From NCBI GenBank assembly GCA_028281285.1, contig JANQKF010000001.1:1-64000 (forward strand): a DNA stretch of 64,000 nucleotides, in the 5' to 3' direction. Below, in pieces: positions 1 through 64,000 of the stretch. Under the pieces are notes generated by a model that was not told the origin of the DNA, searched no databases, and saw nothing but the letters and a program-made list of their open reading frames with translations. A program made the translations under genes and the position numbers. This stretch comes from Cyclobacteriaceae bacterium (lineage in GTDB: Bacteria > Bacteroidota > Bacteroidia > Cytophagales > Cyclobacteriaceae). Positions within the stretch are counted from its first letter, which is position 1. Every line of letters begins with the position of its first letter.

Positions 1-1
1 T

Positions 2-190
2 GTGAAAGATCAGGGAGTACTCTACTATCACTTTAATCTACTAAGCCTAAAGGGAGATCTGGTCTATTCCGGTAAGTCGGTGACCAAGGAGATTGAGACT
101 GTTGATATAAGGGGACTGAGTAATGGGCTCTATATACTGCAAATCACCTCTCCTGAAGGAGTAGGAACGTTTAAGGTGATGAAACGTTAA
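2..190 (+). CDS. C-terminal end of a T9SS-secreted protein (sorting domain only, partial)
   Basis: Only the last 62 codons are in the window; the frame is open to the left edge, so the start is missing. The residues form a type A T9SS C-terminal sorting domain: a short beta-sandwich with the pattern LxGLSNGLYIL near the end and a final GTFKVMKR. In this family the domain directs a Sec-exported protein through the type IX translocon, where it is cleaved off. The catalytic or binding part of the protein lies outside the window, so its activity is unknown. Confidence 0.8.
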   Translation: MKDQGVLYYHFNLLSLKGDLVYSGKSVTKEIETVDIRGLSNGLYILQITSPEGVGTFKVMKR

Positions 191-215
191 ACCATCACCA
201 GTTTACATAAATCGG

Positions 216-239
216 GAAAGCCCTCATTTGAGGGCTTTC
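216..239 (+). terminator. Intrinsic terminator after the T9SS cargo gene
   Basis: A perfect 11-bp inverted repeat (GAAAGCCCTCA / TGAGGGCTTTC) is followed by TTTATG. It lies 26 bp after the stop codon of the left-edge gene and before the Kelch gene. Confidence 0.75.
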
Positions 240-334
240 TTTATGCTCTATTTTCTCAACGGAAGACTAAGTCATGTTTTGAGAGTTGGTTAGGTGGCAC
301 TTTTTTTGCTCCTTTTTGACCAAATTCAAAGGGT

Positions 335-1309
335 ATGAAGATCTTACTGACGAGTCTATCACTTCTTTTGTCTATAAGCCTATATGGGCAAAAGCCTGTG
401 AAGTTCGAAGTATTGAATTCTATGCCACGAGGTGCCTTATCCTTTGCCAGCACTCAAGGGGAGAATGACATTTATGTTCTTGGTGGGTCGACCAATACAC
501 AGAAGTATAGTAAGGGACTTCAAATCTATGATATCAGGCTTAATCAATGGATGGACTTTTCTCCAAGAAACTTACCTGGACAAAAATCTTCGTCTGTCAT
601 TTATGTTGATGAACTGGATGGACTGTTGTTGGCGGGTGGAATAACTGAAAGTGGTACCTCAGCGGTATTGATAGACGAAATTCGGATAATTGATCGTGAT
701 CAATTAAAAGTCCAAGTCATTGGAAAATTACCCAATCCTGCAAGCGACCTTGGACTGGCTAAAAGCAATGGGATGGTTTATATGTTTGGAGGCTCCACAA
801 GAAGACGCTCAAGTCCAAATGGGATAGTGAAATATGATTTCAGCGATAAATTTTATGCGCTTGAGTTGGCCAACGGGTTTATATATGAGCTTCCCGATCT
901 TCCTAAGCCAATGGTGACCAGTGGAGGTATTGTTGATGGCAGCCTTTACTTATTCGGTGGATTTGACGGTCGTGCTTTAACGAGCGTTTGGCAGTATCAA
1001 CTTAGAGAAAAGGTTTGGAAGGAACTCAAGCCGCTCCAAAGAAGAGTTTCCGGGTACGCTTTAGCCCAATACAAGGACTACTTCATATTGGTGGGAGACT
1101 ATACAAATGGGAATCAACTGATTTTATACAACGCAAAAACCGGAGATACCGAATATTTCAGAACCAATTTTTGTGGTACTCACATGGGAGCCTCAGTCAT
1201 CGGAGATGACCTCTATGTTTATGGAGGTAGATCCACTACACCAGAACCCCGAATTCAAAGCGGACATTTCAGGATTTCTATGAGCAAGTTGATAAGTAAC
1301 TCAAAATAA
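335..1309 (+). CDS. Secreted Kelch-repeat protein
   Basis: 324 residues with an N-terminal signal peptide (about 1-19, ending SLYGQ), so probably exported. Five Kelch-type blade motifs are visible: YVLGGSTN near 47, LLLAGGITES near 97, VYMFGGS near 148, LYLFGGFDGR near 204 and LYVYGGRS near 293. Spacing of about 45-55 residues fits a beta-propeller. Kelch propellers mostly bind ligands or proteins; no catalytic motif is visible, so I assign only the fold. It has no obvious operon partner and ends at a weak convergent hairpin. Confidence 0.75.
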   Translation: MKILLTSLSLLLSISLYGQKPVKFEVLNSMPRGALSFASTQGENDIYVLGGSTNTQKYSKGLQIYDIRLNQWMDFSPRNLPGQKSSSVIYVDELDGLLLAGGITESGTSAVLIDEIRIIDRDQLKVQVIGKLPNPASDLGLAKSNGMVYMFGGSTRRRSSPNGIVKYDFSDKFYALELANGFIYELPDLPKPMVTSGGIVDGSLYLFGGFDGRALTSVWQYQLREKVWKELKPLQRRVSGYALAQYKDYFILVGDYTNGNQLILYNAKTGDTEYFRTNFCGTHMGASVIGDDLYVYGGRSTTPEPRIQSGHFRISMSKLISNSK

Positions 1310-1310
1310 A

Positions 1311-1341
1311 CTGTCCCTGAAAGTAAGACTCCCAGGGACAG
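1311..1341. terminator. Hairpin between convergent genes
   Basis: CTGTCCCTG and CAGGGACAG form a perfect 9-bp stem with a 13-nt loop, placed between the converging Kelch and universal-stress genes. There is no long T tract, so termination strength is uncertain. Confidence 0.5.
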
Positions 1342-1375
1342 TAGTTGATAATCACTTCATTCCAGGAAAATGTGG

Positions 1376-2221
1376 TCACCTAAAAGGAACGGCCAAAATT
1401 GGAAAGTCCAGTCGATTGATCAAATTCTCGATGGTGATTCCCATGACTCCGGCAAAGTGGTTTTTGCTAAGATTTGGGACTGCGATTACATCGATATTCT
1501 TTTTTCCACAGTACCGCTCAAGTCCGTCTTCAAAAATATTGGCATTAATTACATCTACAGACCCAACCAGCTCCTTTGGTATTTTGGAAACGTAGGTGTC
1601 CATATTGACATCCGTTTCTTCCGTCTCCCGGAAATTTAGTCGGGTATTCACACAGAGGAAGTGAATCTTCATGTCCATTTGCTTGGCAAAGTCGGCAACA
1701 GGCCAAATAGAATCGGCAAAATCCGGATCATAGTCTGAAACAAAGACCAACTCCTTGAGCTCATTTTTCTGATCAGTTTCCGTCATCGCAAGTAGCGGAA
1801 CCCGTGCCTGACTCAGGACTTTTTGCGTGAATGAGCCAATGAGTACACCTTTTAGCCCGGTATGTCCATGTGCTCCCATTATGACCAAGTCACTGTCATG
1901 TTCTTCGATATGCGCTAAAATGCCCTTATAGCCTTTAGCAAATTCCAGGAAGCTTTCTGGCGAATCTACTCCGTGTTTCTTCGCTAGTTCTACTCGATCA
2001 TTAAGATTCTTCTTTGCTACCTCAATGTGTTCACGGATATCACGGTAAAGATTGCCTTGGGATTCTTCGGCCAAATCAGCCCAATGCTTCACGATGTTCT
2101 CAATATGTAAGATATGAGTCACCGCATTATTTCGTTGGGCTAACTTTGAACCAATCTCAAGTGCATAGTCTGCCGTCTCCGAGAAATCTGTGGGAATAAG
2201 TATTTTATATTCTTCTTTCAT
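1376..2221 (-). CDS. Tandem-domain universal stress protein (UspA family)
   Basis: 281 residues when started at the ATG giving MKEEYKILIPTDF, which matches the usual UspA start; a 12-codon upstream extension in frame has no family resemblance. It holds two Usp domains (about 1-145 and 150-281). The first carries the ATP-binding pattern G-2x-G-9x-GS (GAHGHTGLKGVLIGS); the second lacks a clean copy. Tandem Usp proteins are cytosolic and respond to starvation, redox or energy stress, but their targets are mostly unknown. It is a single-gene unit divergent from mgtE. Confidence 0.85.
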   Translation of the reverse strand: MKEEYKILIPTDFSETADYALEIGSKLAQRNNAVTHILHIENIVKHWADLAEESQGNLYRDIREHIEVAKKNLNDRVELAKKHGVDSPESFLEFAKGYKGILAHIEEHDSDLVIMGAHGHTGLKGVLIGSFTQKVLSQARVPLLAMTETDQKNELKELVFVSDYDPDFADSIWPVADFAKQMDMKIHFLCVNTRLNFRETEETDVNMDTYVSKIPKELVGSVDVINANIFEDGLERYCGKKNIDVIAVPNLSKNHFAGVMGITIENLINRLDFPILAVPFR

Positions 2222-2423
2222 GATGCTATCGGTTTGGTTCAACAGAGGTCCAATCAAGTCATTCTGTCCTCAGAATTATATGACATCGGTCATGATTAGA
2301 GCTGATTAAAATCGTTCCTGCTGGTCGAGAATTGGTGCTGTCAAACAATATCCACGGAAACGTTATTTTATATTTGATTCTGTCTGCCTCTTATCAGGGG
2401 CTTTTATCAGCTAAAAAACTGCA

Positions 2424-3767
2424 ATGCAAGAAGTTTCATACCCTTGGGAATACCTCAGAGAACAGATTAATGCTGGGATACCTGAAGAAATCAAAAGTTA
2501 CCTGGACGAACTCGACCACTCGGATATCGTGCTGGCGATTAACCACCTGAAACTCGAGGAGCGTGTAAAACTTCTTTCTTTAATTACCCCCGAGGACGCT
2601 GCCGAATTGATTGAAGATTTGCCGTGGGTGCAGGCCTTGCGCATGCTTGAAGAACTGAATGCTTCCGAGGCGGCCGCCATTATCCATGAAATGCGCAGTG
2701 ACGACAAGGCCGACTTCTTGTCTGAAATGGATGAGGCTGATGCCATCATCGATGAGCTGGAGGTAGAGGAGGCACAGAGTGTGAGAGAACTTATACGCTA
2801 TGACGATGATTCGGCAGGGGGCCTGATGATCACCGAATTTCTTGCCTTCGAATCTTCAGCTACGGTCAATGAGGTGGTGGAAAACCTGAGTGCCAATGCC
2901 GAGGAGTACGAGAAATTCAATTTGCAATACATCTATGTGACCAAGCAAAATCGTTTTGAGGGCGTGTTGAGTATGCGGAGCCTTTTGATTTCTAAACCCG
3001 ACACCCTGCTTTCGACCATTGTTATGGAAGCTTTAAGTGTAAATGATCAAATTCATTTAGATGAATTGATCCGATTTTTTGACAGCCATGATTTTTATGG
3101 CGTACCGGTTGTCAATGATGCAGGAGAACTAAAGGGAGTCGTGCTCAGGAAGGATTTGAGAGAAGCCCAAAACGAACAAATCAATACAGAGCATTTGGAA
3201 ACACAAGGTATTGTGGGTGGTGAGGAGCTGCGTACAATGCCTGTTTGGCTCAGGGCGAGAAGAAGACTCTCCTGGCTCAGTGTTAACATTCTGTTGAATA
3301 TTGCCGCGGCAAGTGTGATCGCATTTTATCAGGACACGCTTTCAGCCGTGATTGCATTGGCAGTTTTTTTACCCATCATTTCCGATATGAGCGGCTGCTC
3401 AGGAAATCAGGCTGTGGCCGTGAGTTTACGGGAACTTTCACTGGGAGTGGTGAAGCCATTCGAATTATTCAGAGTCTGGATTCAGGAGGTATCAGTTGGT
3501 TTAATCAATGGACTGGTGTTGGGAATTTTAATTGGGTTGGCTGCATGGATTTGGCAAGACAATATGTATATGGGCTTGGTTGTAGGAGGTGCTTTGATGC
3601 TTAATACCATTGTTGCCGTTTCATTGGGGGGGACCATTCCACTCTTTTTAAAGCGAATGAAGGTTGATCCTGCTCTGGCTTCCGGACCAATCCTAACTAC
3701 AGTTACCGATATGTTTGGCTTTTTTCTCGCCCTGACCTTTGCAGGTTGGATGTTGGGGAGTTTATGA
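2424..3767 (+). CDS. mgtE: Magnesium transporter MgtE
   Basis: 447 residues, the normal length for the family. The order is an N-terminal helical MgtE_N domain (about 25-125, rich in EDAAELIEDLP-like turns), two CBS domains (about 130-255) and five predicted transmembrane helices (about 285-447). The conserved pore-side segment SDMSGCSGNQAVAVSLREL is present near 320. In characterised MgtE the cytosolic domains sense Mg2+ and close the channel when Mg2+ is high. It is transcribed alone, divergent from the universal stress gene. Confidence 0.9.
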   Translation: MQEVSYPWEYLREQINAGIPEEIKSYLDELDHSDIVLAINHLKLEERVKLLSLITPEDAAELIEDLPWVQALRMLEELNASEAAAIIHEMRSDDKADFLSEMDEADAIIDELEVEEAQSVRELIRYDDDSAGGLMITEFLAFESSATVNEVVENLSANAEEYEKFNLQYIYVTKQNRFEGVLSMRSLLISKPDTLLSTIVMEALSVNDQIHLDELIRFFDSHDFYGVPVVNDAGELKGVVLRKDLREAQNEQINTEHLETQGIVGGEELRTMPVWLRARRRLSWLSVNILLNIAAASVIAFYQDTLSAVIALAVFLPIISDMSGCSGNQAVAVSLRELSLGVVKPFELFRVWIQEVSVGLINGLVLGILIGLAAWIWQDNMYMGLVVGGALMLNTIVAVSLGGTIPLFLKRMKVDPALASGPILTTVTDMFGFFLALTFAGWMLGSL

Positions 3768-4115
3768 TGATGAGCTTTGCTTGTAAGAGCACTAAAACAA
3801 CAAAAGCCTCCATTGTTTTGGGTGGAAGATGGGAGTTCCCGAATCAATTCTAGAACATGAAAGATGAGATAGCAAAACTTGCCGAACAAGGTATTAAGGT
3901 CATTGAGTAATTGATTAATGCAGGTCTCAAAGAATTCCATACCAACAATAGAAACTCTTTGACCTTTTGCATAATAAATAGGCTTATTAAATGCAACGTT
4001 GTTGCAATGATAATTGCTAATGAGTATGCTTGTTATATGTGATGATGGCATCAATTATTATTGCTGAAAGGTATGACTATCCCTAATCTGTCAAGAACAA
4101 GTCAAATTATTAATC
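3768..4115. other. 348-bp intergenic region with no convincing gene
   Basis: The interval between mgtE and the orphan permease is AT-rich and stop-rich. One 17-codon ORF (3857-3910, MKDEIAKLAEQGIKVIE) starts with a protein-like helix and then stops; it may be a relic, but it is too short to assign. A long reverse-strand frame here runs antisense into mgtE and has no family resemblance. No RNA gene or strong terminator is visible. Confidence 0.4.
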
Positions 4116-6542
4116 ATGGAGCAGCTCTACTCTGATCTTAAATTTGGGGTACGCAACCTGTACAGGAAACCGTTAATTTCACTGATAGTCATATTAACGA
4201 TAGCGCTCGGTATTGGAGCGAACACAGCTATTTTTAGCTTTGTTAATGCCTTGTTGCTGCAACCACTCCCGTACCATGAACCTGATCGTCTGGTTCTGAT
4301 AAGGTCACTTAAAGGTGGCGAGGACGGTAAAGTCTCTCAAAGGGAATTCCAGGACATGCAGGAACGCCTATTCATTTTTGAAGACCTGGCCTCTTTTCGA
4401 AATGCAGCTTACAATATTTCTGGTAATGACGAATCACCGCAGGAGTTGATAGCTACTTTGTGTAGTCACAATTTATTTAAAGTGCTGGGTGTCGATCTAC
4501 AGCTCGGCACTCATTGGCCTGAAGCTTATGATCGCCAGCGGAGTTTTGGAGTAGTCCTCAACCATCACTTGTGGCAGAATCGTTTCAAAAGTGACCCAGA
4601 TGCAGTAGGTAGCATCATTGCCCTGGATGCTGCTCCTAAGTATGAGGTATATGGCGTGCTCCCGACTGGTTTTAATTTTCCATTTAATGCAGATATCTTC
4701 CGCTCCAGCGCCATTAGCGACAATGGAGTGAATAACCGTGCCGTTAGGGGGTCTACCGTTCTGGCTCGCTTGAAACCTGGCATTACCCGCTTTGAAGCTA
4801 ACCATGAGCTTCAGAAATTCAGTGAAGAACTCTCAAAAGATTTTCCGGATACTAACCTAGGTCTAAGTTTTTATGCTTCCAGCTTGGAAGATCTATATGT
4901 GGGAGAGATTCGCCCTTATCTCTTTCTACTCTCTATTGCAGTTATTTTTCTTCTTCTGATAGCCTGCGTCAATGTGGCCAACCTACTGCTTTCCCAGGCT
5001 ATCAATAGGGAAAAAGAAGTAGTTATCAGAAGCATCATGGGTTCAGGGAGAAAGGCTATTTTTCGTAAATTTCTTATAGAAAGCCTATTGCTGGCTTTGA
5101 TCGGTGGAATAGCAGGCATCATCCTGACCTTTTTTATGATGAGTTTCCTCCAGGAGTTGACCATAGACAATTTGCCTTACTGGGTGAATATTACCCTTGA
5201 TCTGAAAATTCTATTATTCACTTTGGGAGTGACCGTCACTTTTGGATTGCTGACGGGAGTGGCCCCGGCCCTCCGATTATCTGGCTTGGATTTTTCACAG
5301 ATGATTAAAGGGGGAAAAGGAACAACCGGTAGTAAAGTGAATACCCGTCTAAGAAGAGGTTTCGTGATTTCCCAAATTGCATTGGGGATGGTTTTACTGA
5401 CTGGGGCCTCATTAATCACACGCAGTTTTCTGAATCTTCAGCGGGTCAATCTGGGTTATGATGTCAATGACTTGATCACATTTCGTACGGCCCTACCTTG
5501 GTGGACCTATAACGAAGAAGAACAGTATAACCAATTTTACCGGCTATCGCTCCAGAAAATACGAACCCTCCCAGGAGTAGATTTTGCGGAGGTTAATACG
5601 AATTTACCCCTGACCAATACCAAGGAGTCCTCTCACTGGGAGTCACAAGCAGAAATTACTGTTGAGGGGCAAACTATTGATGAACAATTAAGGAACCCTC
5701 TCGTTAACATCCAGCGCGTAACTCCTGGTTACTTCAATGCTATGGGGATCGAATTGATGGCTGGTATTGGCCTTCAGGGTGATGAAGCTTCTAATGACGA
5801 TGCCTCTGCAGTGATCAATGAGGCTATGGCGCGTCAGCTATGGCCTGGCGAAAATCCTATCGGTAAGCGAATAAAACCAGGTAAACCGGGTGATGACACC
5901 AATTGGCGCATCATTACTGGAGTAGTGATGGACGTTAAGCATTATGACATTAGTGAAGATGATCCTCCGGGATTTTATATGTCCTTCTATCATTCCCCTA
6001 CGCGCAATGGCCATTTCGTAGTTAAGACTTCAAGAAGTTTAGCTGAAATGATGCCGCTAATTAATGAAGCCATCTGGGAAGTAGATTCCAAACAATCGAC
6101 TTATGAGATCAGTATGATGGAGGACAGAGTGGCAAAGAAGATCTGGGAAAATAAAGCCAGTAGTGATCTTTTCTTAGTATTTGCGATTATTGCCAGTTTG
6201 CTTGCTGCAATAGGTATCTATAGCGTAATGGCATATGCCATTAGTCAAAGGACCAGAGAATTGGGAATGCGAAAAGTGCTGGGTGCTAGCAGTCATCAGA
6301 TTATGCAATTAGTTCTGAGGGATGTTCTGATTATGTGCTTGATAGGAATAGGAATCGGGATAGTATTTTCCCTGTTCATGGTGAATCAACTTACGGCTTT
6401 GATTTATAATATTGCTCCCTATGATATATTTTCCTTCACTCTGGTTCCAGCTTTTTTGGTCTTCATTGCTGTGTTATCAAGTCTCATTCCCACACTTAAG
6501 GCGGTTCGGATTAATCCAGTAGTTGCTTTGAAATACGAATGA
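4116..6542 (+). CDS. Orphan MacB/FtsX-type ABC transporter permease (ADOP-like)
   Basis: 808 residues with the duplicated-permease layout. A first helix (about 20-42) follows DLKFGVRNLYRKP, then comes a MacB_PCD periplasmic domain, a three-helix FtsX block (about 270-400), a second helix near 425-445, a second periplasmic domain and a final FtsX block (about 690-805) ending RINPVVALKYE. This is the arrangement of the long ADOP permeases. No ATPase gene is adjacent, so an ATP-hydrolysing partner encoded elsewhere or a non-transport role must be assumed. The substrate is unknown. The reading frame is intact, unlike the related gene at 22184. Confidence 0.85.
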   Translation: MEQLYSDLKFGVRNLYRKPLISLIVILTIALGIGANTAIFSFVNALLLQPLPYHEPDRLVLIRSLKGGEDGKVSQREFQDMQERLFIFEDLASFRNAAYNISGNDESPQELIATLCSHNLFKVLGVDLQLGTHWPEAYDRQRSFGVVLNHHLWQNRFKSDPDAVGSIIALDAAPKYEVYGVLPTGFNFPFNADIFRSSAISDNGVNNRAVRGSTVLARLKPGITRFEANHELQKFSEELSKDFPDTNLGLSFYASSLEDLYVGEIRPYLFLLSIAVIFLLLIACVNVANLLLSQAINREKEVVIRSIMGSGRKAIFRKFLIESLLLALIGGIAGIILTFFMMSFLQELTIDNLPYWVNITLDLKILLFTLGVTVTFGLLTGVAPALRLSGLDFSQMIKGGKGTTGSKVNTRLRRGFVISQIALGMVLLTGASLITRSFLNLQRVNLGYDVNDLITFRTALPWWTYNEEEQYNQFYRLSLQKIRTLPGVDFAEVNTNLPLTNTKESSHWESQAEITVEGQTIDEQLRNPLVNIQRVTPGYFNAMGIELMAGIGLQGDEASNDDASAVINEAMARQLWPGENPIGKRIKPGKPGDDTNWRIITGVVMDVKHYDISEDDPPGFYMSFYHSPTRNGHFVVKTSRSLAEMMPLINEAIWEVDSKQSTYEISMMEDRVAKKIWENKASSDLFLVFAIIASLLAAIGIYSVMAYAISQRTRELGMRKVLGASSHQIMQLVLRDVLIMCLIGIGIGIVFSLFMVNQLTALIYNIAPYDIFSFTLVPAFLVFIAVLSSLIPTLKAVRINPVVALKYE

Positions 6543-6577
6543 ATCATCAAACACTAGTGGTAAGGGGTGGGTAAGGC

Positions 6578-6646
6578 TTACTCTTGTCTTTGCCGGACGT
6601 CTAAAATCAGGCTGGTGGATTTATGATTCGATAATCTGTTGCACAT
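6578..6646 (-). pseudogene. Possible N-terminal relic of a tyrosine-recombinase integrase
   Basis: On the minus strand a 22-codon ORF ends in STSLILDVRQRQE before a stop. This resembles the first strand of the arm-DNA-binding domain in Bacteroidota phage-type integrases, which usually read LDxRRxxKDGTxP. The rest of an integrase is absent because the permease gene begins its end right beside it. It lies downstream, on the same strand, of a degenerate tRNA-Met fragment, which is where an integrase gene is expected. The similarity is short, so the call is tentative. Confidence 0.35.
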
Positions 6647-6663
6647 CTATTGCCACACAAAAA

Positions 6664-6679
6664 CCTACTGGAATGTAGG
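6664..6679 (-). terminator. Short terminator-like hairpin on the minus strand
   Basis: CCTAC / GTAGG form a 5-bp stem with a 6-nt loop, and the minus strand then reads TTTTTGTG. It lies between the degenerate tRNA fragment and the integrase relic. Confidence 0.4.
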
Positions 6680-6810
6680 CCTTTAGGGAAGTAGTTGGAA
6701 AATCACCTCAGGTTTTAGAGTCTTTACCTAGATTATTCTTGTGGACTTGAGGATGATCCTTACTTTGTGCCTCTAAACTGGTCTCATGTTATAGCCATAG
6801 CATATAAAAG

Positions 6811-6832
6811 GGAGTCACGTTTCTGTAACTCC
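6811..6832 (-). terminator. Terminator-like hairpin behind the tRNA-Met fragment
   Basis: GGAGTCAC and GTAACTCC pair with one mismatch around a 6-nt loop, followed on the minus strand by CTTTTA. The placement, about 15 bp after the tRNA-like 3' end, mirrors the terminator behind tRNA-His. Confidence 0.5.
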
Positions 6833-6846
6833 ATGATTTTCAAAAT

Positions 6847-6910
6847 AGCGAGAGTAGGACTTGAACCGTGCCTTTGCCGTAAGGCAGTCTGCGGCCTTCG
6901 GGTTATGAGC
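6847..6910 (-). pseudogene. Degenerate tRNA-Met(CAT)-like fragment
   Basis: On the minus strand, GCTCATAACCCGAAGG reproduces the anticodon loop and 3' anticodon stem of an elongator tRNA-Met. The T-loop TTCAAGT and a 3' end CCTACTCTCGCT follow about 25 nt later. Between them sits an extra piece holding a small hairpin (TGCCT/AGGCA), and the T-stem no longer pairs. No D-arm or 5' acceptor strand is found upstream. It cannot fold as a tRNA. A remnant of a tRNA used as an integration site fits best. Confidence 0.5.
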
Positions 6911-7000
6911 ATTAAGGTACTCAAAATTCTAAATTAGGGGAGTACAAAAAGTTTGATTTAAAATTAGCACGTAAGAAACGTGCAAGTAAGCACAAAAAAA

Positions 7001-7021
7001 GCAGTTACAAATTGTAACTGC
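7001..7021 (-). terminator. Intrinsic terminator of tRNA-His
   Basis: GCAGTTAC and GTAACTGC form a perfect 8-bp stem with a 5-nt loop. On the minus strand it is followed by TTTTTTTG. It lies 11 bp downstream of the tRNA-His 3' end. Confidence 0.85.
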
Positions 7022-7032
7022 TTGGTAATGAG

Positions 7033-7107
7033 GGTGGAAGACCGGACTCGAACCGGCGACCTCCTGAACCACAATCAGGCGTTCTAACCAACTGAACTAC
7101 AACCACC
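7033..7107 (-). tRNA. tRNA-His (anticodon GTG)
   Basis: The minus strand folds as a cloverleaf. The anticodon stem CCTGA/TCAGG encloses the loop TTGTGGT with anticodon GTG, and the T-arm is GCCGG-TTCGAGT-CCGGT. A genomically encoded G at -1 faces C73, the hallmark of bacterial tRNA-His. The acceptor stem GTGGTTG / CTTCCAC has two adjacent U-U mismatches (pairs 5-68 and 6-67). CCA is not encoded. It has its own promoter and terminator. Confidence 0.9.
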
Positions 7108-7119
7108 ATTTGTCGGCCC

Positions 7120-7159
7120 TTGCACCTTCTTCAACCAGCACCGGGGCAGGCAGGTGCAA
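7120..7159 (-). other. Hairpin in the tRNA-His 5' leader
   Basis: TTGCACCT and AGGTGCAA (8-bp perfect stem, 24-nt loop) lie between the promoter and the mature tRNA 5' end. The octamer GGTGGTTG of the tRNA 5' end is repeated at 7157-7164, overlapping the hairpin. It could be a processing signal or a leftover of duplication. Confidence 0.4.
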
Positions 7160-7191
7160 CCACCGTGTATCACCATTTGTGATAGGGTGTG

Positions 7192-7221
7192 CAAAGGTAA
7201 AGTATCACTCTGAATTTGCAA
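7192..7221 (-). promoter_or_regulatory. Bacteroidota-type promoter for tRNA-His
   Basis: On the minus strand TTG (7221-7219) and TACCTTTG (7199-7192) are separated by 19 bp, matching the TTG / TAnnTTTG promoter of this phylum. The predicted start would be roughly 75 bp upstream of the mature tRNA. Confidence 0.65.
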
Positions 7222-7248
7222 AAGGGAAGATTTGAAAATTTCCTTCTC

Positions 7249-7278
7249 TCCCGCTGGCGGGGGATGCAAGGGGGTGGA
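7249..7278. repeat. Left inverted-repeat end of the DUF559 cassette
   Basis: This GC-rich arm matches, in reverse complement, the arm at 7676-7704: TCCACCCCCT is identical, a 3-6 nt gap differs, and CCCCGCCAGCGGG is identical. The outer part is itself a small palindrome. Confidence 0.7.
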
Positions 7279-7303
7279 CAAATGGATTTTGTATCTTCAA
7301 TGG

Positions 7304-7687
7304 ATGCCTTCAAATTTTCATTACAATAAATCACTTCAATCAAAAGCCAATGAGCTTAGAAAGAATATGACTAAGGCTGAGGCATGCCTTTGGAAATATG
7401 TACTCAGTAGAAGAAAATTGAACGGAAAGCAATTCAGAAGACAAAGGCCGATAGATCGGTATGTAGTTGATTTTGTTTGTCTTCCACTTAAGCTAATTGT
7501 CGAAGTAGATGGGATTAGTCATACGTATGACGAGGTGGTCGAAAGTGATGAGACCAGACAACTAAGATTGGAAGAGTTGGGTTTCAGGGTAATTAGGTTT
7601 ACGGATGAAGAAGTGTTAACAGTAATTAACAGGGTTAGAGAAAATATTTTGGCGGTGATTAACGAAATTGAAGTATCCACCCCCTAA
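7304..7687 (+). CDS. DUF559 protein, PD-(D/E)xK nuclease fold (Vsr-like)
   Basis: 127 residues from the ATG giving MPSNFHYNKSL; an in-frame upstream extension would read through the flanking repeat and is unlikely. The DUF559 core is complete. It has MTKAEACLWKYVL near 20-32, then RRQRPIDRYVVDFVC, then LIVEVDG, supplying the D...ExD residues of the restriction-endonuclease fold, and finally LGFRVIRFTDEEV. DUF559 is distantly related to very-short-patch-repair endonucleases, but its substrate is unknown. The last residues (STP) and the stop codon lie inside the right inverted repeat, so gene and repeat seem to be one unit. Confidence 0.8.
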   Translation: MPSNFHYNKSLQSKANELRKNMTKAEACLWKYVLSRRKLNGKQFRRQRPIDRYVVDFVCLPLKLIVEVDGISHTYDEVVESDETRQLRLEELGFRVIRFTDEEVLTVINRVRENILAVINEIEVSTP

Positions 7688-7704
7688 CCCCCGCCAGCGG
7701 GGGA
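7676..7704. repeat. Right inverted-repeat end of the DUF559 cassette
   Basis: This is the partner of the arm at 7249-7278. It contains the gene's stop codon and ends in a perfect palindrome CCCCCGC-CA-GCGGGGG (7688-7703). Confidence 0.7.
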
Positions 7705-7711
7705 CACCGAA

Positions 7712-9049
7712 TTATCTATCAAAAGCCAAACGTTGCCCGTTGGTGCCTTCAATAAGCTGGCCATTCTCATACACCAGATTACCGGAGACGATGGTGTGAG
7801 TAACTGAGGACTTGAATTCATGTCCCTCGAACGGTGACCAACCGCATTTGGCCAGGATATTTCCGGAATTCACCTCCCATGGACTGTTTAGGTCAACCAC
7901 TACCACATCCGCATGATAGCCTTCTCGCAAATAGCCTCGTTCATGCACATCAAATAGATCGGCAACAGCATGAGCCGTTTTTTCAACGATCTTCTCCAAC
8001 GAAATTTTATTTTGATGATGCATATCCAAAAGTGCAGGGAGGCAATGTTGTACCAATGGACCACCTGAAGGCGCTTTGAAATAGGAGTTTTGCTTTTCCT
8101 CCAGCGTATGAGGAGCGTGATCGGTGGCGATCACATCAATGTTATTATTGAGCACCCCCTCAAGAATTCTATCCCGATCGGATGCCTTCTTCACGGCCGG
8201 ATTCCATTTGATCAAGCTTCCTTTTTCTGCGTAGTCATTCTCTTCGAACCACAAGTGATGTATGCAAGCCTCAGAGGTAACTTTCTTGTTCTTAAGTGGA
8301 GTCGTTGAGTCAAACAAGTCCACTTCTTTTCCGGTCGAGATGTGCAGAATATGCAGACGAGCTCCGGTTCTTCTGGCCAGGTCAGCTGCAAAAGAAGAGG
8401 AAGCATAACAGGCTTCTTCGCTCCTGATATATGGGTGTTGACCAATTGGAACATCTTCCCCATATTTTTCCTTGGCGGCTGCAGAATTAGCCCTGATGAT
8501 TTCTTCAGCTTCGCAATGTGTCGCGATCAAAGTAGGGGCATTACTGAAAATTCCTTCCAGTGTGGTTTGGTTGTCAACCAACATATTGCCGGTAGAGGAA
8601 CCCATAAACACCTTAATACCACAAATATTCTTTGGATCGGTTTTTAGCACCTCGTCCAGGTTGTCATTGGAGGCGCCCATATAAAATGAATAGTTGGCCA
8701 GAGAACGTTGTGCAGCAATATTGTATTTATCCTGTAGCAATTCTTGAGTCAAGGTATTGGGTACAGTGTTAGGCATTTCCATAAAAGAAGTGATGCCACC
8801 GGCCACTGCTGCCCTTGATTCTGTGTAGATTTCTGCTTTGTGAGTTAAGCCAGGCTCACGAAAGTGCACCTGGTCATCAATTAGTCCAGGTAGGACATGT
8901 TTTCCAGATGCATCGATGGTCTTATCAGCCGTCAAGTGACCTAAGTCCCTTCCAATTTGTTCTATTCTTCCATTATTAATCAGGAGGTCAGATTCGAAGG
9001 CTTTTCCTTCGTTGACCAGGGTGCCGTTAAGGATAAGGATGCTTGCCAT
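7712..9049 (-). CDS. pyrC: Dihydroorotase family amidohydrolase (class I-like)
   Basis: 445 residues, an amidohydrolase TIM barrel with the dihydroorotase signature REPGLTHK (64-71). Expected metal-site residues are the Lys of GIKVFMG (about 146), His of ATHCEAEE (178), His of LHILHIST (236) and Asp of ATDHAPHT (310). The first His of the HxH motif is replaced: the sequence reads DDQVHFREPG. From memory this Gln is common in Bacteroidota homologues. Dihydroorotase closes carbamoyl-aspartate to dihydroorotate in pyrimidine synthesis. Allantoinase or an inactive partner role cannot be excluded. Confidence 0.8.
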   Translation of the reverse strand: MASILILNGTLVNEGKAFESDLLINNGRIEQIGRDLGHLTADKTIDASGKHVLPGLIDDQVHFREPGLTHKAEIYTESRAAVAGGITSFMEMPNTVPNTLTQELLQDKYNIAAQRSLANYSFYMGASNDNLDEVLKTDPKNICGIKVFMGSSTGNMLVDNQTTLEGIFSNAPTLIATHCEAEEIIRANSAAAKEKYGEDVPIGQHPYIRSEEACYASSSFAADLARRTGARLHILHISTGKEVDLFDSTTPLKNKKVTSEACIHHLWFEENDYAEKGSLIKWNPAVKKASDRDRILEGVLNNNIDVIATDHAPHTLEEKQNSYFKAPSGGPLVQHCLPALLDMHHQNKISLEKIVEKTAHAVADLFDVHERGYLREGYHADVVVVDLNSPWEVNSGNILAKCGWSPFEGHEFKSSVTHTIVSGNLVYENGQLIEGTNGQRLAFDR

Positions 9050-9084
9050 GTGCTTTTGAATTAGTAGGTGTTTGACTTAATTGC

Positions 9085-9116
9085 AAAAGTATAAGATTTA
9101 CCGACCTCCGCGCAAT
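9085..9116 (-). promoter_or_regulatory. Promoter for the dihydroorotase gene
   Basis: On the minus strand TTG (9116-9114) and TACTTTTG (9092-9085) are 21 bp apart. The predicted start site is about 25-30 bp upstream of the ATG. The -33 element overlaps the first codon of the divergent helicase gene. Confidence 0.55.
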
Positions 9117-10425
9117 GCCTTCAGAAATCCTTTCTTTTGAATCCTTAAAACTTACCCGGCAGTTTCTGAATGCTATTGATGATTTGGGCTATTCCGAGCC
9201 TACATTGATTCAGCAAAAGGCAATTCCGCTGGCTTTGTCAGGGCATGACGTGCTTGGAATCGCACAAACCGGCACTGGCAAGACAGCCGCTTTTATGCTT
9301 CCCATTTTAATGAAGCTAAAGTTCCCACAGGGAGATTCTCCTCGGGCATTGGTTTTGGCACCTACGAGGGAGTTGGTCATGCAAATTGAAGAGAATGCCA
9401 AATCCTTAGCCAAATACACCGATTTAAGAGTGGTGTCCCTCTATGGAGGGCTCGGCCCTAAACAGCAGATTGAACTTATTGAGGCCGGAGTTGATGTCAT
9501 TATTTCTACCCCGAGGAGGTTTCTGGATATTTATAAAAAACAGGCTTTTCGCACTAAGGAGATCAAAACGATGGTATTGGACGAGGCGGATAAGATGATG
9601 GATATGGGGTTTATGCCGCAAATTAAGTCCATACTGGAGGTGATTCCTGTCAAACGACAAAATTTCCTTTTTTCTGCAACCATGCCCACCAAGGTAATTC
9701 GTCTAACGGAAGACTTTTTAGAGTATCCGGAAAAGGTGGAAGTTACACCTCAGAAGGTTACGGTGGATGCCATCGAGCAGCAGCTATTCGAAGTGCCAAA
9801 TTTCAGAACCAAGCTGAATCTACTGGAACACCTTCTTGATGATGATGAACTTAATCGGGTCATCATTTTTGTGAAGACCAAGTCGAATGCGGATAATATT
9901 GGTAAGTATCTGGATCGTAAAGAGCTGGGGCCTGTGAGGATCATTCATGCCAATAAAGGACAGAATTCCAGGATTAATGCGGTTAGTGATTTCAAGGAAG
10001 GAGAGGTCCGCGTATTGGTTTCTACAGATATTACTGCTAGAGGAATGGATATCAGCATGGTTAGCCATGTGGTAAATTTTGACCTGCCTTTGATCTACGA
10101 AGATTATGTTCATCGCATCGGGAGAACTGGTAGGGCGAAGAACACCGGTGTGGCCATCACCTTCGCCAATGAGGTAGAAATGATGCACATTCCCAAGATT
10201 GAGGCTCTGATTCGTCAGCCTATTCCCCGATTAAGTATACCTTCTGAAGTCAGTATAGAAGAAACTCCTTTTGAAGAGAAGCAACTAATGGCCCGTGAAA
10301 TCGATCTGATCAAGAGGAAGGAAAATCCGGACTTCAAGGGGGCATTTCATGAGAAAAAACGAAAGTTTGACAATCAGAAAAAAAAGTCGTCCAAAAACCG
10401 CAGAAGAAAGGGTAGAGGCAGGTAG
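9115..10425 (+). CDS. DEAD-box RNA helicase (RhlE-like)
   Basis: 436 residues. A Q motif precedes Walker A AQTGTGKT (near 50-57); then come PTREL, DEAD (in VLDEADKMMDMGF), SAT and the C-terminal helicase motifs RGMD and HRIGRTGRA. The last 40 residues are strongly basic (KKKSSKNRRRKGRGR), as in RhlE-type enzymes that bind ribosomal RNA. It probably unwinds short RNA duplexes in ribosome assembly or mRNA turnover. It is divergent from the dihydroorotase gene with only 65 bp between the start codons. Confidence 0.9.
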   Translation: MPSEILSFESLKLTRQFLNAIDDLGYSEPTLIQQKAIPLALSGHDVLGIAQTGTGKTAAFMLPILMKLKFPQGDSPRALVLAPTRELVMQIEENAKSLAKYTDLRVVSLYGGLGPKQQIELIEAGVDVIISTPRRFLDIYKKQAFRTKEIKTMVLDEADKMMDMGFMPQIKSILEVIPVKRQNFLFSATMPTKVIRLTEDFLEYPEKVEVTPQKVTVDAIEQQLFEVPNFRTKLNLLEHLLDDDELNRVIIFVKTKSNADNIGKYLDRKELGPVRIIHANKGQNSRINAVSDFKEGEVRVLVSTDITARGMDISMVSHVVNFDLPLIYEDYVHRIGRTGRAKNTGVAITFANEVEMMHIPKIEALIRQPIPRLSIPSEVSIEETPFEEKQLMAREIDLIKRKENPDFKGAFHEKKRKFDNQKKKSSKNRRRKGRGR

Positions 10426-10493
10426 ACTGGAAGAAGTCCTTTCAATTTTATAACTTGCTTATTAACAACGTATTTGGATAAAACTCAAAAATC

Positions 10494-11387
10494 ATGAAAA
10501 AACAACTGACATTTTTCGTGGCAGCCGCCATGATGATTACCACAACTGCTTTTGCACAGAATAATCGCGACAGAGACCGTGATCGCGAAGGGGACTATCA
10601 TTTGGATGAAGTCTATACCATGGATGCCAAGGGCACTTTGCACCTTAGCTCAGAAGATGCTGATGTACGAATTATTGGAAGTAATCGATCTGATGTACAT
10701 GTCAAGATTGATCGCTACGAGGAAGTTCGAGGATTTTCTAGTCGAAGAAGAGACTTTGAAGTCGAAGTTGATAACAGGGGGGGTGACCTTTACATCACCG
10801 AACGGGAAGGTCGTGGAGTAAGAGTAACAATGGGCTCTTATAGAGTCGATTATACTATCCTTATTGAGATGCCAGAATCAGGTTCATTGAGAATCAAAGG
10901 TGAAGATGACGACTATTACATCAAGAATGTAGATGGTGAAATTGAGCTTACCACTGAGGACGGAGATGTTGAATTGCTGGAATGTAATGGTAACAAATTT
11001 GATTTCCGATTGGAAGATGGAGATTTGAGAATGGACGGAGGTCAAGGTGATATGTTCATTCGTATTGAGGATGGCGATGTAGACGTAAGGAACGGAAAGT
11101 TCGAATCTTTAGAAGCGAACGTAGAAGATGGTACGATCATCATCGAAACCGAAATCACTGACAATGGGCTTTATGATATTAGAGGCGATGATGCTAATAT
11201 TGAATTTGTCGTGCTTAGTGGTGGAGGAGACTTTACGGTGACCAAGGATGATGCAAGCGTCAGAGCTTCATCGGCATTTGAGCAAACTCGCGAATCGGAC
11301 TATAGAGAGGAATTTAAACTCTCCGGTGGTTCTGCTGATGTTGAGATCAGGACGGGTGATGGCCGGGTGCGGTTGACGAAGAAGTGA
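10494..11387 (+). CDS. Secreted DUF4097-family beta-repeat protein
   Basis: 297 residues with a signal peptide (about 1-22, ending AFAQ). The mature part is acidic and built from repeated short strands with DGD or EDGD turns (GDVELLE, EDGDLRMDGG, IEDGDVDVRNG). This is typical of DUF4097 right-handed beta-helix proteins. Their role is unknown; in Bacteroidota they often accompany sigma/anti-sigma operons, and two more lie at 57.7 and 59.4 kb. It ends at a strong terminator. Confidence 0.75.
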   Translation: MKKQLTFFVAAAMMITTTAFAQNNRDRDRDREGDYHLDEVYTMDAKGTLHLSSEDADVRIIGSNRSDVHVKIDRYEEVRGFSSRRRDFEVEVDNRGGDLYITEREGRGVRVTMGSYRVDYTILIEMPESGSLRIKGEDDDYYIKNVDGEIELTTEDGDVELLECNGNKFDFRLEDGDLRMDGGQGDMFIRIEDGDVDVRNGKFESLEANVEDGTIIIETEITDNGLYDIRGDDANIEFVVLSGGGDFTVTKDDASVRASSAFEQTRESDYREEFKLSGGSADVEIRTGDGRVRLTKK

Positions 11388-11407
11388 TAAAAAGAATTCA
11401 AGAAGAG

Positions 11408-11434
11408 GAGCTAGTTTCGATTCGAGACTAGCTC
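11408..11434 (+). terminator. Terminator after the DUF4097 gene
   Basis: GAGCTAGT and ACTAGCTC extend through an inner stem to about 13 bp with a 3-nt loop, followed by TTTTTT. The downstream arm plus T tract (11425-11443) recurs exactly at 11656-11674. Confidence 0.85.
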
Positions 11435-11443
11435 TTTTTTGTT
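11425..11443. repeat. Left 19-bp direct repeat flanking a structured insert
   Basis: AGACTAGCTCTTTTTTGTT is found here and again, base for base, at 11656-11674, inside the 3' end of the DUF1835 gene. Confidence 0.85.
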
Positions 11444-11655
11444 GTGTTAATGCCCTCTTCCTTTCTAACTGGGAGGGTTGAGTGGAGTCATAATCTCCTT
11501 CGACTTTCTTTGCTTGTCCAAAGAAAGTAGCAAAGAAAGGACGCGAACGTCAAAACCGTTGAGGTAGCCAAGAACTTTGTTGTGTCTTAAGAGGTCAACG
11601 GTCACGCTGACGTTCGATCTCCGCCCACAAGGTGTGAACTTTTATTTCAATGTTA
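11444..11655. repeat. Structured interspersed repeat, about 212 bp, between 19-bp direct repeats
   Basis: No ORF fits here. Two stem-loops dominate. CTTTCTTTGCT / AGCAAAGAAAG (11504-11539) is an 11-bp perfect stem. CGAACGTCA / TGACGTTCG (11544-11616) has an inner stem ACCGTTGA / TCAACGGT. The first belongs to a type of CTTTCTTTG-rich palindrome that I remember as common between genes in many bacteria. The exact flanking direct repeats suggest a recent insertion or duplication. Confidence 0.7.
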
Positions 11656-12496
11656 AGACTAGCTCTTTTTTGTTTTCGTCCCAACAGTAATCCGATACAA
11701 GAGCACCTCCGAGGTAGTAATTTCGATCGATTTTTTCAGCTACCCTTTCGAGGTAGTTGAAGTATTGAAGGTCACCTAACCCATAATAGGTGCCTTTTTG
11801 CCATCTCAGCATCTTTCCTACAATCTCTCTCGGCTCTGAAATCCCTTGGTCAATCAGCCTTTGCATCTCTGATTCGATTTCATTGAGGCCTGATGAGCAA
11901 AAGGGAAAACGCTTGCTATGAGCTGTGAGAGCTCCTTTTAAATAAGGAAATTTCGGGTGTTCGGGTAACGAAAATAAACTCCTTGGGTCTGGGTTACAGT
12001 AGACTTCGAATACCTCTTTTGCAAATAATAAATCCTGCTGATCCAGAGAAATTCGTTCGTCAAATAATTGAGGCAGTCGTTCCAATTGTAATTCACCAAG
12101 ACCCAAAAGGTAATCTGAGCCGGCCTCCTGACCCGAGCAAATCAAAGAGATCGGTAAGTTGACTTGCCTGGAATACAAATAGGCGAGCATCGCCAACATA
12201 TTGATCTGACAAAACAAATCGTATTCGAACCAGAGGACTATCTCGGAATAATCATCCAATTCCGTGAGCCTGTTGAATTCACGCACTACATGACTCTGGA
12301 ATTCTTTATGAGTTGTCCCGAAGAAAGAGGTCATAAATTCAGCGCGTTGTTCCCAAAATTCGGGAGTACCTATGTCCGATCTGACAGGCCCTTCACAAAG
12401 CACATCTCGGAAGACAATTTTTTCCCCTGAAATTCCGATTTCAGTTAAAGCCCCGAGGGTGCTATCACCATTCAGTATGTGGAGTGTTTGTTTCAT
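11642..12496 (-). CDS. DUF1835-domain protein
   Basis: 284 residues. The N-terminus MKQTLHILNGDSTLGAL and the segment IVLWFEYDLFCQINML near 85-100 are the DUF1835 signature; the C-terminal half resembles the associated DUF3658-type region. No signal peptide or membrane segment is present, so it is cytosolic. Function is unknown. The last codons (KELVLTLK) overlap the right copy of a 19-bp direct repeat, so its C-terminus may have been changed by the adjacent insertion. Confidence 0.7.
   Translation of the reverse strand: MKQTLHILNGDSTLGALTEIGISGEKIVFRDVLCEGPVRSDIGTPEFWEQRAEFMTSFFGTTHKEFQSHVVREFNRLTELDDYSEIVLWFEYDLFCQINMLAMLAYLYSRQVNLPISLICSGQEAGSDYLLGLGELQLERLPQLFDERISLDQQDLLFAKEVFEVYCNPDPRSLFSLPEHPKFPYLKGALTAHSKRFPFCSSGLNEIESEMQRLIDQGISEPREIVGKMLRWQKGTYYGLGDLQYFNYLERVAEKIDRNYYLGGALVSDYCWDENKKELVLTLK
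11656..11674. repeat. Right 19-bp direct repeat, inside the DUF1835 coding region
   Basis: This exact copy of 11425-11443 encodes the KKELV part of the DUF1835 C-terminus on the minus strand. Confidence 0.85.
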
Positions 12497-12586
12497 TCAG
12501 GAACTTCGAAACAGTTCGTTTCGTCTACTTAATATCAAATATAGAAGGAGCTGGGTGATTGCCATGTGGAATTCAAAAATACCGCT

Positions 12587-13573
12587 ATGAATATTACATT
12601 TCTTATTATCGCTATTGTTTCATTGATGTTGATCGTTTTTATCAGAAACACTTTTAACATCAACACCAATGGTTATAGGGGTTTGATTTGGTGGCTAATC
12701 ACTATTTGTTTGATAGATTCAATAGGAATTCTCATCAATGCTTCTCTTGTAATCCAATTCCCTCATGTTTTGTGGTTGACTCTACCCTTAAAGCTTCTTA
12801 TTGCACCATACACCTTTCAGCTTCTGACAACGAAATCGTTGAATAAAAAGAAGTCACTATCGAATTGGCACTTTGTACCAGCTGTATTAGTGCTTGCCCT
12901 ACTATTTCCGGTGTTCATGCTGGATGGTAGCCCAAAGCTCAACCTGGTTACATCTCCCAATTGGCAACTGGTCTTGTCAAAATACTTATTGATTCTCCAA
13001 TTGATCGCGTATTTGGGAATATCAATTCATCAAAATCTGAAGCGTACAGTTCGCCAGAAGGGAAGAAGGCAAGCGAATATTCGACTCCTGGCAGGACTAT
13101 TCTTGTACACAGTTGTGGTCATAATGGATGGAATTAAACTCCCGGGTGTAGCTACCATCGTTGCAAATGCATTGCTTGGGGTAGCTGCTTTGTCCTATTT
13201 GGTGTTTATGCATAGAGTTGAGAACTCCAAGACTAGTGTTATTGAGCCGGGAATTATTGAACGCATTGAACAGCTGATGATTAAGGAGAAACTCTATCTG
13301 CAGCCGGAATTGACATTAAGTCGAATGGCGAAGTCAATGGACTTGAGTACGCATAAGATTTCGAAAGCATTGAACAGTCAACTGTCTTGTGGTTACAATG
13401 ATTATATCAATCGTTATCGTGTAAGTGAAGCGATTCGTTTGTTGAAAGATGAGGCGAACGAGAAGTATACTTTCGAGGCCATCTCAAAAATGGCGGGCTT
13501 TGGCTCTTTGACCACCTTTAACACAGCCTTTAAGAAGGTCACGGGCAAGACTCCACGTCAGTTTAAACTCTGA
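12587..13573 (+). CDS. Membrane-anchored AraC-family transcriptional regulator
   Basis: About 328 residues from the ATG giving MNITFLI. Six to seven hydrophobic segments fill the first 215 residues. A cytosolic AraC/HTH_18 domain (about 225-328) follows, with LTLSRMAKSMDLSTHKIS as first helix-turn-helix, FEAISKMAGFGSLTTFNTAFKK as second, and the classic ending GKTPRQF. Such 7TM-like AraC proteins are frequent in Bacteroidota and probably sense a membrane signal. The metalloprotease gene starts 74 bp downstream on the same strand and is a plausible target. Confidence 0.85.
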   Translation: MNITFLIIAIVSLMLIVFIRNTFNINTNGYRGLIWWLITICLIDSIGILINASLVIQFPHVLWLTLPLKLLIAPYTFQLLTTKSLNKKKSLSNWHFVPAVLVLALLFPVFMLDGSPKLNLVTSPNWQLVLSKYLLILQLIAYLGISIHQNLKRTVRQKGRRQANIRLLAGLFLYTVVVIMDGIKLPGVATIVANALLGVAALSYLVFMHRVENSKTSVIEPGIIERIEQLMIKEKLYLQPELTLSRMAKSMDLSTHKISKALNSQLSCGYNDYINRYRVSEAIRLLKDEANEKYTFEAISKMAGFGSLTTFNTAFKKVTGKTPRQFKL

Positions 13574-13646
13574 CGGATTTATCATTTCGTTAGAATTCGT
13601 AAGGATTGAGGCCCTCTTTCATGAGAATTATTCCTCAATTCATGTC

Positions 13647-15590
13647 ATGATACGGATTCAAAATATCAGGTCAATTCTCTTAACAACTTGTATTGTTTTC
13701 ATTTCCTCTCCCGCCAGGAGTCAATCCGGAAAAGTTCATTCTTTAGTCCCTGAGGAGATTAAGGAAATAGTGATTATTCAGCCTACTGGGGAGGAGGTCG
13801 ATGGATTACCTGAAATGGAAGTGCTCTCTGACACAACTACCTTGTACCGTGATGTGATGCATACGATCCAAAATTCCTTCGTCAATGAATTTCTGGATCT
13901 CTACTTTCTGGCGCAGTTCTATCTTAGGAATCAAGGCCGCTTGGAGAATATCGAACCGGCCTATCTCGGGTTGACTGAGAATCAGGGTGGTTTTGCCAAG
14001 TTCGGTTTTTCACTTTCAACCTCGAATGGTCAGATCCCGAAACCGGATGTCCCTTATATTGATATTACTGTCAATAGCGCAACCACTTCTCCGGATAGGC
14101 TGATGTCCTTTACTCAACTCTACCCTCATGAAATGGGCCATGTCTTTGTTCACCTGTTGACAGTCGAGGACAGTATAGAAAATAATACAAAAAATGTGGA
14201 TATGCATTTTTTTTCGGTAGTGACAGACTTCTCCACAGCATTCAACGAAGGTTTTGCAGAGCACATAGAAAATGTCTCGCGTTTCTATGAAAAAAACGAA
14301 GTGATTCTGGAAGGAATAGGTCGGGATATGGAAGAAATTGAGCAGAACTCCCCTCGATCAATTCGGGGCTTTGAACGCGATTTTAAAATCCCGTTGAGAT
14401 TAGGCTACTACAAAGCTTCTATGCTCTCATGGTATCAACGGTACGAAGATTTCAAGCGTTATCGACAAGCATTCGATGGAGACGTCAAATACAAACCCCG
14501 AACCTTGGCATTAAGGAATATTGAAGATCGGCTTACCTACAGAAACTCAGGTGTCAGGCTTGATAAAACCAGGAAAAGAAACCTGGTCCAGCTATTGGCG
14601 ACAGAGGGAGCAGCGTCTGCCTTTTTTAGTCAATTAACTACGAGTGACCTTTCGAATCGATACCAAACCTCTCAGTTCTATCAGGATTTTCTATTTGAAA
14701 TGGATTCTTTGGCTGATCCACCTCAAAACTATTTGTTGCCTTGGCAAAACCAGTTTCTCAAGTATTTCAAAGTGCTAAGTGAATTCGTGATATTCAATAA
14801 TTCTAACAATTCACAGTTCACCGATTTTATCGATGGTTATTTGAAATTATTTCCAGATGAGTCATCAGAAGTTTTGCAAATCTTTCGGTCTTCGTTGGGA
14901 ATCGATTATACCAATGACGTACCACCTCCATTGTGGTTGATGGTCGACAATTACGATCATCGATTGTTGACTTTTGACCCGTTTGGAGCGATAACCGTAC
15001 CGCTATATACTTTTGACCTGAATGCAGCAGAAATAGAGGATTTGCTAACAATTAATGGGATCGGTGAAGTCGATGCGGAAAGACTGATCGAATATCGGGA
15101 TAGGAACGGGTTTTTCGAGACGTTGGAAGAGGTCCGTGAAGTTTCCGGACTCTCTACGGCCACAGCCGAGAAGGTAATAGAGTCGGCATTGGATACAGAA
15201 GAGTTGGAGAACTTGCTTGGCGGTTTTGAACCCCAACTAAGTGTTGTGCAACTTATCGCCAAGCCATTGCAATATATGTTTTCAAGAGCATTGATCTATT
15301 TCTTAATCCTCTTTGCTGTAGCCCATTTTTATTTCAGAAAGCTGGAAGACTTAACACCAAAAACCAAGGTCGGGATATTTATCAGGCAACTAATCCTTGC
15401 ATTACTACTCACGATTAGTGGCTTTTTAATGGTATTCGTTTCGGCTCAGGCCCTTCTTTATTTTTTACTATTGGATTCAGTAGTGGTGTTAATGATCGTT
15501 GTGATTTATCGAAAGAAGCCTGTCAAGAAGCAGAGAACACTTGGGCTAGTTATAGGAATGAGCATGTTGATTATCATGTCAATTCTATAA
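13647..15590 (+). CDS. Predicted secreted/membrane zinc metalloprotease with ComEA-type HhH domain
   Basis: 647 residues. It has a signal peptide (about 1-26), then a gluzincin-like site: HEMGH at 161-165 and NEGFAEH at 200-206, supplying the third ligand and an extra His. A long helical region follows. At about 455-515 is a helix-hairpin-helix pair of the ComEA type (FDLNAAEIEDLLTINGIG, then LIEYRDRNGFFETLEEVREV). Four hydrophobic helices (about 537-645) close the protein. HhH domains of this kind bind DNA in ComEA. A peptidase, HhH and membrane block in one chain is unusual and I know no named family. Protease activity is inferred from the motif only. Confidence 0.6.
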   Translation: MIRIQNIRSILLTTCIVFISSPARSQSGKVHSLVPEEIKEIVIIQPTGEEVDGLPEMEVLSDTTTLYRDVMHTIQNSFVNEFLDLYFLAQFYLRNQGRLENIEPAYLGLTENQGGFAKFGFSLSTSNGQIPKPDVPYIDITVNSATTSPDRLMSFTQLYPHEMGHVFVHLLTVEDSIENNTKNVDMHFFSVVTDFSTAFNEGFAEHIENVSRFYEKNEVILEGIGRDMEEIEQNSPRSIRGFERDFKIPLRLGYYKASMLSWYQRYEDFKRYRQAFDGDVKYKPRTLALRNIEDRLTYRNSGVRLDKTRKRNLVQLLATEGAASAFFSQLTTSDLSNRYQTSQFYQDFLFEMDSLADPPQNYLLPWQNQFLKYFKVLSEFVIFNNSNNSQFTDFIDGYLKLFPDESSEVLQIFRSSLGIDYTNDVPPPLWLMVDNYDHRLLTFDPFGAITVPLYTFDLNAAEIEDLLTINGIGEVDAERLIEYRDRNGFFETLEEVREVSGLSTATAEKVIESALDTEELENLLGGFEPQLSVVQLIAKPLQYMFSRALIYFLILFAVAHFYFRKLEDLTPKTKVGIFIRQLILALLLTISGFLMVFVSAQALLYFLLLDSVVVLMIVVIYRKKPVKKQRTLGLVIGMSMLIIMSIL

Positions 15591-15594
15591 AAAA

Positions 15595-15614
15595 GGCCTA
15601 CTCTAAGGTAGGCC
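15595..15614. terminator. Bidirectional terminator between convergent genes
   Basis: GGCCTAC / GTAGGCC form a 7-bp stem with a 6-nt loop. An A tract precedes it, giving TTTTT on the minus strand for the M28 gene. Confidence 0.7.
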
Positions 15615-15639
15615 TCTCCAATATAAACTGATGCTGGAT

Positions 15640-17130
15640 TTAGTCTCTGTTGTAGGTCATGTCATCTTGCTTATCAACAGGAGTCCTTTTGTCTCGATTA
15701 GCAAGAATCCATGCGGTATGGAATACGAGTTTTGTTCTCTTTGCCATTACTTCAAACTCAATCTTTTCAATAGTATCCGTTGGTCGATGATAATCCGCGT
15801 GCGTACCGTTGAAGTAGAAAATGATTGGAATACCGTGCTTCGCGAAATTGTAGTGATCAGAACGGTAATAGATTCTATTTGGATCGTTCGGATCATCGAA
15901 TTTATAATCGAGATTCAATCCTGTGTATGTAATGTTAGCAAACTCTGAGATGATCTTGAGATGGCTCGAAAGCTTTTCTGAACCAATAACATATACATAA
16001 TTTGGATCACTTTCATGCGCTGGATCTACTCGCCCGATCATGTCAATGTTCAAGTTATTCACCGTTTTTTCAATTGGAAAAATCGGATTGCTTGAGTAGT
16101 AATTGGAACCAAGTAATCCTTTTTCCTCTCCCGTCACATTCAGGAATAAAATGCTTCTTCGTGGTCGGTTGCCTTCATCAGCAGCCTGTTTAAACGCCTC
16201 GGCAATTTCCATTACACCTGTGGTTCCTGATCCATCGTCATCAGCACCATTGTTGATTACTGTTCCGTCTGCGTTCTGGCCAATGTGATCGTAGTGTGAG
16301 GAGATTACGAGCACCTCATCCTTTAAATCAGTTCCTTCAAGGAAAGCCATCATGTTTTCGGTGGCTACTTCATTGATTTGCTTTTTCACCATTAATCGAA
16401 CGGTGCGTCCTTTGATACTTTTGGAATCTGAAACGGCCGCTTCCAGTTTCTCAACCGAGCTGTTCAGAAGGTCAGCAGCCATCGTGTTAGAGATATAGAA
16501 TAACATGTTTTCCTGGGCATCCCTATTGAGCTCAACGCGCATTCGGCCTTTGAGGAAAGCCCTTGAAAGCCTTGGAAGACGGTTAGCGAATTCCTCATCA
16601 GTTCCTGATGCTATAAAGACAGCTCGTGCACCTGCGGCCCTTGCCCTACCAATAGCATCATTTGCATTTCCTTTCGGTATGATCACCACACCCTTGTCCG
16701 TCAGGTCAACACCCTCGAAATCTGCATCTTCACCAGCTCCACCAAAGACAGTGGTGATCTTCGCTTCCTTTTTCATATCGCTATTTCCTCTGAAAATGAA
16801 AGCCTCTCCATTCTTCTGTGTTCCTTTCTTGGTCTTGATATACACTTCCGACCAGTCCGTCTGATAGAGATTAAACTTTTGATAGTAGCTACCATCCACC
16901 GGGCCAATGAGACCCAAATCGGCATAGAACTTCGCCAGGTATTCTGCTGCTTTCTTCTGTCCCTCTTCTCCTGTTTCTCTACCTCCAAATTCATCCGAGG
17001 CCAGTACGGAGAGCTTTGCCCTCATATCATCGGTTGTAATTGTATTGGCATACTTGACTGATACATCTTGTCCAGTTGCTATAAACCCCAGGCATGCCAG
17101 GGCAATCATCGACACTAATATTCTCCTCAT
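15640..17130 (-). CDS. Secreted M28-family zinc aminopeptidase with PA domain
   Basis: 496 residues from the ATG giving MRRILVSMIALACLG, a good signal peptide (about 1-21); a 7-codon upstream start adds nothing. A protease-associated domain (about 110-230) is inserted before the catalytic M28 domain. Metal and catalytic residues are visible: H and D in SSHYDHIG and NGADDDGSG, the EE pair in TGEEKGLLGS, D in NIDMIGRVD and H in the THADYHRPTD segment. It probably removes N-terminal residues from peptides outside the cytoplasm. It is a single gene with its own terminator. Confidence 0.9.
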   Translation of the reverse strand: MRRILVSMIALACLGFIATGQDVSVKYANTITTDDMRAKLSVLASDEFGGRETGEEGQKKAAEYLAKFYADLGLIGPVDGSYYQKFNLYQTDWSEVYIKTKKGTQKNGEAFIFRGNSDMKKEAKITTVFGGAGEDADFEGVDLTDKGVVIIPKGNANDAIGRARAAGARAVFIASGTDEEFANRLPRLSRAFLKGRMRVELNRDAQENMLFYISNTMAADLLNSSVEKLEAAVSDSKSIKGRTVRLMVKKQINEVATENMMAFLEGTDLKDEVLVISSHYDHIGQNADGTVINNGADDDGSGTTGVMEIAEAFKQAADEGNRPRRSILFLNVTGEEKGLLGSNYYSSNPIFPIEKTVNNLNIDMIGRVDPAHESDPNYVYVIGSEKLSSHLKIISEFANITYTGLNLDYKFDDPNDPNRIYYRSDHYNFAKHGIPIIFYFNGTHADYHRPTDTIEKIEFEVMAKRTKLVFHTAWILANRDKRTPVDKQDDMTYNRD

Positions 17131-17262
17131 TTCGCAAACAATTAGTTTCATAAAATAGATAAGACCCCAAAGCTAGGGAAATAATTCTGTAGAGCATACC
17201 TGACTCGATTGCAGACCCTGCTTTTTTGTGTTTAACGGGCAACAATTAAAGGGTTTATGTCT

Positions 17263-17270
17263 TACATTTG
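17263..17270 (+). promoter_or_regulatory. -7 element (TACATTTG) for gcvP
   Basis: TACATTTG matches TAnnTTTG and lies 48 bp upstream of the gcvP start. No clear TTG is found at the expected -33 distance, so the promoter is only partly supported. Confidence 0.4.
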
Positions 17271-17318
17271 TCGGACTGCCGAAAAGAGGCTGTTTTAACC
17301 AAAAACGGAGATTGATTT

Positions 17319-20213
17319 ATGACTAAAATTGATTTAAGAGCCAGCAAGAAATTTGAGGAAAGACACAACGGTCCATCACCTCAGGAGATCAAAGACATGC
17401 TCACTACAATCGGAGCAGAATCAGTCGATCAACTAATCAATGAAACAGTACCTTCCGGAATCCGGATGGAGGGTGATCTGAATTTGCCCCAGGCGAGAAC
17501 GGAGCACGAGTTTTTATCTGAGCTGAAGGAATTAGCTGCGCAAAATAAGGTGTATAAATCATATATAGGAATGGGGTATTACGATACCATCGTGCCAGGT
17601 GTGATTCTTAGAAATATTCTTGAAAACCCTGGTTGGTATACGGCTTATACACCTTATCAAGCCGAGATTGCTCAAGGAAGACTTGAGGCCTTGATCAATT
17701 TTCAGACCATGGTCATGGATTTGACCGGCATGGAGATTGCCAATGCATCTTTGCTCGATGAGGGTACTGCTGCTGCAGAGGCCATGCAGATGTTTGCCGG
17801 GCTGAGGAAAAGAGAAAAGAAAAATGCCAACACTTTCTTCGTTGACGAGAATACATTCCCTCAGACGATCGATGTTCTCAAAACCAGAGCGACTTCGGTC
17901 GGGATCAATTTGGTAATTGGAGATATATCAACTGTAGACATTACCAATGAAGACATTTATGGTGTCCTTTATCAATATCCCGCTGGCGATGGCTCAGTGC
18001 GTGACTACAAGGCTTTTATCGAATCAGCTCACGAAAACAATGTGCTGGTTGCCTGTGCTGCAGACCTGATGGCATTGACACTTTTGACACCTCCTGGAGA
18101 AATGGGAGCAGATGCTGTAGTTGGTACAACTCAACGATTTGGAGTTCCGATGGGTTATGGTGGTCCTCACGCAGCCTACTTCGCTACAAGAGAAAGTTAT
18201 AAAAGACAGATTCCCGGAAGAATTATTGGCGTTTCCCAGGACAGTCATGGTAATAAGGCGTATCGCATGGCCCTGCAAACCCGAGAACAACATATTCGAA
18301 GAGAAAAGGCCACTTCCAATATCTGTACTGCTCAGGTTCTATTGGGAGTAATAGCGGGAATGTATACGGTATATCATGGGCCGGAAGGACTGAAGAATAT
18401 CGCTTCAAAGATTCACGGTATGGCCAAATTAACTGAGGCTGGTTTGAAGTCCATGGGACTTGATCAAAGCAATGAGGTCTATTTTGATACCATTAAAGTT
18501 TCAGGTGCAGATGCTTCAAAAGTCAGAGAGACGGCTGAGGCTGCCGGAATGAACTTCAGATATTTTGACAACGGAGATATTGGGATTGCAGTAGATGAAA
18601 AGACAACGATCAGTGATGTAGCCGACATTCTCAATGTGTTCGCAACGGTCTCCGGAAGTTCAAACGGTTTTGATGTGGAAACTGAGGCTGACTCTATCTC
18701 AATCAATTACCCTGCTAATCTTAATAGAACTTCGGGATACCTGGAGCACCCGGTGTTTAATCAATATCATGCTGAGCATGAAATGCTGCGATACATTAAG
18801 AGATTAGAAAATAAGGACCTTTCATTGGTGCATTCGATGATTTCTCTTGGCTCCTGCACGATGAAATTGAATGCAACTGCTGAGATGATACCGGTGACCT
18901 GGCCCGAGTTTGGAGGGATACACCCATTTGCGCCACTGGATCAGACTCAAGGATATCAAACTATGTTCAAGGATTTGGTGGATTGGCTTTCAGAAATTAC
19001 CGGTTTTGCTGATGTGTCGCTTCAACCAAATTCAGGAGCACAGGGTGAATATGCAGGATTGAAAGTAATCAAGGCATACCATGAGAGTAGGGGAGACCAC
19101 CACAGAAACGTGGCATTAATTCCCTCTTCGGCCCACGGTACTAATCCTGCATCAGCAGTAATGGCAGGAATGAAAGTGGTGATTACCCAATGTGATGACA
19201 AGGGAAATATCGATATCGCTGATCTTAGAGCTAAAGCGGAAGAGCATAGTGATAACCTTGCAGCACTGTTGGTGACTTATCCATCTACCCACGGTGTTTT
19301 TGAAGAAGGCATCAAGGAAATTTGTGATGTTATCCATGACCATGGAGGTCAGGTTTATATGGATGGAGCCAATATGAATGCTCAAGTTGGACTTACGAGT
19401 CCCGGGATTATTGGAGCGGATGTTTGTCACCTGAACCTGCATAAGACATTCTGTATACCTCATGGAGGGGGAGGGCCTGGTATGGGACCGATTGGTGTGG
19501 CTGAACACCTTGCTCCATTCTTGCCAGGTAGCCCGGTAGTAGATATGGGTGGCTCTCAGGCAATCACTGCGATTTCCGCAGCACCATGGGGTAGCGCGAG
19601 TATCTTAACCATTTCTTACGCTTACATTGCCATGATGGGACCTGATGGCCTGAAACGGGCCACGGAAATGGCTATTTTGAATGCCAACTACATCAAGTCA
19701 AGGTTGGAGACTGGCTTCCCAATTCTCTATACAGGTACCAACGGAAGATGTGCTCATGAGATGATTGTGGATTGCAGAGATTTCAAACAATATCATGTTG
19801 AAGCAGAAGATCTTGCCAAAAGACTGATGGACTATGGTTTCCATGCGCCCACATTGTCGTTTCCGGTTGCAGGAACATTGATGATTGAACCGACCGAGTC
19901 AGAGACAAAAGCAGAATTGGACCGATTCTGTGATACGCTTTTACAGATCAGGGCTGAAATTCAGGAGATTGCTGATGGAATTGCCGAGGAAGGTAACAAT
20001 GTATTAAACAATGCCCCTCATACTGCTGAAGTGGTAGTAGGCGATAATTGGAATTACCCTTACTCAAGGGAGAAGGCAGCGTACCCATTGCCACATTTAC
20101 GCACAAACAAGTTCTGGCCTGCAGTAGGGAGAATTGATTCTGCCTTTGGGGATAGAAACCTGATATGTAGCTGTATCCCAGTAGAGGCTTATGCGGAGGA
20201 AGAAATGGCCTAA
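17319..20213 (+). CDS. gcvP: Glycine dehydrogenase (decarboxylating), P protein
   Basis: 964 residues, the length of the single-chain homodimeric P protein. Both halves are recognisable: the N-terminal pseudo-active half with [16 protein letters not shown], and the C-terminal catalytic half with the PLP lysine in [15 protein letters not shown] (Lys about 709). It decarboxylates glycine and passes the aminomethyl group to the lipoyl arm of GcvH, generating one-carbon units. Other gcv genes are not in the window. It ends at a strong terminator shared with the opposing gene. Confidence 0.97.
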
Positions 20214-20233
20214 CGATTAGAAACTATAAAAAA

Positions 20234-20254
20234 AGCCCTGATTTTATCAGGGCT
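20234..20254. terminator. Bidirectional terminator after gcvP
   Basis: AGCCCTGAT / ATCAGGGCT form a perfect 9-bp stem with a TTT loop. An A tract lies on the left and a T tract on the right, so it can serve both converging genes. Confidence 0.9.
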
Positions 20255-20258
20255 TTTT

Positions 20259-20855
20259 TTATATGGGTTCGACCTCTGGGCTCTGCTTCCTATATCCCGC
20301 GAAGAATAAATAGGGCAAGAAGGTAGTGACCAAAAGAAATATGGATGCCATTAACAATTTTTCCGCCCTGGAATATTGTCTATAGGCTACTATTGCGCTT
20401 TCAGCACTTTGCGCTACCATATTCTTATAGATAGGATGGTTGTGGAAGGCTGTGGGATGATTATTCTCCTGAAGTTCATATTCCATTTGAGCGGAGTTCA
20501 TTCGAAGTGCATTTTTTTTGTTCTCAAAACTGGAGAGGGCAAAAAACAATATTGAAAGGCATAGGCACAAGGCACTCACATAGCCTCCCAGAAATGCTAT
20601 TTTTCTGATCATAATAGTTGATTTTTGTGTTGTCAATAATTTCAAATCTCTTTCAAATTCCTGCGGGCCATTAGGCATAGACTGAATCTGGGCTCTTTCT
20701 AAGGCCTCTTCGAATCCTAGTTTTTCTTCATCCATTAATTCTTCCACTTTGCAGGAGAGGTGATCTAGTAGATCACTCTTTAACGATTGGTTTTGCATAC
20801 CATGAGAGTTCATATAGTGTTGCAATACCTGTTGTTGTGATTGGGAAAGTCTCAT
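20259..20855 (-). CDS. Membrane protein with DUF1700/HAAS-like N-terminus, PadR partner
   Basis: 198 residues. The first 80 residues are helical and charged (LKSDLLDHLSCKVEELMDEE then FEEALERA), resembling the HAAS/DUF1700-type cytosolic domain. Two transmembrane helices follow at about 83-107 and 165-187. Its ATG overlaps the stop of the PadR gene by four bases (ATGA), so the two are translationally coupled. PadR-HAAS pairs are a recurring regulator plus membrane-sensor arrangement. The exact function is unknown. Confidence 0.7.
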   Translation of the reverse strand: MRLSQSQQQVLQHYMNSHGMQNQSLKSDLLDHLSCKVEELMDEEKLGFEEALERAQIQSMPNGPQEFERDLKLLTTQKSTIMIRKIAFLGGYVSALCLCLSILFFALSSFENKKNALRMNSAQMEYELQENNHPTAFHNHPIYKNMVAQSAESAIVAYRQYSRAEKLLMASIFLLVTTFLPYLFFAGYRKQSPEVEPI

Positions 20856-21190
20856 GCGGATGCCGGTTTGGTACCAAATAATAGTTTCAGAGTTTCCCGG
20901 AATTCCAATACTTCTTCGATCATAGGGTGAGCGGCTTCCTTACCTCTCGGAGTAAGAGAATAATACTTGCGCGTTCGGTTATCTACCATTACCGATTCAG
21001 TGACTAAATAGCCTTCTTTAGTGAGGGCGTGCAAAGTAGGATAGAGTGACCCTTCTTTAATCAGGATTTTATCCTGGCTAAGGGTTTTGACCCTCTGTGT
21101 GATTTCATAACCATACATCCTGCGATTTTCGGAAAGGAGTTTCAGGATTATGGGTTTAAGGATGCCCTTTAGAATTTCTCTTGAATACAT
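20852..21190 (-). CDS. PadR-family transcriptional regulator
   Basis: 112 residues from the ATG giving MYSREILKG; six codons upstream in frame are part of the operator region and unlikely to be translated. The winged helix is typical: ILKLLSENRRMYGYEIT, then the recognition segment EGSLYPTLHALTKEGYL and the wing RKYYSLTPRGKE. PadR proteins repress nearby genes and often their own operon. A perfect 9-bp inverted repeat lies 9 bp upstream of the start codon. Confidence 0.9.
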   Translation of the reverse strand: MYSREILKGILKPIILKLLSENRRMYGYEITQRVKTLSQDKILIKEGSLYPTLHALTKEGYLVTESVMVDNRTRKYYSLTPRGKEAAHPMIEEVLEFRETLKLLFGTKPASA

Positions 21191-21198
21191 AGAACAAT

Positions 21199-21221
21199 AA
21201 TACATCATAATTTGATGTATT
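21199..21221 (-). promoter_or_regulatory. Probable PadR operator (palindrome)
   Basis: AATACATCA and TGATGTATT are perfect inverted repeats separated by 5 bp, just upstream of the padR-like start codon. Dyads of this form (ATAC-type arms) suit a PadR dimer, implying autoregulation of the two-gene operon. Confidence 0.65.
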
Positions 21222-21250
21222 CAAATAAAATGAAAAATTATCTAAGCTAC

Positions 21251-21673
21251 TCAGACATCCACATAGCCCTCATCCCAGGTTTTGGCGGGATTATGGCTTC
21301 TTAAGTCCACATCAAAATCAAGAGCTGCTTTCAAATTCATGAGTACTGAAACCCATCCGGGAAGTACTTCCAGGTATTCCTCATCGCTAATATTGGTATT
21401 CAGAAGTCTTAGGTCTGAACCTCCCTTCGGAGTGACATCTATGTGAAATGATACCTCGGAGTTGAAGTAATCTATTCGAAAGAGTTGATTTGGAATTCGT
21501 TCCAGAATTTTGGACTTGTATTTCCAGCTGTTGATAAATTCGAAGAGAATAGCACCATTTTCTTCCTTGGCAGATTCTGCCCAAAACCTTGCCCGTCCGT
21601 CACTGCTATTCAAAAAGTCGTACGTCTGTTTAGGGGAGGAATTTAGAGACAACCTCCATTCTACGGTTTTCAT
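21251..21673 (-). CDS. SRPBCC/START-like (AHSA1-type) protein
   Basis: 140 residues. The start VEWRLSLNSSPKQTYDFLNSSDGRARFW, the central beta strands and the final helix VSVLMNLKAALDFDVDLR fit the helix-grip fold of the polyketide-cyclase/AHSA1 superfamily, which binds hydrophobic ligands. No catalytic residue can be assigned. It is divergent from an ArsR regulator and shares an operator with it, an arrangement often seen for ArsR plus SRPBCC pairs. Confidence 0.75.
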   Translation of the reverse strand: MKTVEWRLSLNSSPKQTYDFLNSSDGRARFWAESAKEENGAILFEFINSWKYKSKILERIPNQLFRIDYFNSEVSFHIDVTPKGGSDLRLLNTNISDEEYLEVLPGWVSVLMNLKAALDFDVDLRSHNPAKTWDEGYVDV

Positions 21674-21677
21674 AAAG

Positions 21678-21685
21678 CAAAAGTA
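21678..21685 (-). promoter_or_regulatory. -7 element (TACTTTTG) of the SRPBCC gene
   Basis: TACTTTTG on the minus strand lies directly next to the ArsR-type operator (21686-21707), so the operator fills the -33/-7 spacer. A bound repressor would block polymerase. Confidence 0.5.
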
Positions 21686-21707
21686 TATATTGTATATTTA
21701 CGATATA
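21686..21707. promoter_or_regulatory. ArsR-type operator, copy 1 (SRPBCC/arsR divergent promoter)
   Basis: ATATTG-N8-CGATAT, with matching T/A at the outer ends, sits between the divergent SRPBCC and arsR genes and ends 9 bp before the arsR ATG. The same dyad with 8-bp spacing occurs at 22158-22179 and 25498-25519. Confidence 0.65.
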
Positions 21708-21716
21708 CATTGAATC

Positions 21717-22040
21717 ATGAGAATCCGTACTGAAGTCACTAGCGACTATATCACTGAAGAAGATCATCAAGTTGCCAAAATTGCCAATGCACTCGCCCAT
21801 CCTTTGAGAGTCGCCTTGGTGCGTTATTTAGCGGAGAAGAATGGTGGACAGGGAATTGATAATGAAACCTGTAACAAAGACTTAGTACAGATGTTTGATT
21901 ACTCGCAATCGACAATGTCTCAGCACGTTAAAATTCTCAGAGATTGTGGGATTTTTATTACCGAACCCAGAGACAAATTCACTTACTATTATTTGAATAA
22001 AGAATTGCTCAAACAATTCAGGTATCGCCTGGAAATTTGA
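21717..22040 (+). CDS. ArsR-family winged-helix repressor
   Basis: 107 residues. The signature is clear: KIANALAHPLRVALVRYLAE for the first helices, then the recognition helix DYSQSTMSQHVKILRDCGI and the wing RDKFTYYYLNKE. No arsenic-type CVC metal box is visible, so the ligand is not a standard metal thiolate site. It faces the SRPBCC gene and probably represses both through the shared dyad; the same dyad before two further promoters suggests a small local regulon. Confidence 0.9.
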   Translation: MRIRTEVTSDYITEEDHQVAKIANALAHPLRVALVRYLAEKNGGQGIDNETCNKDLVQMFDYSQSTMSQHVKILRDCGIFITEPRDKFTYYYLNKELLKQFRYRLEI

Positions 22041-22157
22041 CCTGTTTTTATCCGGTACCTATGTACTTTTTGTCCTGGACTACCTTATAGTATCCGGTTT
22101 AGCTAGTGGACTACCCCGGCTAAGCTTACCGGACTTGAAGTATTGCAGATAAAAACG

Positions 22158-22179
22158 TATATCGCCTATTTACGATATA
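22158..22179 (+). promoter_or_regulatory. ArsR-type operator, copy 2 (before the ABC permease)
   Basis: ATATCG-CCTATTTA-CGATAT, with T/A at the outer ends, ends 4 bp before the permease ATG. Arm sequence and 8-bp spacing are the same as in copies 1 and 3. Confidence 0.65.
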
Positions 22180-22183
22180 TATT

Positions 22184-24588
22184 ATGATTAAGTCAATACT
22201 CAAATTTAGTATCCGGTCACTTTTCCGTCAGCGACTTTACGCTGTAATCAATATTGTCGGACTGACCGTAGGAATGTTTGCATTTATGATGATCATGCTA
22301 TTTGTCAGGCATGAGGAGAGTTTCGATCAGTTTCACCAAAAAGGTGATCAGATTTACCGATTGATCTCGTATGCAAAGGCCAGATCTGCAGCCGTGACCC
22401 CTTATGTATGGGGTAAGTTTTTGAAAGAGGAATTTTCTGAAATTGAAGATTTGGTTGCTGTAAACCCTCACGCACTCACCACAAAGATCGGTGATCAGGT
22501 GTTTTCGGAAAATAGTTTGTTTTCCGTTGATTCTACTTTTTTCAACCTCTTCGACTTTCCGATAGTCAGTGGAAACCCTAAGGATTTTCTGAAAGATCCG
22601 AATAAGGTGATTATCACTGAAAAACTTGCCGTAAGATACTTTGGTGATGACAATCCTGTTGGGAAGCTCTTGGAGATTGATATGTACGGGGATTTTATGC
22701 CTTTTGAGGTTCAGGGAGTGGTAAAATGTCCGGAAAATTCACATTTGCAGTTCAATATGCTAATTCCCAGGACACATTTTTTGACAAGGTCGCCCAATCC
22801 GCTTTCCTACACTCATTGGCGAATTCATTTTCTCTATAATTATCTATTGATACCGGGAGAAATTGATGTCGAAAATCTTAAAGAGAAGTTCAGTGCATTC
22901 CTACTTAAACATGCCGGCCCTGAGGTTCAGGAAGCCTACCAACCTGATGTCGTCCCTTTGAATGATTTGTACCTTCGATCGAATTTGCCTTTTGACATGG
23001 GCCCTAAGGGGAATGCCGAAAACAATCAAATTCTATTTTATGTGGCCATTGGAATTCTTTTGATGGCCTCGATTAATTTTGTCAACATTTCGTCAGCACA
23101 ATCGCTTAGAAGAGCCAAAGAGGTTGGCGTACGGAAGGTTTTCGGTTCAATGAAATCGACCTTGGTGGCGCAGTTCGTGACGGAATCCGTTTTGACTGTA
23201 CTTGTTTCGACCACCCTTGCTTTTCTTCTTGCGTTATCGCTGCTCCCTTCCTACAACTTATTGACCGATAAATCTTTTGATTACGGGGATATTGTCAATT
23301 CAACGAACATTTTATTGATGCTGGTAATTAGTTTGTTTGTAGGAATTGCTTCAGGTGCTTATCCCTCACTAATCATGTCTTCTTTCAAGCCAATTACTGT
23401 TTTACGATCCAGAGGTGCAGGTAAGGCAAGAGGGGCCAAAGCAAGAAAAGGCCTGGTTGTTTTCCAGTTCATATTGGCCATAGTCCTGATGCTTTCCACA
23501 GGAGTGATTTATAAGCAGGTCAGGTTTATGAGCAATAAATCCTTAGGTTTTAATAAAGATCAGACCATCTCAATAAATGGAGTCGGTAAAGTGGCCAATT
23601 CTGCATCAAAGGTTCAATTGTTGCGAAATGAATTGCTAAAAAACAACAAGGTGGAATCAGTCTCAGCTTCATCAAATGACCTTGGACAACAGACCTGGGC
23701 CATGAGATTCTCGCCAACGGGTTTTGATCCTGGAGAAAAACCGTCAATAGCCACAATTTTCTCTGATCATGATTTTGCGGGTACTTACGATTTAGTGATG
23801 AAAGAAGGCAGATTCTTTGATCGAGCTACTGTTACTGACTCCGGGCATTGGTAATCAATGAAGCCGCATTAAAGTTTTTTTCAACAAAGGATCCATCCTG
23901 GCTCACCGATTTGGATTCCAAGCGAATTGGATGGACAAGTTTTGCAGGACATAGCGGTGAGTCAAAGGTGATTGGGGTCGTTAAAGATTTTAATTTCCAA
24001 TCATTGAAATCTGAGATTAAGCCACTCGTCTTCAAAATGGAACCCCAGTTTTTCTATACCATACAAGTGAAGGTTAATACCACGGAGGTTGCCTCTACCC
24101 TCGCTTTTGTTGAACAGACATGGCAAACCTTGTTCCCGGAAGTTCCAATGGAATACAATTTTGTTGATGATCGATTTGCGGAGTTATTTCAAGAAGACCA
24201 GCAATTGGGCACGTTACTGGAAGTATTTGCGGTTTTGGCAATAATGATTGCCATACTGGGGTTATTCGGGTTAGCATCTTTCCTTGCTATTGAAAAAGAG
24301 AAGGAAATGAGCATCAGAAAAGTCGCAGGCGCTACGATGTTTGAGATACTCAAGAAGCTATCGTGGACCTTCATAAAGCTCATTCTATTGGCCAACGTCA
24401 TTGCCCTTCCTCTAGGGTTCATATTTATGAATCAGTGGCTGGGTGAGTTTGTGTTTAGAATCGATATGCCGGTGTTGGTGTTCATTGGTGCTACAGGCGC
24501 TACACTACTGGTGGCGATTTTTACGGTCGGTTATCATGCTTATAAAACTGCGCGAGTGAACCCGGCAACCATATTAAGTCAGGATTAA
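22184..24588 (+). pseudogene. MacB/FtsX-type ABC permease split by a -1 frameshift
   Basis: Two overlapping frames, 22184-23854 (556 aa) and 23848-24588 (246 aa), together give one complete permease of about 802 residues. It has an N-terminal helix and MacB_PCD domain, an FtsX block near 285-400, a second periplasmic domain, and a final FtsX block ending ARVNPATILSQD. The break is in a GGG run at 23843-23845. Adding one G would join TDSG to ALVINEAALKFF, the normal family sequence. It is either a true pseudogene, a slippage site or a sequencing error. No ATPase gene is adjacent. Confidence 0.85.
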
Positions 24589-24621
24589 TGCTTGAGGAGG
24601 ATGGAAATGTTCGTCACTGAA

Positions 24622-25491
24622 TTATTTCCATTCTTCCTTTGCCGCTCTAAGGTCCGCAAGGAAGCTGGGATTTGTCCACATCGCAGTTAGCATTTTGTGA
24701 GCTAACACACCGGCAGCTTCTTCATCACTAGGGTAGTGTATTCCCATAATCTCACGTGATTCCCCTACTTCGTAGGCGATGTCCAGAAACTGTTTACGCA
24801 TTGAAGGAATCAATTCGCTCCAGGTAAATGCTTGAATGTAGGCCCAGAGCGTATGTCCACTGGCGAACGATGGGTTTGAAATTCGGGTCATCGAATTCAG
24901 TCTTGGCTCGAGGTGGTAGGGCCTGGGGCGCATAAGATGATATTTGACCGTAAATTCCATGATACGCATATCCCGCGTTACCCCTGCAAGTAGTTTTGTG
25001 GTAGCCGGGTAAGCGTCTGGGTTTATTTCTCGGTCCGTAACTTGTTCGTATTCCCAAAACAGATCCTCAATGTTGGCTCCGGAATAATCGTTAGTCTTTT
25101 CGAGTGGCGGCCAATAACCTATTCTGGCGATGACCCAAGCTCGTTTTTTTTGAGTATCGGTACGCTCTGCTTCCAACTTGAGTAGATAGTCCAGTTCGGC
25201 TCTTGTTTGGGCTGAACTATTGGAAGGGAACTGCATGGACTCTTTCAATAAGGTAACCTGGGATAGACTAAGATAAGTAGGAGAGATGCCGATGAACTGT
25301 TTTCCTGAACTTCGTGCATTTGTCGGATATCGCATGGCGTTTAGTTCCGGTGTCGATGGGTTTGGCGTTCCATCAAGTTTGGAGAGTTCCAGGTAATGTT
25401 TTTTGATTGGTTCCAACGAGTGTAACGACTGACTTATCGAAGATTGACCGGATAAAATCAGGGCGAAGCATAAAATGAGTCTAGTGATCAT
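24622..25491 (-). CDS. Secreted PAP2 / class A-type acid phosphatase
   Basis: 289 residues from the ATG giving MITRLILCFALILSG, a signal peptide; the 12-codon upstream extension would run through the operator. All three motifs of the PAP2 superfamily are present: KYHLMRPRPY, PSFASGH and SREIMGIHYPSD, providing the catalytic and transition-state His residues. The protein likely hydrolyses phosphomonoesters or lipid phosphates in the periplasm. An ArsR-type dyad lies 6 bp upstream of the start. Confidence 0.85.
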   Translation of the reverse strand: MITRLILCFALILSGQSSISQSLHSLEPIKKHYLELSKLDGTPNPSTPELNAMRYPTNARSSGKQFIGISPTYLSLSQVTLLKESMQFPSNSSAQTRAELDYLLKLEAERTDTQKKRAWVIARIGYWPPLEKTNDYSGANIEDLFWEYEQVTDREINPDAYPATTKLLAGVTRDMRIMEFTVKYHLMRPRPYHLEPRLNSMTRISNPSFASGHTLWAYIQAFTWSELIPSMRKQFLDIAYEVGESREIMGIHYPSDEEAAGVLAHKMLTAMWTNPSFLADLRAAKEEWK

Positions 25492-25497
25492 GTTATT

Positions 25498-25519
25498 TAT
25501 ATCGTATAATTGCGATATA
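25498..25519. promoter_or_regulatory. ArsR-type operator, copy 3 (PAP2/nitrobindin-like divergent promoter)
   Basis: ATATCG-TATAATTG-CGATAT, with T/A at the outer ends, lies between the divergent phosphatase and nitrobindin-like genes, 6 bp from the former start and 50 bp from the latter. Confidence 0.65.
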
Positions 25520-25569
25520 CGAATCAACTGTATAATTGTTGTCTTTTGAAATGTAAACGCGATCGTAAA

Positions 25570-26097
25570 ATGACTGAGATTAAATTATTACAAGTAATGA
25601 GTCCATTGACCATGTTGATTGGAAGTTGGTCAGGACAGGGAAACGGAAAATACCCTACTATGGAACCTTTCGAATTTAGCGATCAGTTGAATTTTAAATT
25701 GCTTCAAGACTCATACGAGCAAGAACCTCTGATCCATTTTGAGCAGATAGCTAAGGTGAAAGAAGATTCCGAGTTTGTTTTCAAGCATTGGGAAGCCGGT
25801 TTCCTGAGACCTGTCGACAATGGAATGATTGAACTTCAAGTGACTCATAATACTGGACGTATTGAGATTATGGAAGGAAGGTATGAGCGCTTGGACACCA
25901 ATAGAGGTCAATTCAAGATTCGTTTCACATCCACCTTTCTACACAATTCTGTCGGGTTGGTGGAGGCACATGCCAGTGAAAGGGTGTGGGTGTTAGAGGA
26001 AAACGAAATTCGATGTCAGCAAGCCATGTCCACCAAAGACATAAGTCAGATGACAGTTCACCTTAATTCAATATTGGAAAGAGTGCCTGATAGTTAG
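25570..26097 (+). CDS. Nitrobindin-like heme-binding beta-barrel protein (DUF1794)
   Basis: 175 residues from the ATG giving [10 protein letters not shown]; twenty upstream codons in frame overlap the promoter. The family pattern is clear: [19 protein letters not shown], then [28 protein letters not shown] and the final helix [12 protein letters not shown], whose His is the expected axial heme ligand. Nitrobindins bind ferric heme and react with NO or peroxynitrite. It is divergent from the phosphatase and under the same putative operator. Its stop overlaps the stop of lipA by 4 bp. Confidence 0.75.
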
Positions 26098-26975
26098 ACG
26101 TTTACGTGACGCTCAGCATGATATGATGATCTGACCAAAGCACCAGATTCCACATACTTGAGTCCACGTTTTAGACCTTCCTCTTTGAAGAAATCAAATT
26201 TATCGGGGTGAATGAACTCATGAACCTCCAGATGCATTTTAGTGGGCTGCAGGTATTGGCCTAAGGTCAATACATCCAAGCCTACTTCCACCAAGTCATC
26301 CATCATCTTAAATACCTGGTCATCCGTCTCGCCCAATCCAAGCATGGCCCCTGATTTAGAGCGCTTGCCATATTCCTTGATTCTTTTCAGTTGCTCCAAG
26401 CTTCTAGGATATTTGGCTTGGGGACGCACTCTTCTGTAAAGATCCGGTACCGTTTCAACATTGTGTGAAACTACTTCCTGACCTGCCTCAATCATGCGAT
26501 AAAGTGCATCCCAGTTTCCTTTTACGTCTGGAATTAAAGTCTCAATTGTGGTTTCAGGGCTAATCTTTTTGGTTTCGACTACGGTATTGTACCAGATTTC
26601 AGCACCTCTGTCCTTAAGCTCATCTCGGTTCACGGAAGTGATTACGGCATGTTTCACTCCCATAAGCTTAATGGCCTCGGCAACTCTCCGAGGTTCATCT
26701 TCATCGTATTCTGGTGGACGGCCTGTGGCCACAGCACAGAACGAACAGCTTCTAGTGCATACATTGCCTAAAATCATAAAGGTAGCCGTACCTGCACCCC
26801 AGCATTCACCCATATTAGGGCAATTGCCGCTTTCACAAATGGTGTTGAGTTTATACTGATCAACCAGTTTTCTGACCTTTTTGTATTCTTCTCCAACAGG
26901 AAGTTTAACACGTAGCCAGTCTGGTTTTCTTCTTTTCGTTTGTTTCTCTGCCGAAACTACCGGAAGTTCTATCAT
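26094..26975 (-). CDS. lipA: Lipoyl synthase
   Basis: 293 residues. Both iron-sulfur cluster sites are intact: the auxiliary [12 protein letters not shown] (Cys 47, 52, 58) and the radical-SAM CTRSCSFC (Cys 73, 77, 80). The conserved C-terminal RSSYHA supplies the serine ligand. The enzyme inserts two sulfurs into octanoyl groups on GcvH and 2-oxoacid dehydrogenase E2, so it works with the gcvP product encoded 6 kb away. A TACCTTTG element lies 32 bp upstream (27007-27014). Confidence 0.97.
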
Positions 26976-27006
26976 AATCGCTCTCCTCTAGCTTTTAAGA
27001 ATAACA

Positions 27007-27014
27007 CAAAGGTA
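27007..27014 (-). promoter_or_regulatory. -7 element (TACCTTTG) for lipA
   Basis: TACCTTTG on the minus strand fits TAnnTTTG, 32 bp upstream of the lipA start. No well-spaced TTG is seen upstream, so the promoter is partial. Confidence 0.4.
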
Positions 27015-27048
27015 AGGATAAGGTTCCAAAAAAAGGATGGAATCAAGT

Positions 27049-27774
27049 CTATCTTCTCTTTCCGAAGTAAACCGCAATGAATGCAGAAACGAAAGTACCC
27101 TTGTTTTCTGCTTTGGGAAGAATCTCAATTTTTCTGCTGAATGATTCCAGGTTGAACCCGGCTTCAAAACCGAATACTCTGTTCTTAGTAGAATTAGTCT
27201 CGAAGGTAAGTGCCGCCTTTAGATTGAAGCCCAGTACAAGTTGGGACTGGAAAAGCCCCCTAAATGGGCTTGCACTACCAAATATCGCATTTCGATTGTG
27301 ATCAAGGTTATCAGGGTCATACTGCTCTCGTCTTCCTCCCTGCAATTCGATGAAATAAGGAGTTTCAAGTCCAATGGACGGGCCTCCTGCAATTAATCCT
27401 GCAATTCTAACACCTTGTTGTGGAGCCTTTTTGAAGAGAATCTTCTCTTGTCCATACTGGGGTCGGATCGAAAACAAGTAGTTCGATTTTCCAAAAATGA
27501 AGCTGTTACCCGAAAATGTTGGTTCACGGCTTTCACGAGGATGCTTGGTATTGACAATGTTGATCGCATAGTGAGCTAAACTGTTCTTGCCAATTTTTCT
27601 TGAGGTACGATAAAATACACCACTGATAATGCCTCCATTCGTTGAATTGAATGCTCCAAAAATGGATTCACGCTCATATTGTTCGTCCGGATATGCAGAC
27701 TCCTGTGCATTGACAGTTGTGAGCGAACCGAGAAAAATAAGGATAATGAAGGTTTTGGTAATAGTACGTAACAA
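27049..27774 (-). CDS. Secreted, probably outer-membrane beta-barrel protein of unknown function
   Basis: 241 residues with a TTG start and a signal peptide (about 1-24, ending VNAQ). The rest alternates short amphipathic strands and ends in FVSAFIAVYFGKRR, the aromatic-rich last strand of small outer-membrane barrels. No domain is recognised. It stands alone between lipA and the osmC-like gene. Confidence 0.6.
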   Translation of the reverse strand: MLRTITKTFIILIFLGSLTTVNAQESAYPDEQYERESIFGAFNSTNGGIISGVFYRTSRKIGKNSLAHYAINIVNTKHPRESREPTFSGNSFIFGKSNYLFSIRPQYGQEKILFKKAPQQGVRIAGLIAGGPSIGLETPYFIELQGGRREQYDPDNLDHNRNAIFGSASPFRGLFQSQLVLGFNLKAALTFETNSTKNRVFGFEAGFNLESFSRKIEILPKAENKGTFVSAFIAVYFGKRR

Positions 27775-27830
27775 GTTTTGTAGCTCTTTTTGAGATTTCT
27801 AAATTAACGAAAAATTGTAGCGCTTAGTTT

Positions 27831-28238
27831 ATGATCACAGTCAAATCAAACTATTCTGGTGGCTTGCGGACAAATTCCGTTCATGTCAAATCTGGTAACA
27901 CTTATACCACTGATGCACCCGTAGATAACAACGGAAAAGGAGAAACGTTTTCGCCAACTGATACAGTGGCCACGGCTTTGGGTACTTGTATGATGACTGT
28001 CATGGCCATTGCAGGAGAAAAGAAAGGTCTAAATATGGACGGAATGCATCTGGAGACCCAAAAAATTATGATGGCTGACCCGAAGCGTAGGATCGGAGAA
28101 CTAAAGGTAGATTTCTATTGGCCGGATTGCCCGTTGGATGATGTCCAGAAAGAGTGGATCAAAGACATTGGACTTAACTGCCCGGTTGCACTCAGCTTAA
28201 GTGACAACTTAAAGCAGAATATTACTTTTCATTTCTAA
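27831..28238 (+). CDS. OsmC/Ohr-family peroxide-detoxification protein
   Basis: 135 residues, full length for OsmC. The two reactive cysteines are present: Cys53 in ALGTCMMTVM and Cys117 in IGLNCPVALSL. The ending LSDNLKQNITFHF is the usual C-terminal strand. OsmC proteins reduce organic hydroperoxides in the cytosol, often with dihydrolipoamide as reductant, which fits the presence of lipA nearby but does not prove a link. Confidence 0.85.
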   Translation: MITVKSNYSGGLRTNSVHVKSGNTYTTDAPVDNNGKGETFSPTDTVATALGTCMMTVMAIAGEKKGLNMDGMHLETQKIMMADPKRRIGELKVDFYWPDCPLDDVQKEWIKDIGLNCPVALSLSDNLKQNITFHF

Positions 28239-28251
28239 AAAGCCTCAAGCC

Positions 28252-28279
28252 CTTGTAGCTTGAAACTTGCAACTCATGA
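28252..28279. repeat. Heptanucleotide repeat tract (CTTGNNN x4)
   Basis: Four successive 7-bp units read CTTGTAG, CTTGAAA, CTTGCAA and CTCATGA, in the 41-bp gap between the convergent osmC-like and ettA genes. A related tract is at 51611-51641. Confidence 0.6.
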
Positions 28280-29959
28280 CTAACCAAGCTTCTTATACTT
28301 GATCCGAGTAGGTCCGACATCGCCCAATCGCTTTTTGCGATTTTCTTCATAATCGGAATACCCACCTTCGAACCAGTACACTTGGGAATTTCCTTCGAAG
28401 GCCAGTATATGTGTACAAATACGATCAAGGAACCAGCGGTCGTGTGAGATAATCACTGCGCAACCTCCAAAATTCTCAAGTCCCTCTTCCAACGCTCTTA
28501 GTGTATTCACATCAAGGTCGTTTGTTGGCTCATCCAGAAGGAGTAGGTTGGCACCTTGCTTTAAAGTCAGGGCCAGGTGAACTCGATTTCGTTCCCCTCC
28601 GGAAATCTGACTTACTTTCTTGTTCTGGTCCGTTCCACTGAAATTAAACCGACTGACATAGGCGCGCGAGTTAATCTCCTTGCCGCCAAGTGTAATCAAT
28701 TCGTTGCCTTCTGAGATCACCTCCCAAACTGATTTGTTCGGATCCAAGTTGTCATGGCCTTGATCGACATAGGCAATATCCACAGTAGAACCTACTTCGA
28801 ATTCACCAGCATCGGCAGTTTCTTTTCCAGTGATCAGATTAAATAGTGTCGTTTTACCGGCTCCGTTGGGTCCAATTACCCCAACAATACCCCCTTGCGG
28901 TAGAGAGAAATTCAAGTTCTCATAGAGCAACTTATCACCAAATGCTTTGGATACCCCTTTGGCCTCAATGACTTTTGAACCCAACCGCTCACCTGGCGGA
29001 ATATAGAGCTCTAGCTTAGCTTCTTTCTCTTTGCCTTCTTGACCAAGGAGCTTTTCATAAGCGCCAAGTCGGGCCTTAGCCTTCGCTTGTCTCCCTTTTG
29101 GATTCATTCGAACCCATTCCAATTCACGTTGAAGCGTCTTCTGGCGTTTGGACTCCGTCTTTTCTTCATCAGCCAACCGTTTTTGTTTTTGATCTAGCCA
29201 TGATGAGTAATTTCCTTTCCATGGTATACCTTCTCCACGGTCAAGCTCTAGTATCCAACCCGCTACATTATCTAGGAAATAGCGATCGTGAGTGATGGCA
29301 ATCACCGTTCCTTCATAATCATTAAGATGTCTTTCCAGCCAATGTACCGACTCTGCATCCAGGTGGTTGGTAGGCTCATCAAGCAGAAGGACATCAGGTT
29401 TTTGAAGAAGTAATCGACATAGCGCCACTCTTCTTTTTTCTCCTCCTGAAAGGTTTTTGATGATCGCGTCAGAGGGAGGAGTTCTTAAGGCATCCATTGC
29501 ACGTTCCAATCGCGAATCCAATTCCCACGCATTCATCCTGTCCAGCTCTTCCTGAACAGCCCCCTGTTCTTCAATGAGTTTATTCATCTCATCAGGGTCA
29601 GCCAAAACACCCGGATCGGCAAATTTCAGATTGATTTCCTCGAACTTTGCAAGGGCATCCACGACTTCCTGAACACCTTCTTCAACAACTTGTTTGACCG
29701 TCTTTTCAGGGTCTAGTTTTGGCTCTTGCTCAAGCATTCCTACAGTGAATCCGGGAGAAAAGACAACTTCCCCTTGATACTCTTTGTCGACTCCAGCAAT
29801 AATTCTCAGCAAAGAAGACTTACCTGCTCCATTAAGCCCTAAAACACCAATTTTGGCACCATAGAAGAAAGAGAGATAAATGTTTTTAAGTACTTGTTTG
29901 CCGGGCGGATAGGTTTTACTGACACCGGCCATTGAGAAAATGATCTTTTCGTCACTCAT
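28280..29959 (-). CDS. ettA: ABC-F protein, energy-dependent translational throttle EttA
   Basis: 559 residues from the ATG giving [22 protein letters not shown]. Two ATP-binding cassettes are complete: Walker [10 protein letters not shown] with signature LSGGEKRR in the first, and GPNGAGKTT with ISGGERNR in the second. They are joined by a charged P-site tRNA interaction linker around 240-320. There are no membrane segments. EttA binds the ribosomal E site and gates the first elongation steps according to the ATP/ADP ratio. Length and N-terminus fit EttA better than other ABC-F classes. Confidence 0.92.
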
Positions 29960-30069
29960 AATGGTCAAGGTTGGGGCACAAATATGCTAAAAAATTACGT
30001 TCAAATAGGATTCTATTCCTATTGAAATAACTATTTTCGAGCCCTTAATTTGAGTAACGATATACAACT

Positions 30070-31299
30070 GTGGAGCAGTACGGGTACATAAAAGATGGGA
30101 AAGTCTTCAGAAAAGGGTTTCTGTCGTTTGAAGATCGTGAGATTGGCGAGGTGAAGAAGACGGATGAAGAAGCACTGGAGTATTTTTCAAAACGATTTGA
30201 TAAGGTGCATGAGAAATTGGCTCAGTTGGAAGATCGAATCAATGAAGCTACAAATAAGGGCTCTTTTCTTGGTCAACTGCTTCATTTAAAAACCAGTCTA
30301 GCAGAGTTTGATGCACTTGGAGATTATATTTCCGTCTTTATGAGACTGGATATACTCGAAGAACAATTGCAATCTTCGATCAACAACAACAGGGTTAAAA
30401 ACCTGGAGATCAAGACTGCACTTCTGACCGAATTGAAAGTGCTTGCTGCAAGCAAAGAGTGGAAATCAGCCTCACATTTGGTAAAGGAATTACAGACAAA
30501 ATGGAGAAAAACGGGGGCGGTTGCTGAGGAACACAAGGAAGAAATTGAGGGAACCTATGAAGCTTTGATTCAAGGGTTCTATGATAATCGGGCTGCATTC
30601 TACTCGGATCTGGACAAAATGATGAAAGATCGGGAGCAGTCTTTTGAAGAATTCCTAAAAAAGGCCGAAGGATTAAAATCGATAAAAAACCTGGACAAGC
30701 TACGAACGGAGATCAGATCTTATAAGGAAGAATGGAAAACACTTGGTCGGATCAAGCAGGACGTCAGAGATAAACACTGGGAGACCTTTCAGGCAATCAT
30801 ACAATCGGCCTTGGATGTTGCAAAAAAAGAGTCCAAGAAAAACAAAAAGGACGATCATAAGGCAAATTTTAAGGCCCGGCAAGCTTTCGTAGAAAGGCTT
30901 AGTACTATTGCACAAGATATTAATCAGAATTATAATGTGGATAGTTTGAAATCGGAATGGTCAAGCCTCGGCCCTGTTTCCAAGAAGGATATCGAATCTC
31001 TTAGACCTGAATATGGCAGATGGATTATGATCTTGAGTGAAGCCAAGTTTGTCGATAGTTTGGCCAGGAAAAAATCAAAGAAAGGTATATCGAAGGAAGA
31101 TTTTGAACGAGTAAAATTTCGAGTGGCGCGAGATTTACTTGAAAGGGACAAAAGAGAACTCCAGACCTTTAATGAAAACCTGGGGAATTTTAGTACCGCG
31201 AAGGGGTTGGATAAAATAATTGGAGACAAACTGGAGTTACAGGAAAAGAAAGTTGCAGCCAAACAATACGTTTTGGACCAGCTTAGGAAAAAGAAATAG
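30070..31299 (+). CDS. DUF349-domain protein
   Basis: 409 residues with a GTG start. Almost entirely charged helix: several DUF349 three-helix units recur (for example LVKELQTKWRKTGAV, then LRTEIRSYKEEWKTLGRIK and VDSLKSEWSSLGPVSKKD), each ending with a WxxxG-type turn. No signal or membrane segment is seen. DUF349 proteins are widespread in Bacteroidota; function unknown. It is followed by a DUF2795 gene after a 124-bp gap. Confidence 0.8.
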   Translation: MEQYGYIKDGKVFRKGFLSFEDREIGEVKKTDEEALEYFSKRFDKVHEKLAQLEDRINEATNKGSFLGQLLHLKTSLAEFDALGDYISVFMRLDILEEQLQSSINNNRVKNLEIKTALLTELKVLAASKEWKSASHLVKELQTKWRKTGAVAEEHKEEIEGTYEALIQGFYDNRAAFYSDLDKMMKDREQSFEEFLKKAEGLKSIKNLDKLRTEIRSYKEEWKTLGRIKQDVRDKHWETFQAIIQSALDVAKKESKKNKKDDHKANFKARQAFVERLSTIAQDINQNYNVDSLKSEWSSLGPVSKKDIESLRPEYGRWIMILSEAKFVDSLARKKSKKGISKEDFERVKFRVARDLLERDKRELQTFNENLGNFSTAKGLDKIIGDKLELQEKKVAAKQYVLDQLRKKK

Positions 31300-31423
31300 G
31301 GTTTTAAATTCCTCAGATACAGGTATTATAAGCTGTAAATTGTCTGAAAATTAATTGACCTTAAACGTTTGATTTTTATTGATTAATTATATTCTTTTGC
31401 ACGCAATTTAAAGAGGATAACAT

Positions 31424-31645
31424 ATGTACTGGACATTAGAATTAGCTTCCTACCTGGAAGATGCCCCTTGGCCGGCTACTAAAGATGAGTTGATTGATTA
31501 TTCAATCAGATCAGGAGCCCCTTTGGAAGTCGTTGAGAATCTGCAAGAGTTAGAGGATGATGGGCAGCCCTATGAAAGCATTGAGGAGATATGGCCGGAT
31601 TATCCTACCAAAGAAGATTTCTTTTTTAATGAAGACGAATATTAA
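31424..31645 (+). CDS. DUF2795 small acidic protein
   Basis: 73 residues. The pattern MYWTLELASYLEDAPWPATKDEL followed by DYSIRSGAPLEVVENLQEL and DDGQPYESIEEIWPDYP is the DUF2795 signature. Its helices resemble a winged-helix scaffold and the tail (EDFFFNEDEY) is strongly acidic. It is very conserved in Bacteroidota but has no known function. It is followed immediately by a terminator. Confidence 0.85.
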   Translation: MYWTLELASYLEDAPWPATKDELIDYSIRSGAPLEVVENLQELEDDGQPYESIEEIWPDYPTKEDFFFNEDEY

Positions 31646-31646
31646 G

Positions 31647-31664
31647 AGGCAGTTTTAACTGCCT
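31647..31664 (+). terminator. Terminator after the DUF2795 gene
   Basis: AGGCAGTT / AACTGCCT form a perfect stem followed by TTTTTA, starting directly after the stop codon. Confidence 0.85.
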
Positions 31665-31747
31665 TTTTTATTGTCCTATTTTTTCCGGTTATGGACTTTT
31701 CCTGCTAAACGTCCAGCCTTCTCTTTCTTATTCCTTATATTCATTGC

Positions 31748-31765
31748 ACCCTTCATCTGAAGGGT
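31748..31765 (+). promoter_or_regulatory. Perfect 18-bp palindrome before the GMC oxidoreductase operon
   Basis: ACCCTTCA-TC-TGAAGGGT lies 19 bp upstream of the GMC start codon. It has no T tract behind it, so an operator or a 5'-leader hairpin is more likely than a terminator. Confidence 0.5.
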
Positions 31766-31784
31766 AATTTATATCGAATACGCA

Positions 31785-33512
31785 ATGAATTTAAACCTAA
31801 AGTCAAAGCAACAGCGCACCTTTGATGCAATAGTCGTTGGCTCCGGAATTAGTGGAGGATGGGCAGCCAAAGAGCTTAGCGAAAACGGGATGAATACCCT
31901 TGTCATTGAAAGAGGTAGAAAAGTAGAGCACCTGAAGGATTACACCACCATGAATATGGATACCTGGGACTTTCCCAATAGGCAAAGGAACGATCCTGAA
32001 GAAATTGCAAAGGATTATCCCAAGCAGGATAGGACAGGCTATACGACTAATCCCGCTCATCGTCATTTCTTTGTTAAGGATAGTGAGCATCCTTACCAGG
32101 AAAAAACACGGTTCGACTGGATGCGTGGCTATCATTTAGGTGGACGATCACTCACTTGGGGACGCCAAAGCTATCGGTTGAGTGATATGGACTTTGAGGC
32201 CAATTTGAAAGATGGGATTGCTGTGGATTGGCCTGTACGCTATAAGGATATCAAACCATGGTATGATCATGTAGAGCGCTACATTGGCGTAAGCGGAGAA
32301 AGACGAGGCTTTAAGCAATTGCCCGATGGTGAGTTTCTTCCACCCATGGATATGAATTGTGTAGAGCAACATTTTCGTGAAGCAGTAGAAGGCAAATGGA
32401 ATAATCGATGGGTGACCATAGGGCGTACGGCACATTTGACCCAACCCTTAGCACATGCTAACCCAGGAGGTAGATCCATTTGCTTATCCAGGAATCGCTG
32501 TATGAGAGGTTGTCCTTATGGTGGTTATTTTTCAAGTATTACTTCCACACTCCCGGCAGGTATAGCCAGTGGCAACCTTACAATTGTGACCGATGGAATC
32601 GTTCATGAGATCATTTATGATGATTCAACACAAAAAGCCACCGGGGTACAGGTGATCGATCAGAATACAAAAGAATCCACAGAGTACTACGCGAAAGTGA
32701 TCTTTCTTTGTGCCTCAGCCATAGCATCTGCAGCAATAATGCTGATGTCGAAAAGTAATCGCTTTCCTGATGGCTTTGGAAACGATTCCGGAGAATTGGG
32801 GCACAACATCATGGATCATCATCTGGGAGTAGGTGCTTTTGCCAAGGTAGATGGATTTGAAGACAAATATTATAAGGGTCGCAGACCGAATGGTATTTAC
32901 ATTCCCCGTTTCAGGAATATGGGCCGCGGCACTCAAATGAAAGACTTCATAAGGGGCTATGGTTATCAGGGAGGTGCCTCGCGTGAAGGTTGGAGCAGAA
33001 AAGTAGCCGAACTTCGTGTAGGAGGCTCAGTAAAAGATCAGGTAATGGAACCCGGACAATGGTCAATTGGAATTGGTGGTTTTGGGGAAGTGCTTCCACA
33101 ACATAAGAACTACATGAAAATGGACTATGATAACCTCGATCAATGGGGGTTGCCCCAGGTCTGGTTTGATGCTGGCAATTTTCATAACAATACCTATGAG
33201 ATGAGGAAAGACATGCAAACAGCCGGTGCTGAGATGCTCGAGGCAGCTGGCTACAAAGATATCGGTACATGGGATGATGGCCCAAAAATGGGATTGGGCA
33301 TTCATGAAATGGGTACGGCAAGAATGGGTCGTGACCCTAAAACTTCGGTCTTAAATAAATGGAACCAGGTCCATGCATGTAAGAATGTCTTCGTGACCGA
33401 TGGCGCGTTTATGACATCAGCGGCCTGTCACAACCCCTCACTTGGCTATATGGCGTTTTCCGCAAGAGCGGCCAATTACGCTGCAGATCAAGTTAAAAAA
33501 GGAAACCTCTAA
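31785..33512 (+). CDS. GMC-family FAD oxidoreductase, probable glycoside 3-dehydrogenase large subunit
   Basis: 575 residues. The FAD motif VVGSGISGGWAAKEL starts at about 17, the segment LGGRSLTWGRQSYRLS is the second flavin contact, and the catalytic His is in SAACHNPSLGYMAFSARAA near the C-terminus. A Cys-containing RCMRGCPYGGY segment is typical of the gluconate/glucoside dehydrogenase branch. The next gene, 3 bp downstream, encodes the matching small subunit. With two DUF1080 genes nearby, oxidation of a glycoside at C3 is the best inference. Confidence 0.85.
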   Translation: MNLNLKSKQQRTFDAIVVGSGISGGWAAKELSENGMNTLVIERGRKVEHLKDYTTMNMDTWDFPNRQRNDPEEIAKDYPKQDRTGYTTNPAHRHFFVKDSEHPYQEKTRFDWMRGYHLGGRSLTWGRQSYRLSDMDFEANLKDGIAVDWPVRYKDIKPWYDHVERYIGVSGERRGFKQLPDGEFLPPMDMNCVEQHFREAVEGKWNNRWVTIGRTAHLTQPLAHANPGGRSICLSRNRCMRGCPYGGYFSSITSTLPAGIASGNLTIVTDGIVHEIIYDDSTQKATGVQVIDQNTKESTEYYAKVIFLCASAIASAAIMLMSKSNRFPDGFGNDSGELGHNIMDHHLGVGAFAKVDGFEDKYYKGRRPNGIYIPRFRNMGRGTQMKDFIRGYGYQGGASREGWSRKVAELRVGGSVKDQVMEPGQWSIGIGGFGEVLPQHKNYMKMDYDNLDQWGLPQVWFDAGNFHNNTYEMRKDMQTAGAEMLEAAGYKDIGTWDDGPKMGLGIHEMGTARMGRDPKTSVLNKWNQVHACKNVFVTDGAFMTSAACHNPSLGYMAFSARAANYAADQVKKGNL

Positions 33513-33515
33513 ACC

Positions 33516-34142
33516 ATGGAAAGAAGAGAAGCATTAAAGAACCTCGGATTTGGCTCATTGGCCGTTTTCACCTCGACAGCATTGTTTGGGGCCCTCCAGG
33601 GATGTTCGGTTACGCCTAAGGCTGATTGGTCACCTATTTTCCTTACCCCTGAAGAGGCCGCCCAACTGGAAAAGATATGTGAAGCTATCCTTCCAAAAAC
33701 TAATACTCCAGGTGCTACCGATGCGGGAGTTGCTATTCACCTGGATAGTGCATTGGCCAATATCTATGAAGATGAGGAGCCTGATTTCTTTAAGCGAGGT
33801 TTGGCGGCATTTATCAAGAATTTTAACAATAGTCAGGAAGTCAGTTTCAATAAGTCAGAAATACAGCTAATCACGGATGTGATTAATGCCTACTTCAAAA
33901 AATATGAGGCCGATGAATCGATTCTCAAATCGTTCCGCGAATCATTTGATGAGGATGGAGAAAAGACAGATGAGTTCTGTGAGACATATTTTGTGACCAA
34001 TGCTGTGGATTCAACCTTTTGGAGTTATTTCACTTCTGAGCTAGTAGGTGAAACGGTAATGCGTTATGATCCGATTCCAGGCCCGTACCAAGGATGTATT
34101 CCTTATGAAAAAGGACAAAAATCATGGTCAAGTGTAGGTTGA
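33516..34142 (+). CDS. Gluconate 2-dehydrogenase subunit 3-like small subunit
   Basis: 208 residues. The N-terminus MERREALKNLGFGSLAV carries a twin-arginine-like RR followed by a hydrophobic stretch and a possible lipobox (GALQGC), so it is probably exported as a folded complex with the GMC subunit. The body has the subunit-3 helical pattern (LTPEEAAQLEKICEAILPKTNTPGATDAGV). In this family the small subunit stabilises and exports the flavoprotein. It starts 3 bp after the large-subunit stop. Confidence 0.85.
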   Translation: MERREALKNLGFGSLAVFTSTALFGALQGCSVTPKADWSPIFLTPEEAAQLEKICEAILPKTNTPGATDAGVAIHLDSALANIYEDEEPDFFKRGLAAFIKNFNNSQEVSFNKSEIQLITDVINAYFKKYEADESILKSFRESFDEDGEKTDEFCETYFVTNAVDSTFWSYFTSELVGETVMRYDPIPGPYQGCIPYEKGQKSWSSVG

Positions 34143-34146
34143 TTTT

Positions 34147-35007
34147 GTGATTACACTTGCCAATAGAAATCACTGGATAAGCATTTTTCCAGAAATGGGA
34201 GGGAGCCTAAATGGGTGGGTTTACTCCCCTAAATCAACCAAGGAAAGCTCGATTTCACTTATCGCACCGAATATCAACTATCCAAGTAAGGGTAGCTGGC
34301 TTTTTCCCTTTCCAAACCGATTGGCGAATGGGGTGTATTCGTTTGATGGTCAGAAGTTCCATTTTCCTTTGAATGATCAGGGTCGACCGAATGCTCTCCA
34401 TGGATTTTTACCGGAATGTTCATTTGAGATAGTAGAATCAACCGATTCCAAAATCTCAGTTCAGTATGCTTACTTGGGAGATAAAGCTTTTTATCCATTT
34501 CCATTTACCTTCAAAGTAGAATACCTAATAGTCGATCAGGGTGTTGATGTTAACATTGTGATTTGCAATGATGGGGAAACATCGATGCCGGCAGCCTTAG
34601 GTTGGCATCCATATTTCAGCACCGAAGGCCTGGATACATGTAGCTTGGAAATTGGTATACTGGAACATATTCAGGTCAATGAACTGGGTGTCCCAAGTGG
34701 TGAAATTCAAACAACAAAGGATTACAGTGGTCCACGCTCATTGGCAAACCGCGTATTAGATGATTGCTTTCGCGTTCAAAATGATGAAGATAGAGTTATC
34801 GTCTTGTATCTGAATGATCGGATATCGATTGAAGTACATCAAAGTGAGGATTTTAGTCATATTCAATTATATACACCTGATCGTAAATCAATCGCCATTG
34901 AGCCCATGACCAGTGGCATTAATTCGCTTCAAACCGGAGATTATAAAGTGCTATCACCGGGTGAAACCTGGCAATTGTATTGTGGATTGAAAATCAAGGA
35001 GTATTAG
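34147..35007 (+). CDS. Aldose 1-epimerase family protein
   Basis: 286 residues with a GTG start 4 bp after the previous stop. The galactose-mutarotase fold is recognised by PFPNRLANGVYSFDGQ, NALHGFLP (catalytic His), LGWHPYF (second His) and the late IAIEPMTSG with the catalytic Glu. It interconverts anomers of free sugars. Its place in the GMC operon suggests it prepares or processes sugars of the same pathway. Confidence 0.85.
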   Translation: MITLANRNHWISIFPEMGGSLNGWVYSPKSTKESSISLIAPNINYPSKGSWLFPFPNRLANGVYSFDGQKFHFPLNDQGRPNALHGFLPECSFEIVESTDSKISVQYAYLGDKAFYPFPFTFKVEYLIVDQGVDVNIVICNDGETSMPAALGWHPYFSTEGLDTCSLEIGILEHIQVNELGVPSGEIQTTKDYSGPRSLANRVLDDCFRVQNDEDRVIVLYLNDRISIEVHQSEDFSHIQLYTPDRKSIAIEPMTSGINSLQTGDYKVLSPGETWQLYCGLKIKEY

Positions 35008-35936
35008 TTCCCGCCTTTGTATGGTCTTAATTCATTCCATTTATCAATAAACATCACAGCGGCTTCAATGCTTCGTAAGGTGCTTGTTCTGCCTCTTTCC
35101 AAACTCGATTCACTAGGATTTCTTGCCCCCCATACTCCCGTGCTTGACATCTCAGCTGAAGAGGTTTTTTTACCCGTAGATTCCTGTTTCAGGCCTTCGG
35201 CCAGGAACACAAGCAAAGCCGTAGGATCACCGGCAATGACTTCGGGCAGCATAGCATTCATATGAGGAGGCAAAGTCAGTTTTGGTGTTTCGGCTTTGTC
35301 CATTTGCACAAGGTTCGGAATCAAATACATCGAACTTGAGGTCTCAGGAGTTCCTGCGTGTCTATCCAATAATGTTCTTGGTGGCACATAGCCAGCAGAT
35401 TTGGTTTTGGTTTGTGAATAGAATGGGCCGACCGCCTCTCCATAACTTACTGCTATTCCTTCGGTCGTTTGGTTGATTTGATCTACCAGCAGTGTGGTAA
35501 TCGCCCTATTTCCTCCGTGAGCATTCATGATAATAAATCGCTTGAAACCATGTATGATCAGGCTTTCAACCGCCTCCAAGTGTACTTTGAGTATGGTTTC
35601 AGCGCTCAGACTAATTGTTCCCGCAAAGCCCATATGATAGGGGGATTGGCCAGCCATAAGTACAGGTGCTACCAGAATATCTCTTTCCTGGGCAATGAGT
35701 TTACAGCGTTCGACTCCATTCAAAAAATCGGTGCCGATGGGCAAGTGGTCTGCATGTTGTTCTAATGCCCCAACCGGGATGATCACCATATCGGATTTTG
35801 TCAGGAATTTCTCTACCTCAGCCACCGACATATGTGGTAGATAGTTTTTTACTTTTTTTTGTGTCCAAAGTGGATTGGTTTGGCTGGACAGGTTAATCGA
35901 CAAGAAAATCAGGAATAGAAATGAAAATACTCTCAT
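35004..35936 (-). CDS. Secreted creatininase-family amidohydrolase
   Basis: 310 residues with a signal peptide (about 1-19). Creatininase-type metal sites are visible: EQHADHLPIGTD near 58-69 and NAHGGNRAITT near 140-150. Family members hydrolyse cyclic amides or remove formyl groups (creatininase, MftE-like, FAPy deformylase). Export is unusual for the family, so the substrate is open. It is the last gene of the minus-strand sugar operon, and its stop overlaps the epimerase stop by 4 bp. Confidence 0.8.
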   Translation of the reverse strand: MRVFSFLFLIFLSINLSSQTNPLWTQKKVKNYLPHMSVAEVEKFLTKSDMVIIPVGALEQHADHLPIGTDFLNGVERCKLIAQERDILVAPVLMAGQSPYHMGFAGTISLSAETILKVHLEAVESLIIHGFKRFIIMNAHGGNRAITTLLVDQINQTTEGIAVSYGEAVGPFYSQTKTKSAGYVPPRTLLDRHAGTPETSSSMYLIPNLVQMDKAETPKLTLPPHMNAMLPEVIAGDPTALLVFLAEGLKQESTGKKTSSAEMSSTGVWGARNPSESSLERGRTSTLRSIEAAVMFIDKWNELRPYKGGN

Positions 35937-36011
35937 GGTCTTACAGTTAGAATCAGACAGAAGATAAGCACTCCCTCTTAGAATGGCTATGAAAATTACT
36001 TGCTTGGCGGA

Positions 36012-36362
36012 TCAGTAAAGTTGCTTAGCGGTTTCAAATATTTCTTCTATCAAGTCTATTGGTAGGTCATCATTCGGGTCTATGTAAAGTACCTTCATTT
36101 TGGCACGTTTGGCCTGAATTAGTAAAGGGTGTTCAATGAATTTCCCTTTGACAATACCGATATAAGGCTGATTGGTCCTTTTATCAGACCAGAGATAGCA
36201 GAACATTTTACCCTTGTAAACAAACATAGGCATTCGGTACTTCCATGCTTCAGTTATATCTTGATCAAACCTTAAAATCCATTCACGAAGGGCCTGAAAG
36301 CAACTGAGGTTAGGTTCTTCGTGGTTCAGATACCACTGATCGATATCTCGGAGCTCACTCAA
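36012..36362 (-). CDS. DUF1801-domain protein
   Basis: 116 residues with a TTG start that overlaps the stop of the upstream DUF1080 gene (TTGA). The core LREWILRFDQDITEAWKYRMPMFVYKGKMFCYL is the DUF1801/YdhG-like signature. Cytosolic, function unknown. Tight coupling to the sugar operon may be incidental. Confidence 0.75.
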   Translation of the reverse strand: MSELRDIDQWYLNHEEPNLSCFQALREWILRFDQDITEAWKYRMPMFVYKGKMFCYLWSDKRTNQPYIGIVKGKFIEHPLLIQAKRAKMKVLYIDPNDDLPIDLIEEIFETAKQLY

Positions 36363-37156
36363 AGCTCCCGTACCCAGATATTCCTGAACCGAACCGGATT
36401 TCCATGATCTTGCAATATGATCGCTCCTTTTCCATGAGGAGGATTCTTTGGAAGCCCGATATATTCGGTGGTTCCTTTCAGTTCGACATGATTCTGTATT
36501 ACCACTCCGTTATGAATCACTGTAATGTATGCAGAGCTTACCTTGATGCCATCAGCATTGAACACAGGTGCTTTATAAATGATATCGTACGTATTCCACT
36601 CGCCTGGAGCGACCATCGCATTGACCAAGGGAATGGCCTGTTTATAGAGTGATCCCGCTTGTCCATTGGAGTAGGTTTTGCTTTCATAACTATCCAGAAT
36701 CTGGACTTCATATTTTTCCTGGAGGAATACCCCTGAATTGCCTCTTCCCTGACCCTCGCCAACAATTTCGGTCGGGGCACTCCATTCAAGATGTAACTGG
36801 ATATCACTGAACTTTCTCCTGGTCATGATACTGCCCGAACCTTTGGTCACCTCCATGTAGTCATCTTCGATTTTCCATTTGGCCTCTTCATCTCCTCGCC
36901 ATGATTTCCACTCTTGAAGAGTCGTCCCATCAAAAAGCACAATAGCATCGGAAGGTACAGACCCATTGACTACGGGAGTGATTTTTCGCGGTACGGGCTC
37001 CCAGACTTCCGTAACCTTCGGGTCCTTGATTTGTGCTTTTGCCGAATTTTCGAAGAGAATGAAGAAAACAATAGCGATTACATGAATCACAATAAAAAAT
37101 CTCCAATAGAATCGTTGTGTATCTCCGAATATGGGTTTGCGTGAAGTTCTTTTCAT
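36359..37156 (-). CDS. DUF1080 (3-keto-glycoside hydrolase-like) protein, membrane-anchored or secreted
   Basis: 265 residues from the ATG giving MKRTSRKPIFG; a TTG three codons upstream overlaps the preceding gene. A hydrophobic segment at about 20-42 is a signal or anchor. The DUF1080 jelly-roll follows: AIVLFDGTTLQEWKSW, then IMTRRKFSDIQLHLEW, GNSGVFLQEKYEVQILDSY and the closing RFRNIWVREL. In Bacteroides, relatives act on 3-keto-glycosides. It lies in a five-gene run with a Gfo/Idh enzyme and a second DUF1080 gene. Confidence 0.85.
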   Translation of the reverse strand: MKRTSRKPIFGDTQRFYWRFFIVIHVIAIVFFILFENSAKAQIKDPKVTEVWEPVPRKITPVVNGSVPSDAIVLFDGTTLQEWKSWRGDEEAKWKIEDDYMEVTKGSGSIMTRRKFSDIQLHLEWSAPTEIVGEGQGRGNSGVFLQEKYEVQILDSYESKTYSNGQAGSLYKQAIPLVNAMVAPGEWNTYDIIYKAPVFNADGIKVSSAYITVIHNGVVIQNHVELKGTTEYIGLPKNPPHGKGAIILQDHGNPVRFRNIWVREL

Positions 37157-37157
37157 T

Positions 37158-38207
37158 TTAATCAATTCCTAATAGTCCTTTAAACTCTTCATCGCTCATA
37201 CCCGAACCTGCGAAGTCATCGAAAGTCTTTTCGGTGGCCTGAATGATAAAGTCACTAATGTATTCCGCACCTTCTTTTGCTCCTTGTTCTGGAGACTTGA
37301 TACAGCACTCCCATTCCAATACCGCCCAGCCGTCATAGCCATACTGTGTCAGTTTTGAAAAGATGCTTTTGAAATCTACCTGTCCGTCACCTACAGATCT
37401 GAATCTGCCAGGACGGTCTACCCAATCCTGGAACCCTCCGTACACTCCTGACTTTCCGGTCGGGTTAAACTCTGCGTCTTTTACATGGAACATCCGGATC
37501 AATTCGTGGTAGTGATCGATAAATGTCAAGTAATCCAATTGTTGAAGAACAAAATGGCTTGGATCGTAAAGTATTTTGGCTCGATTGTGGTGTCGGGTGG
37601 CTTCCAGAAATTTCTCGAAGGAAATTCCATCATGAAGATCTTCCCCTGGGTGAATCTCATAGCAGGCATCCACACCACATTCTTCGAAATGGTTTAGAAT
37701 GGGAAGCCAGCGATTAGCCAATTCATTGAATGCCTTTTCTACTAATCCGGCAGGTCGTTGAGGCCATGCGTAGAAGTAAGGCCAAACTAAGGCACCGGAA
37801 AACGTTGCGTGAACGTTCAATCCAAGATTTCGGGAGGCAGAACCTGCTTTCATTACCTGATCGATAGCCCATTCATTCCGCTGTTTTGCATTCAAGCCTT
37901 CAGGGGCAAAACCTTTAAACAGCTCTTCGTAGGCAGGATGTACGGCAACCAGTTGTCCCTGAAGGTGGGTCGAGAGTTCACTCACCTCAAGTCCGGATTC
38001 GGAAAGTATTCCCTTTAACTCATCGCAATAATCTTTGCTTTCAGCCGCTTTGTCCAGATCGATAAGGCGCGAATCCCACGTTGGAATCTGAACAGCCTTG
38101 TAGCCAAGCCCGCTGGCCCATTCTGCCATTCCCTTAAGTGTATTGAATGGGGGAGTATCATCAGCAAACTGTGCCAGGAAAATTGCAGGTCCCTTGATCG
38201 TTTTCAT
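37158..38207 (-). CDS. Sugar phosphate isomerase/epimerase-like TIM-barrel protein
   Basis: 349 residues with no signal peptide. Xylose-isomerase-like (AP-endonuclease 2) barrel with metal-site segments YEIHPGEDLHDG, KILYDPSHFV and FHVKDAEF, followed by DGWAVLEWECC. Such proteins isomerise, epimerise or dehydrate (keto-)sugars. It starts 3 bp after the Gfo/Idh stop, so the products likely act in one pathway, probably on the 3-keto sugar released by the DUF1080 proteins. Confidence 0.85.
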   Translation of the reverse strand: MKTIKGPAIFLAQFADDTPPFNTLKGMAEWASGLGYKAVQIPTWDSRLIDLDKAAESKDYCDELKGILSESGLEVSELSTHLQGQLVAVHPAYEELFKGFAPEGLNAKQRNEWAIDQVMKAGSASRNLGLNVHATFSGALVWPYFYAWPQRPAGLVEKAFNELANRWLPILNHFEECGVDACYEIHPGEDLHDGISFEKFLEATRHHNRAKILYDPSHFVLQQLDYLTFIDHYHELIRMFHVKDAEFNPTGKSGVYGGFQDWVDRPGRFRSVGDGQVDFKSIFSKLTQYGYDGWAVLEWECCIKSPEQGAKEGAEYISDFIIQATEKTFDDFAGSGMSDEEFKGLLGID

Positions 38208-38210
38208 GTC

Positions 38211-39347
38211 TTATTCAATTTTGGTCCAGGCTTGACTGTTTTTGTCTGAGTCAAAAGCCGCTTGCATAAACTTCATGCCACGGATTCCTTCATCAAGCCG
38301 TGGATAAGTGAAGCTGCCGGAGTTGCCGCTTCTTGTTGCGATAATATCATCCGCAAAATTTTTGTAAATGTTCGCAAAAGCCTCTAGATAGCCCTCTGGA
38401 TGTCCTCCCGGTGTTCTGGTCATGGCAGTTGCCGAAGGACTAGTTGCACTGAAACCAGTTGTTCTTGTTTCCACTGGTTTTCCTTGTCGTTTGATGGTGA
38501 GCGTATTAGGATTCATTTGGTGCCATTCGATACTGGCCTTATCTCCATATATCCGAATGTTCAAGTCGTTTTCTTCTCCAACAGCAATCTGTGAGAAATT
38601 CATGTGGCCTCTTATCCCACTTTCCATTTCCAACATCACCTGTCCATCATCATCTAGTTGACGGTGAGGAACAACTCGGTTCAAATGAGCTGAAACTGAA
38701 GTGATATGTTGTCCCAACATGGTTTCTACAAGATTTGCCGCATGGACTCCAATATCACCTAATGCTCCACCAATGCCAGATTTTGTTGGGTCTGATCTCC
38801 AAGCGGCTTGTTTTTGTCCCTCTTGTTCAATGGGTTCGCTTAACCACCCTTGCAAGTATTCCACAATTACTTTTCGGGGAGTGCCAAGTTCTCCGGATTG
38901 GATCATCTCTCTTGCTTCATGTACCAAAGGGTAACCCGTATATGTGTAGGTTACAGCAAATTTCAAATTAGTGTCTTGAGCCTCTTTACCTAATTGAATG
39001 GCCTGTTCCAAATTGGCAGTTAGGGGTTTATCGCAAATCACATTGAACCCATTGGCCAGAGCCATTGAGGCTTGAGGTTGATGAAGAAAATTGGGAGTTA
39101 CGATAGATACAATATCGATTCGCTCATCATCCGGTAGTCGTGCTTCAGATTCGAGCATGGTTTGATAATCTGGATAGACGCGTTCGAGCCCAAGTGCATG
39201 TCCAGACCGAATTGACTTTTCTGGTGTGCTACTCAAGGCTCCCGCTACTAAATCTACATTTCCGGCAATTCGAGCTGCAAGCCTATGAACTTCTCCTATG
39301 AAAGCTCCTTCACCTCCTCCAATCATGCCCATTTTCAAATTCTGCAT
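38211..39347 (-). CDS. Gfo/Idh/MocA-family NAD(P)-dependent oxidoreductase
   Basis: 378 residues. The Rossmann start MGMIGGGEGAFIGEVHR, the CDKPLT motif near 105 with the catalytic Lys, and GGALGDIGVHAANL with the Asp/His pair are all present. Family members oxidise or reduce cyclic polyols and 3-keto-sugars with NAD(P). In this context reduction or oxidation at C3 of a sugar is the likely job. It sits between a DUF1080 lipoprotein gene (4 bp away) and the TIM-barrel gene (3 bp away). Confidence 0.9.
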   Translation of the reverse strand: MQNLKMGMIGGGEGAFIGEVHRLAARIAGNVDLVAGALSSTPEKSIRSGHALGLERVYPDYQTMLESEARLPDDERIDIVSIVTPNFLHQPQASMALANGFNVICDKPLTANLEQAIQLGKEAQDTNLKFAVTYTYTGYPLVHEAREMIQSGELGTPRKVIVEYLQGWLSEPIEQEGQKQAAWRSDPTKSGIGGALGDIGVHAANLVETMLGQHITSVSAHLNRVVPHRQLDDDGQVMLEMESGIRGHMNFSQIAVGEENDLNIRIYGDKASIEWHQMNPNTLTIKRQGKPVETRTTGFSATSPSATAMTRTPGGHPEGYLEAFANIYKNFADDIIATRSGNSGSFTYPRLDEGIRGMKFMQAAFDSDKNSQAWTKIE

Positions 39348-39351
39348 CTGA

Positions 39352-40137
39352 TTAATCTAGCTTTTTCAGTTTTACTGTTCTGAATTGAATGGGGTGACTT
39401 TCGCTCTGCAGCGCAATATATCCCCCAGTGAGTGCTGTTCCATCCGGCTTAGCGTCTTCATTGTATCCATCTACCACGCCACCTCCAATTACAGGTTTAG
39501 TATAAGAAATCACAGTATCTCCATCAATGATGTGCGAAATTTTGTCATTACCCTCAACCAAAACATCTATTGTCACCCATTCTTCTCTATGGTAGGTGGG
39601 GGCATTTGCGGTGATGCAATGTCTCTCATCTAATTTGCCGTTCATCTCTACATGTGTTCCCGGAGTGCATAAGTTTCCGGTAGGGCGTTCATTTTCTCCA
39701 TCGCCACCCAAAAACTGTACTTCAATAGAAATGGGAAAATCTTGATCCAGTCCCATCGATTCAGGGGACTGGGAATGTAGCATCACCCCGCTATTCTTAA
39801 AAGCCCAACCTGGCCCTCCACTCACCTGATCTCCCAAAATTCTGTATTCAATTCTAAGCAGATAATTGGAAAATGGTTCTTTGTAAAAAAGGTGGCCAAA
39901 ACGGTCATCAAAATTTTCGTAGGCTTCGTATCCTACAGTTAATAATCCGTCTTCAACTCGAAATGTATTTCCAAAGTTGTTGTCCAACTCATACCCTCTG
40001 ATTTTTATATGCCAACCGTCCAGATTTTGTCCATTGAAGAGGTTAATCCACTCCGCTTTTTGCTCTTGTGGCTCGCAAGAGGTAAAAATGAGACAAATGG
40101 TAAAGAGAATAATTGATAAAGGGTACTTCCTGGTCAC
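39352..40137 (-). CDS. DUF1080 lipoprotein (3-keto-glycoside hydrolase-like)
   Basis: 261 residues with a lipoprotein signal peptide; the lipobox FTSC puts the acylated Cys at about 20. The DUF1080 fold follows: WINLFNGQNLDGWHIKI, then LLRIEYRILG, KNSGVMLHSQSPESMG, IEVQFLGGDG and HPIQFRTVKLKKL. It is the first gene of the minus-strand sugar operon. As a lipoprotein it would cleave glycosides already oxidised in the periplasm. It shares the fold with the product at 36359 but little detailed sequence, so the two may differ in substrate. Confidence 0.85.
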   Translation of the reverse strand: MTRKYPLSIILFTICLIFTSCEPQEQKAEWINLFNGQNLDGWHIKIRGYELDNNFGNTFRVEDGLLTVGYEAYENFDDRFGHLFYKEPFSNYLLRIEYRILGDQVSGGPGWAFKNSGVMLHSQSPESMGLDQDFPISIEVQFLGGDGENERPTGNLCTPGTHVEMNGKLDERHCITANAPTYHREEWVTIDVLVEGNDKISHIIDGDTVISYTKPVIGGGVVDGYNEDAKPDGTALTGGYIALQSESHPIQFRTVKLKKLD

Positions 40138-40188
40138 AGCGGATTAATTGATCAAGTGATTAATTTAAGAAAAAGGGGCAGTATTCCA

Positions 40189-40866
40189 TCAATCTTTAAT
40201 TCCGTTGAGGAAGGCTTCGGCAATAATCAGGTCCTCCGGTGTTGTAATCTTGATGTTTCGGTAGTCCCCTTCTATCAGATTGATAGATTCTCCATAGGCC
40301 TCCAACACAGTTGCATCATCAGTGAATGAATTCTCATACTCGGTATCGAAGGCACTTTTGATCAAATCGATTCGGAAGGTTTGAGGTGTTTGTATTAGGT
40401 AGTATTTGGATCGATCCACCATGCGATTTCCGTCATTTTCCTGAACTCTGATTGAGTCCTTCAACGGAACTGCAACAATCGCATTTCCTTTCTCAGCAGC
40501 TACTTCATACGATGAATTGATAATATTAGTGGTGACTAGTGGCCTAACCCCATCATGAATTGCCACCAACCCCTCCTTGTTTCCAATATGGTCAAGGCCA
40601 TTTTTTACAGAATCGAATCTTTGGATACCACCTGCTACAACATCGTGTGGGATTTGAAACAAGTGATGAGAACAAAGTTCCCTCCAGGTATCGATTTCGT
40701 TCTCCGGGAGCACAACTATGATTCTCATTCCCATAGAGGCCTTATAATACCGGTTAATGGTATGCATTAAAATTGGCAACCCGTGAAGCGGTATGAATTG
40801 CTTTGGAGTGTCGTTGTTCATTCGGCTTCCACGTCCACCTGCTACTATGATTGCGTATCGCTGCAT
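40189..40866 (-). CDS. ispD: 2-C-methyl-D-erythritol 4-phosphate cytidylyltransferase
   Basis: 225 residues from the ATG giving MQRYAII. The nucleotidyltransferase signature AGGRGSRM and the PKQF lysine, the IHDGVRPL motif and DDATVLEAYG are all present. IspD makes CDP-ME in the non-mevalonate isoprenoid pathway. The terminator of queA lies immediately upstream, so expression needs its own promoter or read-through. Confidence 0.95.
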   Translation of the reverse strand: MQRYAIIVAGGRGSRMNNDTPKQFIPLHGLPILMHTINRYYKASMGMRIIVVLPENEIDTWRELCSHHLFQIPHDVVAGGIQRFDSVKNGLDHIGNKEGLVAIHDGVRPLVTTNIINSSYEVAAEKGNAIVAVPLKDSIRVQENDGNRMVDRSKYYLIQTPQTFRIDLIKSAFDTEYENSFTDDATVLEAYGESINLIEGDYRNIKITTPEDLIIAEAFLNGIKD

Positions 40867-40880
40867 CAATTGAAATAAAA

Positions 40881-40906
40881 AAGCCTCCCGAATAATCAGG
40901 AGGCTT
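40881..40906 (-). terminator. Terminator between queA and ispD
   Basis: AAGCCTCC / GGAGGCTT form an 8-bp stem with a 10-nt loop, followed on the minus strand by TTTTTTATTT. It ends 14 bp upstream of the ispD start codon. Confidence 0.75.
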
Positions 40907-40926
40907 CAATTTACGTCTTTATTTCT

Positions 40927-41973
40927 TTACACAATCAGCATCGCATCGCCATAACTGAAGAATCTGTACTTTTCTTCAATGGCTACTTTGTAGGCGTTCA
41001 TGATATTGTCGTAACCACCAAATGCCGCTGCCTGCATCAATAATGTAGATTCAGGCATGTGGAAATTGGTCACCAACGCATTACAGATTTTAAAATCATA
41101 GGGAGGGAATATAAACTTGTCCGTCCATGCTTCATTCGCCTTTAATCGACCACTCGCTGAGACTGACGATTCTAACGTTCTCATAGAGGTAGTTCCTACC
41201 GCACAAACTCTCTTTTTATTGTCCAGTGCATTGTTGACAAGGTCAGCAGTAGGTTCACCAATAATGTAGTGCTCTGAATCCATTTTATGCTTGGTCAAAT
41301 CTTCCACATCCACAGGTCTGAATGTTCCAAGCCCGATATGTAGAGTGATCGGAGTGATATCGACACCTTTGATCTCCAATCGTTTCATTACTTGAAGTGT
41401 GAAATGCAAACCTGCAACCGGAGCTGCCACAGCACCTACATGTTCTGCATAGATGGTTTGAAATCGCTCTCTGTCTTCCGGCTCAGTTGGTCTTGGGATG
41501 ATTCTTGGTAGTGGAGTTTCTCCAAGCGTATCAATAGTCCTATAGAATTCTTCGTCAGAGCCGTCAAAAAGGAAACGAATTGTTCTTCCTCTTGAAGTAG
41601 TGTTATCAATGACTTCTGCAACCAATTCACCATCTCCAAAGTAAAGTTTGTTGCCAACACGAATCTTTCTTGCCGGGTCAACCAATACATCCCAAAGATG
41701 CATTTCCTGATTAAGTTCTCTAAGCAAGAAAACTTCAATCTGTGCTCCTGTCTTTTCCTTCTGTCCGTACAACCTAGCAGGAAAAACCTTAGTATTATTA
41801 TTAACCAAGACATCTCCATCATCAAAATAGTCGACAATATCTTTGAAGGTCTTATGTTCAATATCACCGGTTTCACGGTGTAGAACCATTAGTCTTGACT
41901 CGTCTCGGTTTTCTGCTGGATACTTTGCAATTCGATCTTCCGGAAGCTCGAACTTGAAAGCGGACAATTTCAT
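40927..41973 (-). CDS. queA: tRNA preQ1(34) S-adenosylmethionine ribosyltransferase-isomerase
   Basis: 348 residues from the ATG giving [16 protein letters not shown], the conventional family start; ATGs 10 or more codons upstream are too close to the -7 element at 42019-42026. QueA motifs include [16 protein letters not shown], then [24 protein letters not shown] and [12 protein letters not shown]. It transfers the ribosyl part of SAM to preQ1 in tRNA, forming epoxyqueuosine. It has its own promoter and terminator. Confidence 0.95.
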
Positions 41974-42018
41974 CCTGGTGATTTGTGTAATCTGCTGCGT
42001 CATCTTTCTATAAGCCTG

Positions 42019-42026
42019 CAAAGATA
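42019..42026 (-). promoter_or_regulatory. -7 element (TATCTTTG) for queA
   Basis: TATCTTTG on the minus strand, about 45 bp before the preferred queA start. It argues against the upstream start codons, because transcription would begin at about 42012. Confidence 0.5.
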
Positions 42027-42256
42027 GGAATAAAATCAGTGGTCTCATAAACAGAAAGCACAGATTCTTAGTTCATAGCACCATAAATGAGTTGATCATC
42101 TTTAGATTCGTTGCGTCCATTCAACTGTTTGAAATTCCGATCAATACCGCTTTTGTAATATTTAAGTAATTCAGAATGGAAGCTGTTTACTTTTTTTGAT
42201 TCTTTACGTTTACAAAATAGCGCTTAGAAAGATCTAAAAACTCAAACAACGATCAC

Positions 42257-43513
42257 GTGGGAATATTTTTAAAGTTACTGGGGGAGAGTATTCGATTTGC
42301 ATGGCAGGTTCTAACCACAAATCTCCTGAGGACAGCCTTGTCCTTACTTGGTGTAACCATTGGAATTATGTTGATTATTACGGTGTACACCTTTGTCGAT
42401 TCCCTTGAAAAAAATGTAAAAGACGGATTGGACTTCCTGGGTTCCAACGTTGTTACGGTAGGCAAATTCCCTTTTGGTGATGGCCCTGACCCCAACTATC
42501 CATGGTGGAGGTATTTCAGACGCCCAAATAATAACTACTCGGAGTTTGAGTTCTTAAGAGCCAATATGCAATCAGCCGCAGCGGTTTCTATTTCCGGGCA
42601 ACGAAGTACAACGGTTAAAAGGGGAAGTAGTAGTATCAACAGCATCGACATTTATGGGGTAAGCTATTTTTATAAAGATGTTTATGAAATTCCCATTGAA
42701 TTCGGGCGCTATTTTACTCAACAGGAAATTGACGGTGGTCGCAATGTGGCCATTATTGGTGATGAAGTGGCAAAATCTCTTTTCGAGGGGCAAAACCCGA
42801 TTGGAAAGGATGTAAAAATTCGTGGGTACAAAATGCGCGTGATTGGTGTGATGGAGCGCGAAGGTGAGAGTTTCATTGGCACACCAAGCAATGATGACAG
42901 GGTGTACATCCCCTATAAGCAATTCACCAAGATGTACTACATCGGGAGAAGATTTGGTGTAAATCCTTCTATCGCAGTCAAGGGATATGAAAATGATATT
43001 GGATTGGTTGAGGCTCAGAATGAAATGGAAGGGCTACTCCGTAAGGTTAGAGGTCTTAAGCCAAAAGAAGAGTCGAACTTTGCACTGAACAGACCTGAAG
43101 CTATCGCAGATGCGTTAAGCGGTATTTTCGATGTGCTTGGAATTGCAGGTGGTGTCATTGGAAGTTTTGCAATTCTTGTAGGCGGCTTTGGAATCATGAA
43201 TATCATGTTTGTTTCTGTACAAGAGCGTACCAAAATCATTGGTATTCAAAAGGCCCTTGGGGCGAAGAACTACTTTGTTTTGTTCCAGTTTCTTTTTGAG
43301 TCAATGTTCTTATGCTTGTTTGGAGGGCTCGTAGGGGTCTTAATTGTTTACCTAATTACCTTCATACCATTTGGAACTCTTGAGGTTACTTTAACTGTTA
43401 AGAATATCCTGAAAGGTGTGGTGTACTCCAGTGTAATTGGAATTGCTGCTGGTATTATTCCTTCTGCAAGAGCTGCGAGATTGGATCCTGTGGAAGCGAT
43501 CAGAACAAATTAA
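42257..43513 (+). CDS. MacB-like ABC transporter permease
   Basis: 418 residues with a GTG start. First helix at about 25-50 (RTALSLLGVTIGIMLIITVY), a MacB_PCD periplasmic domain (about 50-270) with NPIGKDVKIRG, and three C-terminal helices of the FtsX domain (about 290-400) ending ARAARLDPVEAIRTN. This is the single-permease topology, unlike the two long permeases elsewhere in the window. No ATPase is adjacent; such exporters usually pair with a LolD/MacB-type ATPase. It could belong to a peptide, drug or lipoprotein exporter. Confidence 0.85.
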   Translation: MGIFLKLLGESIRFAWQVLTTNLLRTALSLLGVTIGIMLIITVYTFVDSLEKNVKDGLDFLGSNVVTVGKFPFGDGPDPNYPWWRYFRRPNNNYSEFEFLRANMQSAAAVSISGQRSTTVKRGSSSINSIDIYGVSYFYKDVYEIPIEFGRYFTQQEIDGGRNVAIIGDEVAKSLFEGQNPIGKDVKIRGYKMRVIGVMEREGESFIGTPSNDDRVYIPYKQFTKMYYIGRRFGVNPSIAVKGYENDIGLVEAQNEMEGLLRKVRGLKPKEESNFALNRPEAIADALSGIFDVLGIAGGVIGSFAILVGGFGIMNIMFVSVQERTKIIGIQKALGAKNYFVLFQFLFESMFLCLFGGLVGVLIVYLITFIPFGTLEVTLTVKNILKGVVYSSVIGIAAGIIPSARAARLDPVEAIRTN

Positions 43514-43540
43514 GAAATAAGGTTGATTGATAGTTAAATA

Positions 43541-43572
43541 AAGAGGCCGGTTGAATTTTCAATCGGCCTCTT
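43541..43572. terminator. Shared terminator between the permease gene and recA
   Basis: AAGAGGCCG / CGGCCTCTT extend inward through a G-T pair to about 14 bp with a 4-nt loop. It lies between the convergent permease and recA genes. Confidence 0.75.
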
Positions 43573-43597
43573 CTCTGTTACAGTGTTTAGTTATTTC

Positions 43598-44623
43598 TTA
43601 TTCTGCAGCAGCTGCTTCTACTTCCTCTTCACCATTGACTTTAGCTTTGATCTTTGCTTCAAGTTCTTCCATAAGCTCGGGGTTATCTTCAATAAGCTGC
43701 TTGACGGCATCTCTGCCCTGCCCCAATTTTTCACCTGAATAGGAGAACCATGATCCGGCCTTTTGAATAATCTCCAATTCCACTCCTAAATCTAATATTT
43801 CTCCAGATTTGGAAATGCCCCGACCGTACATGATGTCGAATTCCACTACTTTGAATGGAGGAGCTACCTTATTCTTGACTACCTTAACACGAGTTCTATT
43901 ACCCATTACATTGTCCGCACTCTCCTTGATTTGACCAATTCTTCGAATGTCAAGCCTGACGGAAGAGTAGAATTTAAGTGCATTACCCCCGGTAGTCGTT
44001 TCCGGGTTTCCGAACATCACCCCGATTTTCTCCCTAAGCTGGTTGATAAAAATACAGGCACAGCCAGTCTTGTTAATAGCACCAGTTAGCTTTCTCAGCG
44101 CTTGGGACATTAACCTGGCTTGCAGCCCCATTTTACTATCACCCATTTCACCTTCCAGCTCACCTTTAGGAACCAAGGCTGCAACTGAGTCAATCACTAT
44201 GAGATCCAATGCACCCGAACGAATTAAGTGTTCTGCGATTTCGAGGGCCTGCTCTCCATTGTCAGGTTGAGAGATTAACAAGTTTTCAGTATCTATTCCG
44301 AGTTTCTCAGCATATCCTTTATCAAATGCATGTTCGGCATCGATGAAAGCTGCCATACCACCTCGCTTCTGTGCTTCGGCAATACAATGCATAGTAAGCG
44401 TGGTTTTACCAGAGGATTCAGGCCCGTAGATTTCAATCACTCTGCCGCGTGGAATTCCGCCAATGCCCAATGCAATGTCTAAACCTAAAGACCCGGTAGG
44501 GATGGAAGGTAGGTCAAGGACTTTTTCGTCACTCAACTTCATTACAGTACCTTTTCCGTATGTCTTTTCTAGTTTATCTATCGTTAATTGAAGGGCTTTC
44601 AGCTTTTCGGAATTCTCACTCAT
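43598..44623 (-). CDS. recA: Recombinase A
   Basis: 341 residues, normal length. Walker [10 protein letters not shown] at 67-75, Walker [11 protein letters not shown], the L1/L2 DNA-binding loops around [21 protein letters not shown], and an acidic tail ([11 protein letters not shown]). RecA catalyses strand exchange and triggers LexA-type cleavage. Single-gene unit. Confidence 0.98.
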
Positions 44624-44727
44624 GTCAAAGAAATTTAGTATTGGGAATAGTGTGTGAAGATAGTAGGAAAGGCCTCAATTAACAAAAGAATAACTCTCGA
44701 TTAATATGGTTAATTTTCGCCCCGATT

Positions 44728-45768
44728 ATGACTAGGAAAAAGCGTTGGAAAAGGAATGGTTTGATATTCATTGGGTTGCTCGGTATTATCTATATCTGGC
44801 AGTTCGAATTGGTGAATTATGGCCTGATGCAATTGCGTGGCCAGTTTCGTGTAGTTAATGGTTCTGTGCCTTTGGAGGAGTTCTTGGCTGATTCCACTAT
44901 TTCTGAAAATGATCGTTCTAAAGTCAAGCTTATTCTGGAAATCAGAGATTTTGCATTCAATGAGCTCGGTATTAACTACAGTGACAATTATACCTCAATA
45001 TTTGATCAAAAGGGAGAACCTTTAATGTGGGTAGTTTCTGCTTCTGATCGATTTGCCTTTCGGGCCAAACGTTGGAAGTTTCCGATCCTTGGCAGTTTTC
45101 CTTATAAAGGGTTTTTTAGTAAAGAGAAGGCACAGGAAGAATTTGACAGGATTGTAGCGGAGGAAGATCTTGATGTCCGTCTGAGAACTGCTGGAGGGTG
45201 GTCGACCTTGGGGTGGTTCAAAGATCCGGTATTATCCAATATGCTCAGGAGGTCTGAGGGAGATTTGGCAAGCTTAATCATTCATGAATTGACTCACGGC
45301 ACCTTGTTTGTCAAGGATAGTGTCACTTTTAATGAAAACCTTGCCACTTTTATTGGCGATAAAGGGGCAATTATGTTTATGGAGTCAAAGTATGGTAGGG
45401 TATCCCCCCGGGTTAGCGGTTATAAGAACGAACTGGCTGATGAGGAAACCTGGAAAGACTATATTTTGCAGGGAGCCCAACGGTTAGATAGTCTTTATAA
45501 AGAAATTGTTGATTTGCCAACAACGGAAAAGCAGGCAGCAAAGGACAGTTTGATAGCAGACATCAGAAGGAAGTATAATGAGCTACAATTTTATTCACCG
45601 GCTTACGAAGGGTATTTTGACAGGCGTAAACCCAACAATGCATTTTTTATGTCGTTTTTGAGGTATAACTCTCAGCAAGATGAATTGGAAAATGAGTTGC
45701 AATCGAAGTTTGGCGGAGATTTAAAAGCGTATTTAAACTATCTTAAAGAGACTCATCCTTCGTTGTGA
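44728..45768 (+). CDS. Putative membrane-anchored aminopeptidase (PF10023 type)
   Basis: 346 residues. An N-terminal hydrophobic anchor (about 11-27) follows a basic RKKRWKRN start. The zinc motif HELTHG (about 188-193) is followed by NENLATFIGDKGA, which supplies the third ligand. The upstream VRLRTAGGWSTLGWFKDPVLSNM is typical of this family of predicted aminopeptidases. It is likely periplasmic and membrane-bound. Substrate unknown. The DUF3108 gene follows closely. Confidence 0.8.
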   Translation: MTRKKRWKRNGLIFIGLLGIIYIWQFELVNYGLMQLRGQFRVVNGSVPLEEFLADSTISENDRSKVKLILEIRDFAFNELGINYSDNYTSIFDQKGEPLMWVVSASDRFAFRAKRWKFPILGSFPYKGFFSKEKAQEEFDRIVAEEDLDVRLRTAGGWSTLGWFKDPVLSNMLRRSEGDLASLIIHELTHGTLFVKDSVTFNENLATFIGDKGAIMFMESKYGRVSPRVSGYKNELADEETWKDYILQGAQRLDSLYKEIVDLPTTEKQAAKDSLIADIRRKYNELQFYSPAYEGYFDRRKPNNAFFMSFLRYNSQQDELENELQSKFGGDLKAYLNYLKETHPSL

Positions 45769-45805
45769 CAACTTTTCTGGTATGGCATTTGTCAATGTAG
45801 TTGTA

Positions 45806-46618
45806 ATGAATAGAATGAAAGTATTTTTTATTGGTGTCATTTTCCTTTTGGGCATTGGGCTCAGAGCACAGGAATATGCGCTTTCGGCCGAACCTCCATT
45901 CAATCCTGGTGAGGAAATTGAGTTTAAGGCTTCAGTAGGCTTTATAAAAGCTGCAGAGGCCCAGCTTAAGACGAGTGAGATCATCTACCAAATCAATGAT
46001 CGCCCTACTTATCGCATGGATATTAAGGCAAAAACTACTGGAATATTTGACTTAATTTCTTCAGTGAGAGACAATTGGGGTTCCTATTTTGATACGGCTC
46101 AATTCGTGCCACAGCGCTTTTATCGCTATATCAAGGAAGGTCGGTTTCGCAAAAATGAGATTCTTTATTTTGACCACAATAAAGATTCAGTTGTGGTGGC
46201 CAAGTTGGATAAAAAGACTAAACGACTTGAAAGCAAAACAGGACACGCCATCACCAAGAATGTTCAGGATATGGTCAGCGGCTATTATTACCTAAGGGCT
46301 ATAGACTTTTCGAAGCTCAACATAGGTGATGTAATCTCCATTGATACCTTCTTTGACGACAAACTCAAACCCTTTAAGGTCAAATTCATGGGCCGAGAAG
46401 TTATCAAAACTAAGCTAGGCCATATTAAAGCCCTGGTGCTGGTACCTCTTATGGAGAAGGATAGCCTATTTGTTGAGGACAATACACTCAAGGTTTGGAT
46501 ATCAGATGATCTGAATAAAATCCCACTCAAAGTCAAAGCAAAAATATATGTTGGCTATTTAGAAATCGATGTCAAAAAAGTCAAGAACTTACGACATCAA
46601 CTCGCTGTAACTGAGTAA
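45806..46618 (+). CDS. DUF3108 periplasmic protein
   Basis: 270 residues from the ATG giving MNRMKVFFIGV, with a signal peptide ending LRAQ. The DUF3108 barrel is seen in NPGEEIEFKASVGFIKAAEAQL, the turn TGIFDLISSVRD and DDKLKPFKVKFMGREVI, ending with a long antiparallel strand pair. The family is found in the periplasm of many Gram-negatives; function unknown. It forms a two-gene unit with the peptidase. Confidence 0.75.
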   Translation: MNRMKVFFIGVIFLLGIGLRAQEYALSAEPPFNPGEEIEFKASVGFIKAAEAQLKTSEIIYQINDRPTYRMDIKAKTTGIFDLISSVRDNWGSYFDTAQFVPQRFYRYIKEGRFRKNEILYFDHNKDSVVVAKLDKKTKRLESKTGHAITKNVQDMVSGYYYLRAIDFSKLNIGDVISIDTFFDDKLKPFKVKFMGREVIKTKLGHIKALVLVPLMEKDSLFVEDNTLKVWISDDLNKIPLKVKAKIYVGYLEIDVKKVKNLRHQLAVTE

Positions 46619-46630
46619 TATCAACTTTTG

Positions 46631-46663
46631 TTGACAACCTTTTTTTAAATTTAGATATCTTTG
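46631..46663 (+). promoter_or_regulatory. Promoter of the two-component operon
   Basis: TTG (46631-46633) and TATCTTTG (46656-46663) are 22 bp apart, placing the transcription start about 30 bp before the response-regulator ATG. Confidence 0.6.
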
Positions 46664-46702
46664 CTCACGCCTTTAGGCGGAACTAACAAACAACCATAAA
46701 AT

Positions 46703-47386
46703 ATGGCCAATAAGCAGAGCCATCGTGTGCTCGTGGTCGATGACGATTCAGATATCCTCGACCTACTTAAATACAACCTGGTAAAAGAAGGTTATGAAGT
46801 GAAAACTGCTGAAGATGGTGTGAAGGCAGTTGAACTAGCGAAGAATTTCAATCCCGATCTAATTTTATTGGATATCATGATGCCTCATCAGGATGGGGTG
46901 GAAACATGTCGTCAGTTGAGGGAAATGCCCGAAATGGCAAACACACACATCACTTTTTTGACTGCAAGAGCGGAGGAATATTCGGAGGTAGCAGCATTTG
47001 GTGTTGGTGCCGATGACTATATCATCAAACCAATCAAGCCCAGGGCATTGATGAGTCGGATTAGTGCGTTGTTCAGAAAAGAAAAGAAGAGCAAGTCTGT
47101 TCCGAAAATTGTAAGCGGTGACCTGTCAATTGATAAATCAAGCTATACGGTAGCTATAAAGGATAACAATTTCACCCTTCCCAAGAAGGAATTTGAATTG
47201 CTGTATTTTCTAGCCCAGAATCCCAATAAAGTATTCAGTAGAGATGATCTGTTGCAAAATATCTGGGGCACTGATGTTTACGTTCTTGCCAGAACGGTAG
47301 ATGTGCACATCAGAAAAGTAAGAGAAAAAATAGGGGATGGCTATATCGCCACTGTTAAAGGAGTAGGATATAAGTTCGAAGCGTAG
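46703..47386 (+). CDS. OmpR/PhoB-type response regulator
   Basis: 227 residues. Receiver domain (about 8-125) with the acidic pocket DDD at 13-15, phospho-acceptor Asp57 in LLDIMM, Thr in FLTARAEE and Lys in DDYIIKPIKP. The C-terminal winged helix (about 135-225) has LPKKEFELLYFLAQNP and the wing VKGVGYKFEA. It is translated with the kinase gene 2 bp downstream. The pair most resembles PhoB/PhoR, but the signal is not shown by sequence. Confidence 0.93.
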   Translation: MANKQSHRVLVVDDDSDILDLLKYNLVKEGYEVKTAEDGVKAVELAKNFNPDLILLDIMMPHQDGVETCRQLREMPEMANTHITFLTARAEEYSEVAAFGVGADDYIIKPIKPRALMSRISALFRKEKKSKSVPKIVSGDLSIDKSSYTVAIKDNNFTLPKKEFELLYFLAQNPNKVFSRDDLLQNIWGTDVYVLARTVDVHIRKVREKIGDGYIATVKGVGYKFEA

Positions 47387-47388
47387 TC

Positions 47389-48480
47389 ATGTTTTTCAAC
47401 TCACGAGTCGTAGCACTTTTTTTGGCCAGTATGGTGGCAGTGGTGACTACGGCTTTTTTGTGGTTGACTCCCAATGTTTCAACGCTTGCACTTGGCGTTA
47501 CATTCGTTTTAGCTTTTTCTTCTAGCTATTTACTCGTTTGGGTGACCTTCGAATTTCTCGTATTTAAGGAGATCGGTGAGATCTATAATGCACTCAATAA
47601 GCTTCGCAAGAAGGATTTTACCTTCATGGACAATGATGATGGGGTTCGTGACTCCAGAAACCCGCTGAAAAAGATCAATAGGGAAATATATACCTATGCC
47701 AAAAACCGACAGAAGGAAATAGAGGATCTAAGGCATATGGAAGCATTCAGGCGTGAGTTTCTTGCAGACGTTAGTCACGAACTGAAAACACCAGTATTCG
47801 CAGCGCAGGGCTATGTGCATACGTTGCTTGATGGGGCAATTAACGATAAGAAGGTTAGGGGAAAATTTCTTAAGAGAGCGGCAAAAAGTTTGGATAGACT
47901 TGATATCCTTATCCACGACCTATTGACATTATCTCAAATCGAAACGGGCCAATCAAAAATGAGATTTGAGTACTTCAATATTGTAGAATCTGCGACTGAA
48001 GTAATCGAGCAATTCGAAAATAAAGCTGAGAAGAAGAACTTGAAGGTTTCATTCGATGATGAATATACTAGTCCCATATTTGTATATGCCGATGCGGAAT
48101 GGATTTATAGAGTACTATTGAATCTGGTTTCAAACGCTATCAAGTACACTGATCAAGGGGAGGTAAAGGTAGGGTTTGAGGTCGGAGAAACAATTGTCAA
48201 GGTGTACGTGCGCGATACTGGACTTGGTATTCCACAAGATCACCTGAGCAGGGTATTCGAAAGATTTTTCCGCGTTGATAAAAGCCGTTCTAAAGAGAGA
48301 GGTGGTACAGGTCTTGGCCTCGCTATTGTCAAGCACATTATGGAAGCCCATAATTCCAAAGTAAGCGTACAAAGTGTGGAAGGAGAGGGCTCGACCTTCA
48401 GTTTTGAATTGCCAATCCAATCAGTTGAAACCACCGAGGAGATTAGCGAACAACTCGAAATGTTCGAAGAGGTGGTCTAA
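47389..48480 (+). CDS. Sensor histidine kinase (PhoR-like)
   Basis: 363 residues. Two transmembrane helices (about 8-27 and 33-58) with almost no periplasmic loop, a short cytosolic linker, then the HisKA H-box VSHELKTPVFA with His130 and the ATPase domain with the N box LLNLVSNAIKYTD, G1 DTGLGIP and G2 GGTGLGLAIV. The lack of a sensor domain suggests it senses through the membrane or a partner protein. Confidence 0.93.
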   Translation: MFFNSRVVALFLASMVAVVTTAFLWLTPNVSTLALGVTFVLAFSSSYLLVWVTFEFLVFKEIGEIYNALNKLRKKDFTFMDNDDGVRDSRNPLKKINREIYTYAKNRQKEIEDLRHMEAFRREFLADVSHELKTPVFAAQGYVHTLLDGAINDKKVRGKFLKRAAKSLDRLDILIHDLLTLSQIETGQSKMRFEYFNIVESATEVIEQFENKAEKKNLKVSFDDEYTSPIFVYADAEWIYRVLLNLVSNAIKYTDQGEVKVGFEVGETIVKVYVRDTGLGIPQDHLSRVFERFFRVDKSRSKERGGTGLGLAIVKHIMEAHNSKVSVQSVEGEGSTFSFELPIQSVETTEEISEQLEMFEEVV

Positions 48481-48491
48481 CGCTATTTTCA

Positions 48492-49199
48492 ATGAAATTC
48501 AAGTTCGAAAAAGCAATTCTCTATGAGGATGACCATTTTTTAGTTGTGGACAAACCTCCATTTATTGCTACCCTTGCAGATCGTCAGAGTGATCAGAATC
48601 TTCAACTTTTGGCTAAACATTACAATGACCAGTTAATTGCTTGCCACCGTCTTGATAAGGAAACTTCCGGGGTTCTTTTGATGGCCAAAGGTGAAGACGC
48701 GTACCGCCATGCGTCTCTTCAATTTGAACATCGGAAAATTAATAAGACGTACCATGCTGTAGTCGAAGGACTCCCTGAATTTGTCAATGAGGTATTAGAC
48801 TTTCCAATCTTACCACTTTCAAGAGGCAAGGTCAGAATTGACCTAAGAAAAGGTAAACCTTCGAATACATTAGTGAATACCATTGAAGTATTTAAACAAC
48901 ATAGTTTGGTAGAGTGCAAACCAACCACGGGTAGAATGCACCAGATTAGAATTCATTTGTCCAGGAAAGAAGCACCTATAGTGAATGATGAATTATATGG
49001 CGGAACACTACTTTATTTGTCGAAGCTGAAAAGGAATTATCACTTAAAAAAGGGAGTTGAAGAACGTCCGCTAATTCAGCGGTTTGCACTACATGCCAAA
49101 AGTATTGGTTTTGATAATTTTTCTGAACAAATCACGGTGGAATCAGATTATCCTAAGGATATGAATGTGCTGCTAAAGCAACTACGTCAGAACAAGTAA
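48492..49199 (+). CDS. RluA-family RNA pseudouridine synthase
   Basis: 235 residues. The catalytic Asp lies in CHRLDKETSGVLLMAKG (near 55-70), and KTYHAVVEG and TGRMHQIRIHLS are the standard RluA motifs. There is no S4 domain, so it resembles short RluA/RluC-like enzymes that modify uridines in rRNA or tRNA; the site cannot be predicted. It starts 11 bp after the kinase stop and may be co-transcribed. Confidence 0.88.
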   Translation: MKFKFEKAILYEDDHFLVVDKPPFIATLADRQSDQNLQLLAKHYNDQLIACHRLDKETSGVLLMAKGEDAYRHASLQFEHRKINKTYHAVVEGLPEFVNEVLDFPILPLSRGKVRIDLRKGKPSNTLVNTIEVFKQHSLVECKPTTGRMHQIRIHLSRKEAPIVNDELYGGTLLYLSKLKRNYHLKKGVEERPLIQRFALHAKSIGFDNFSEQITVESDYPKDMNVLLKQLRQNK

Positions 49200-49205
49200 T
49201 TTTTT

Positions 49206-51581
49206 ATGGTATCCTTGGTGTGCAAGAAAGTCGGTGTACTTTCTTTACTGCTCTTCTTATTATTTCTATCTACTTCACTTTATTCTCAGAACTTGGGAAG
49301 GTTAGAGGGGTTTGTTAAAGACGTCAAAACTGGTGATCCTCTTATTGGCGCTACGGTAAGAGTGATAGGTACAGAGCTTGGGTCTGTCACAGATGAACGA
49401 GGCTATTTTCTAATTGAAAATATCCCAACTCAATCTTACACTGTTGAAGCTCGGTTTCTGGGTTTTAAAAGTGAGCTCAAGTACAATGTGATTGTGCGCT
49501 CGGCAGGCAATGTCCCACTGGTATTCGAATTGCTGGAAGCTCTTGACGAACTGGGAGAAGTTGTCGTTACCGCGAGTCCATTCATCAAGAAAGCCGAAGC
49601 CCCAAATTCCATTCAGAATTTGTCGAGGGAAGAAATTGCCACTTACCCGGGGGGAAACAATGATATTGCCAAGGTGGTACAATCACTTCCGGGAGTCTCA
49701 GGCTCTGTGGGATTTAGAAATGATGTTATTATTCGTGGTGGAGCACCTAGCGAAAATGTCTATTATTTGGATGGTGTCGAGATCCCAAACATCAATCACT
49801 TTGCCACTCAAGGGAGTGCAGGGGGACCGGTGGGCTTGTTGAATGTTTCTTTCATAGAAGATGTGACACTCAGTACCAGTGCATTTGGAGCACAATATGA
49901 CAATGCCTTATCAGGAGTCCTTCAATTCAACCAAAGAACGGGCAACCCGAAACGCCCTGGCTACAATTTCAGGTTAGGTGCGAGTGAAGCTGCATTTACT
50001 TTTGAAGGACCTTTGTCGAAGTCTAAGAACAGTGACCTTGCTCGTACAACCTATATTGTTTCGGCTCGAAGGTCTTATTTACAGTTCTTATTTAAATTGA
50101 TTGATCTTCCTTTTTTGCCGGATTACTGGGATTATCAATACAAAATCAATCATAAAATTGACGACAAGAATGAGTTAAACCTCATTGGTATTGGCTCGAT
50201 CGATGATTTTAGTGTTAATCGACCAGATGATATTACAGAAGAACAGCAGGCAATTCTCGATCAAATCTCCATCATCCAGCAAAGGACCAATACTATTGGG
50301 TTAAGCTGGAAAAGCCGATTTAACAACGGGTTTTTAAGAACAACGATCAGCAATAATTTTCTAACCAATAAATTTCAGCGATTCAGAGACAATGAGAATA
50401 AACAAGGGCTTCTTTTTGGTAATGATGCCACCGAGATTGAAACCAAGTTTCGTTTCGAATGGACCAAATTTGTGAACAGTTGGACTTTTTCAGCTGGGAC
50501 ATTATTTCAGACTAGTAGCTACGAAAACGAGACTGATGATCTCGAAAATAATATTTCCTTTAGCTCAGACCTTAACTTTGAGCGCTATGGTCTGTTTGGG
50601 CAAATAGCGAAATCCTCATCGGATGAAAAATTGGTTGCCTCCCTAGGCTTCAGGTTAGATGGAGACTCTTTTTCCGAAGGAGGTTCCAACATTTTCAATA
50701 ATTTTTCTCCCAGGTTTTCGATTTCCTATGCTCTAAGCAATCGCTGGACGGTGAATGGCTCTGCGGGTATCTACTATAAAATTCCGCCTATGACGATTCT
50801 CGGATTCCAGGATAATAGTGGGGTTTTTGTCAATCAGTCGGCAAAGTACATCAGAAGTGATCATATGGTTTTGGGTCTGGAGTTTATCCCAAAACAAGCT
50901 ACTCGATTTACGCTGGAGGGGTTCTATAAAAGGTATGATAACTATCCTGTCTCTGTTCGAAACGGAGTTTCCCTGGCTAACCTGGGAGGAGATTTTGAGG
51001 TGTTTGGTAGTGAAGAGATTATCAGTAACGGTAAAGGAAGGGCTTATGGAATGGAATTTCTATATCAACAAAAATTAACCAATAGATTTTATGGCATCTT
51101 GGCATATACGCTGTTTTGGAGTGAATATACTGATGTTAGCAGAGCGGTGTTTAGGCCTGCTTTGTGGGACAATCGTCACCTTCTGACATTTACGGGAGGT
51201 TATAAATTGAATAATAACTGGGAGCTTGGAATCAGAACAAGATACCTCGGAAGAGCACCTTTCATTCCAGTCGATGTAGCCGCTACGGAGTTGGTGTATC
51301 CTACCATTGTGAATGACTTCTCTCGAATTGGCGATGAAAGGCTTCAGGCCTTTAATTCAACCGATATTCGTATTGATAAAAAATGGAACTACAAAAACTG
51401 GTCACTGAACGTATTTTTTGAGGTGACAAATATTCTTGGGAGTGACTTGCCCCAACCCCCTCAATACGGATTGGATTTGGACGACAACGGACTAGTAATT
51501 TTACCACAGATGCTGATTCGGATTGAGGAAGAAAACAACAGCGCTACTATACCGACATTTGGAGTTGTCATCGACTTTTAA
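49206..51581 (+). CDS. TonB-dependent outer-membrane receptor
   Basis: 791 residues. Signal peptide (about 1-28), a carboxypeptidase-regulatory-like beta domain (about 31-115, LEGFVKDVKTGDPLIGATV), a plug (about 125-235, IAKVVQSLPGVSGSVGFRNDVIIRGG) and a 22-strand barrel to the C-terminus. No SusD partner follows, so it is not a standard SusCD pair. It imports an unknown ligand using TonB energy. It starts 6 bp after the pseudouridine synthase stop. Confidence 0.92.
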   Translation: MVSLVCKKVGVLSLLLFLLFLSTSLYSQNLGRLEGFVKDVKTGDPLIGATVRVIGTELGSVTDERGYFLIENIPTQSYTVEARFLGFKSELKYNVIVRSAGNVPLVFELLEALDELGEVVVTASPFIKKAEAPNSIQNLSREEIATYPGGNNDIAKVVQSLPGVSGSVGFRNDVIIRGGAPSENVYYLDGVEIPNINHFATQGSAGGPVGLLNVSFIEDVTLSTSAFGAQYDNALSGVLQFNQRTGNPKRPGYNFRLGASEAAFTFEGPLSKSKNSDLARTTYIVSARRSYLQFLFKLIDLPFLPDYWDYQYKINHKIDDKNELNLIGIGSIDDFSVNRPDDITEEQQAILDQISIIQQRTNTIGLSWKSRFNNGFLRTTISNNFLTNKFQRFRDNENKQGLLFGNDATEIETKFRFEWTKFVNSWTFSAGTLFQTSSYENETDDLENNISFSSDLNFERYGLFGQIAKSSSDEKLVASLGFRLDGDSFSEGGSNIFNNFSPRFSISYALSNRWTVNGSAGIYYKIPPMTILGFQDNSGVFVNQSAKYIRSDHMVLGLEFIPKQATRFTLEGFYKRYDNYPVSVRNGVSLANLGGDFEVFGSEEIISNGKGRAYGMEFLYQQKLTNRFYGILAYTLFWSEYTDVSRAVFRPALWDNRHLLTFTGGYKLNNNWELGIRTRYLGRAPFIPVDVAATELVYPTIVNDFSRIGDERLQAFNSTDIRIDKKWNYKNWSLNVFFEVTNILGSDLPQPPQYGLDLDDNGLVILPQMLIRIEEENNSATIPTFGVVIDF

Positions 51582-51610
51582 TTGGAATCTGAGTCGATCT
51601 GTAGCTAAAA

Positions 51611-51641
51611 CTTGCGACTTGTCACTTGCGACTTGAAACTT
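51611..51641. repeat. Heptanucleotide repeat tract (CTTGNNA)
   Basis: Units CTTGCGA, CTTGTCA, CTTGCGA, CTTGAAA and CTT follow without interruption, upstream of the rplM promoter. They are of the same type as the tract at 28252-28279. Confidence 0.65.
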
Positions 51642-51679
51642 ATGCTGTGAAACTCTCTCGAATTATTTCCAAAGCTACG

Positions 51680-51710
51680 TTGGAATTCAAAAATCAAACT
51701 TCTATCTTTG
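51680..51710 (+). promoter_or_regulatory. Promoter of the rplM-rpsI-rpsB-tsf cluster
   Basis: TTG (51680-51682) and TATCTTTG (51703-51710) are separated by 20 bp, a near-ideal Bacteroidota promoter, about 50-60 bp upstream of the rplM start. Confidence 0.7.
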
Positions 51711-51768
51711 TGTCCCTTTTTACAGGAAGGGTTTAATAAAGTACTAAAAGTCAATAAAATATACCGAA

Positions 51769-52212
51769 GTGGATACGCTAAGTTACAAGACGGTTTCGGC
51801 TAATAAAGCTACTGTAGATAAGCAGTGGGTAGTGGTAGATGCAGACTCAAAAGTTTTGGGTCGATTGGCCAGTGAAGTAGCCAAGATGATCAGAGGCAAA
51901 AACAAGCCTAATTATACTCCTCATGTGGATTGTGGAGATAACGTGATCGTAATCAATGCTGATAAAGTCAAATTGACTGGCAAGAAGTGGGACGACCGAG
52001 TTTACCTGAGATACACCGGATATCCGGGCGGTCAGAGAGCTACAACTCCAAGACAGTTGAAAGCTAAGTCTTCTACACTTTTAGTAGAAAGAGCGGTGAG
52101 AGGGATGTTGCCTAAATCAAGATTGGGAAGATCGATCTTCCACAACCTTTATGTTTATGAAGGCACTGAGCACCCACATGAAGCTCAACAACCTAAAGAA
52201 GTTAATATTTAA
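51769..52212 (+). CDS. rplM: 50S ribosomal protein L13
   Basis: 147 residues with a GTG start. Typical L13 sequence: WVVVDADSKVLGRLASEVA, IRGKNKPNYTPHVDCGD and the conserved RGMLPKSRLGR segment. It assembles early into the large subunit. It forms an operon with rpsI (12-bp gap). Confidence 0.97.
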   Translation: MDTLSYKTVSANKATVDKQWVVVDADSKVLGRLASEVAKMIRGKNKPNYTPHVDCGDNVIVINADKVKLTGKKWDDRVYLRYTGYPGGQRATTPRQLKAKSSTLLVERAVRGMLPKSRLGRSIFHNLYVYEGTEHPHEAQQPKEVNI

Positions 52213-52224
52213 GAAATCAGATAG

Positions 52225-52611
52225 ATGGAAGTAATTAGCACAATTGGAAGAAGGAAAACATCTGTAGCCAGGCTTTACATGGAGGCTGGTAAAGGTAATA
52301 TCACTGTCAATGGCCGTGATTTGGGTACCTATTTCCCTTCTGATGTTCTTCAAATTATCGTGAAGCAACCTTTGACGACTGTTGAGCAAACCAGCAACTT
52401 TGACATTAAAGTGAATGTTGATGGTGGTGGATTGACTGGTCAGGCAGAAGCCATCCGACTAGCGATTGCCAGAGCGCTTTGCGAAGCTGATACTGAAAAC
52501 AGAGGTCCTTTGAAGAGAGAAGGATTCCTTACCAGAGACCCTAGAATGGTTGAGCGTAAGAAATTCGGTAGAAGAAAAGCGAGAAGAGCGTTCCAGTTCA
52601 GTAAGCGTTAA
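52225..52611 (+). CDS. rpsI: 30S ribosomal protein S9
   Basis: 128 residues. Starts [16 protein letters not shown] and ends with the basic tail [17 protein letters not shown], whose final Lys-Arg contacts P-site tRNA. It lies between rplM and rpsB. Confidence 0.97.
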
Positions 52612-52635
52612 TCGATTTTATACTATATATAAATA

Positions 52636-53424
52636 ATGTCTAAACTAGAGTACAAAGACTTACTTGATGCTGGTGTCCACTTTGGACACTTAACGAGAAA
52701 GTGGGATCCGAAAATGGCGCCATATATCTTCATGGAGAGAAATGGCATCCACATTATCGATCTGAATAAAACTCTTAATTGCCTCGACCAAGCATCATCC
52801 GCAGTTAAGAATATCGTACGTTCCGGAAGGAAGGTAATGTTTGTGGCTACCAAAAAGCAGGCGAAAGAAATCGTTGCTACGGAAGCTGCAAGACTGAACA
52901 TGCCTTTCGTTACGGAAAGATGGCTTGGTGGTATGTTGACGAATTTCGCAACTATCAGAAAGTCATTGAAGAAGCTGGCTTCCATCGACAAGTTGATGAA
53001 AGACGAAGCTTACCTAAACCTTGCAAAAAGGGAAAGATTGATGAAGACTCGTGAAAAAGCGAAGTTGGAGAGAATTCTTGGCGGTATTACCGATTTAACA
53101 AGATTGCCAGCTGCACTTTTCGTGGTTGACATCAAAAGAGAGCATATTGCAGTTGCGGAGGCTCAAAAATTGAATATCCCTGTATTTGCTTTGGTCGACA
53201 CTAACTCTGATCCTAATCAAGTTGATTTCCCAATCCCAGGTAATGACGATGCTTTCAAGTCTATCGAAATCATTACTAAGGCTGTGGGTAAAGCAATCGA
53301 AGAAGGGCTTCAGGAAAGAAGAAAAGAGAAAGAGGAGAGAGACAGAGAGCGTGAGGAAGCAGCTAAAAAAGCTGTTGACGAGCAACCACAACCAGAAGCA
53401 GAAGCAGCTAAAGAAGAAGCGTAA
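52636..53424 (+). CDS. rpsB: 30S ribosomal protein S2
   Basis: 262 residues. Begins [19 protein letters not shown], with [10 protein letters not shown] and the coiled-coil insertion in the middle. The C-terminus is an acidic and basic low-complexity extension ([14 protein letters not shown] type), as in other Bacteroidota. It is followed by a hairpin and tsf. Confidence 0.97.
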
Positions 53425-53448
53425 ATCTTCAAACTATAGATTACATCA

Positions 53449-53486
53449 AAAGTTGAACATTGGATTTCGTTTCGGTGTTCAACTTT
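53449..53486 (+). terminator. Hairpin between rpsB and tsf
   Basis: AAAGTTGAACA / TGTTCAACTTT form a perfect 11-bp stem with a 16-nt loop, followed by TATTTTA. It could be a partial terminator or attenuator that lowers tsf relative to rpsB. Confidence 0.55.
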
Positions 53487-53523
53487 TATTTTAACGAGTA
53501 GCAAAAAAGAAAGGAATATAAAA

Positions 53524-54354
53524 ATGGCTATTACAGCACAAGAAGTAAACAAGCTAAGACAAATGACCGGTGCCGGCATGATGGATTGTAAAAAGGCACT
53601 TGTTGAAGCTGATGGTGATTTCGACAAGGCAATCGAAATCCTTAGAAAAAAAGGTCAGAAGCTATCTGAAAAGAGAGCCGACAGAGCTACCACTGAAGGT
53701 TCAGTATTTGTGAGAAGAAGTCAAGATGCTGCTGAGGCAGTGTTGGTAACCTTCACCTGTGAGACTGACTTCGTGGCTAAGAACGAAGACTTCCAGGCAC
53801 TTGGAAATGAAATCGCTGATGCAGCAATGAGCAATAAACCTGCTGATCTCGATGGATTGAAAGCCCTTGATATGGGTGGTCAATCTGTACAAGAGAAAGT
53901 GACTGAATTGCTTGGTAAAATTGGTGAGAAGCTTGAAGTAACCAACTATGAGGTGTTGACAGGCGAGCGAGTAGTTTCTTATATCCACTCTAATGGTAAG
54001 CTTGGTGTATTGGTTGCATTGACCGGAGTGAATGGAACTGATGTAGACGAAGCTGGTAAAGACGTAGCAATGCAAATTGCGGCTATGAACCCTGTTGCTG
54101 TTGATAAGGACGGTGTTGATGCTTCCGTGGTCGAGAAGGAAATCGAAATTGGTAAGGAGCAGGCAAGACAAGAAGGTAAGCCTGAGGCTATGCTTGAGAA
54201 AATTGCCATGGGTAAGCTGAACAAGTTCTACAAAGAGAACACCTTGTTGAGTCAGTCTTTTGTGAAAGACCCTAAGCAGTCTATCCAACAATACCTTGAT
54301 GGTGTAACCAAAGGATTAACCGTATCGAGCTTCAAGAGAGTTGCGATCGGATAA
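53524..54354 (+). CDS. tsf: Elongation factor Ts
   Basis: 276 residues. The N-terminal UBA-like region reads VNKLRQMTGAGMMDCKKALVEADGD. The TDFVAKNEDF motif inserts into EF-Tu to expel GDP. Two dimerisation-core subdomains follow. Last gene of the cluster, ending at a strong terminator. Confidence 0.97.
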   Translation: MAITAQEVNKLRQMTGAGMMDCKKALVEADGDFDKAIEILRKKGQKLSEKRADRATTEGSVFVRRSQDAAEAVLVTFTCETDFVAKNEDFQALGNEIADAAMSNKPADLDGLKALDMGGQSVQEKVTELLGKIGEKLEVTNYEVLTGERVVSYIHSNGKLGVLVALTGVNGTDVDEAGKDVAMQIAAMNPVAVDKDGVDASVVEKEIEIGKEQARQEGKPEAMLEKIAMGKLNKFYKENTLLSQSFVKDPKQSIQQYLDGVTKGLTVSSFKRVAIG

Positions 54355-54383
54355 TCTTTTTAAGAGATAATAAAAGTGAATAA

Positions 54384-54407
54384 AAGGCTTCCTGAAAAGG
54401 AGGCCTT
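54384..54407 (+). terminator. Terminator of the ribosomal protein/tsf cluster
   Basis: AAGGCTTCCT pairs with AGGAGGCCTT around a GAAA tetraloop (10 bp, one wobble), followed by TTTTT. Confidence 0.85.
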
Positions 54408-54419
54408 TTTTAATACCCA

Positions 54420-54502
54420 AACGTCATTCTGAGGGGAGTGCCCGACCCGAAAGAATCTGTTAATCAGTTTCAAAGATTGCTTCGCAAGCTCGCAATGACG
54501 TT
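54420..54502. repeat. Interspersed palindromic repeat (CGTCATTCTGAG...CGCAATGACG type)
   Basis: The ends AACGTCATT and AATGACGTT are inverted repeats 83 bp apart. Inside are AAGAATCT and AAAGATTGC, followed by a CTTCGCAAGCTCGCAATGACG-like end. From memory, this composition matches a family of mobile palindromes found between genes in many Bacteroidota and other bacteria. It ends 3 bp before the stop of the tail-fibre-like gene. Confidence 0.6.
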
Positions 54503-54505
54503 GGG

Positions 54506-55714
54506 CTATTTGTTTTTTGAAGTCTTGGCAAAAGTAGACTTCAACTCCTTGTTTTCCTTTTTCAACTCCTCAATCTCTTTTTTCATCTCAATGAGATACA
54601 GCGTCAACTCCTCCACCTTTTTGAGAAGTGTGGCGTCCATAGCTCCTAAATCCAGCCCTTTTTCTTCTATTTCCTTGGCCGAAGGCACTTCGGGTAAATG
54701 GCCTTTGGCTTTGATATAGCTCTCCACCTCACTCAAAGCTCGAAGCTCGTAACTCGGAGCAAAAACGTAGTCCGGCCAGCCAGTAGCTTCTACTTTGACC
54801 CGCTTTGAACGTATAGTGCCATTGACTTCGAGTTTTTCGGCAGGGGTTGTTATTCCAATACCGACATTTCCTGAAGTATTAATAAACATATGATTTGAAC
54901 TTCCATTATCGGTGCTGAATGCCATGTCCTTGCCGTTGGCCCAAAACCTAAAATCTCCACCTGACCGATTAATTGAAGAGGCTTCACTGCCCATGTAAAG
55001 AAATGCCTGCCCGTTACCAAATGATCGTAATCGAATTGGAGCACCTGAGACGCCATCTTCGATTCTGAAGCTGATATCAGCACTTGACGAAGATACGTCC
55101 AAAGCGTAAGAAGGGTCAGTTGTTCCAATACCTACCTTCTGGTCTGAATTAAGGTATATGCCTGGTGTGGTGGTGAGAGAGGTCGAAGTTCCGGCAAATA
55201 TTCCCATTCCTTCCTTGGAATTAGCCGTGTAACCACCGATAGCTCCCCAGTACCTTTCAGCATTCCCCTTAAACCGTATTACTTGGCTGCTTCCATTGAC
55301 CAAGGTGTTTTGAGTGTATCCATCGATCAGCAATGAGGTCACACGAGAACCATTGACGCCTGGTGAGAAAATATGTAGAATATCTTCAGGAGATTCGGTA
55401 CCAATACCCACTTTACCGGTGGTATTGAAATATACATTGCCGTTTTTATTGGAGTAACCGCCAGGATAAAAAATCAAATTGCCATTGGCACCTCCAATAT
55501 CAGCGGAGATACCCGAGAGTGTTCCGGTCCTTTCTAATCGAATCTGAACTAGATTGGTATTTGCGGAAATGTGGAGTGGAGCAAGGGTTGGACTCGAAGT
55601 TCCAATTCCGACTTTTCCTCCTGTATGATATAAGTCTGCCCCGCTCGAAGTAAATTGTGCGAATGTGATTGTGGATAGGGTTAGCAATGTCAGGGTGTAG
55701 ATTGTCCTTTTCAT
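54506..55714 (-). CDS. Secreted tail-fibre-like beta-repeat protein with C-terminal coiled coil
   Basis: 402 residues with a signal peptide (about 1-19). Repeated VGIGTxxP motifs (at about 36, 101, 192 and 292) mark the trimeric beta-helix modules seen in phage tail fibres and in Bacteroidota secreted proteins. The C-terminus has [30 protein letters not shown], the start of an endosialidase-chaperone-like domain, but finishes in a coiled coil ([21 protein letters not shown]) rather than a cleaved chaperone. Its role may be adhesion or envelope structure. No phage genes surround it. Confidence 0.75.
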
Positions 55715-55801
55715 AATTCAGGTTGTTTCTACCTCTGTATGAAAAGGAGCAATAAGGTGAGCAAAGCACAGGCAATTTCTTTTAGAAAAAGTTACCCGGC
55801 T

Positions 55802-56779
55802 TTAGAAGGTAAAAATTTGACCTTCCAAAGCCACTTTAAATCCTAAGTCAAATACTTCCCGATGCTCCTTACTTTTCTCATCCAGGATAGGATTAGAATG
55901 GTTGATATGAATAAAGTAGACTTTGCCTTTATCATTTGGTGAAAGATCCTTCAACAGCTCCATGCTTTCTGTAGTGAAAGGATGAGGAATTTTGCTCATA
56001 TCTCTTCCCGGCAGTTCACCGTCTTTATAGAAGCTGGCATCGATTAAGATATAGTCGTTTTCCTTAACAACTTCACGAATATCCACATCCCAGGTTTCCC
56101 ACTTGTCGATGTCTGGGATAAACACCATATGTTTGCCATTTACAGTAATTTTAAAGCCCACGGTTTCACTGTATTCATCCCGATGAGGCACTGTAAATGG
56201 CATCACTTTTATGGACGAAGGTAATTCCACAGTGGTAGAGTCTTGTAATGATTGAATGACAATATTCTTGAAATTCACCAATTGGCTCCATGGCCCGTTG
56301 GTACCTAGAAAATTTTTCATGCGCGGCATGGCATAAACGGGTACAGCACTGGCACCCATGGCTTCAAATCCAATATGCATCAGACCTGTATAATGACCGA
56401 TATGGGCATGCGTAAGAAAAATGCCATCATAAGGGTAGAGGGTTGGTGTTGAAAATTTGTCGGCCATTTCCAATTGCTCTCGAAAGTCCGGTGTAGCGTC
56501 AAATAGGTAACGCTTTTTGGAAACCGGATCGACCAGGCAGAGTGAAACAGTATGTTGTTTTTTACGCTTTCCCTCTTCTATCAATCGAAATTCATCTCGT
56601 TGCCCGGCTTGAGGATAGCCAGCATCCTGGGCGACTCCCAAAACAACAAGGTAGGGTTGATCAACAGGATGTTTGGTACGATGGTATTCTTGGGGCGAAT
56701 TACACGAGAAGACCAGGAATAAAAAAAGAGCCAAAACAGGCTCTTTTCTTTTTAAGGTTGATGTTGGTGCTATTCTCAT
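55802..56779 (-). CDS. PqqB-like MBL-fold metallohydrolase, probable lipoprotein
   Basis: 325 residues from the ATG giving MRIAPTSTLKRKEPVLALFLFLVFSC, a signal peptide with a possible lipobox (VFSC). Metallo-beta-lactamase fold with the metal motif HAHIGHYTG (in place of HxHxDH; the Asp is Gly-His here), HRDEY and DIDKWETW. The opening VVLGVAQDAGYPQAG matches PqqB. There is no pqq operon, so it is a relative rather than true PqqB. The DNA for the signal peptide contains a terminator-like hairpin. Confidence 0.75.
   Translation of the reverse strand: MRIAPTSTLKRKEPVLALFLFLVFSCNSPQEYHRTKHPVDQPYLVVLGVAQDAGYPQAGQRDEFRLIEEGKRKKQHTVSLCLVDPVSKKRYLFDATPDFREQLEMADKFSTPTLYPYDGIFLTHAHIGHYTGLMHIGFEAMGASAVPVYAMPRMKNFLGTNGPWSQLVNFKNIVIQSLQDSTTVELPSSIKVMPFTVPHRDEYSETVGFKITVNGKHMVFIPDIDKWETWDVDIREVVKENDYILIDASFYKDGELPGRDMSKIPHPFTTESMELLKDLSPNDKGKVYFIHINHSNPILDEKSKEHREVFDLGFKVALEGQIFTF
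56727..56744 (-). terminator. Terminator-like hairpin inside the MBL-fold gene start
   Basis: AGAGCC / GGCTCT form a 6-bp stem with a 6-nt loop, and the minus strand continues with TTTTTTTA. It lies 10-16 codons into the MBL gene and 40 bp after the stop of the small upstream gene, for which it is a plausible terminator. Confidence 0.6.
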
Positions 56780-56783
56780 TGTT

Positions 56784-56957
56784 TTAGCTTCCGCAACCCA
56801 CACAATCAAAATGAGAGTCCATGGGTTTCACCCCATTCAACTTCATTGTGAGGTTGTGGATTTTGTCTTTGATGTCCATGTCCTGAAACATGTCACCCGT
56901 GAGCTTCGCATTCAATGCAGCGATCTCACTTTCTAGTTGCTCTTTAGTTAATTCCAT
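56784..56957 (-). CDS. Small conserved-looking protein with CxxC tail
   Basis: 57 residues from the ATG giving MELTKEQLESEIAAL; the reading frame runs on upstream but without coding character. A helical N-terminal half (EQLESEIAALNAKLTGDMFQ) leads to DKIHNLTMKLNGVKP and the tail DCVGCGS, a two-cysteine motif. I do not recognise a named family. Its stop is 4 bp before the MBL-fold gene start, so they may be co-transcribed, with the hairpin in between deciding read-through. Confidence 0.6.
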   Translation of the reverse strand: MELTKEQLESEIAALNAKLTGDMFQDMDIKDKIHNLTMKLNGVKPMDSHFDCVGCGS

Positions 56958-57177
56958 TGTCTGGTGGGGTTTAGGTGTTTTGGGTGTATGTCTTGAAGAT
57001 AGAATTTCTAAAATAAAAACCCAAGAAATTGTAAGATTAAGATGAGAATAGGAGCTGTAATTATCTGTAATAGAGAAGTTTAAAGGTCCTTGGATTGTAC
57101 TAGTCAAAAAAGTGTAACTTCCATGTAACCATTCAGACATGGCTAAGTTTCTTTCATTGAATTCTTAAGGATAGAAA

Positions 57178-57744
57178 TTGGATTCACTCTCAGACAACGC
57201 ATTAATGCTCCAGGTAAAGGACGGACAGCTCGATAAACTCGGGTTGCTGTTTGAGCGATATCACAAAAGTCTTTATGGCTTTTTCTATCGGCTCACCTCT
57301 GATGGTGACACCAGTGAAGATCTCGTACAAAACGTGTTCGTGAGAATTTTGAAATACAAACATACCTATCAAGGTGATGGTAAGTTCACCACCTGGATGT
57401 TCCATATGGCTCGCAACCTGTTCGCTGATCATTATAAGAAAAGCAAGCGGATGGGGTATAAGGAGGACGTGGAAGTTACCGATAGGTATTTCAAAGATGA
57501 CGTGAATGCGGAATCGACCAGGATTCATACTGAGGAGCTGGATTTACTCCAAAAAGCAATGAGTCACTTGTCGGTTGAGAAGCGAGAGATTCTAGTCCTA
57601 AGTAAGTTTCAGGAAATGCGGTATAAGGAGATTGCCGACTTGCTTGAACTTACCGAGAGTGCAGTGAAAGTGCGCATTTTCCGGGCTCTTAAAGAGTTAA
57701 GAGTCATTTATGAAAAACTTGAGACACAGTCGTCAATTTATTGA
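57178..57744 (+). CDS. ECF-type RNA polymerase sigma factor
   Basis: 188 residues with a TTG start (MDSLSDNALMLQVKDGQ), the only start giving full region 2. Region 2 (about 20-90) has LFERYHKSLYGFFYRL and FTTWMFHMARNLFADHY for -10 recognition. Region 4 (about 125-180) has REILVLSKFQEMRYKEIADLL then a recognition helix ESAVKVRIFRALKELR. It directs polymerase to a dedicated promoter. The next genes encode a DUF4097 protein and a putative anti-sigma factor. Confidence 0.9.
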   Translation: MDSLSDNALMLQVKDGQLDKLGLLFERYHKSLYGFFYRLTSDGDTSEDLVQNVFVRILKYKHTYQGDGKFTTWMFHMARNLFADHYKKSKRMGYKEDVEVTDRYFKDDVNAESTRIHTEELDLLQKAMSHLSVEKREILVLSKFQEMRYKEIADLLELTESAVKVRIFRALKELRVIYEKLETQSSIY

Positions 57745-57763
57745 AACTCAAATGTCTGAAAAG

Positions 57764-58627
57764 ATGAAAAGAATAATAGTAATGATCGCCCTTCTTATAA
57801 GCCCGGTAATGGTCTATGGGCAAAGCGATAGTGAGGTGATCAAAAAGAGCTTTAATGTGACCAATAACACCAAGGAGATGTGGTTTTGCATTTGCAATAT
57901 TGAGGGTGATGTGGAAGTAGAAGCTTATGATGGAAATACCATTGAGATGGAACTTAAGAAGACGGTGAGAGCCCGAAGGTCTGACGATGTGAAGTTGGGG
58001 ATGGAAGAGCTTGATATTGATATTAATGAGGGAGAGAATTATGTCAAAGTCATGATGACTGCACCTAATATGGAGGATCGTTCTTATCCCGAAGAATTAA
58101 ACTGTAACTGGAACTGGCAGCGTCATTCTGAAAAAAGGTATTACAGATATCGATATGACTACAAGGTTAAGGTGCCAAGAAGCATCAGTGTCAAGATTTC
58201 TACAGTGAACAATGGTGATCTGTTTATCAGAGATGTGGAAGGGCAGATTTATGCCAATAATGTGAATGGTGATGTGGAGTTGATGAACATCAGTGAAAAC
58301 ACGAAGGCACATACCGTTAACGGGCATATTGAAGTGGAATATAAGTCGATGCCATCTGAATTTGGAGATTTTCAAACGGTAAATGGAGACATAGAGGTCA
58401 TAGCCCCTGAAAATGGGGGAGCTGTTTACAGCTTTGATACACAGTGGGGTAAGGTTTACAGTGATTTTGACTTCAGCAAGAAGATTGCTCCTAAACTAGA
58501 AAAGAATTCCGGAGGCAAAGGTGTGAAGTATAAACTCAGTGGAAATAGTTATCAGGTGGGCAATGGAGGCCCGTCCATGGACTTCGAAACGCTGAATGGA
58601 ACAATAAGAATACGAAAAGGTAAATAA
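57764..58627 (+). CDS. Secreted DUF4097-family protein (sigma operon)
   Basis: 287 residues from the ATG giving MKRIIVMIALLISP, with signal peptide ending VYGQ; upstream ATGs would overlap the sigma gene. The mature part has the DUF4097 repeats, with DGN/NGD turns about every 20-25 residues (NGDLFIRDVEGQIYANNVNGDVEL, IEVEYKS, LNGTIRIRKG). It is probably a beta-helix in the periplasm or on the surface. It may be a target or signal of the adjacent sigma/anti-sigma pair. Confidence 0.75.
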   Translation: MKRIIVMIALLISPVMVYGQSDSEVIKKSFNVTNNTKEMWFCICNIEGDVEVEAYDGNTIEMELKKTVRARRSDDVKLGMEELDIDINEGENYVKVMMTAPNMEDRSYPEELNCNWNWQRHSEKRYYRYRYDYKVKVPRSISVKISTVNNGDLFIRDVEGQIYANNVNGDVELMNISENTKAHTVNGHIEVEYKSMPSEFGDFQTVNGDIEVIAPENGGAVYSFDTQWGKVYSDFDFSKKIAPKLEKNSGGKGVKYKLSGNSYQVGNGGPSMDFETLNGTIRIRKGK

Positions 58628-58633
58628 GGACCT

Positions 58634-59419
58634 ATGGAAGATAAGTATATGTCACTCATCACTGACTATATCGATGGAACGCTTACCCGGGAAAGGGAAA
58701 AGGAGTTTCAGCAATATGTCACCGAAGGGCACATCTTGATGGAGGAGGTAAATGCCATTATCGAGATGCAGCAGAAAATTGAATTGGCAGAGGACCCACT
58801 GCCTAGTGAGGCTTTGAGCGAGAACTTTTACGTAATGCTTGAGGAAGCTCAGAGTCGAGCTTCACGAGTAGAGAAACATGAAGGATTCTTTGAATTATTG
58901 AACCGATTGTTTTTCGGGTCCACCACGGGTAAACTGGCATTTGGCATAGCGGTCTTAGTTGTGGGCTTTTTTGCAGGAAGTAATTTTAACGGAAGTAAGT
59001 ATAGTGAGCTGAATCAACAGATAACTGATATGCAGGAAATGATGATGATCTCTATGCTCGAAGAGGAATCTGTTACGGAACGACTCAAGGGTGTCCAAAT
59101 GTCGAGCGAACTTCCAATGACAAATGAAAAAGTGACGGATGCGTTATTCACCACCCTAAACAATGATAGAAGCACAAATGTGAGATTGGCAGCACTTAGC
59201 GCACTCTCGCCATACACAGATAATCCAACAGTCAGAGAGGGGTTGATCCAAAGTATAGCTAAGCAGGAATCTCCTTTAATGCAAGTGGCTTTGGCCGAGT
59301 TGATGGTGGAAATCCAAGAGAGTAAATCCATAGAAGAATTCAAGCAACTCCTTGAAAAAGAGGAGACTCCGGAAGAGGTGAAAACCACACTCAAGGAGAG
59401 TATTGATAAAATTATGTAA
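58634..59419 (+). CDS. Membrane anti-sigma-like protein with HEAT-type C-terminus
   Basis: 261 residues. The cytosolic N-terminus (about 1-90) has an anti-sigma-like start, LITDYIDGTLTREREKEFQQYV, but no zinc-binding HxxxCxxC. A single transmembrane helix spans about 99-116 (LAFGIAVLVVGFFAGSNF). The periplasmic part (about 165-250) has HEAT-like helices (VRLAALSALSPYTDNPTVREGL). Topology fits an anti-sigma factor holding the neighbouring ECF sigma. Starts 6 bp after the DUF4097 stop. Confidence 0.65.
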   Translation: MEDKYMSLITDYIDGTLTREREKEFQQYVTEGHILMEEVNAIIEMQQKIELAEDPLPSEALSENFYVMLEEAQSRASRVEKHEGFFELLNRLFFGSTTGKLAFGIAVLVVGFFAGSNFNGSKYSELNQQITDMQEMMMISMLEEESVTERLKGVQMSSELPMTNEKVTDALFTTLNNDRSTNVRLAALSALSPYTDNPTVREGLIQSIAKQESPLMQVALAELMVEIQESKSIEEFKQLLEKEETPEEVKTTLKESIDKIM

Positions 59420-59429
59420 GACTTTTAAA

Positions 59430-60437
59430 ATGAATTATAAAGAGATGAAAAGGTTAATAATGGCAGTCGTAATGGTCTTGGTCGGACTGACTGCAAACGC
59501 ACAACGAATTGATATTGATCCGAAGATTGATGTATCAGACCTTGCGGTAAAGGTTGAAACGGCAATTAAGAGGAATATTGATATCGATATTGCCACGGAA
59601 ATTAAACGAGCGATTAAGACGGATGTCAAATTAAAGGTGAAGCCCAACATTGATATCAATTTGGGAAGAAATAAGTACGAAGACTCTGATAAGTATCAAC
59701 AGACTGAGCAAGAGATTGAAATACCTTTATCCAAACCAGGGCAGCGAGGTAAGTTGATCGTTGACTCTCATAATGGCCGTATTAATGTCTCCGGTTATGA
59801 TGGGCAAACCGTAAAAGTGAAGATCATCAAATACAGTAAGAAGGTGGACAAGGACAAGTCAAGGGATGGTATGCGATTGGTGAGCACCGGGGGTGCCGGT
59901 TTTGAGGCTGAGGAGTATAACAATACCGTAGAGATTGACAAAGATAGCTGGGGTACACGGGCAGACTTTGTAATTCAAATCCCAAGAAACTTTGATCTTG
60001 AAATCGAAACTTACAACAATGGTCACATTTGGATTGAGGATGTGGAAGGTGAAGTGAATGCGGAAAGCTATAACGGACCTATCACTCTAAATAATATCAA
60101 AGGCTCAGCAAGTGCGAGCACGTACAATGGAGCCATTGAGGTACAATTTTCACAGCTTGACGCGGATTCTCCTATGGCATTCAGCACCTATAATGGTAAT
60201 GTGGATATCACAGTTCCAAACGGCACGAAGTTTACTGCCAAAATGAAGACCAATAGGGATATCTATACTGATTTCGATTCATTCACTCTTTCCAACCCCG
60301 AGCCGATCCGAAGGAATACTGAGCGCGGAACTGGGATTAAGTATGAAGATTGGATCGAGGGAGACCTCAATGGTGGAGGACCTAACGTCACAATGAAAAC
60401 AACGAACGGTAATATCTATATCCGGAAAGGAAACTAA
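59430..60437 (+). CDS. Secreted DUF4097-family protein (second of the sigma operon)
   Basis: 335 residues from the ATG giving MNYKEMKRLIMAVVM, with signal peptide ending ANAQ. After a charged helical segment (IDIDPKIDVSDLAVKVETAIK) come DUF4097 strands with asparagine/glycine turns (DSHNGRINVSGYDGQ, TYNNGHIWIEDVEGEVNAESYNG, TTNGNIYIRKGN). It starts 10 bp after the anti-sigma-like stop and is paralogous in layout to the product at 57764. Function unknown. Confidence 0.75.
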   Translation: MNYKEMKRLIMAVVMVLVGLTANAQRIDIDPKIDVSDLAVKVETAIKRNIDIDIATEIKRAIKTDVKLKVKPNIDINLGRNKYEDSDKYQQTEQEIEIPLSKPGQRGKLIVDSHNGRINVSGYDGQTVKVKIIKYSKKVDKDKSRDGMRLVSTGGAGFEAEEYNNTVEIDKDSWGTRADFVIQIPRNFDLEIETYNNGHIWIEDVEGEVNAESYNGPITLNNIKGSASASTYNGAIEVQFSQLDADSPMAFSTYNGNVDITVPNGTKFTAKMKTNRDIYTDFDSFTLSNPEPIRRNTERGTGIKYEDWIEGDLNGGGPNVTMKTTNGNIYIRKGN

Positions 60438-60456
60438 GGAAAACAGTTTCAAAATG

Positions 60457-60482
60457 AATCCCGCAAATACATTTGCGGGATT
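60457..60482 (+). terminator. Terminator of the sigma operon
   Basis: AATCCCGCAAAT / ATTTGCGGGATT form a perfect 12-bp stem with a 2-nt loop and are followed by TTTTTG. Confidence 0.9.
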
Positions 60483-60551
60483 TTTTTGTTTATGAGTAGT
60501 AAGGCAATTCGGTCATTTATGCTATTTTCATAGCTCAATTAGCCTTACACT

Positions 60552-61166
60552 ATGAAGACATTATCGAGAATATCCCTGATTATTTTTTTAACGGCTGTGG
60601 TTTATTCGGTTTCCGGACAGGACGCAAAATCCAGTCTCGACCGACTTTATTCTAAGTACAGCGATATACCCAACTATAGTGTTTCAGTCAACTATGTGGC
60701 CGAAAATGAAGCCATGGGTTTCAGAAATGAGCAATCAGGTGGCTTAGCAGTGGTCGGAGAAAAATACAAGCTTACCTATGGCCCAAATGAGACCTGGATG
60801 AGCGATGGAAAAGCAGAATACTTGGGTACCAAAGAGGAAGATCATTCGGAACTGTTGATTTTCTGCCCTGGGGAGAATTTTGAAAGCCCCATCAATCATG
60901 GGAAACTCTTCGTCTTTTACGGATCAGGTGTAGATGCTTCTATGGAAGGAGACATGATCAAAGTAGTACCAAAGGACGGTTCATATAAGTATGCGAAAAT
61001 TGATGCTTCCGGGAATACGATTCGGAAAATCGTTGTTCTGGATGAGTTCAATATGTCGCACATCTATACCTTCTCAGGTTTCTCCACGAATACGGATGAT
61101 GTTGAATTTACAATTGACGCCTCCGACTACGCTGATACAATTGATGAGCGACAAGGCTGCAAGTAA
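60552..61166 (+). CDS. LolA-like outer-membrane lipoprotein carrier protein
   Basis: 204 residues with a signal peptide (about 1-23). The LolA/LolB-type half-barrel is suggested by LDRLYSKYSDIPNYSVSVNY, GEKYKLTYGPNETWMSDGKAEYLG and the strand pair near 140-175 (YAKIDASGNTIRKIVVLD). In the family this barrel carries lipoproteins across the periplasm; divergent members have other ligands. It may be a LolA paralogue rather than the essential carrier. Confidence 0.65.
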   Translation: MKTLSRISLIIFLTAVVYSVSGQDAKSSLDRLYSKYSDIPNYSVSVNYVAENEAMGFRNEQSGGLAVVGEKYKLTYGPNETWMSDGKAEYLGTKEEDHSELLIFCPGENFESPINHGKLFVFYGSGVDASMEGDMIKVVPKDGSYKYAKIDASGNTIRKIVVLDEFNMSHIYTFSGFSTNTDDVEFTIDASDYADTIDERQGCK

Positions 61167-61201
61167 TAAATAGAACAAAACTGTTCCTTTTCTGGTCTAT
61201 T

Positions 61202-61222
61202 GGTGTCCGTTTTCGTGACACC
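61202..61222 (+). terminator. Terminator after the LolA-like gene
   Basis: GGTGTC / GACACC, extended inside by CG/CG around TTTT, are followed by TTTTTTTA. Confidence 0.8.
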
Positions 61223-61358
61223 TTTTTTTATGTCTGTATACATAAATAAACATAACTAATTAAAAATCAGCTATTTATATTTTTTGGCACAGGCATTGGA
61301 TAATAATTGGCAGGTCGAACAAAAACAACAAAAGGTCAAAACTCAAAACAACAAGGTC

Positions 61359-61721
61359 ATGAAAAATTTGAAGATATTAAACGGAATACTTGGAATCGCC
61401 TTCGCAGGGTTGGTCCTTTTCCAAACCGGAGAAATAGCTTCCAAGGAAGCAGAATTACACGCAATGTCAATTCTTGAAGCAGAGTTGATCACAGAGATCG
61501 AAGAGATCTTTGCAGAGGAAGAAGAATTTATGTTGGAAGAATTGATTATTGAAGAAATCGAATCTCAAGAATTTGAATCAACGATCAAAATATACGACAA
61601 CAACAATAAGTTAATCGCTGAGGGTAATGTCGAAGACAATCCTGAATTGAGAAAATTGGTCAATCAAGCGGATTTACTCAGCGACCATCAAGGAACAAAA
61701 TACTTCAGAATAGCTGAATAG
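61359..61721 (+). CDS. Small acidic secreted or anchored protein of unknown function
   Basis: 120 residues from the ATG giving MKNLKILNGILGIAFAGLVLFQ, a signal or membrane anchor (about 5-22). A TTG about 25 codons upstream gives a non-coding-looking extension. The middle is a very acidic helix (EAELITEIEEIFAEEEEFMLEELIIEEIE). The C-terminus (FESTIKIYDNNNKLIAEG then LRKLVNQADLLS) looks like a small beta domain. No family is recognised. It lies alone between terminators. Confidence 0.6.
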   Translation: MKNLKILNGILGIAFAGLVLFQTGEIASKEAELHAMSILEAELITEIEEIFAEEEEFMLEELIIEEIESQEFESTIKIYDNNNKLIAEGNVEDNPELRKLVNQADLLSDHQGTKYFRIAE

Positions 61722-61749
61722 TTTATAGTTAGGGTTAATTATGGTCAAA

Positions 61750-61771
61750 GGAGAACATGGGGATGTTCTCC
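61750..61771. terminator. Terminator between convergent acidic-protein and nitrilase genes
   Basis: GGAGAACAT / ATGTTCTCC form a perfect 9-bp stem with loop GGGG, followed by TTTTTTA on the plus strand. Confidence 0.85.
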
Positions 61772-61775
61772 TTTT

Positions 61776-62711
61776 TTATTGACGCTCCTTATTGACCCTA
61801 AGATTAAAAACATCCTTTCGTTGATAATGACCAGTGACGTCCAGTGTCATCCGTTCTTCATAACACCTTTCCAAGTTAACAGTGGATGTAAATATTCCTT
61901 CTTTGTCCCACTGGGGTTCAAGAATATAATGACCGTCCGGTCCGACAATAGAAGAACCACCACTTAACAGCATGTGCTCATGTTTGTCCTGAAGCTCAGG
62001 AGGTAGAACCAATTCACCGGGTATGTCTTTTACTCGCATAATCTGGCCGGCAGCTACCGCGAAACATCTTCCTTCAAAAGCATACGATCTTGTGGCTAAT
62101 TGTAACATTTCGTGCACCTTGGGCCAAACGGCAACGTGAATGTGCTCTCCTGAATCATGCATAGTTTGGCGTGTCAATGGCATCCAATGTTCCCAACAAA
62201 TTAGTCCTCCTACTTTACCAAATGCAGTATCGGAAGACTTTAGTCCCGCACCATCACCAGTTCCGTAGAGGAGCTTTTCAGTATAGGTTGGCATCAGTTT
62301 TCTATGGTGATTGGCTAATTCTCCTTTTTCATTCCAGGTGAGCAGTCCGTTATAGATGGTTCCATTTCCCGGCCCGGAATGGACCACTTCATTAATCCCC
62401 ATGACAATCACTACACCATGTTTTTTGGCCAGTTTTCCAATGTGATTTACTTCCTTTCCTGGCACCTCCAAGCTATTGGCGTACAGCTTGGAAAACGCCT
62501 GCTTAGTGGGTTTAAAGTCCCATTGGGCGTATTCATGACAGTAATCAATCCAGGCAGGATATCCGGTAAACCAGGTCTCTCCAAATACAATAACGTTGGA
62601 CCCGAGGCCAGCTGCTTCATCAATCAATGCTTCTGCTTTTTCCAGGCATTTTTCCTTGTTTAGGTAAACAGGAGCATGTTGGACGATACCAATGGTGACT
62701 TCTTTATTCAT
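61776..62711 (-). CDS. Nitrilase-superfamily carbon-nitrogen hydrolase
   Basis: 311 residues. The catalytic triad is complete: Glu45 in FGETWFTGYP, Lys138 in HHRKLMPTYTEK and Cys172 in GLICWEHWMPL. The WEHWMPL and GETWFTGYPAWID segments resemble true nitrilases (branch 1) more than amidases. It would hydrolyse a nitrile or amide to an acid and ammonia; the substrate is unknown. No signal peptide; cytosolic. Single-gene unit. Confidence 0.88.
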   Translation of the reverse strand: MNKEVTIGIVQHAPVYLNKEKCLEKAEALIDEAAGLGSNVIVFGETWFTGYPAWIDYCHEYAQWDFKPTKQAFSKLYANSLEVPGKEVNHIGKLAKKHGVVIVMGINEVVHSGPGNGTIYNGLLTWNEKGELANHHRKLMPTYTEKLLYGTGDGAGLKSSDTAFGKVGGLICWEHWMPLTRQTMHDSGEHIHVAVWPKVHEMLQLATRSYAFEGRCFAVAAGQIMRVKDIPGELVLPPELQDKHEHMLLSGGSSIVGPDGHYILEPQWDKEGIFTSTVNLERCYEERMTLDVTGHYQRKDVFNLRVNKERQ

Positions 62712-62760
62712 AGCACGATATTAAATAATCTAATTGACTTCAAACGTCCGTTAAACAAAA

Positions 62761-62782
62761 AAGCCGGGTTATTACCCGGCTT
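62761..62782 (-). terminator. Terminator of the flotillin-like gene
   Basis: AAGCCGGGT / ACCCGGCTT form a perfect 9-bp stem with a 4-nt loop; the minus strand continues TTTTTTGTTT. Confidence 0.9.
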
Positions 62783-62804
62783 AATGCATTTTCAGTTTAG
62801 TCGT

Positions 62805-64000
62805 TTATTCAGTGTCTGAATCTTCAGTGCTATCAGGGTCTTCAGCAGCTTGCTTGGCTTTTACTTCATCGGCCATTTCCTGAATTTCTTCATTTGATTT
62901 ACCCTTCAGATATTCTGGCAATTGAAGTCCAGCCATATTGAACATCTCCTGTAATGGGGGAACAGATCCATACAATCCAGAAATGAAATCAGCGGTCGAA
63001 GTCTTGCCGTCTTTTCCTTTGGCTCCATTGTCCCAAACAGTGACTTTGTCAATTTTAATGTTCTTGATTGCCTCTGCTTGAAGACTTACCAATTCAGGCA
63101 ATTTATCTGCTATTAGTAGCAATACTGCATCACGAGAATTCTCTCCAGCTGCTTTAACAATTTGTTCAAGACCTTGAGCCTGTTTTGTCAATACTTCAAA
63201 AATACCTTTTGCTTCCGCTTGCTTTTTGAATAGAATAGCATCTGCTTCACCTTTAGCCTTTCGTCTGATCATTTCCGCTTCAGCCTCGGCATCGATCTCA
63301 ACTTTTTGTTTATCGATTTCGGCAGGAACTACCACATCAGCGGTTTGAGTCGCTTTGTCTCTTTCCGCTCTTGCATTTTCAGCTTCCTGTTCTGCAGCAT
63401 AGGCTTCTTCCAGTGCTTTAGCTGCCTGAACTTTTTCGGCTGCAGTGGCAATTTTTTGTGCCTCAGCTTCTTTTTCTTGTCGCAGGGCGTCTGATTGAGC
63501 GACTTTGATTTTGGCAAGGTTCTCACCTTCAATAGCACCTGCATCGGCATCTGCAACTTTAATACGCTGATCTTGAAGTGCATTGGCCTCACCAATCGAA
63601 CCATCTCTATTCTTCTCGGCCACACTTTTCTTGGCATCGTTAATTGCCTTGGCAGCGGCTTCCTTACCGAGTGCCTCAATATATCCTGACTCATCCTTGA
63701 TATCAGTGACATTCACGTTGATGAGTTTCAAACCAATCTTCTTCAATTCGGCTTCCACATTGGATGCTACATTCGCCAAAAATTTATCTCTGTTGCTGTT
63801 GATTTCTTCAATGTCCATGGTGGCTACAACTAAACGCAACTGACCGAAGATGATGTCTTTAGCTAAGTCGTGGATATTTTGCTGGGTCAATCCTAATAGT
63901 CTTTCTGCAGCGTTGTTCATTACACCTTCTTCCGTAGAAATACCAACCGTGAAACGTGAAGGTACATCAACCCTGATGTTCTGTCTACTAAGTGCATTCG
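62805..64000 (-). CDS. Flotillin/SPFH-domain protein (5' end beyond the window)
   Basis: At least 398 codons; the frame is open through the right edge (reading NALSRQNIRVDVPSRFTVG just before an internal Met), so the N-terminus is missing. The SPFH domain (LLGLTQQNIHDLAKDIIFGQLR, INVNVTDIKDE) precedes a long coiled coil rich in EA/KA (about 140-270 of the visible part). The C-terminal assembly region contains PELVSLQAEAIKNIKIDKVTVWD. Flotillins oligomerise into membrane scaffolds and influence fluidity. The end carries an acidic tail (DPDSTEDSDTE). Confidence 0.92.
   Translation of the reverse strand, partial: NALSRQNIRVDVPSRFTVGISTEEGVMNNAAERLLGLTQQNIHDLAKDIIFGQLRLVVATMDIEEINSNRDKFLANVASNVEAELKKIGLKLINVNVTDIKDESGYIEALGKEAAAKAINDAKKSVAEKNRDGSIGEANALQDQRIKVADADAGAIEGENLAKIKVAQSDALRQEKEAEAQKIATAAEKVQAAKALEEAYAAEQEAENARAERDKATQTADVVVPAEIDKQKVEIDAEAEAEMIRRKAKGEADAILFKKQAEAKGIFEVLTKQAQGLEQIVKAAGENSRDAVLLLIADKLPELVSLQAEAIKNIKIDKVTVWDNGAKGKDGKTSTADFISGLYGSVPPLQEMFNMAGLQLPEYLKGKSNEEIQEMADEVKAKQAAEDPDSTEDSDTE

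Follow-up and report, generated by a model that had tools for sequence, protein, structure and literature searches.

Autorepressors of the ArsR/SmtB family include CzrA, SmtB, BigR/SqrR and AfArsR/CgArsR. Metal-sensing ArsR proteins carry either a CxC(xxC) motif in the DNA-binding region, as the CxCxxC of E. coli ArsR, or paired His/Asp residues in the last helix. To our knowledge, few ArsR proteins from Bacteroidota have defined operators.

The ArsR protein described here is encoded in a 64 kb stretch of a Cyclobacteriaceae genome, hereafter the window. It resembles the known autorepressors in its ArsR HTH and winged-helix fold and, judging from sequence alone, in the palindromic operator predicted at its own promoter and at those of its targets. 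Unlike them, it shows no canonical metal site but a single invariant cysteine, Cys52, and the targets predicted for it comprise a phosphatase and diverse enzymes rather than metal efflux systems. A search judged by titles and listings returned no description of this ArsR regulon and, in the open literature, no paper combining ArsR with nitrobindin; the two joining ArsR, PAP2 and operon deal, by title, with expression in Bacillus and with the genome of a Pseudomonas.

The repressor and its candidate operators

The arsR gene (21717-22040, plus strand) encodes 107 amino acids and exceeds the curated cut-offs of both HTH_5 (35.1 versus 22 bits) and NF033788 (57.2 versus 55). Its AlphaFold2 model, computed as a monomer (pLDDT 82.9, pTM 0.69), is predicted to adopt the winged-helix ArsR fold, and the best Foldseek matches, 6j0e (E 3.3e-5) and 6j05 (E 1.2e-4), are both ArsR repressors. 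As these matches are general ArsR folds, the predicted structure gave no pointer to the inducer. Neither CxC(xxC) nor paired His/Asp residues in the last helix were found: there is no C-terminal His pattern, and Lys54 and Val57 stand at positions that would be Cys in CxCxxC. This ArsR may have other metal or thiol sites. Cys52, in the third helix, is invariant in all 25 aligned orthologues, and Cys77 occurs in 15 of the 25.

Three 22-bp dyads, none assigned to a strand, lie near this gene. Operator 1 (21686-21707, TATATTGTATATTTACGATATA) separates the SRPBCC gene from the divergent arsR gene, 12 bp and 9 bp from their respective start codons, and has one arm mismatch; operator 2 (22158-22179, TATATCGCCTATTTACGATATA), 4 bp ahead of the permease ATG at 22184, and operator 3 (25498-25519, TATATCGTATAATTGCGATATA), 6 bp from the PAP2 ATG at 25491 and 50 bp from the ATG of a THAP4-like gene on the other side, have perfect 7-bp arms. 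The predicted consensus approximates TATATCGTTAATAARCGATATA. The initial annotation had reported the same arms at the same 8-bp spacing in all three sites, each beside a start codon, and both points hold: in the 64 kb, the exact dyad occurs at these three places only (five strand hits, against a mean of 0.06 and a maximum of 2 in shuffled sequence), each 4-9 bp from a start codon. With up to three mismatches, the pattern was found 100 times where 101 were expected, so that only near-exact matches are informative.

In a scan of the window's own genome (G000, 5.16 Mb), exact dyads proved infrequent, at six places in 5,162,273 bases against none for the reversed-pattern control: the three window copies, one at a GNAT-DinB operon, where the dyad overlaps the GNAT start codon and DinB comes next, and two inside long ORFs. 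Searching the arms alone, with a free centre and up to two arm mismatches, gave 24 places versus 14 for the control in G000, and 13 versus 8 in its same-genus relative G158. The arms by themselves are thus not specific, and such scans are too permissive; the G000 places looked at among the 24 were the three window copies, C10, C28, C9:117771 and C12:62700.

Conservation of the dyads

The operator set is conserved in the related genome G158, where all three dyads occupy orthologous positions in one locus (L077). The counterparts of operators 1, 2 and 3, at L077:3489, L077:5199 (before the permease) and L077:8957, differ at 1, 4 and 2 of 22 bases, while the flanks, compared as 20 + 20 bases without gaps, agree at 29, 16 and 16 of 40 positions, respectively. 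G158 also has dyad sites at GNAT-DinB and, more weakly, at a PLP decarboxylase gene (18 of 22 consensus bases). GNAT-DinB and PLP decarboxylase are probably two additional regulon sites in G000.

Within the genus, this ArsR is present in G000 and G158, two of 19 genomes. The consensus, itself partly built from the same sites that it is used to find and to compare at GNAT-DinB, occurs with up to two mismatches at five places in G000, four in G158 and three in the other 17 genomes together. Such places occur in G155, G157 and G057, and dyad-like places lie at G158:C57:47197 and G000:C13:34313; G158:C4:15072 was dropped as a site, being inside a 688-aa ORF. The GNAT-DinB homologues of G154 and G156, both of which lack this ArsR, have no dyad (best matches 16/22 and 15/22); this comparison of co-absence comprises these two genomes, G148, with a 52% DinB homologue, having been left out because no GNAT gene was found in the 3.5 kb examined. 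No dyad above 11/14 was found in the 12.8 kb examined around a 44% ArsR homologue in G080, and viral contigs yielded no relative of this ArsR (71 pattern stretches, none confirmed).

Across a wider set of 24 named loci (25 with the window), whose ArsR proteins are 64-79% identical, the 8-bp spacing stands out. Orthologues of this ArsR occur in Flagellimonas algicola and Aureisphaera galaxeae, among others. At least 12 of 14 arm matches were found for 30 sites in 20 of the 24 loci, compared with 0-13 sites at 20 other spacings, and at least 13 of 14 for 21 sites compared with 0-3. Although ORF interiors make up 75.6% of the bases, 32 of 33 dyad sites fall outside them. L101, L102, L105 and L107 contain no dyad of at least 12/14.

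Since the loci were chosen by ArsR, its presence in all of them is true by construction. A PAP2 cluster gene is the commonest partner across lineages, occurring in 21 of 25 loci; in 18 of these 21, on our reading, a dyad of at least 12/14 stands where PAP2, or the gene run containing it, starts, while the dyads of the PAP2 loci L098, L101 and L102 reach 11/14. No PAP2 gene appears in the DNA examined for L105 and L107, nor within 20 kb in L089, where dyads are present; the L099 locus is cut by a contig end. The initial annotation had proposed one small ArsR regulon. That the three dyads look like operators of one such regulon is supported by their conserved places in G158 and by the recurrence of the dyad beside orthologues in 20 of 24 loci. 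In contrast to PAP2, a gene of the window's SRPBCC cluster adjoins ArsR, among classified neighbours, in three of 25 loci (the window, L086 and L090).

Promoter layout and the choice of regulator

In the orthologue loci, the position of the dyad relative to the promoter is also recurrent. Of 35 promoters, 19 have the Bacteroidota -7 box TANNTTYG at offset -8, ending exactly where the dyad starts; none of the other offsets along the 162-nt stretch has the box. These 19 are all among the 26 promoters outside G000 and G158, whose own nine oriented promoters have none, a count that leaves out the arsR and SRPBCC orientations. TTKG at -32 to -30 occurs 16 times, in 12 of the 35 promoters. The set of 35 omits both orientations of operator 1 in the window, and both arsR orientations of L086 and the SGL orientation of L087 lie outside the promoter sets (35 and 37). 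Upstream of arsR, a weaker half-site copy merged with the -7 box is found in 18 of 24 loci; in the window, a -7-like TATATTTA for arsR lies inside operator 1.

On the SRPBCC side, the initial annotation had operator 1 filling the spacer between the -33 and -7 elements. An SRPBCC promoter at operator 1 is plausible: a -7-like TACTTTTG (21678-21685, minus strand) abuts the dyad, with TAAATTTG at the same position in G158. No clear -33 element is seen. No clear promoter was found for the THAP4-like gene, 50 bp from operator 3.

The reading that the window dyads are operators of the ArsR encoded at 21717-22040 is assigned a probability of about 0.87 from these comparisons. ArsR very probably binds the 22-bp palindrome as a dimer. 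In relatives, where the -7 box is frequently followed at once by the dyad, the latter should cover the transcription start, and we infer that the bound dimer would block RNA polymerase until an inducer releases it. ArsR would probably also repress its own gene, acting at the half-site that is merged with the arsR -7 box. The predicted G000 regulon would comprise, in the window, arsR/SRPBCC, the FtsX-type permease, and PAP2 with the divergent THAP4-like gene and, elsewhere, the GNAT-DinB operon and PLP decarboxylase.

Should the dyads instead belong to another regulator, this ArsR would be a mere neighbour. Candidates would be the PadR encoded at 20852-21208, a paralogue of this ArsR or, in G158, the product of the AraC gene or of the second HTH gene. 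Paralogues in the same GTDB family do sit by a dyad with the same arms and 8-bp spacing, ATATCG-YRATATTR-CGATAT, with the ArsR match starting within about 40 bp of it at six of nine places (four of the six seen twice), and the arms are therefore shared more widely than this ArsR. Yet the centre of the present set, YWWATWRR, is unlike theirs, and the proteins are 33-39% identical to this ArsR in the matched part. As for PadR, a PadR gene also neighbours the GNAT site, but the window PadR cluster (c16, three members) is not among the clusters common to at least four loci, and the palindrome that accompanies the gene itself is a different one; PadR was rejected as the dyad binder because its cluster is not widely shared. 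What the loci widely share is ArsR together with PAP2, and the related site before arsR itself in most loci likewise speaks against another regulator, which we consider unlikely.

Still less probable is that the dyads act as RNA hairpins or attenuators in short 5' leaders. Folded alone as RNA, each forms a stem of 7-9 bp with an energy between -4.7 and -6.1 kcal/mol, beating nearly all shuffles, but the stems are A-U rich and weak, and operators 1 and 3 stand between divergent genes. Furthermore, where a -7 box is present, transcription should begin inside the dyad (PMC9723704), and one hairpin arm would thereby be cut off. The placement of the box and the weakness of the stems led to rejection of this as the main mode. 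That the dyads are chance matches or a dispersed repeat element is hardly credible, even though two of the six exact genome places lie inside long ORFs: the shuffled expectation for the window, the rarity of other spacings, and the differing flanks and centres of the copies led to rejection of chance, of other spacings and of a repeat element, respectively, and the window copies are conserved above their flanks in G158.

Predicted targets and sensing

With the dyads read as ArsR operators, the genes beside them are its predicted targets. The SRPBCC/AHSA1-like protein (21251-21673, minus strand), divergent from arsR, has no Pfam or NCBIfam match at E 0.001; its G158 orthologue scores 19.8 bits for AHSA1, below the cut-off of 22.1, and the L090 relative 40.7, above it. 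What had been called an ABC permease does match MacB_PCD/FtsX in Pfam and NCBIfam, but in the window a frame break divides the gene into two overlapping ORFs (22184-23854 and 23848-24588, both plus strand, the second matching Pfam FtsX). The syntenic gene in G158 is a single intact ORF of 801 aa (L077:5231-7636).

The PAP2-superfamily protein (24622-25491, minus strand; PF01569, 38.6 bits) is class A acid phosphatase-like, and its nearest solved structures are acid phosphatases (best E 8.5e-15). The motif residues of this class are KX6RP, SGH and SRX5HXXXD. Like PhoC and PhoN, to which they show sequence similarity, the proteins of the PAP2 cluster possess them: SGH and SRX5HXPSD occur in 21 of 21, and KYHXXR(P/A)RP in 20 of 21, the pattern having caught a different stretch first in L097. 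Unlike PhoC and PhoN, all 21 have Ala before SGH, where the known motif has Pro, and the window protein falls below the NCBIfam PhoC equivalog cut-off (53.7 versus 430 bits).

The THAP4/nitrobindin-like heme-barrel protein (25570-26097, plus strand) exceeds the PF08768 cut-off (88.2 versus 25 bits, with the ORF taken from 25510). The C-terminal His of nitrobindin binds heme. Like nitrobindin/THAP4 proteins such as At1g79260 and Rv2717c, the window protein has this His: the proximal His is aligned with that of At1g79260 (3emm, E 6e-14), and a C-terminal His is present in seven of seven cluster members. Unlike them, it scores below the NCBIfam peroxynitrite isomerase equivalog cut-off (80.5 versus 225) and adjoins a predicted ArsR operator.

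As to the signal, the analysis lends no support to NO, heme or a membrane stress, which the initial annotation had suggested. A speculative and rather doubtful possibility is that this ArsR represents a class of sensors that lack a canonical metal site, in which Cys52 would detect a thiol-reactive small molecule, such as an electrophile, reactive nitrogen or an organometal, and so release a patchily distributed detoxification regulon: a phosphatase, DinB-type proteins and the nitrobindin-like barrel, joined in relatives by YpdA/ArsO-like flavoenzymes.

Together, the loci provide a predicted repressor, operator, promoter layout and set of target genes for marine Bacteroidota, across which a phosphatase and a few further enzymes seem to be under the control of this ArsR, and link an ArsR, by prediction, to a class A phosphatase-like and a nitrobindin-like gene. 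The operator and target set would let a simple reporter screen for the inducer directly.

Dyads in the window and in the genome

The sequence evidence points, with a probability of roughly 0.87, to a conserved small ArsR regulon in which three dyads serve as predicted operators. The initial annotation had described one dyad, ATATYG-N8-CGATAT, at three promoters around arsR, and all three copies do lie where it placed them, at 21686-21707, 22158-22179 and 25498-25519 (operators 1 to 3), with no other exact place in the window. The five strand hits there compare with a mean of 0.06 in dinucleotide shuffles. The neighboring genes encode ArsR itself (21717-22040, forward strand; HTH_5 match), a MacB_PCD/FtsX permease in two overlapping ORFs (22184-24588, forward; ORF and domain matches), a PAP2 phosphatase-like protein (24622-25491, reverse; domain match), a THAP4-type heme barrel (25570-26097, forward; domain match), and a divergent SRPBCC protein (21251-21673, reverse), which has no Pfam match and whose same-genus orthologue gives a weak AHSA1 match under the cut-off.

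The permease is split near 23850, and the syntenic gene in G158, a same-genus relative, is a single 801-residue ORF (L077:5231-7636); the split may reflect either a decayed gene or an assembly error. A separate palindrome, AATACATCA-TAATT-TGATGTATT (21199-21221), lies at the start of a PadR ORF (20852-21208, reverse) and is possibly that PadR's own operator.

Frequent matches at random positions had been named as evidence against the regulon, and the dyad proved rare: the genome scan found six exact places in 5.16 Mb, and none with the reversed control. These are the three window dyads, one that overlaps a GNAT start codon, with DinB as the next gene, and two within long ORFs that look like chance. 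Arms with up to two mismatches and a free centre gave 24 places against 14 in the control (13 against 8 in G158); since such a pattern is not specific, the dyad centre matters. On the basis of the dyad pattern, two distant operators are predicted, one for the GNAT-DinB operon (contig C12:62700, L126:3701-3722) and the other 28 bp upstream of a PLP decarboxylase ORF (contig C9:117771, L123:3272-3293).

Conservation of the predicted operators and their genes

The ArsR orthologue occurs in two of the 19 genus genomes, the window's own and G158 (81% identical), all remaining matches being at most 40% identical. The operator set is also kept in this relative, as the initial annotation had proposed to check: each of the three dyads has a positional counterpart in G158, where gene order is retained apart from a few inserted genes. 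In operators 1, 2 and 3, 1, 4 and 2 of 22 bases are changed, and the flanks (20 bases each side, ungapped) match at 29, 16 and 16 of 40 positions. The GNAT site lies at the same position in G158, and an 18/22 match precedes its decarboxylase gene (74% identical). Two genomes without this ArsR, G154 and G156, carry GNAT-DinB homologues (DinB 68 and 67% identical) without the site. A consensus built in part from these same sites occurs, with up to two mismatches, at five places in the window's genome, four in G158, and three across the other 17 genus genomes together.

Among 37 genomes searched for both genes (the 19 genus genomes and G001-G018), the ArsR orthologue and a THAP4-like gene occur in the same three, the window's genome, G158 and G011; a THAP4-only search of 22 order-level genomes gave no match. 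In a family sample of 148 genomes, the orthologue was found in the window's genome, G011 (75%) and G087 (65%); the one in G080 is more distant (44%). In G087, a palindrome, TTGTATATCGACTATATACAA (L071:6110-6130), lies directly past the ArsR stop codon; the following listed ORF has the opposite orientation.

One scan of a species-level genome collection by short peptide patterns, which may miss some orthologues, yielded 24 ArsR loci spanning Roseivirga, Cyclobacteriaceae, Cytophagales, several genera of Flavobacteriaceae, and Saprospiraceae. The ArsR proteins are not near-copies, forming 23 groups at 90% identity. Transfer is possible, because 11 of 22 inner branches of the ArsR tree are drawn open and the Flavobacteriaceae need four label changes. 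At a threshold of at least 12/14 arm matches, TATATCG-N8-CGATATA was found 30 times, in 20 of the 24 loci. Among 20 other spacings, 18 gave 0-5 sites; the two exceptions were spacing 1, with 13, and spacing 15, with 8, an excess attributed to putative repeats inside extended sites. Four of the 24 loci have no dyad at this threshold: an 11/14 site precedes PAP2 in L101 and L102 and follows arsR in L107, and L105 has only a 10/14 site ahead of arsR. Adding the window brings the total to 33 sites, 32 of them outside the ORF interiors that account for 75.6% of bases.

Six genomes (G084, G104, G036, G069, G072 and G133) have other ArsR paralogues close to ATATCG-YRATATTR-CGATAT dyads, at distances of up to about 40 bp; for three further dyads with this centre (G101, G015, G079), BLAST found no ArsR-like ORF within 1.5 kb.

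Across these 24 loci and the window, counted over classified genes with some genes of some loci left unclassified, PAP2 is present in 21 of 25, THAP4 and DinB in seven each, a Pyridoxal_deC decarboxylase in six, a SnoaL-type gene in five and an ArsO/YpdA-like flavoprotein in four. In G011, the first dyad precedes EamA and MerB-family genes, and the second precedes a gene run encoding a flavoprotein, a Met-gamma-lyase-like protein, DinB and THAP4. The G011 cluster (L070:6504-16999) comprises the ArsR orthologue, EamA, MerB-family, an ArsR-SRPBCC-like fusion, SnoaL, the ArsO/YpdA-like flavoprotein, the Met-gamma-lyase-like protein, DinB, THAP4, a PadR-like gene and an FtsX permease.

Promoter layout

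Of the 35 oriented promoters, 19 carry TANNTTYG in the eight bases directly before the dyad, and in none of the 35 does this motif stand elsewhere in the 162-nt stretch; TTKG clusters 30-32 nt upstream (16 occurrences in 12 promoters). PMC9723704 places the sigma-A -7 box of Flavobacterium psychrophilum, TAnnTTTG, at -12 to -5, and by that placement the dyad would span about -4 to +18. Before arsR, TANNTTTG occurs within 60 nt in 21 of 24 loci, compared with 46 of the 381 ORF starts in these loci, and a fusion with a right half-site is seen in 18 of the 24; the window counterpart is TATATTTA, inside operator 1.

Outside the window's genus, the box precedes the dyad in 19 of 26 promoters; it does so in none of the nine oriented promoters of the window's genome and G158, where the nearest -7-like elements ahead of PAP2 are TTGATTCG and ATAATTCG, respectively. 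The relatives thus show this layout, which for the window is a presumption. The same absence slightly lowers our confidence in the regulon and slightly raises that in a rival reading, still improbable, in which the dyads are bound by a regulator other than this ArsR.

Proposed regulation and signal

Under the ArsR regulon reading, the favored one, an ArsR dimer would bind the dyad and block RNA polymerase close to, or directly at, the start site, repressing its own gene as well, and an inducer would free the DNA. Canonical metal-site patterns are absent from this ArsR. Cys52 is present in all 25 orthologues and Cys77 in 15, and a sequence search aligns Cys52 with a cysteine of M. smegmatis SmtB (8qkf). 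From these cysteines and the DinB, YpdA/ArsO-like and THAP4 partners, our guess is that the signal to ArsR may be thiol-based. As far as literature searches reach, the regulon would be new in its targets.
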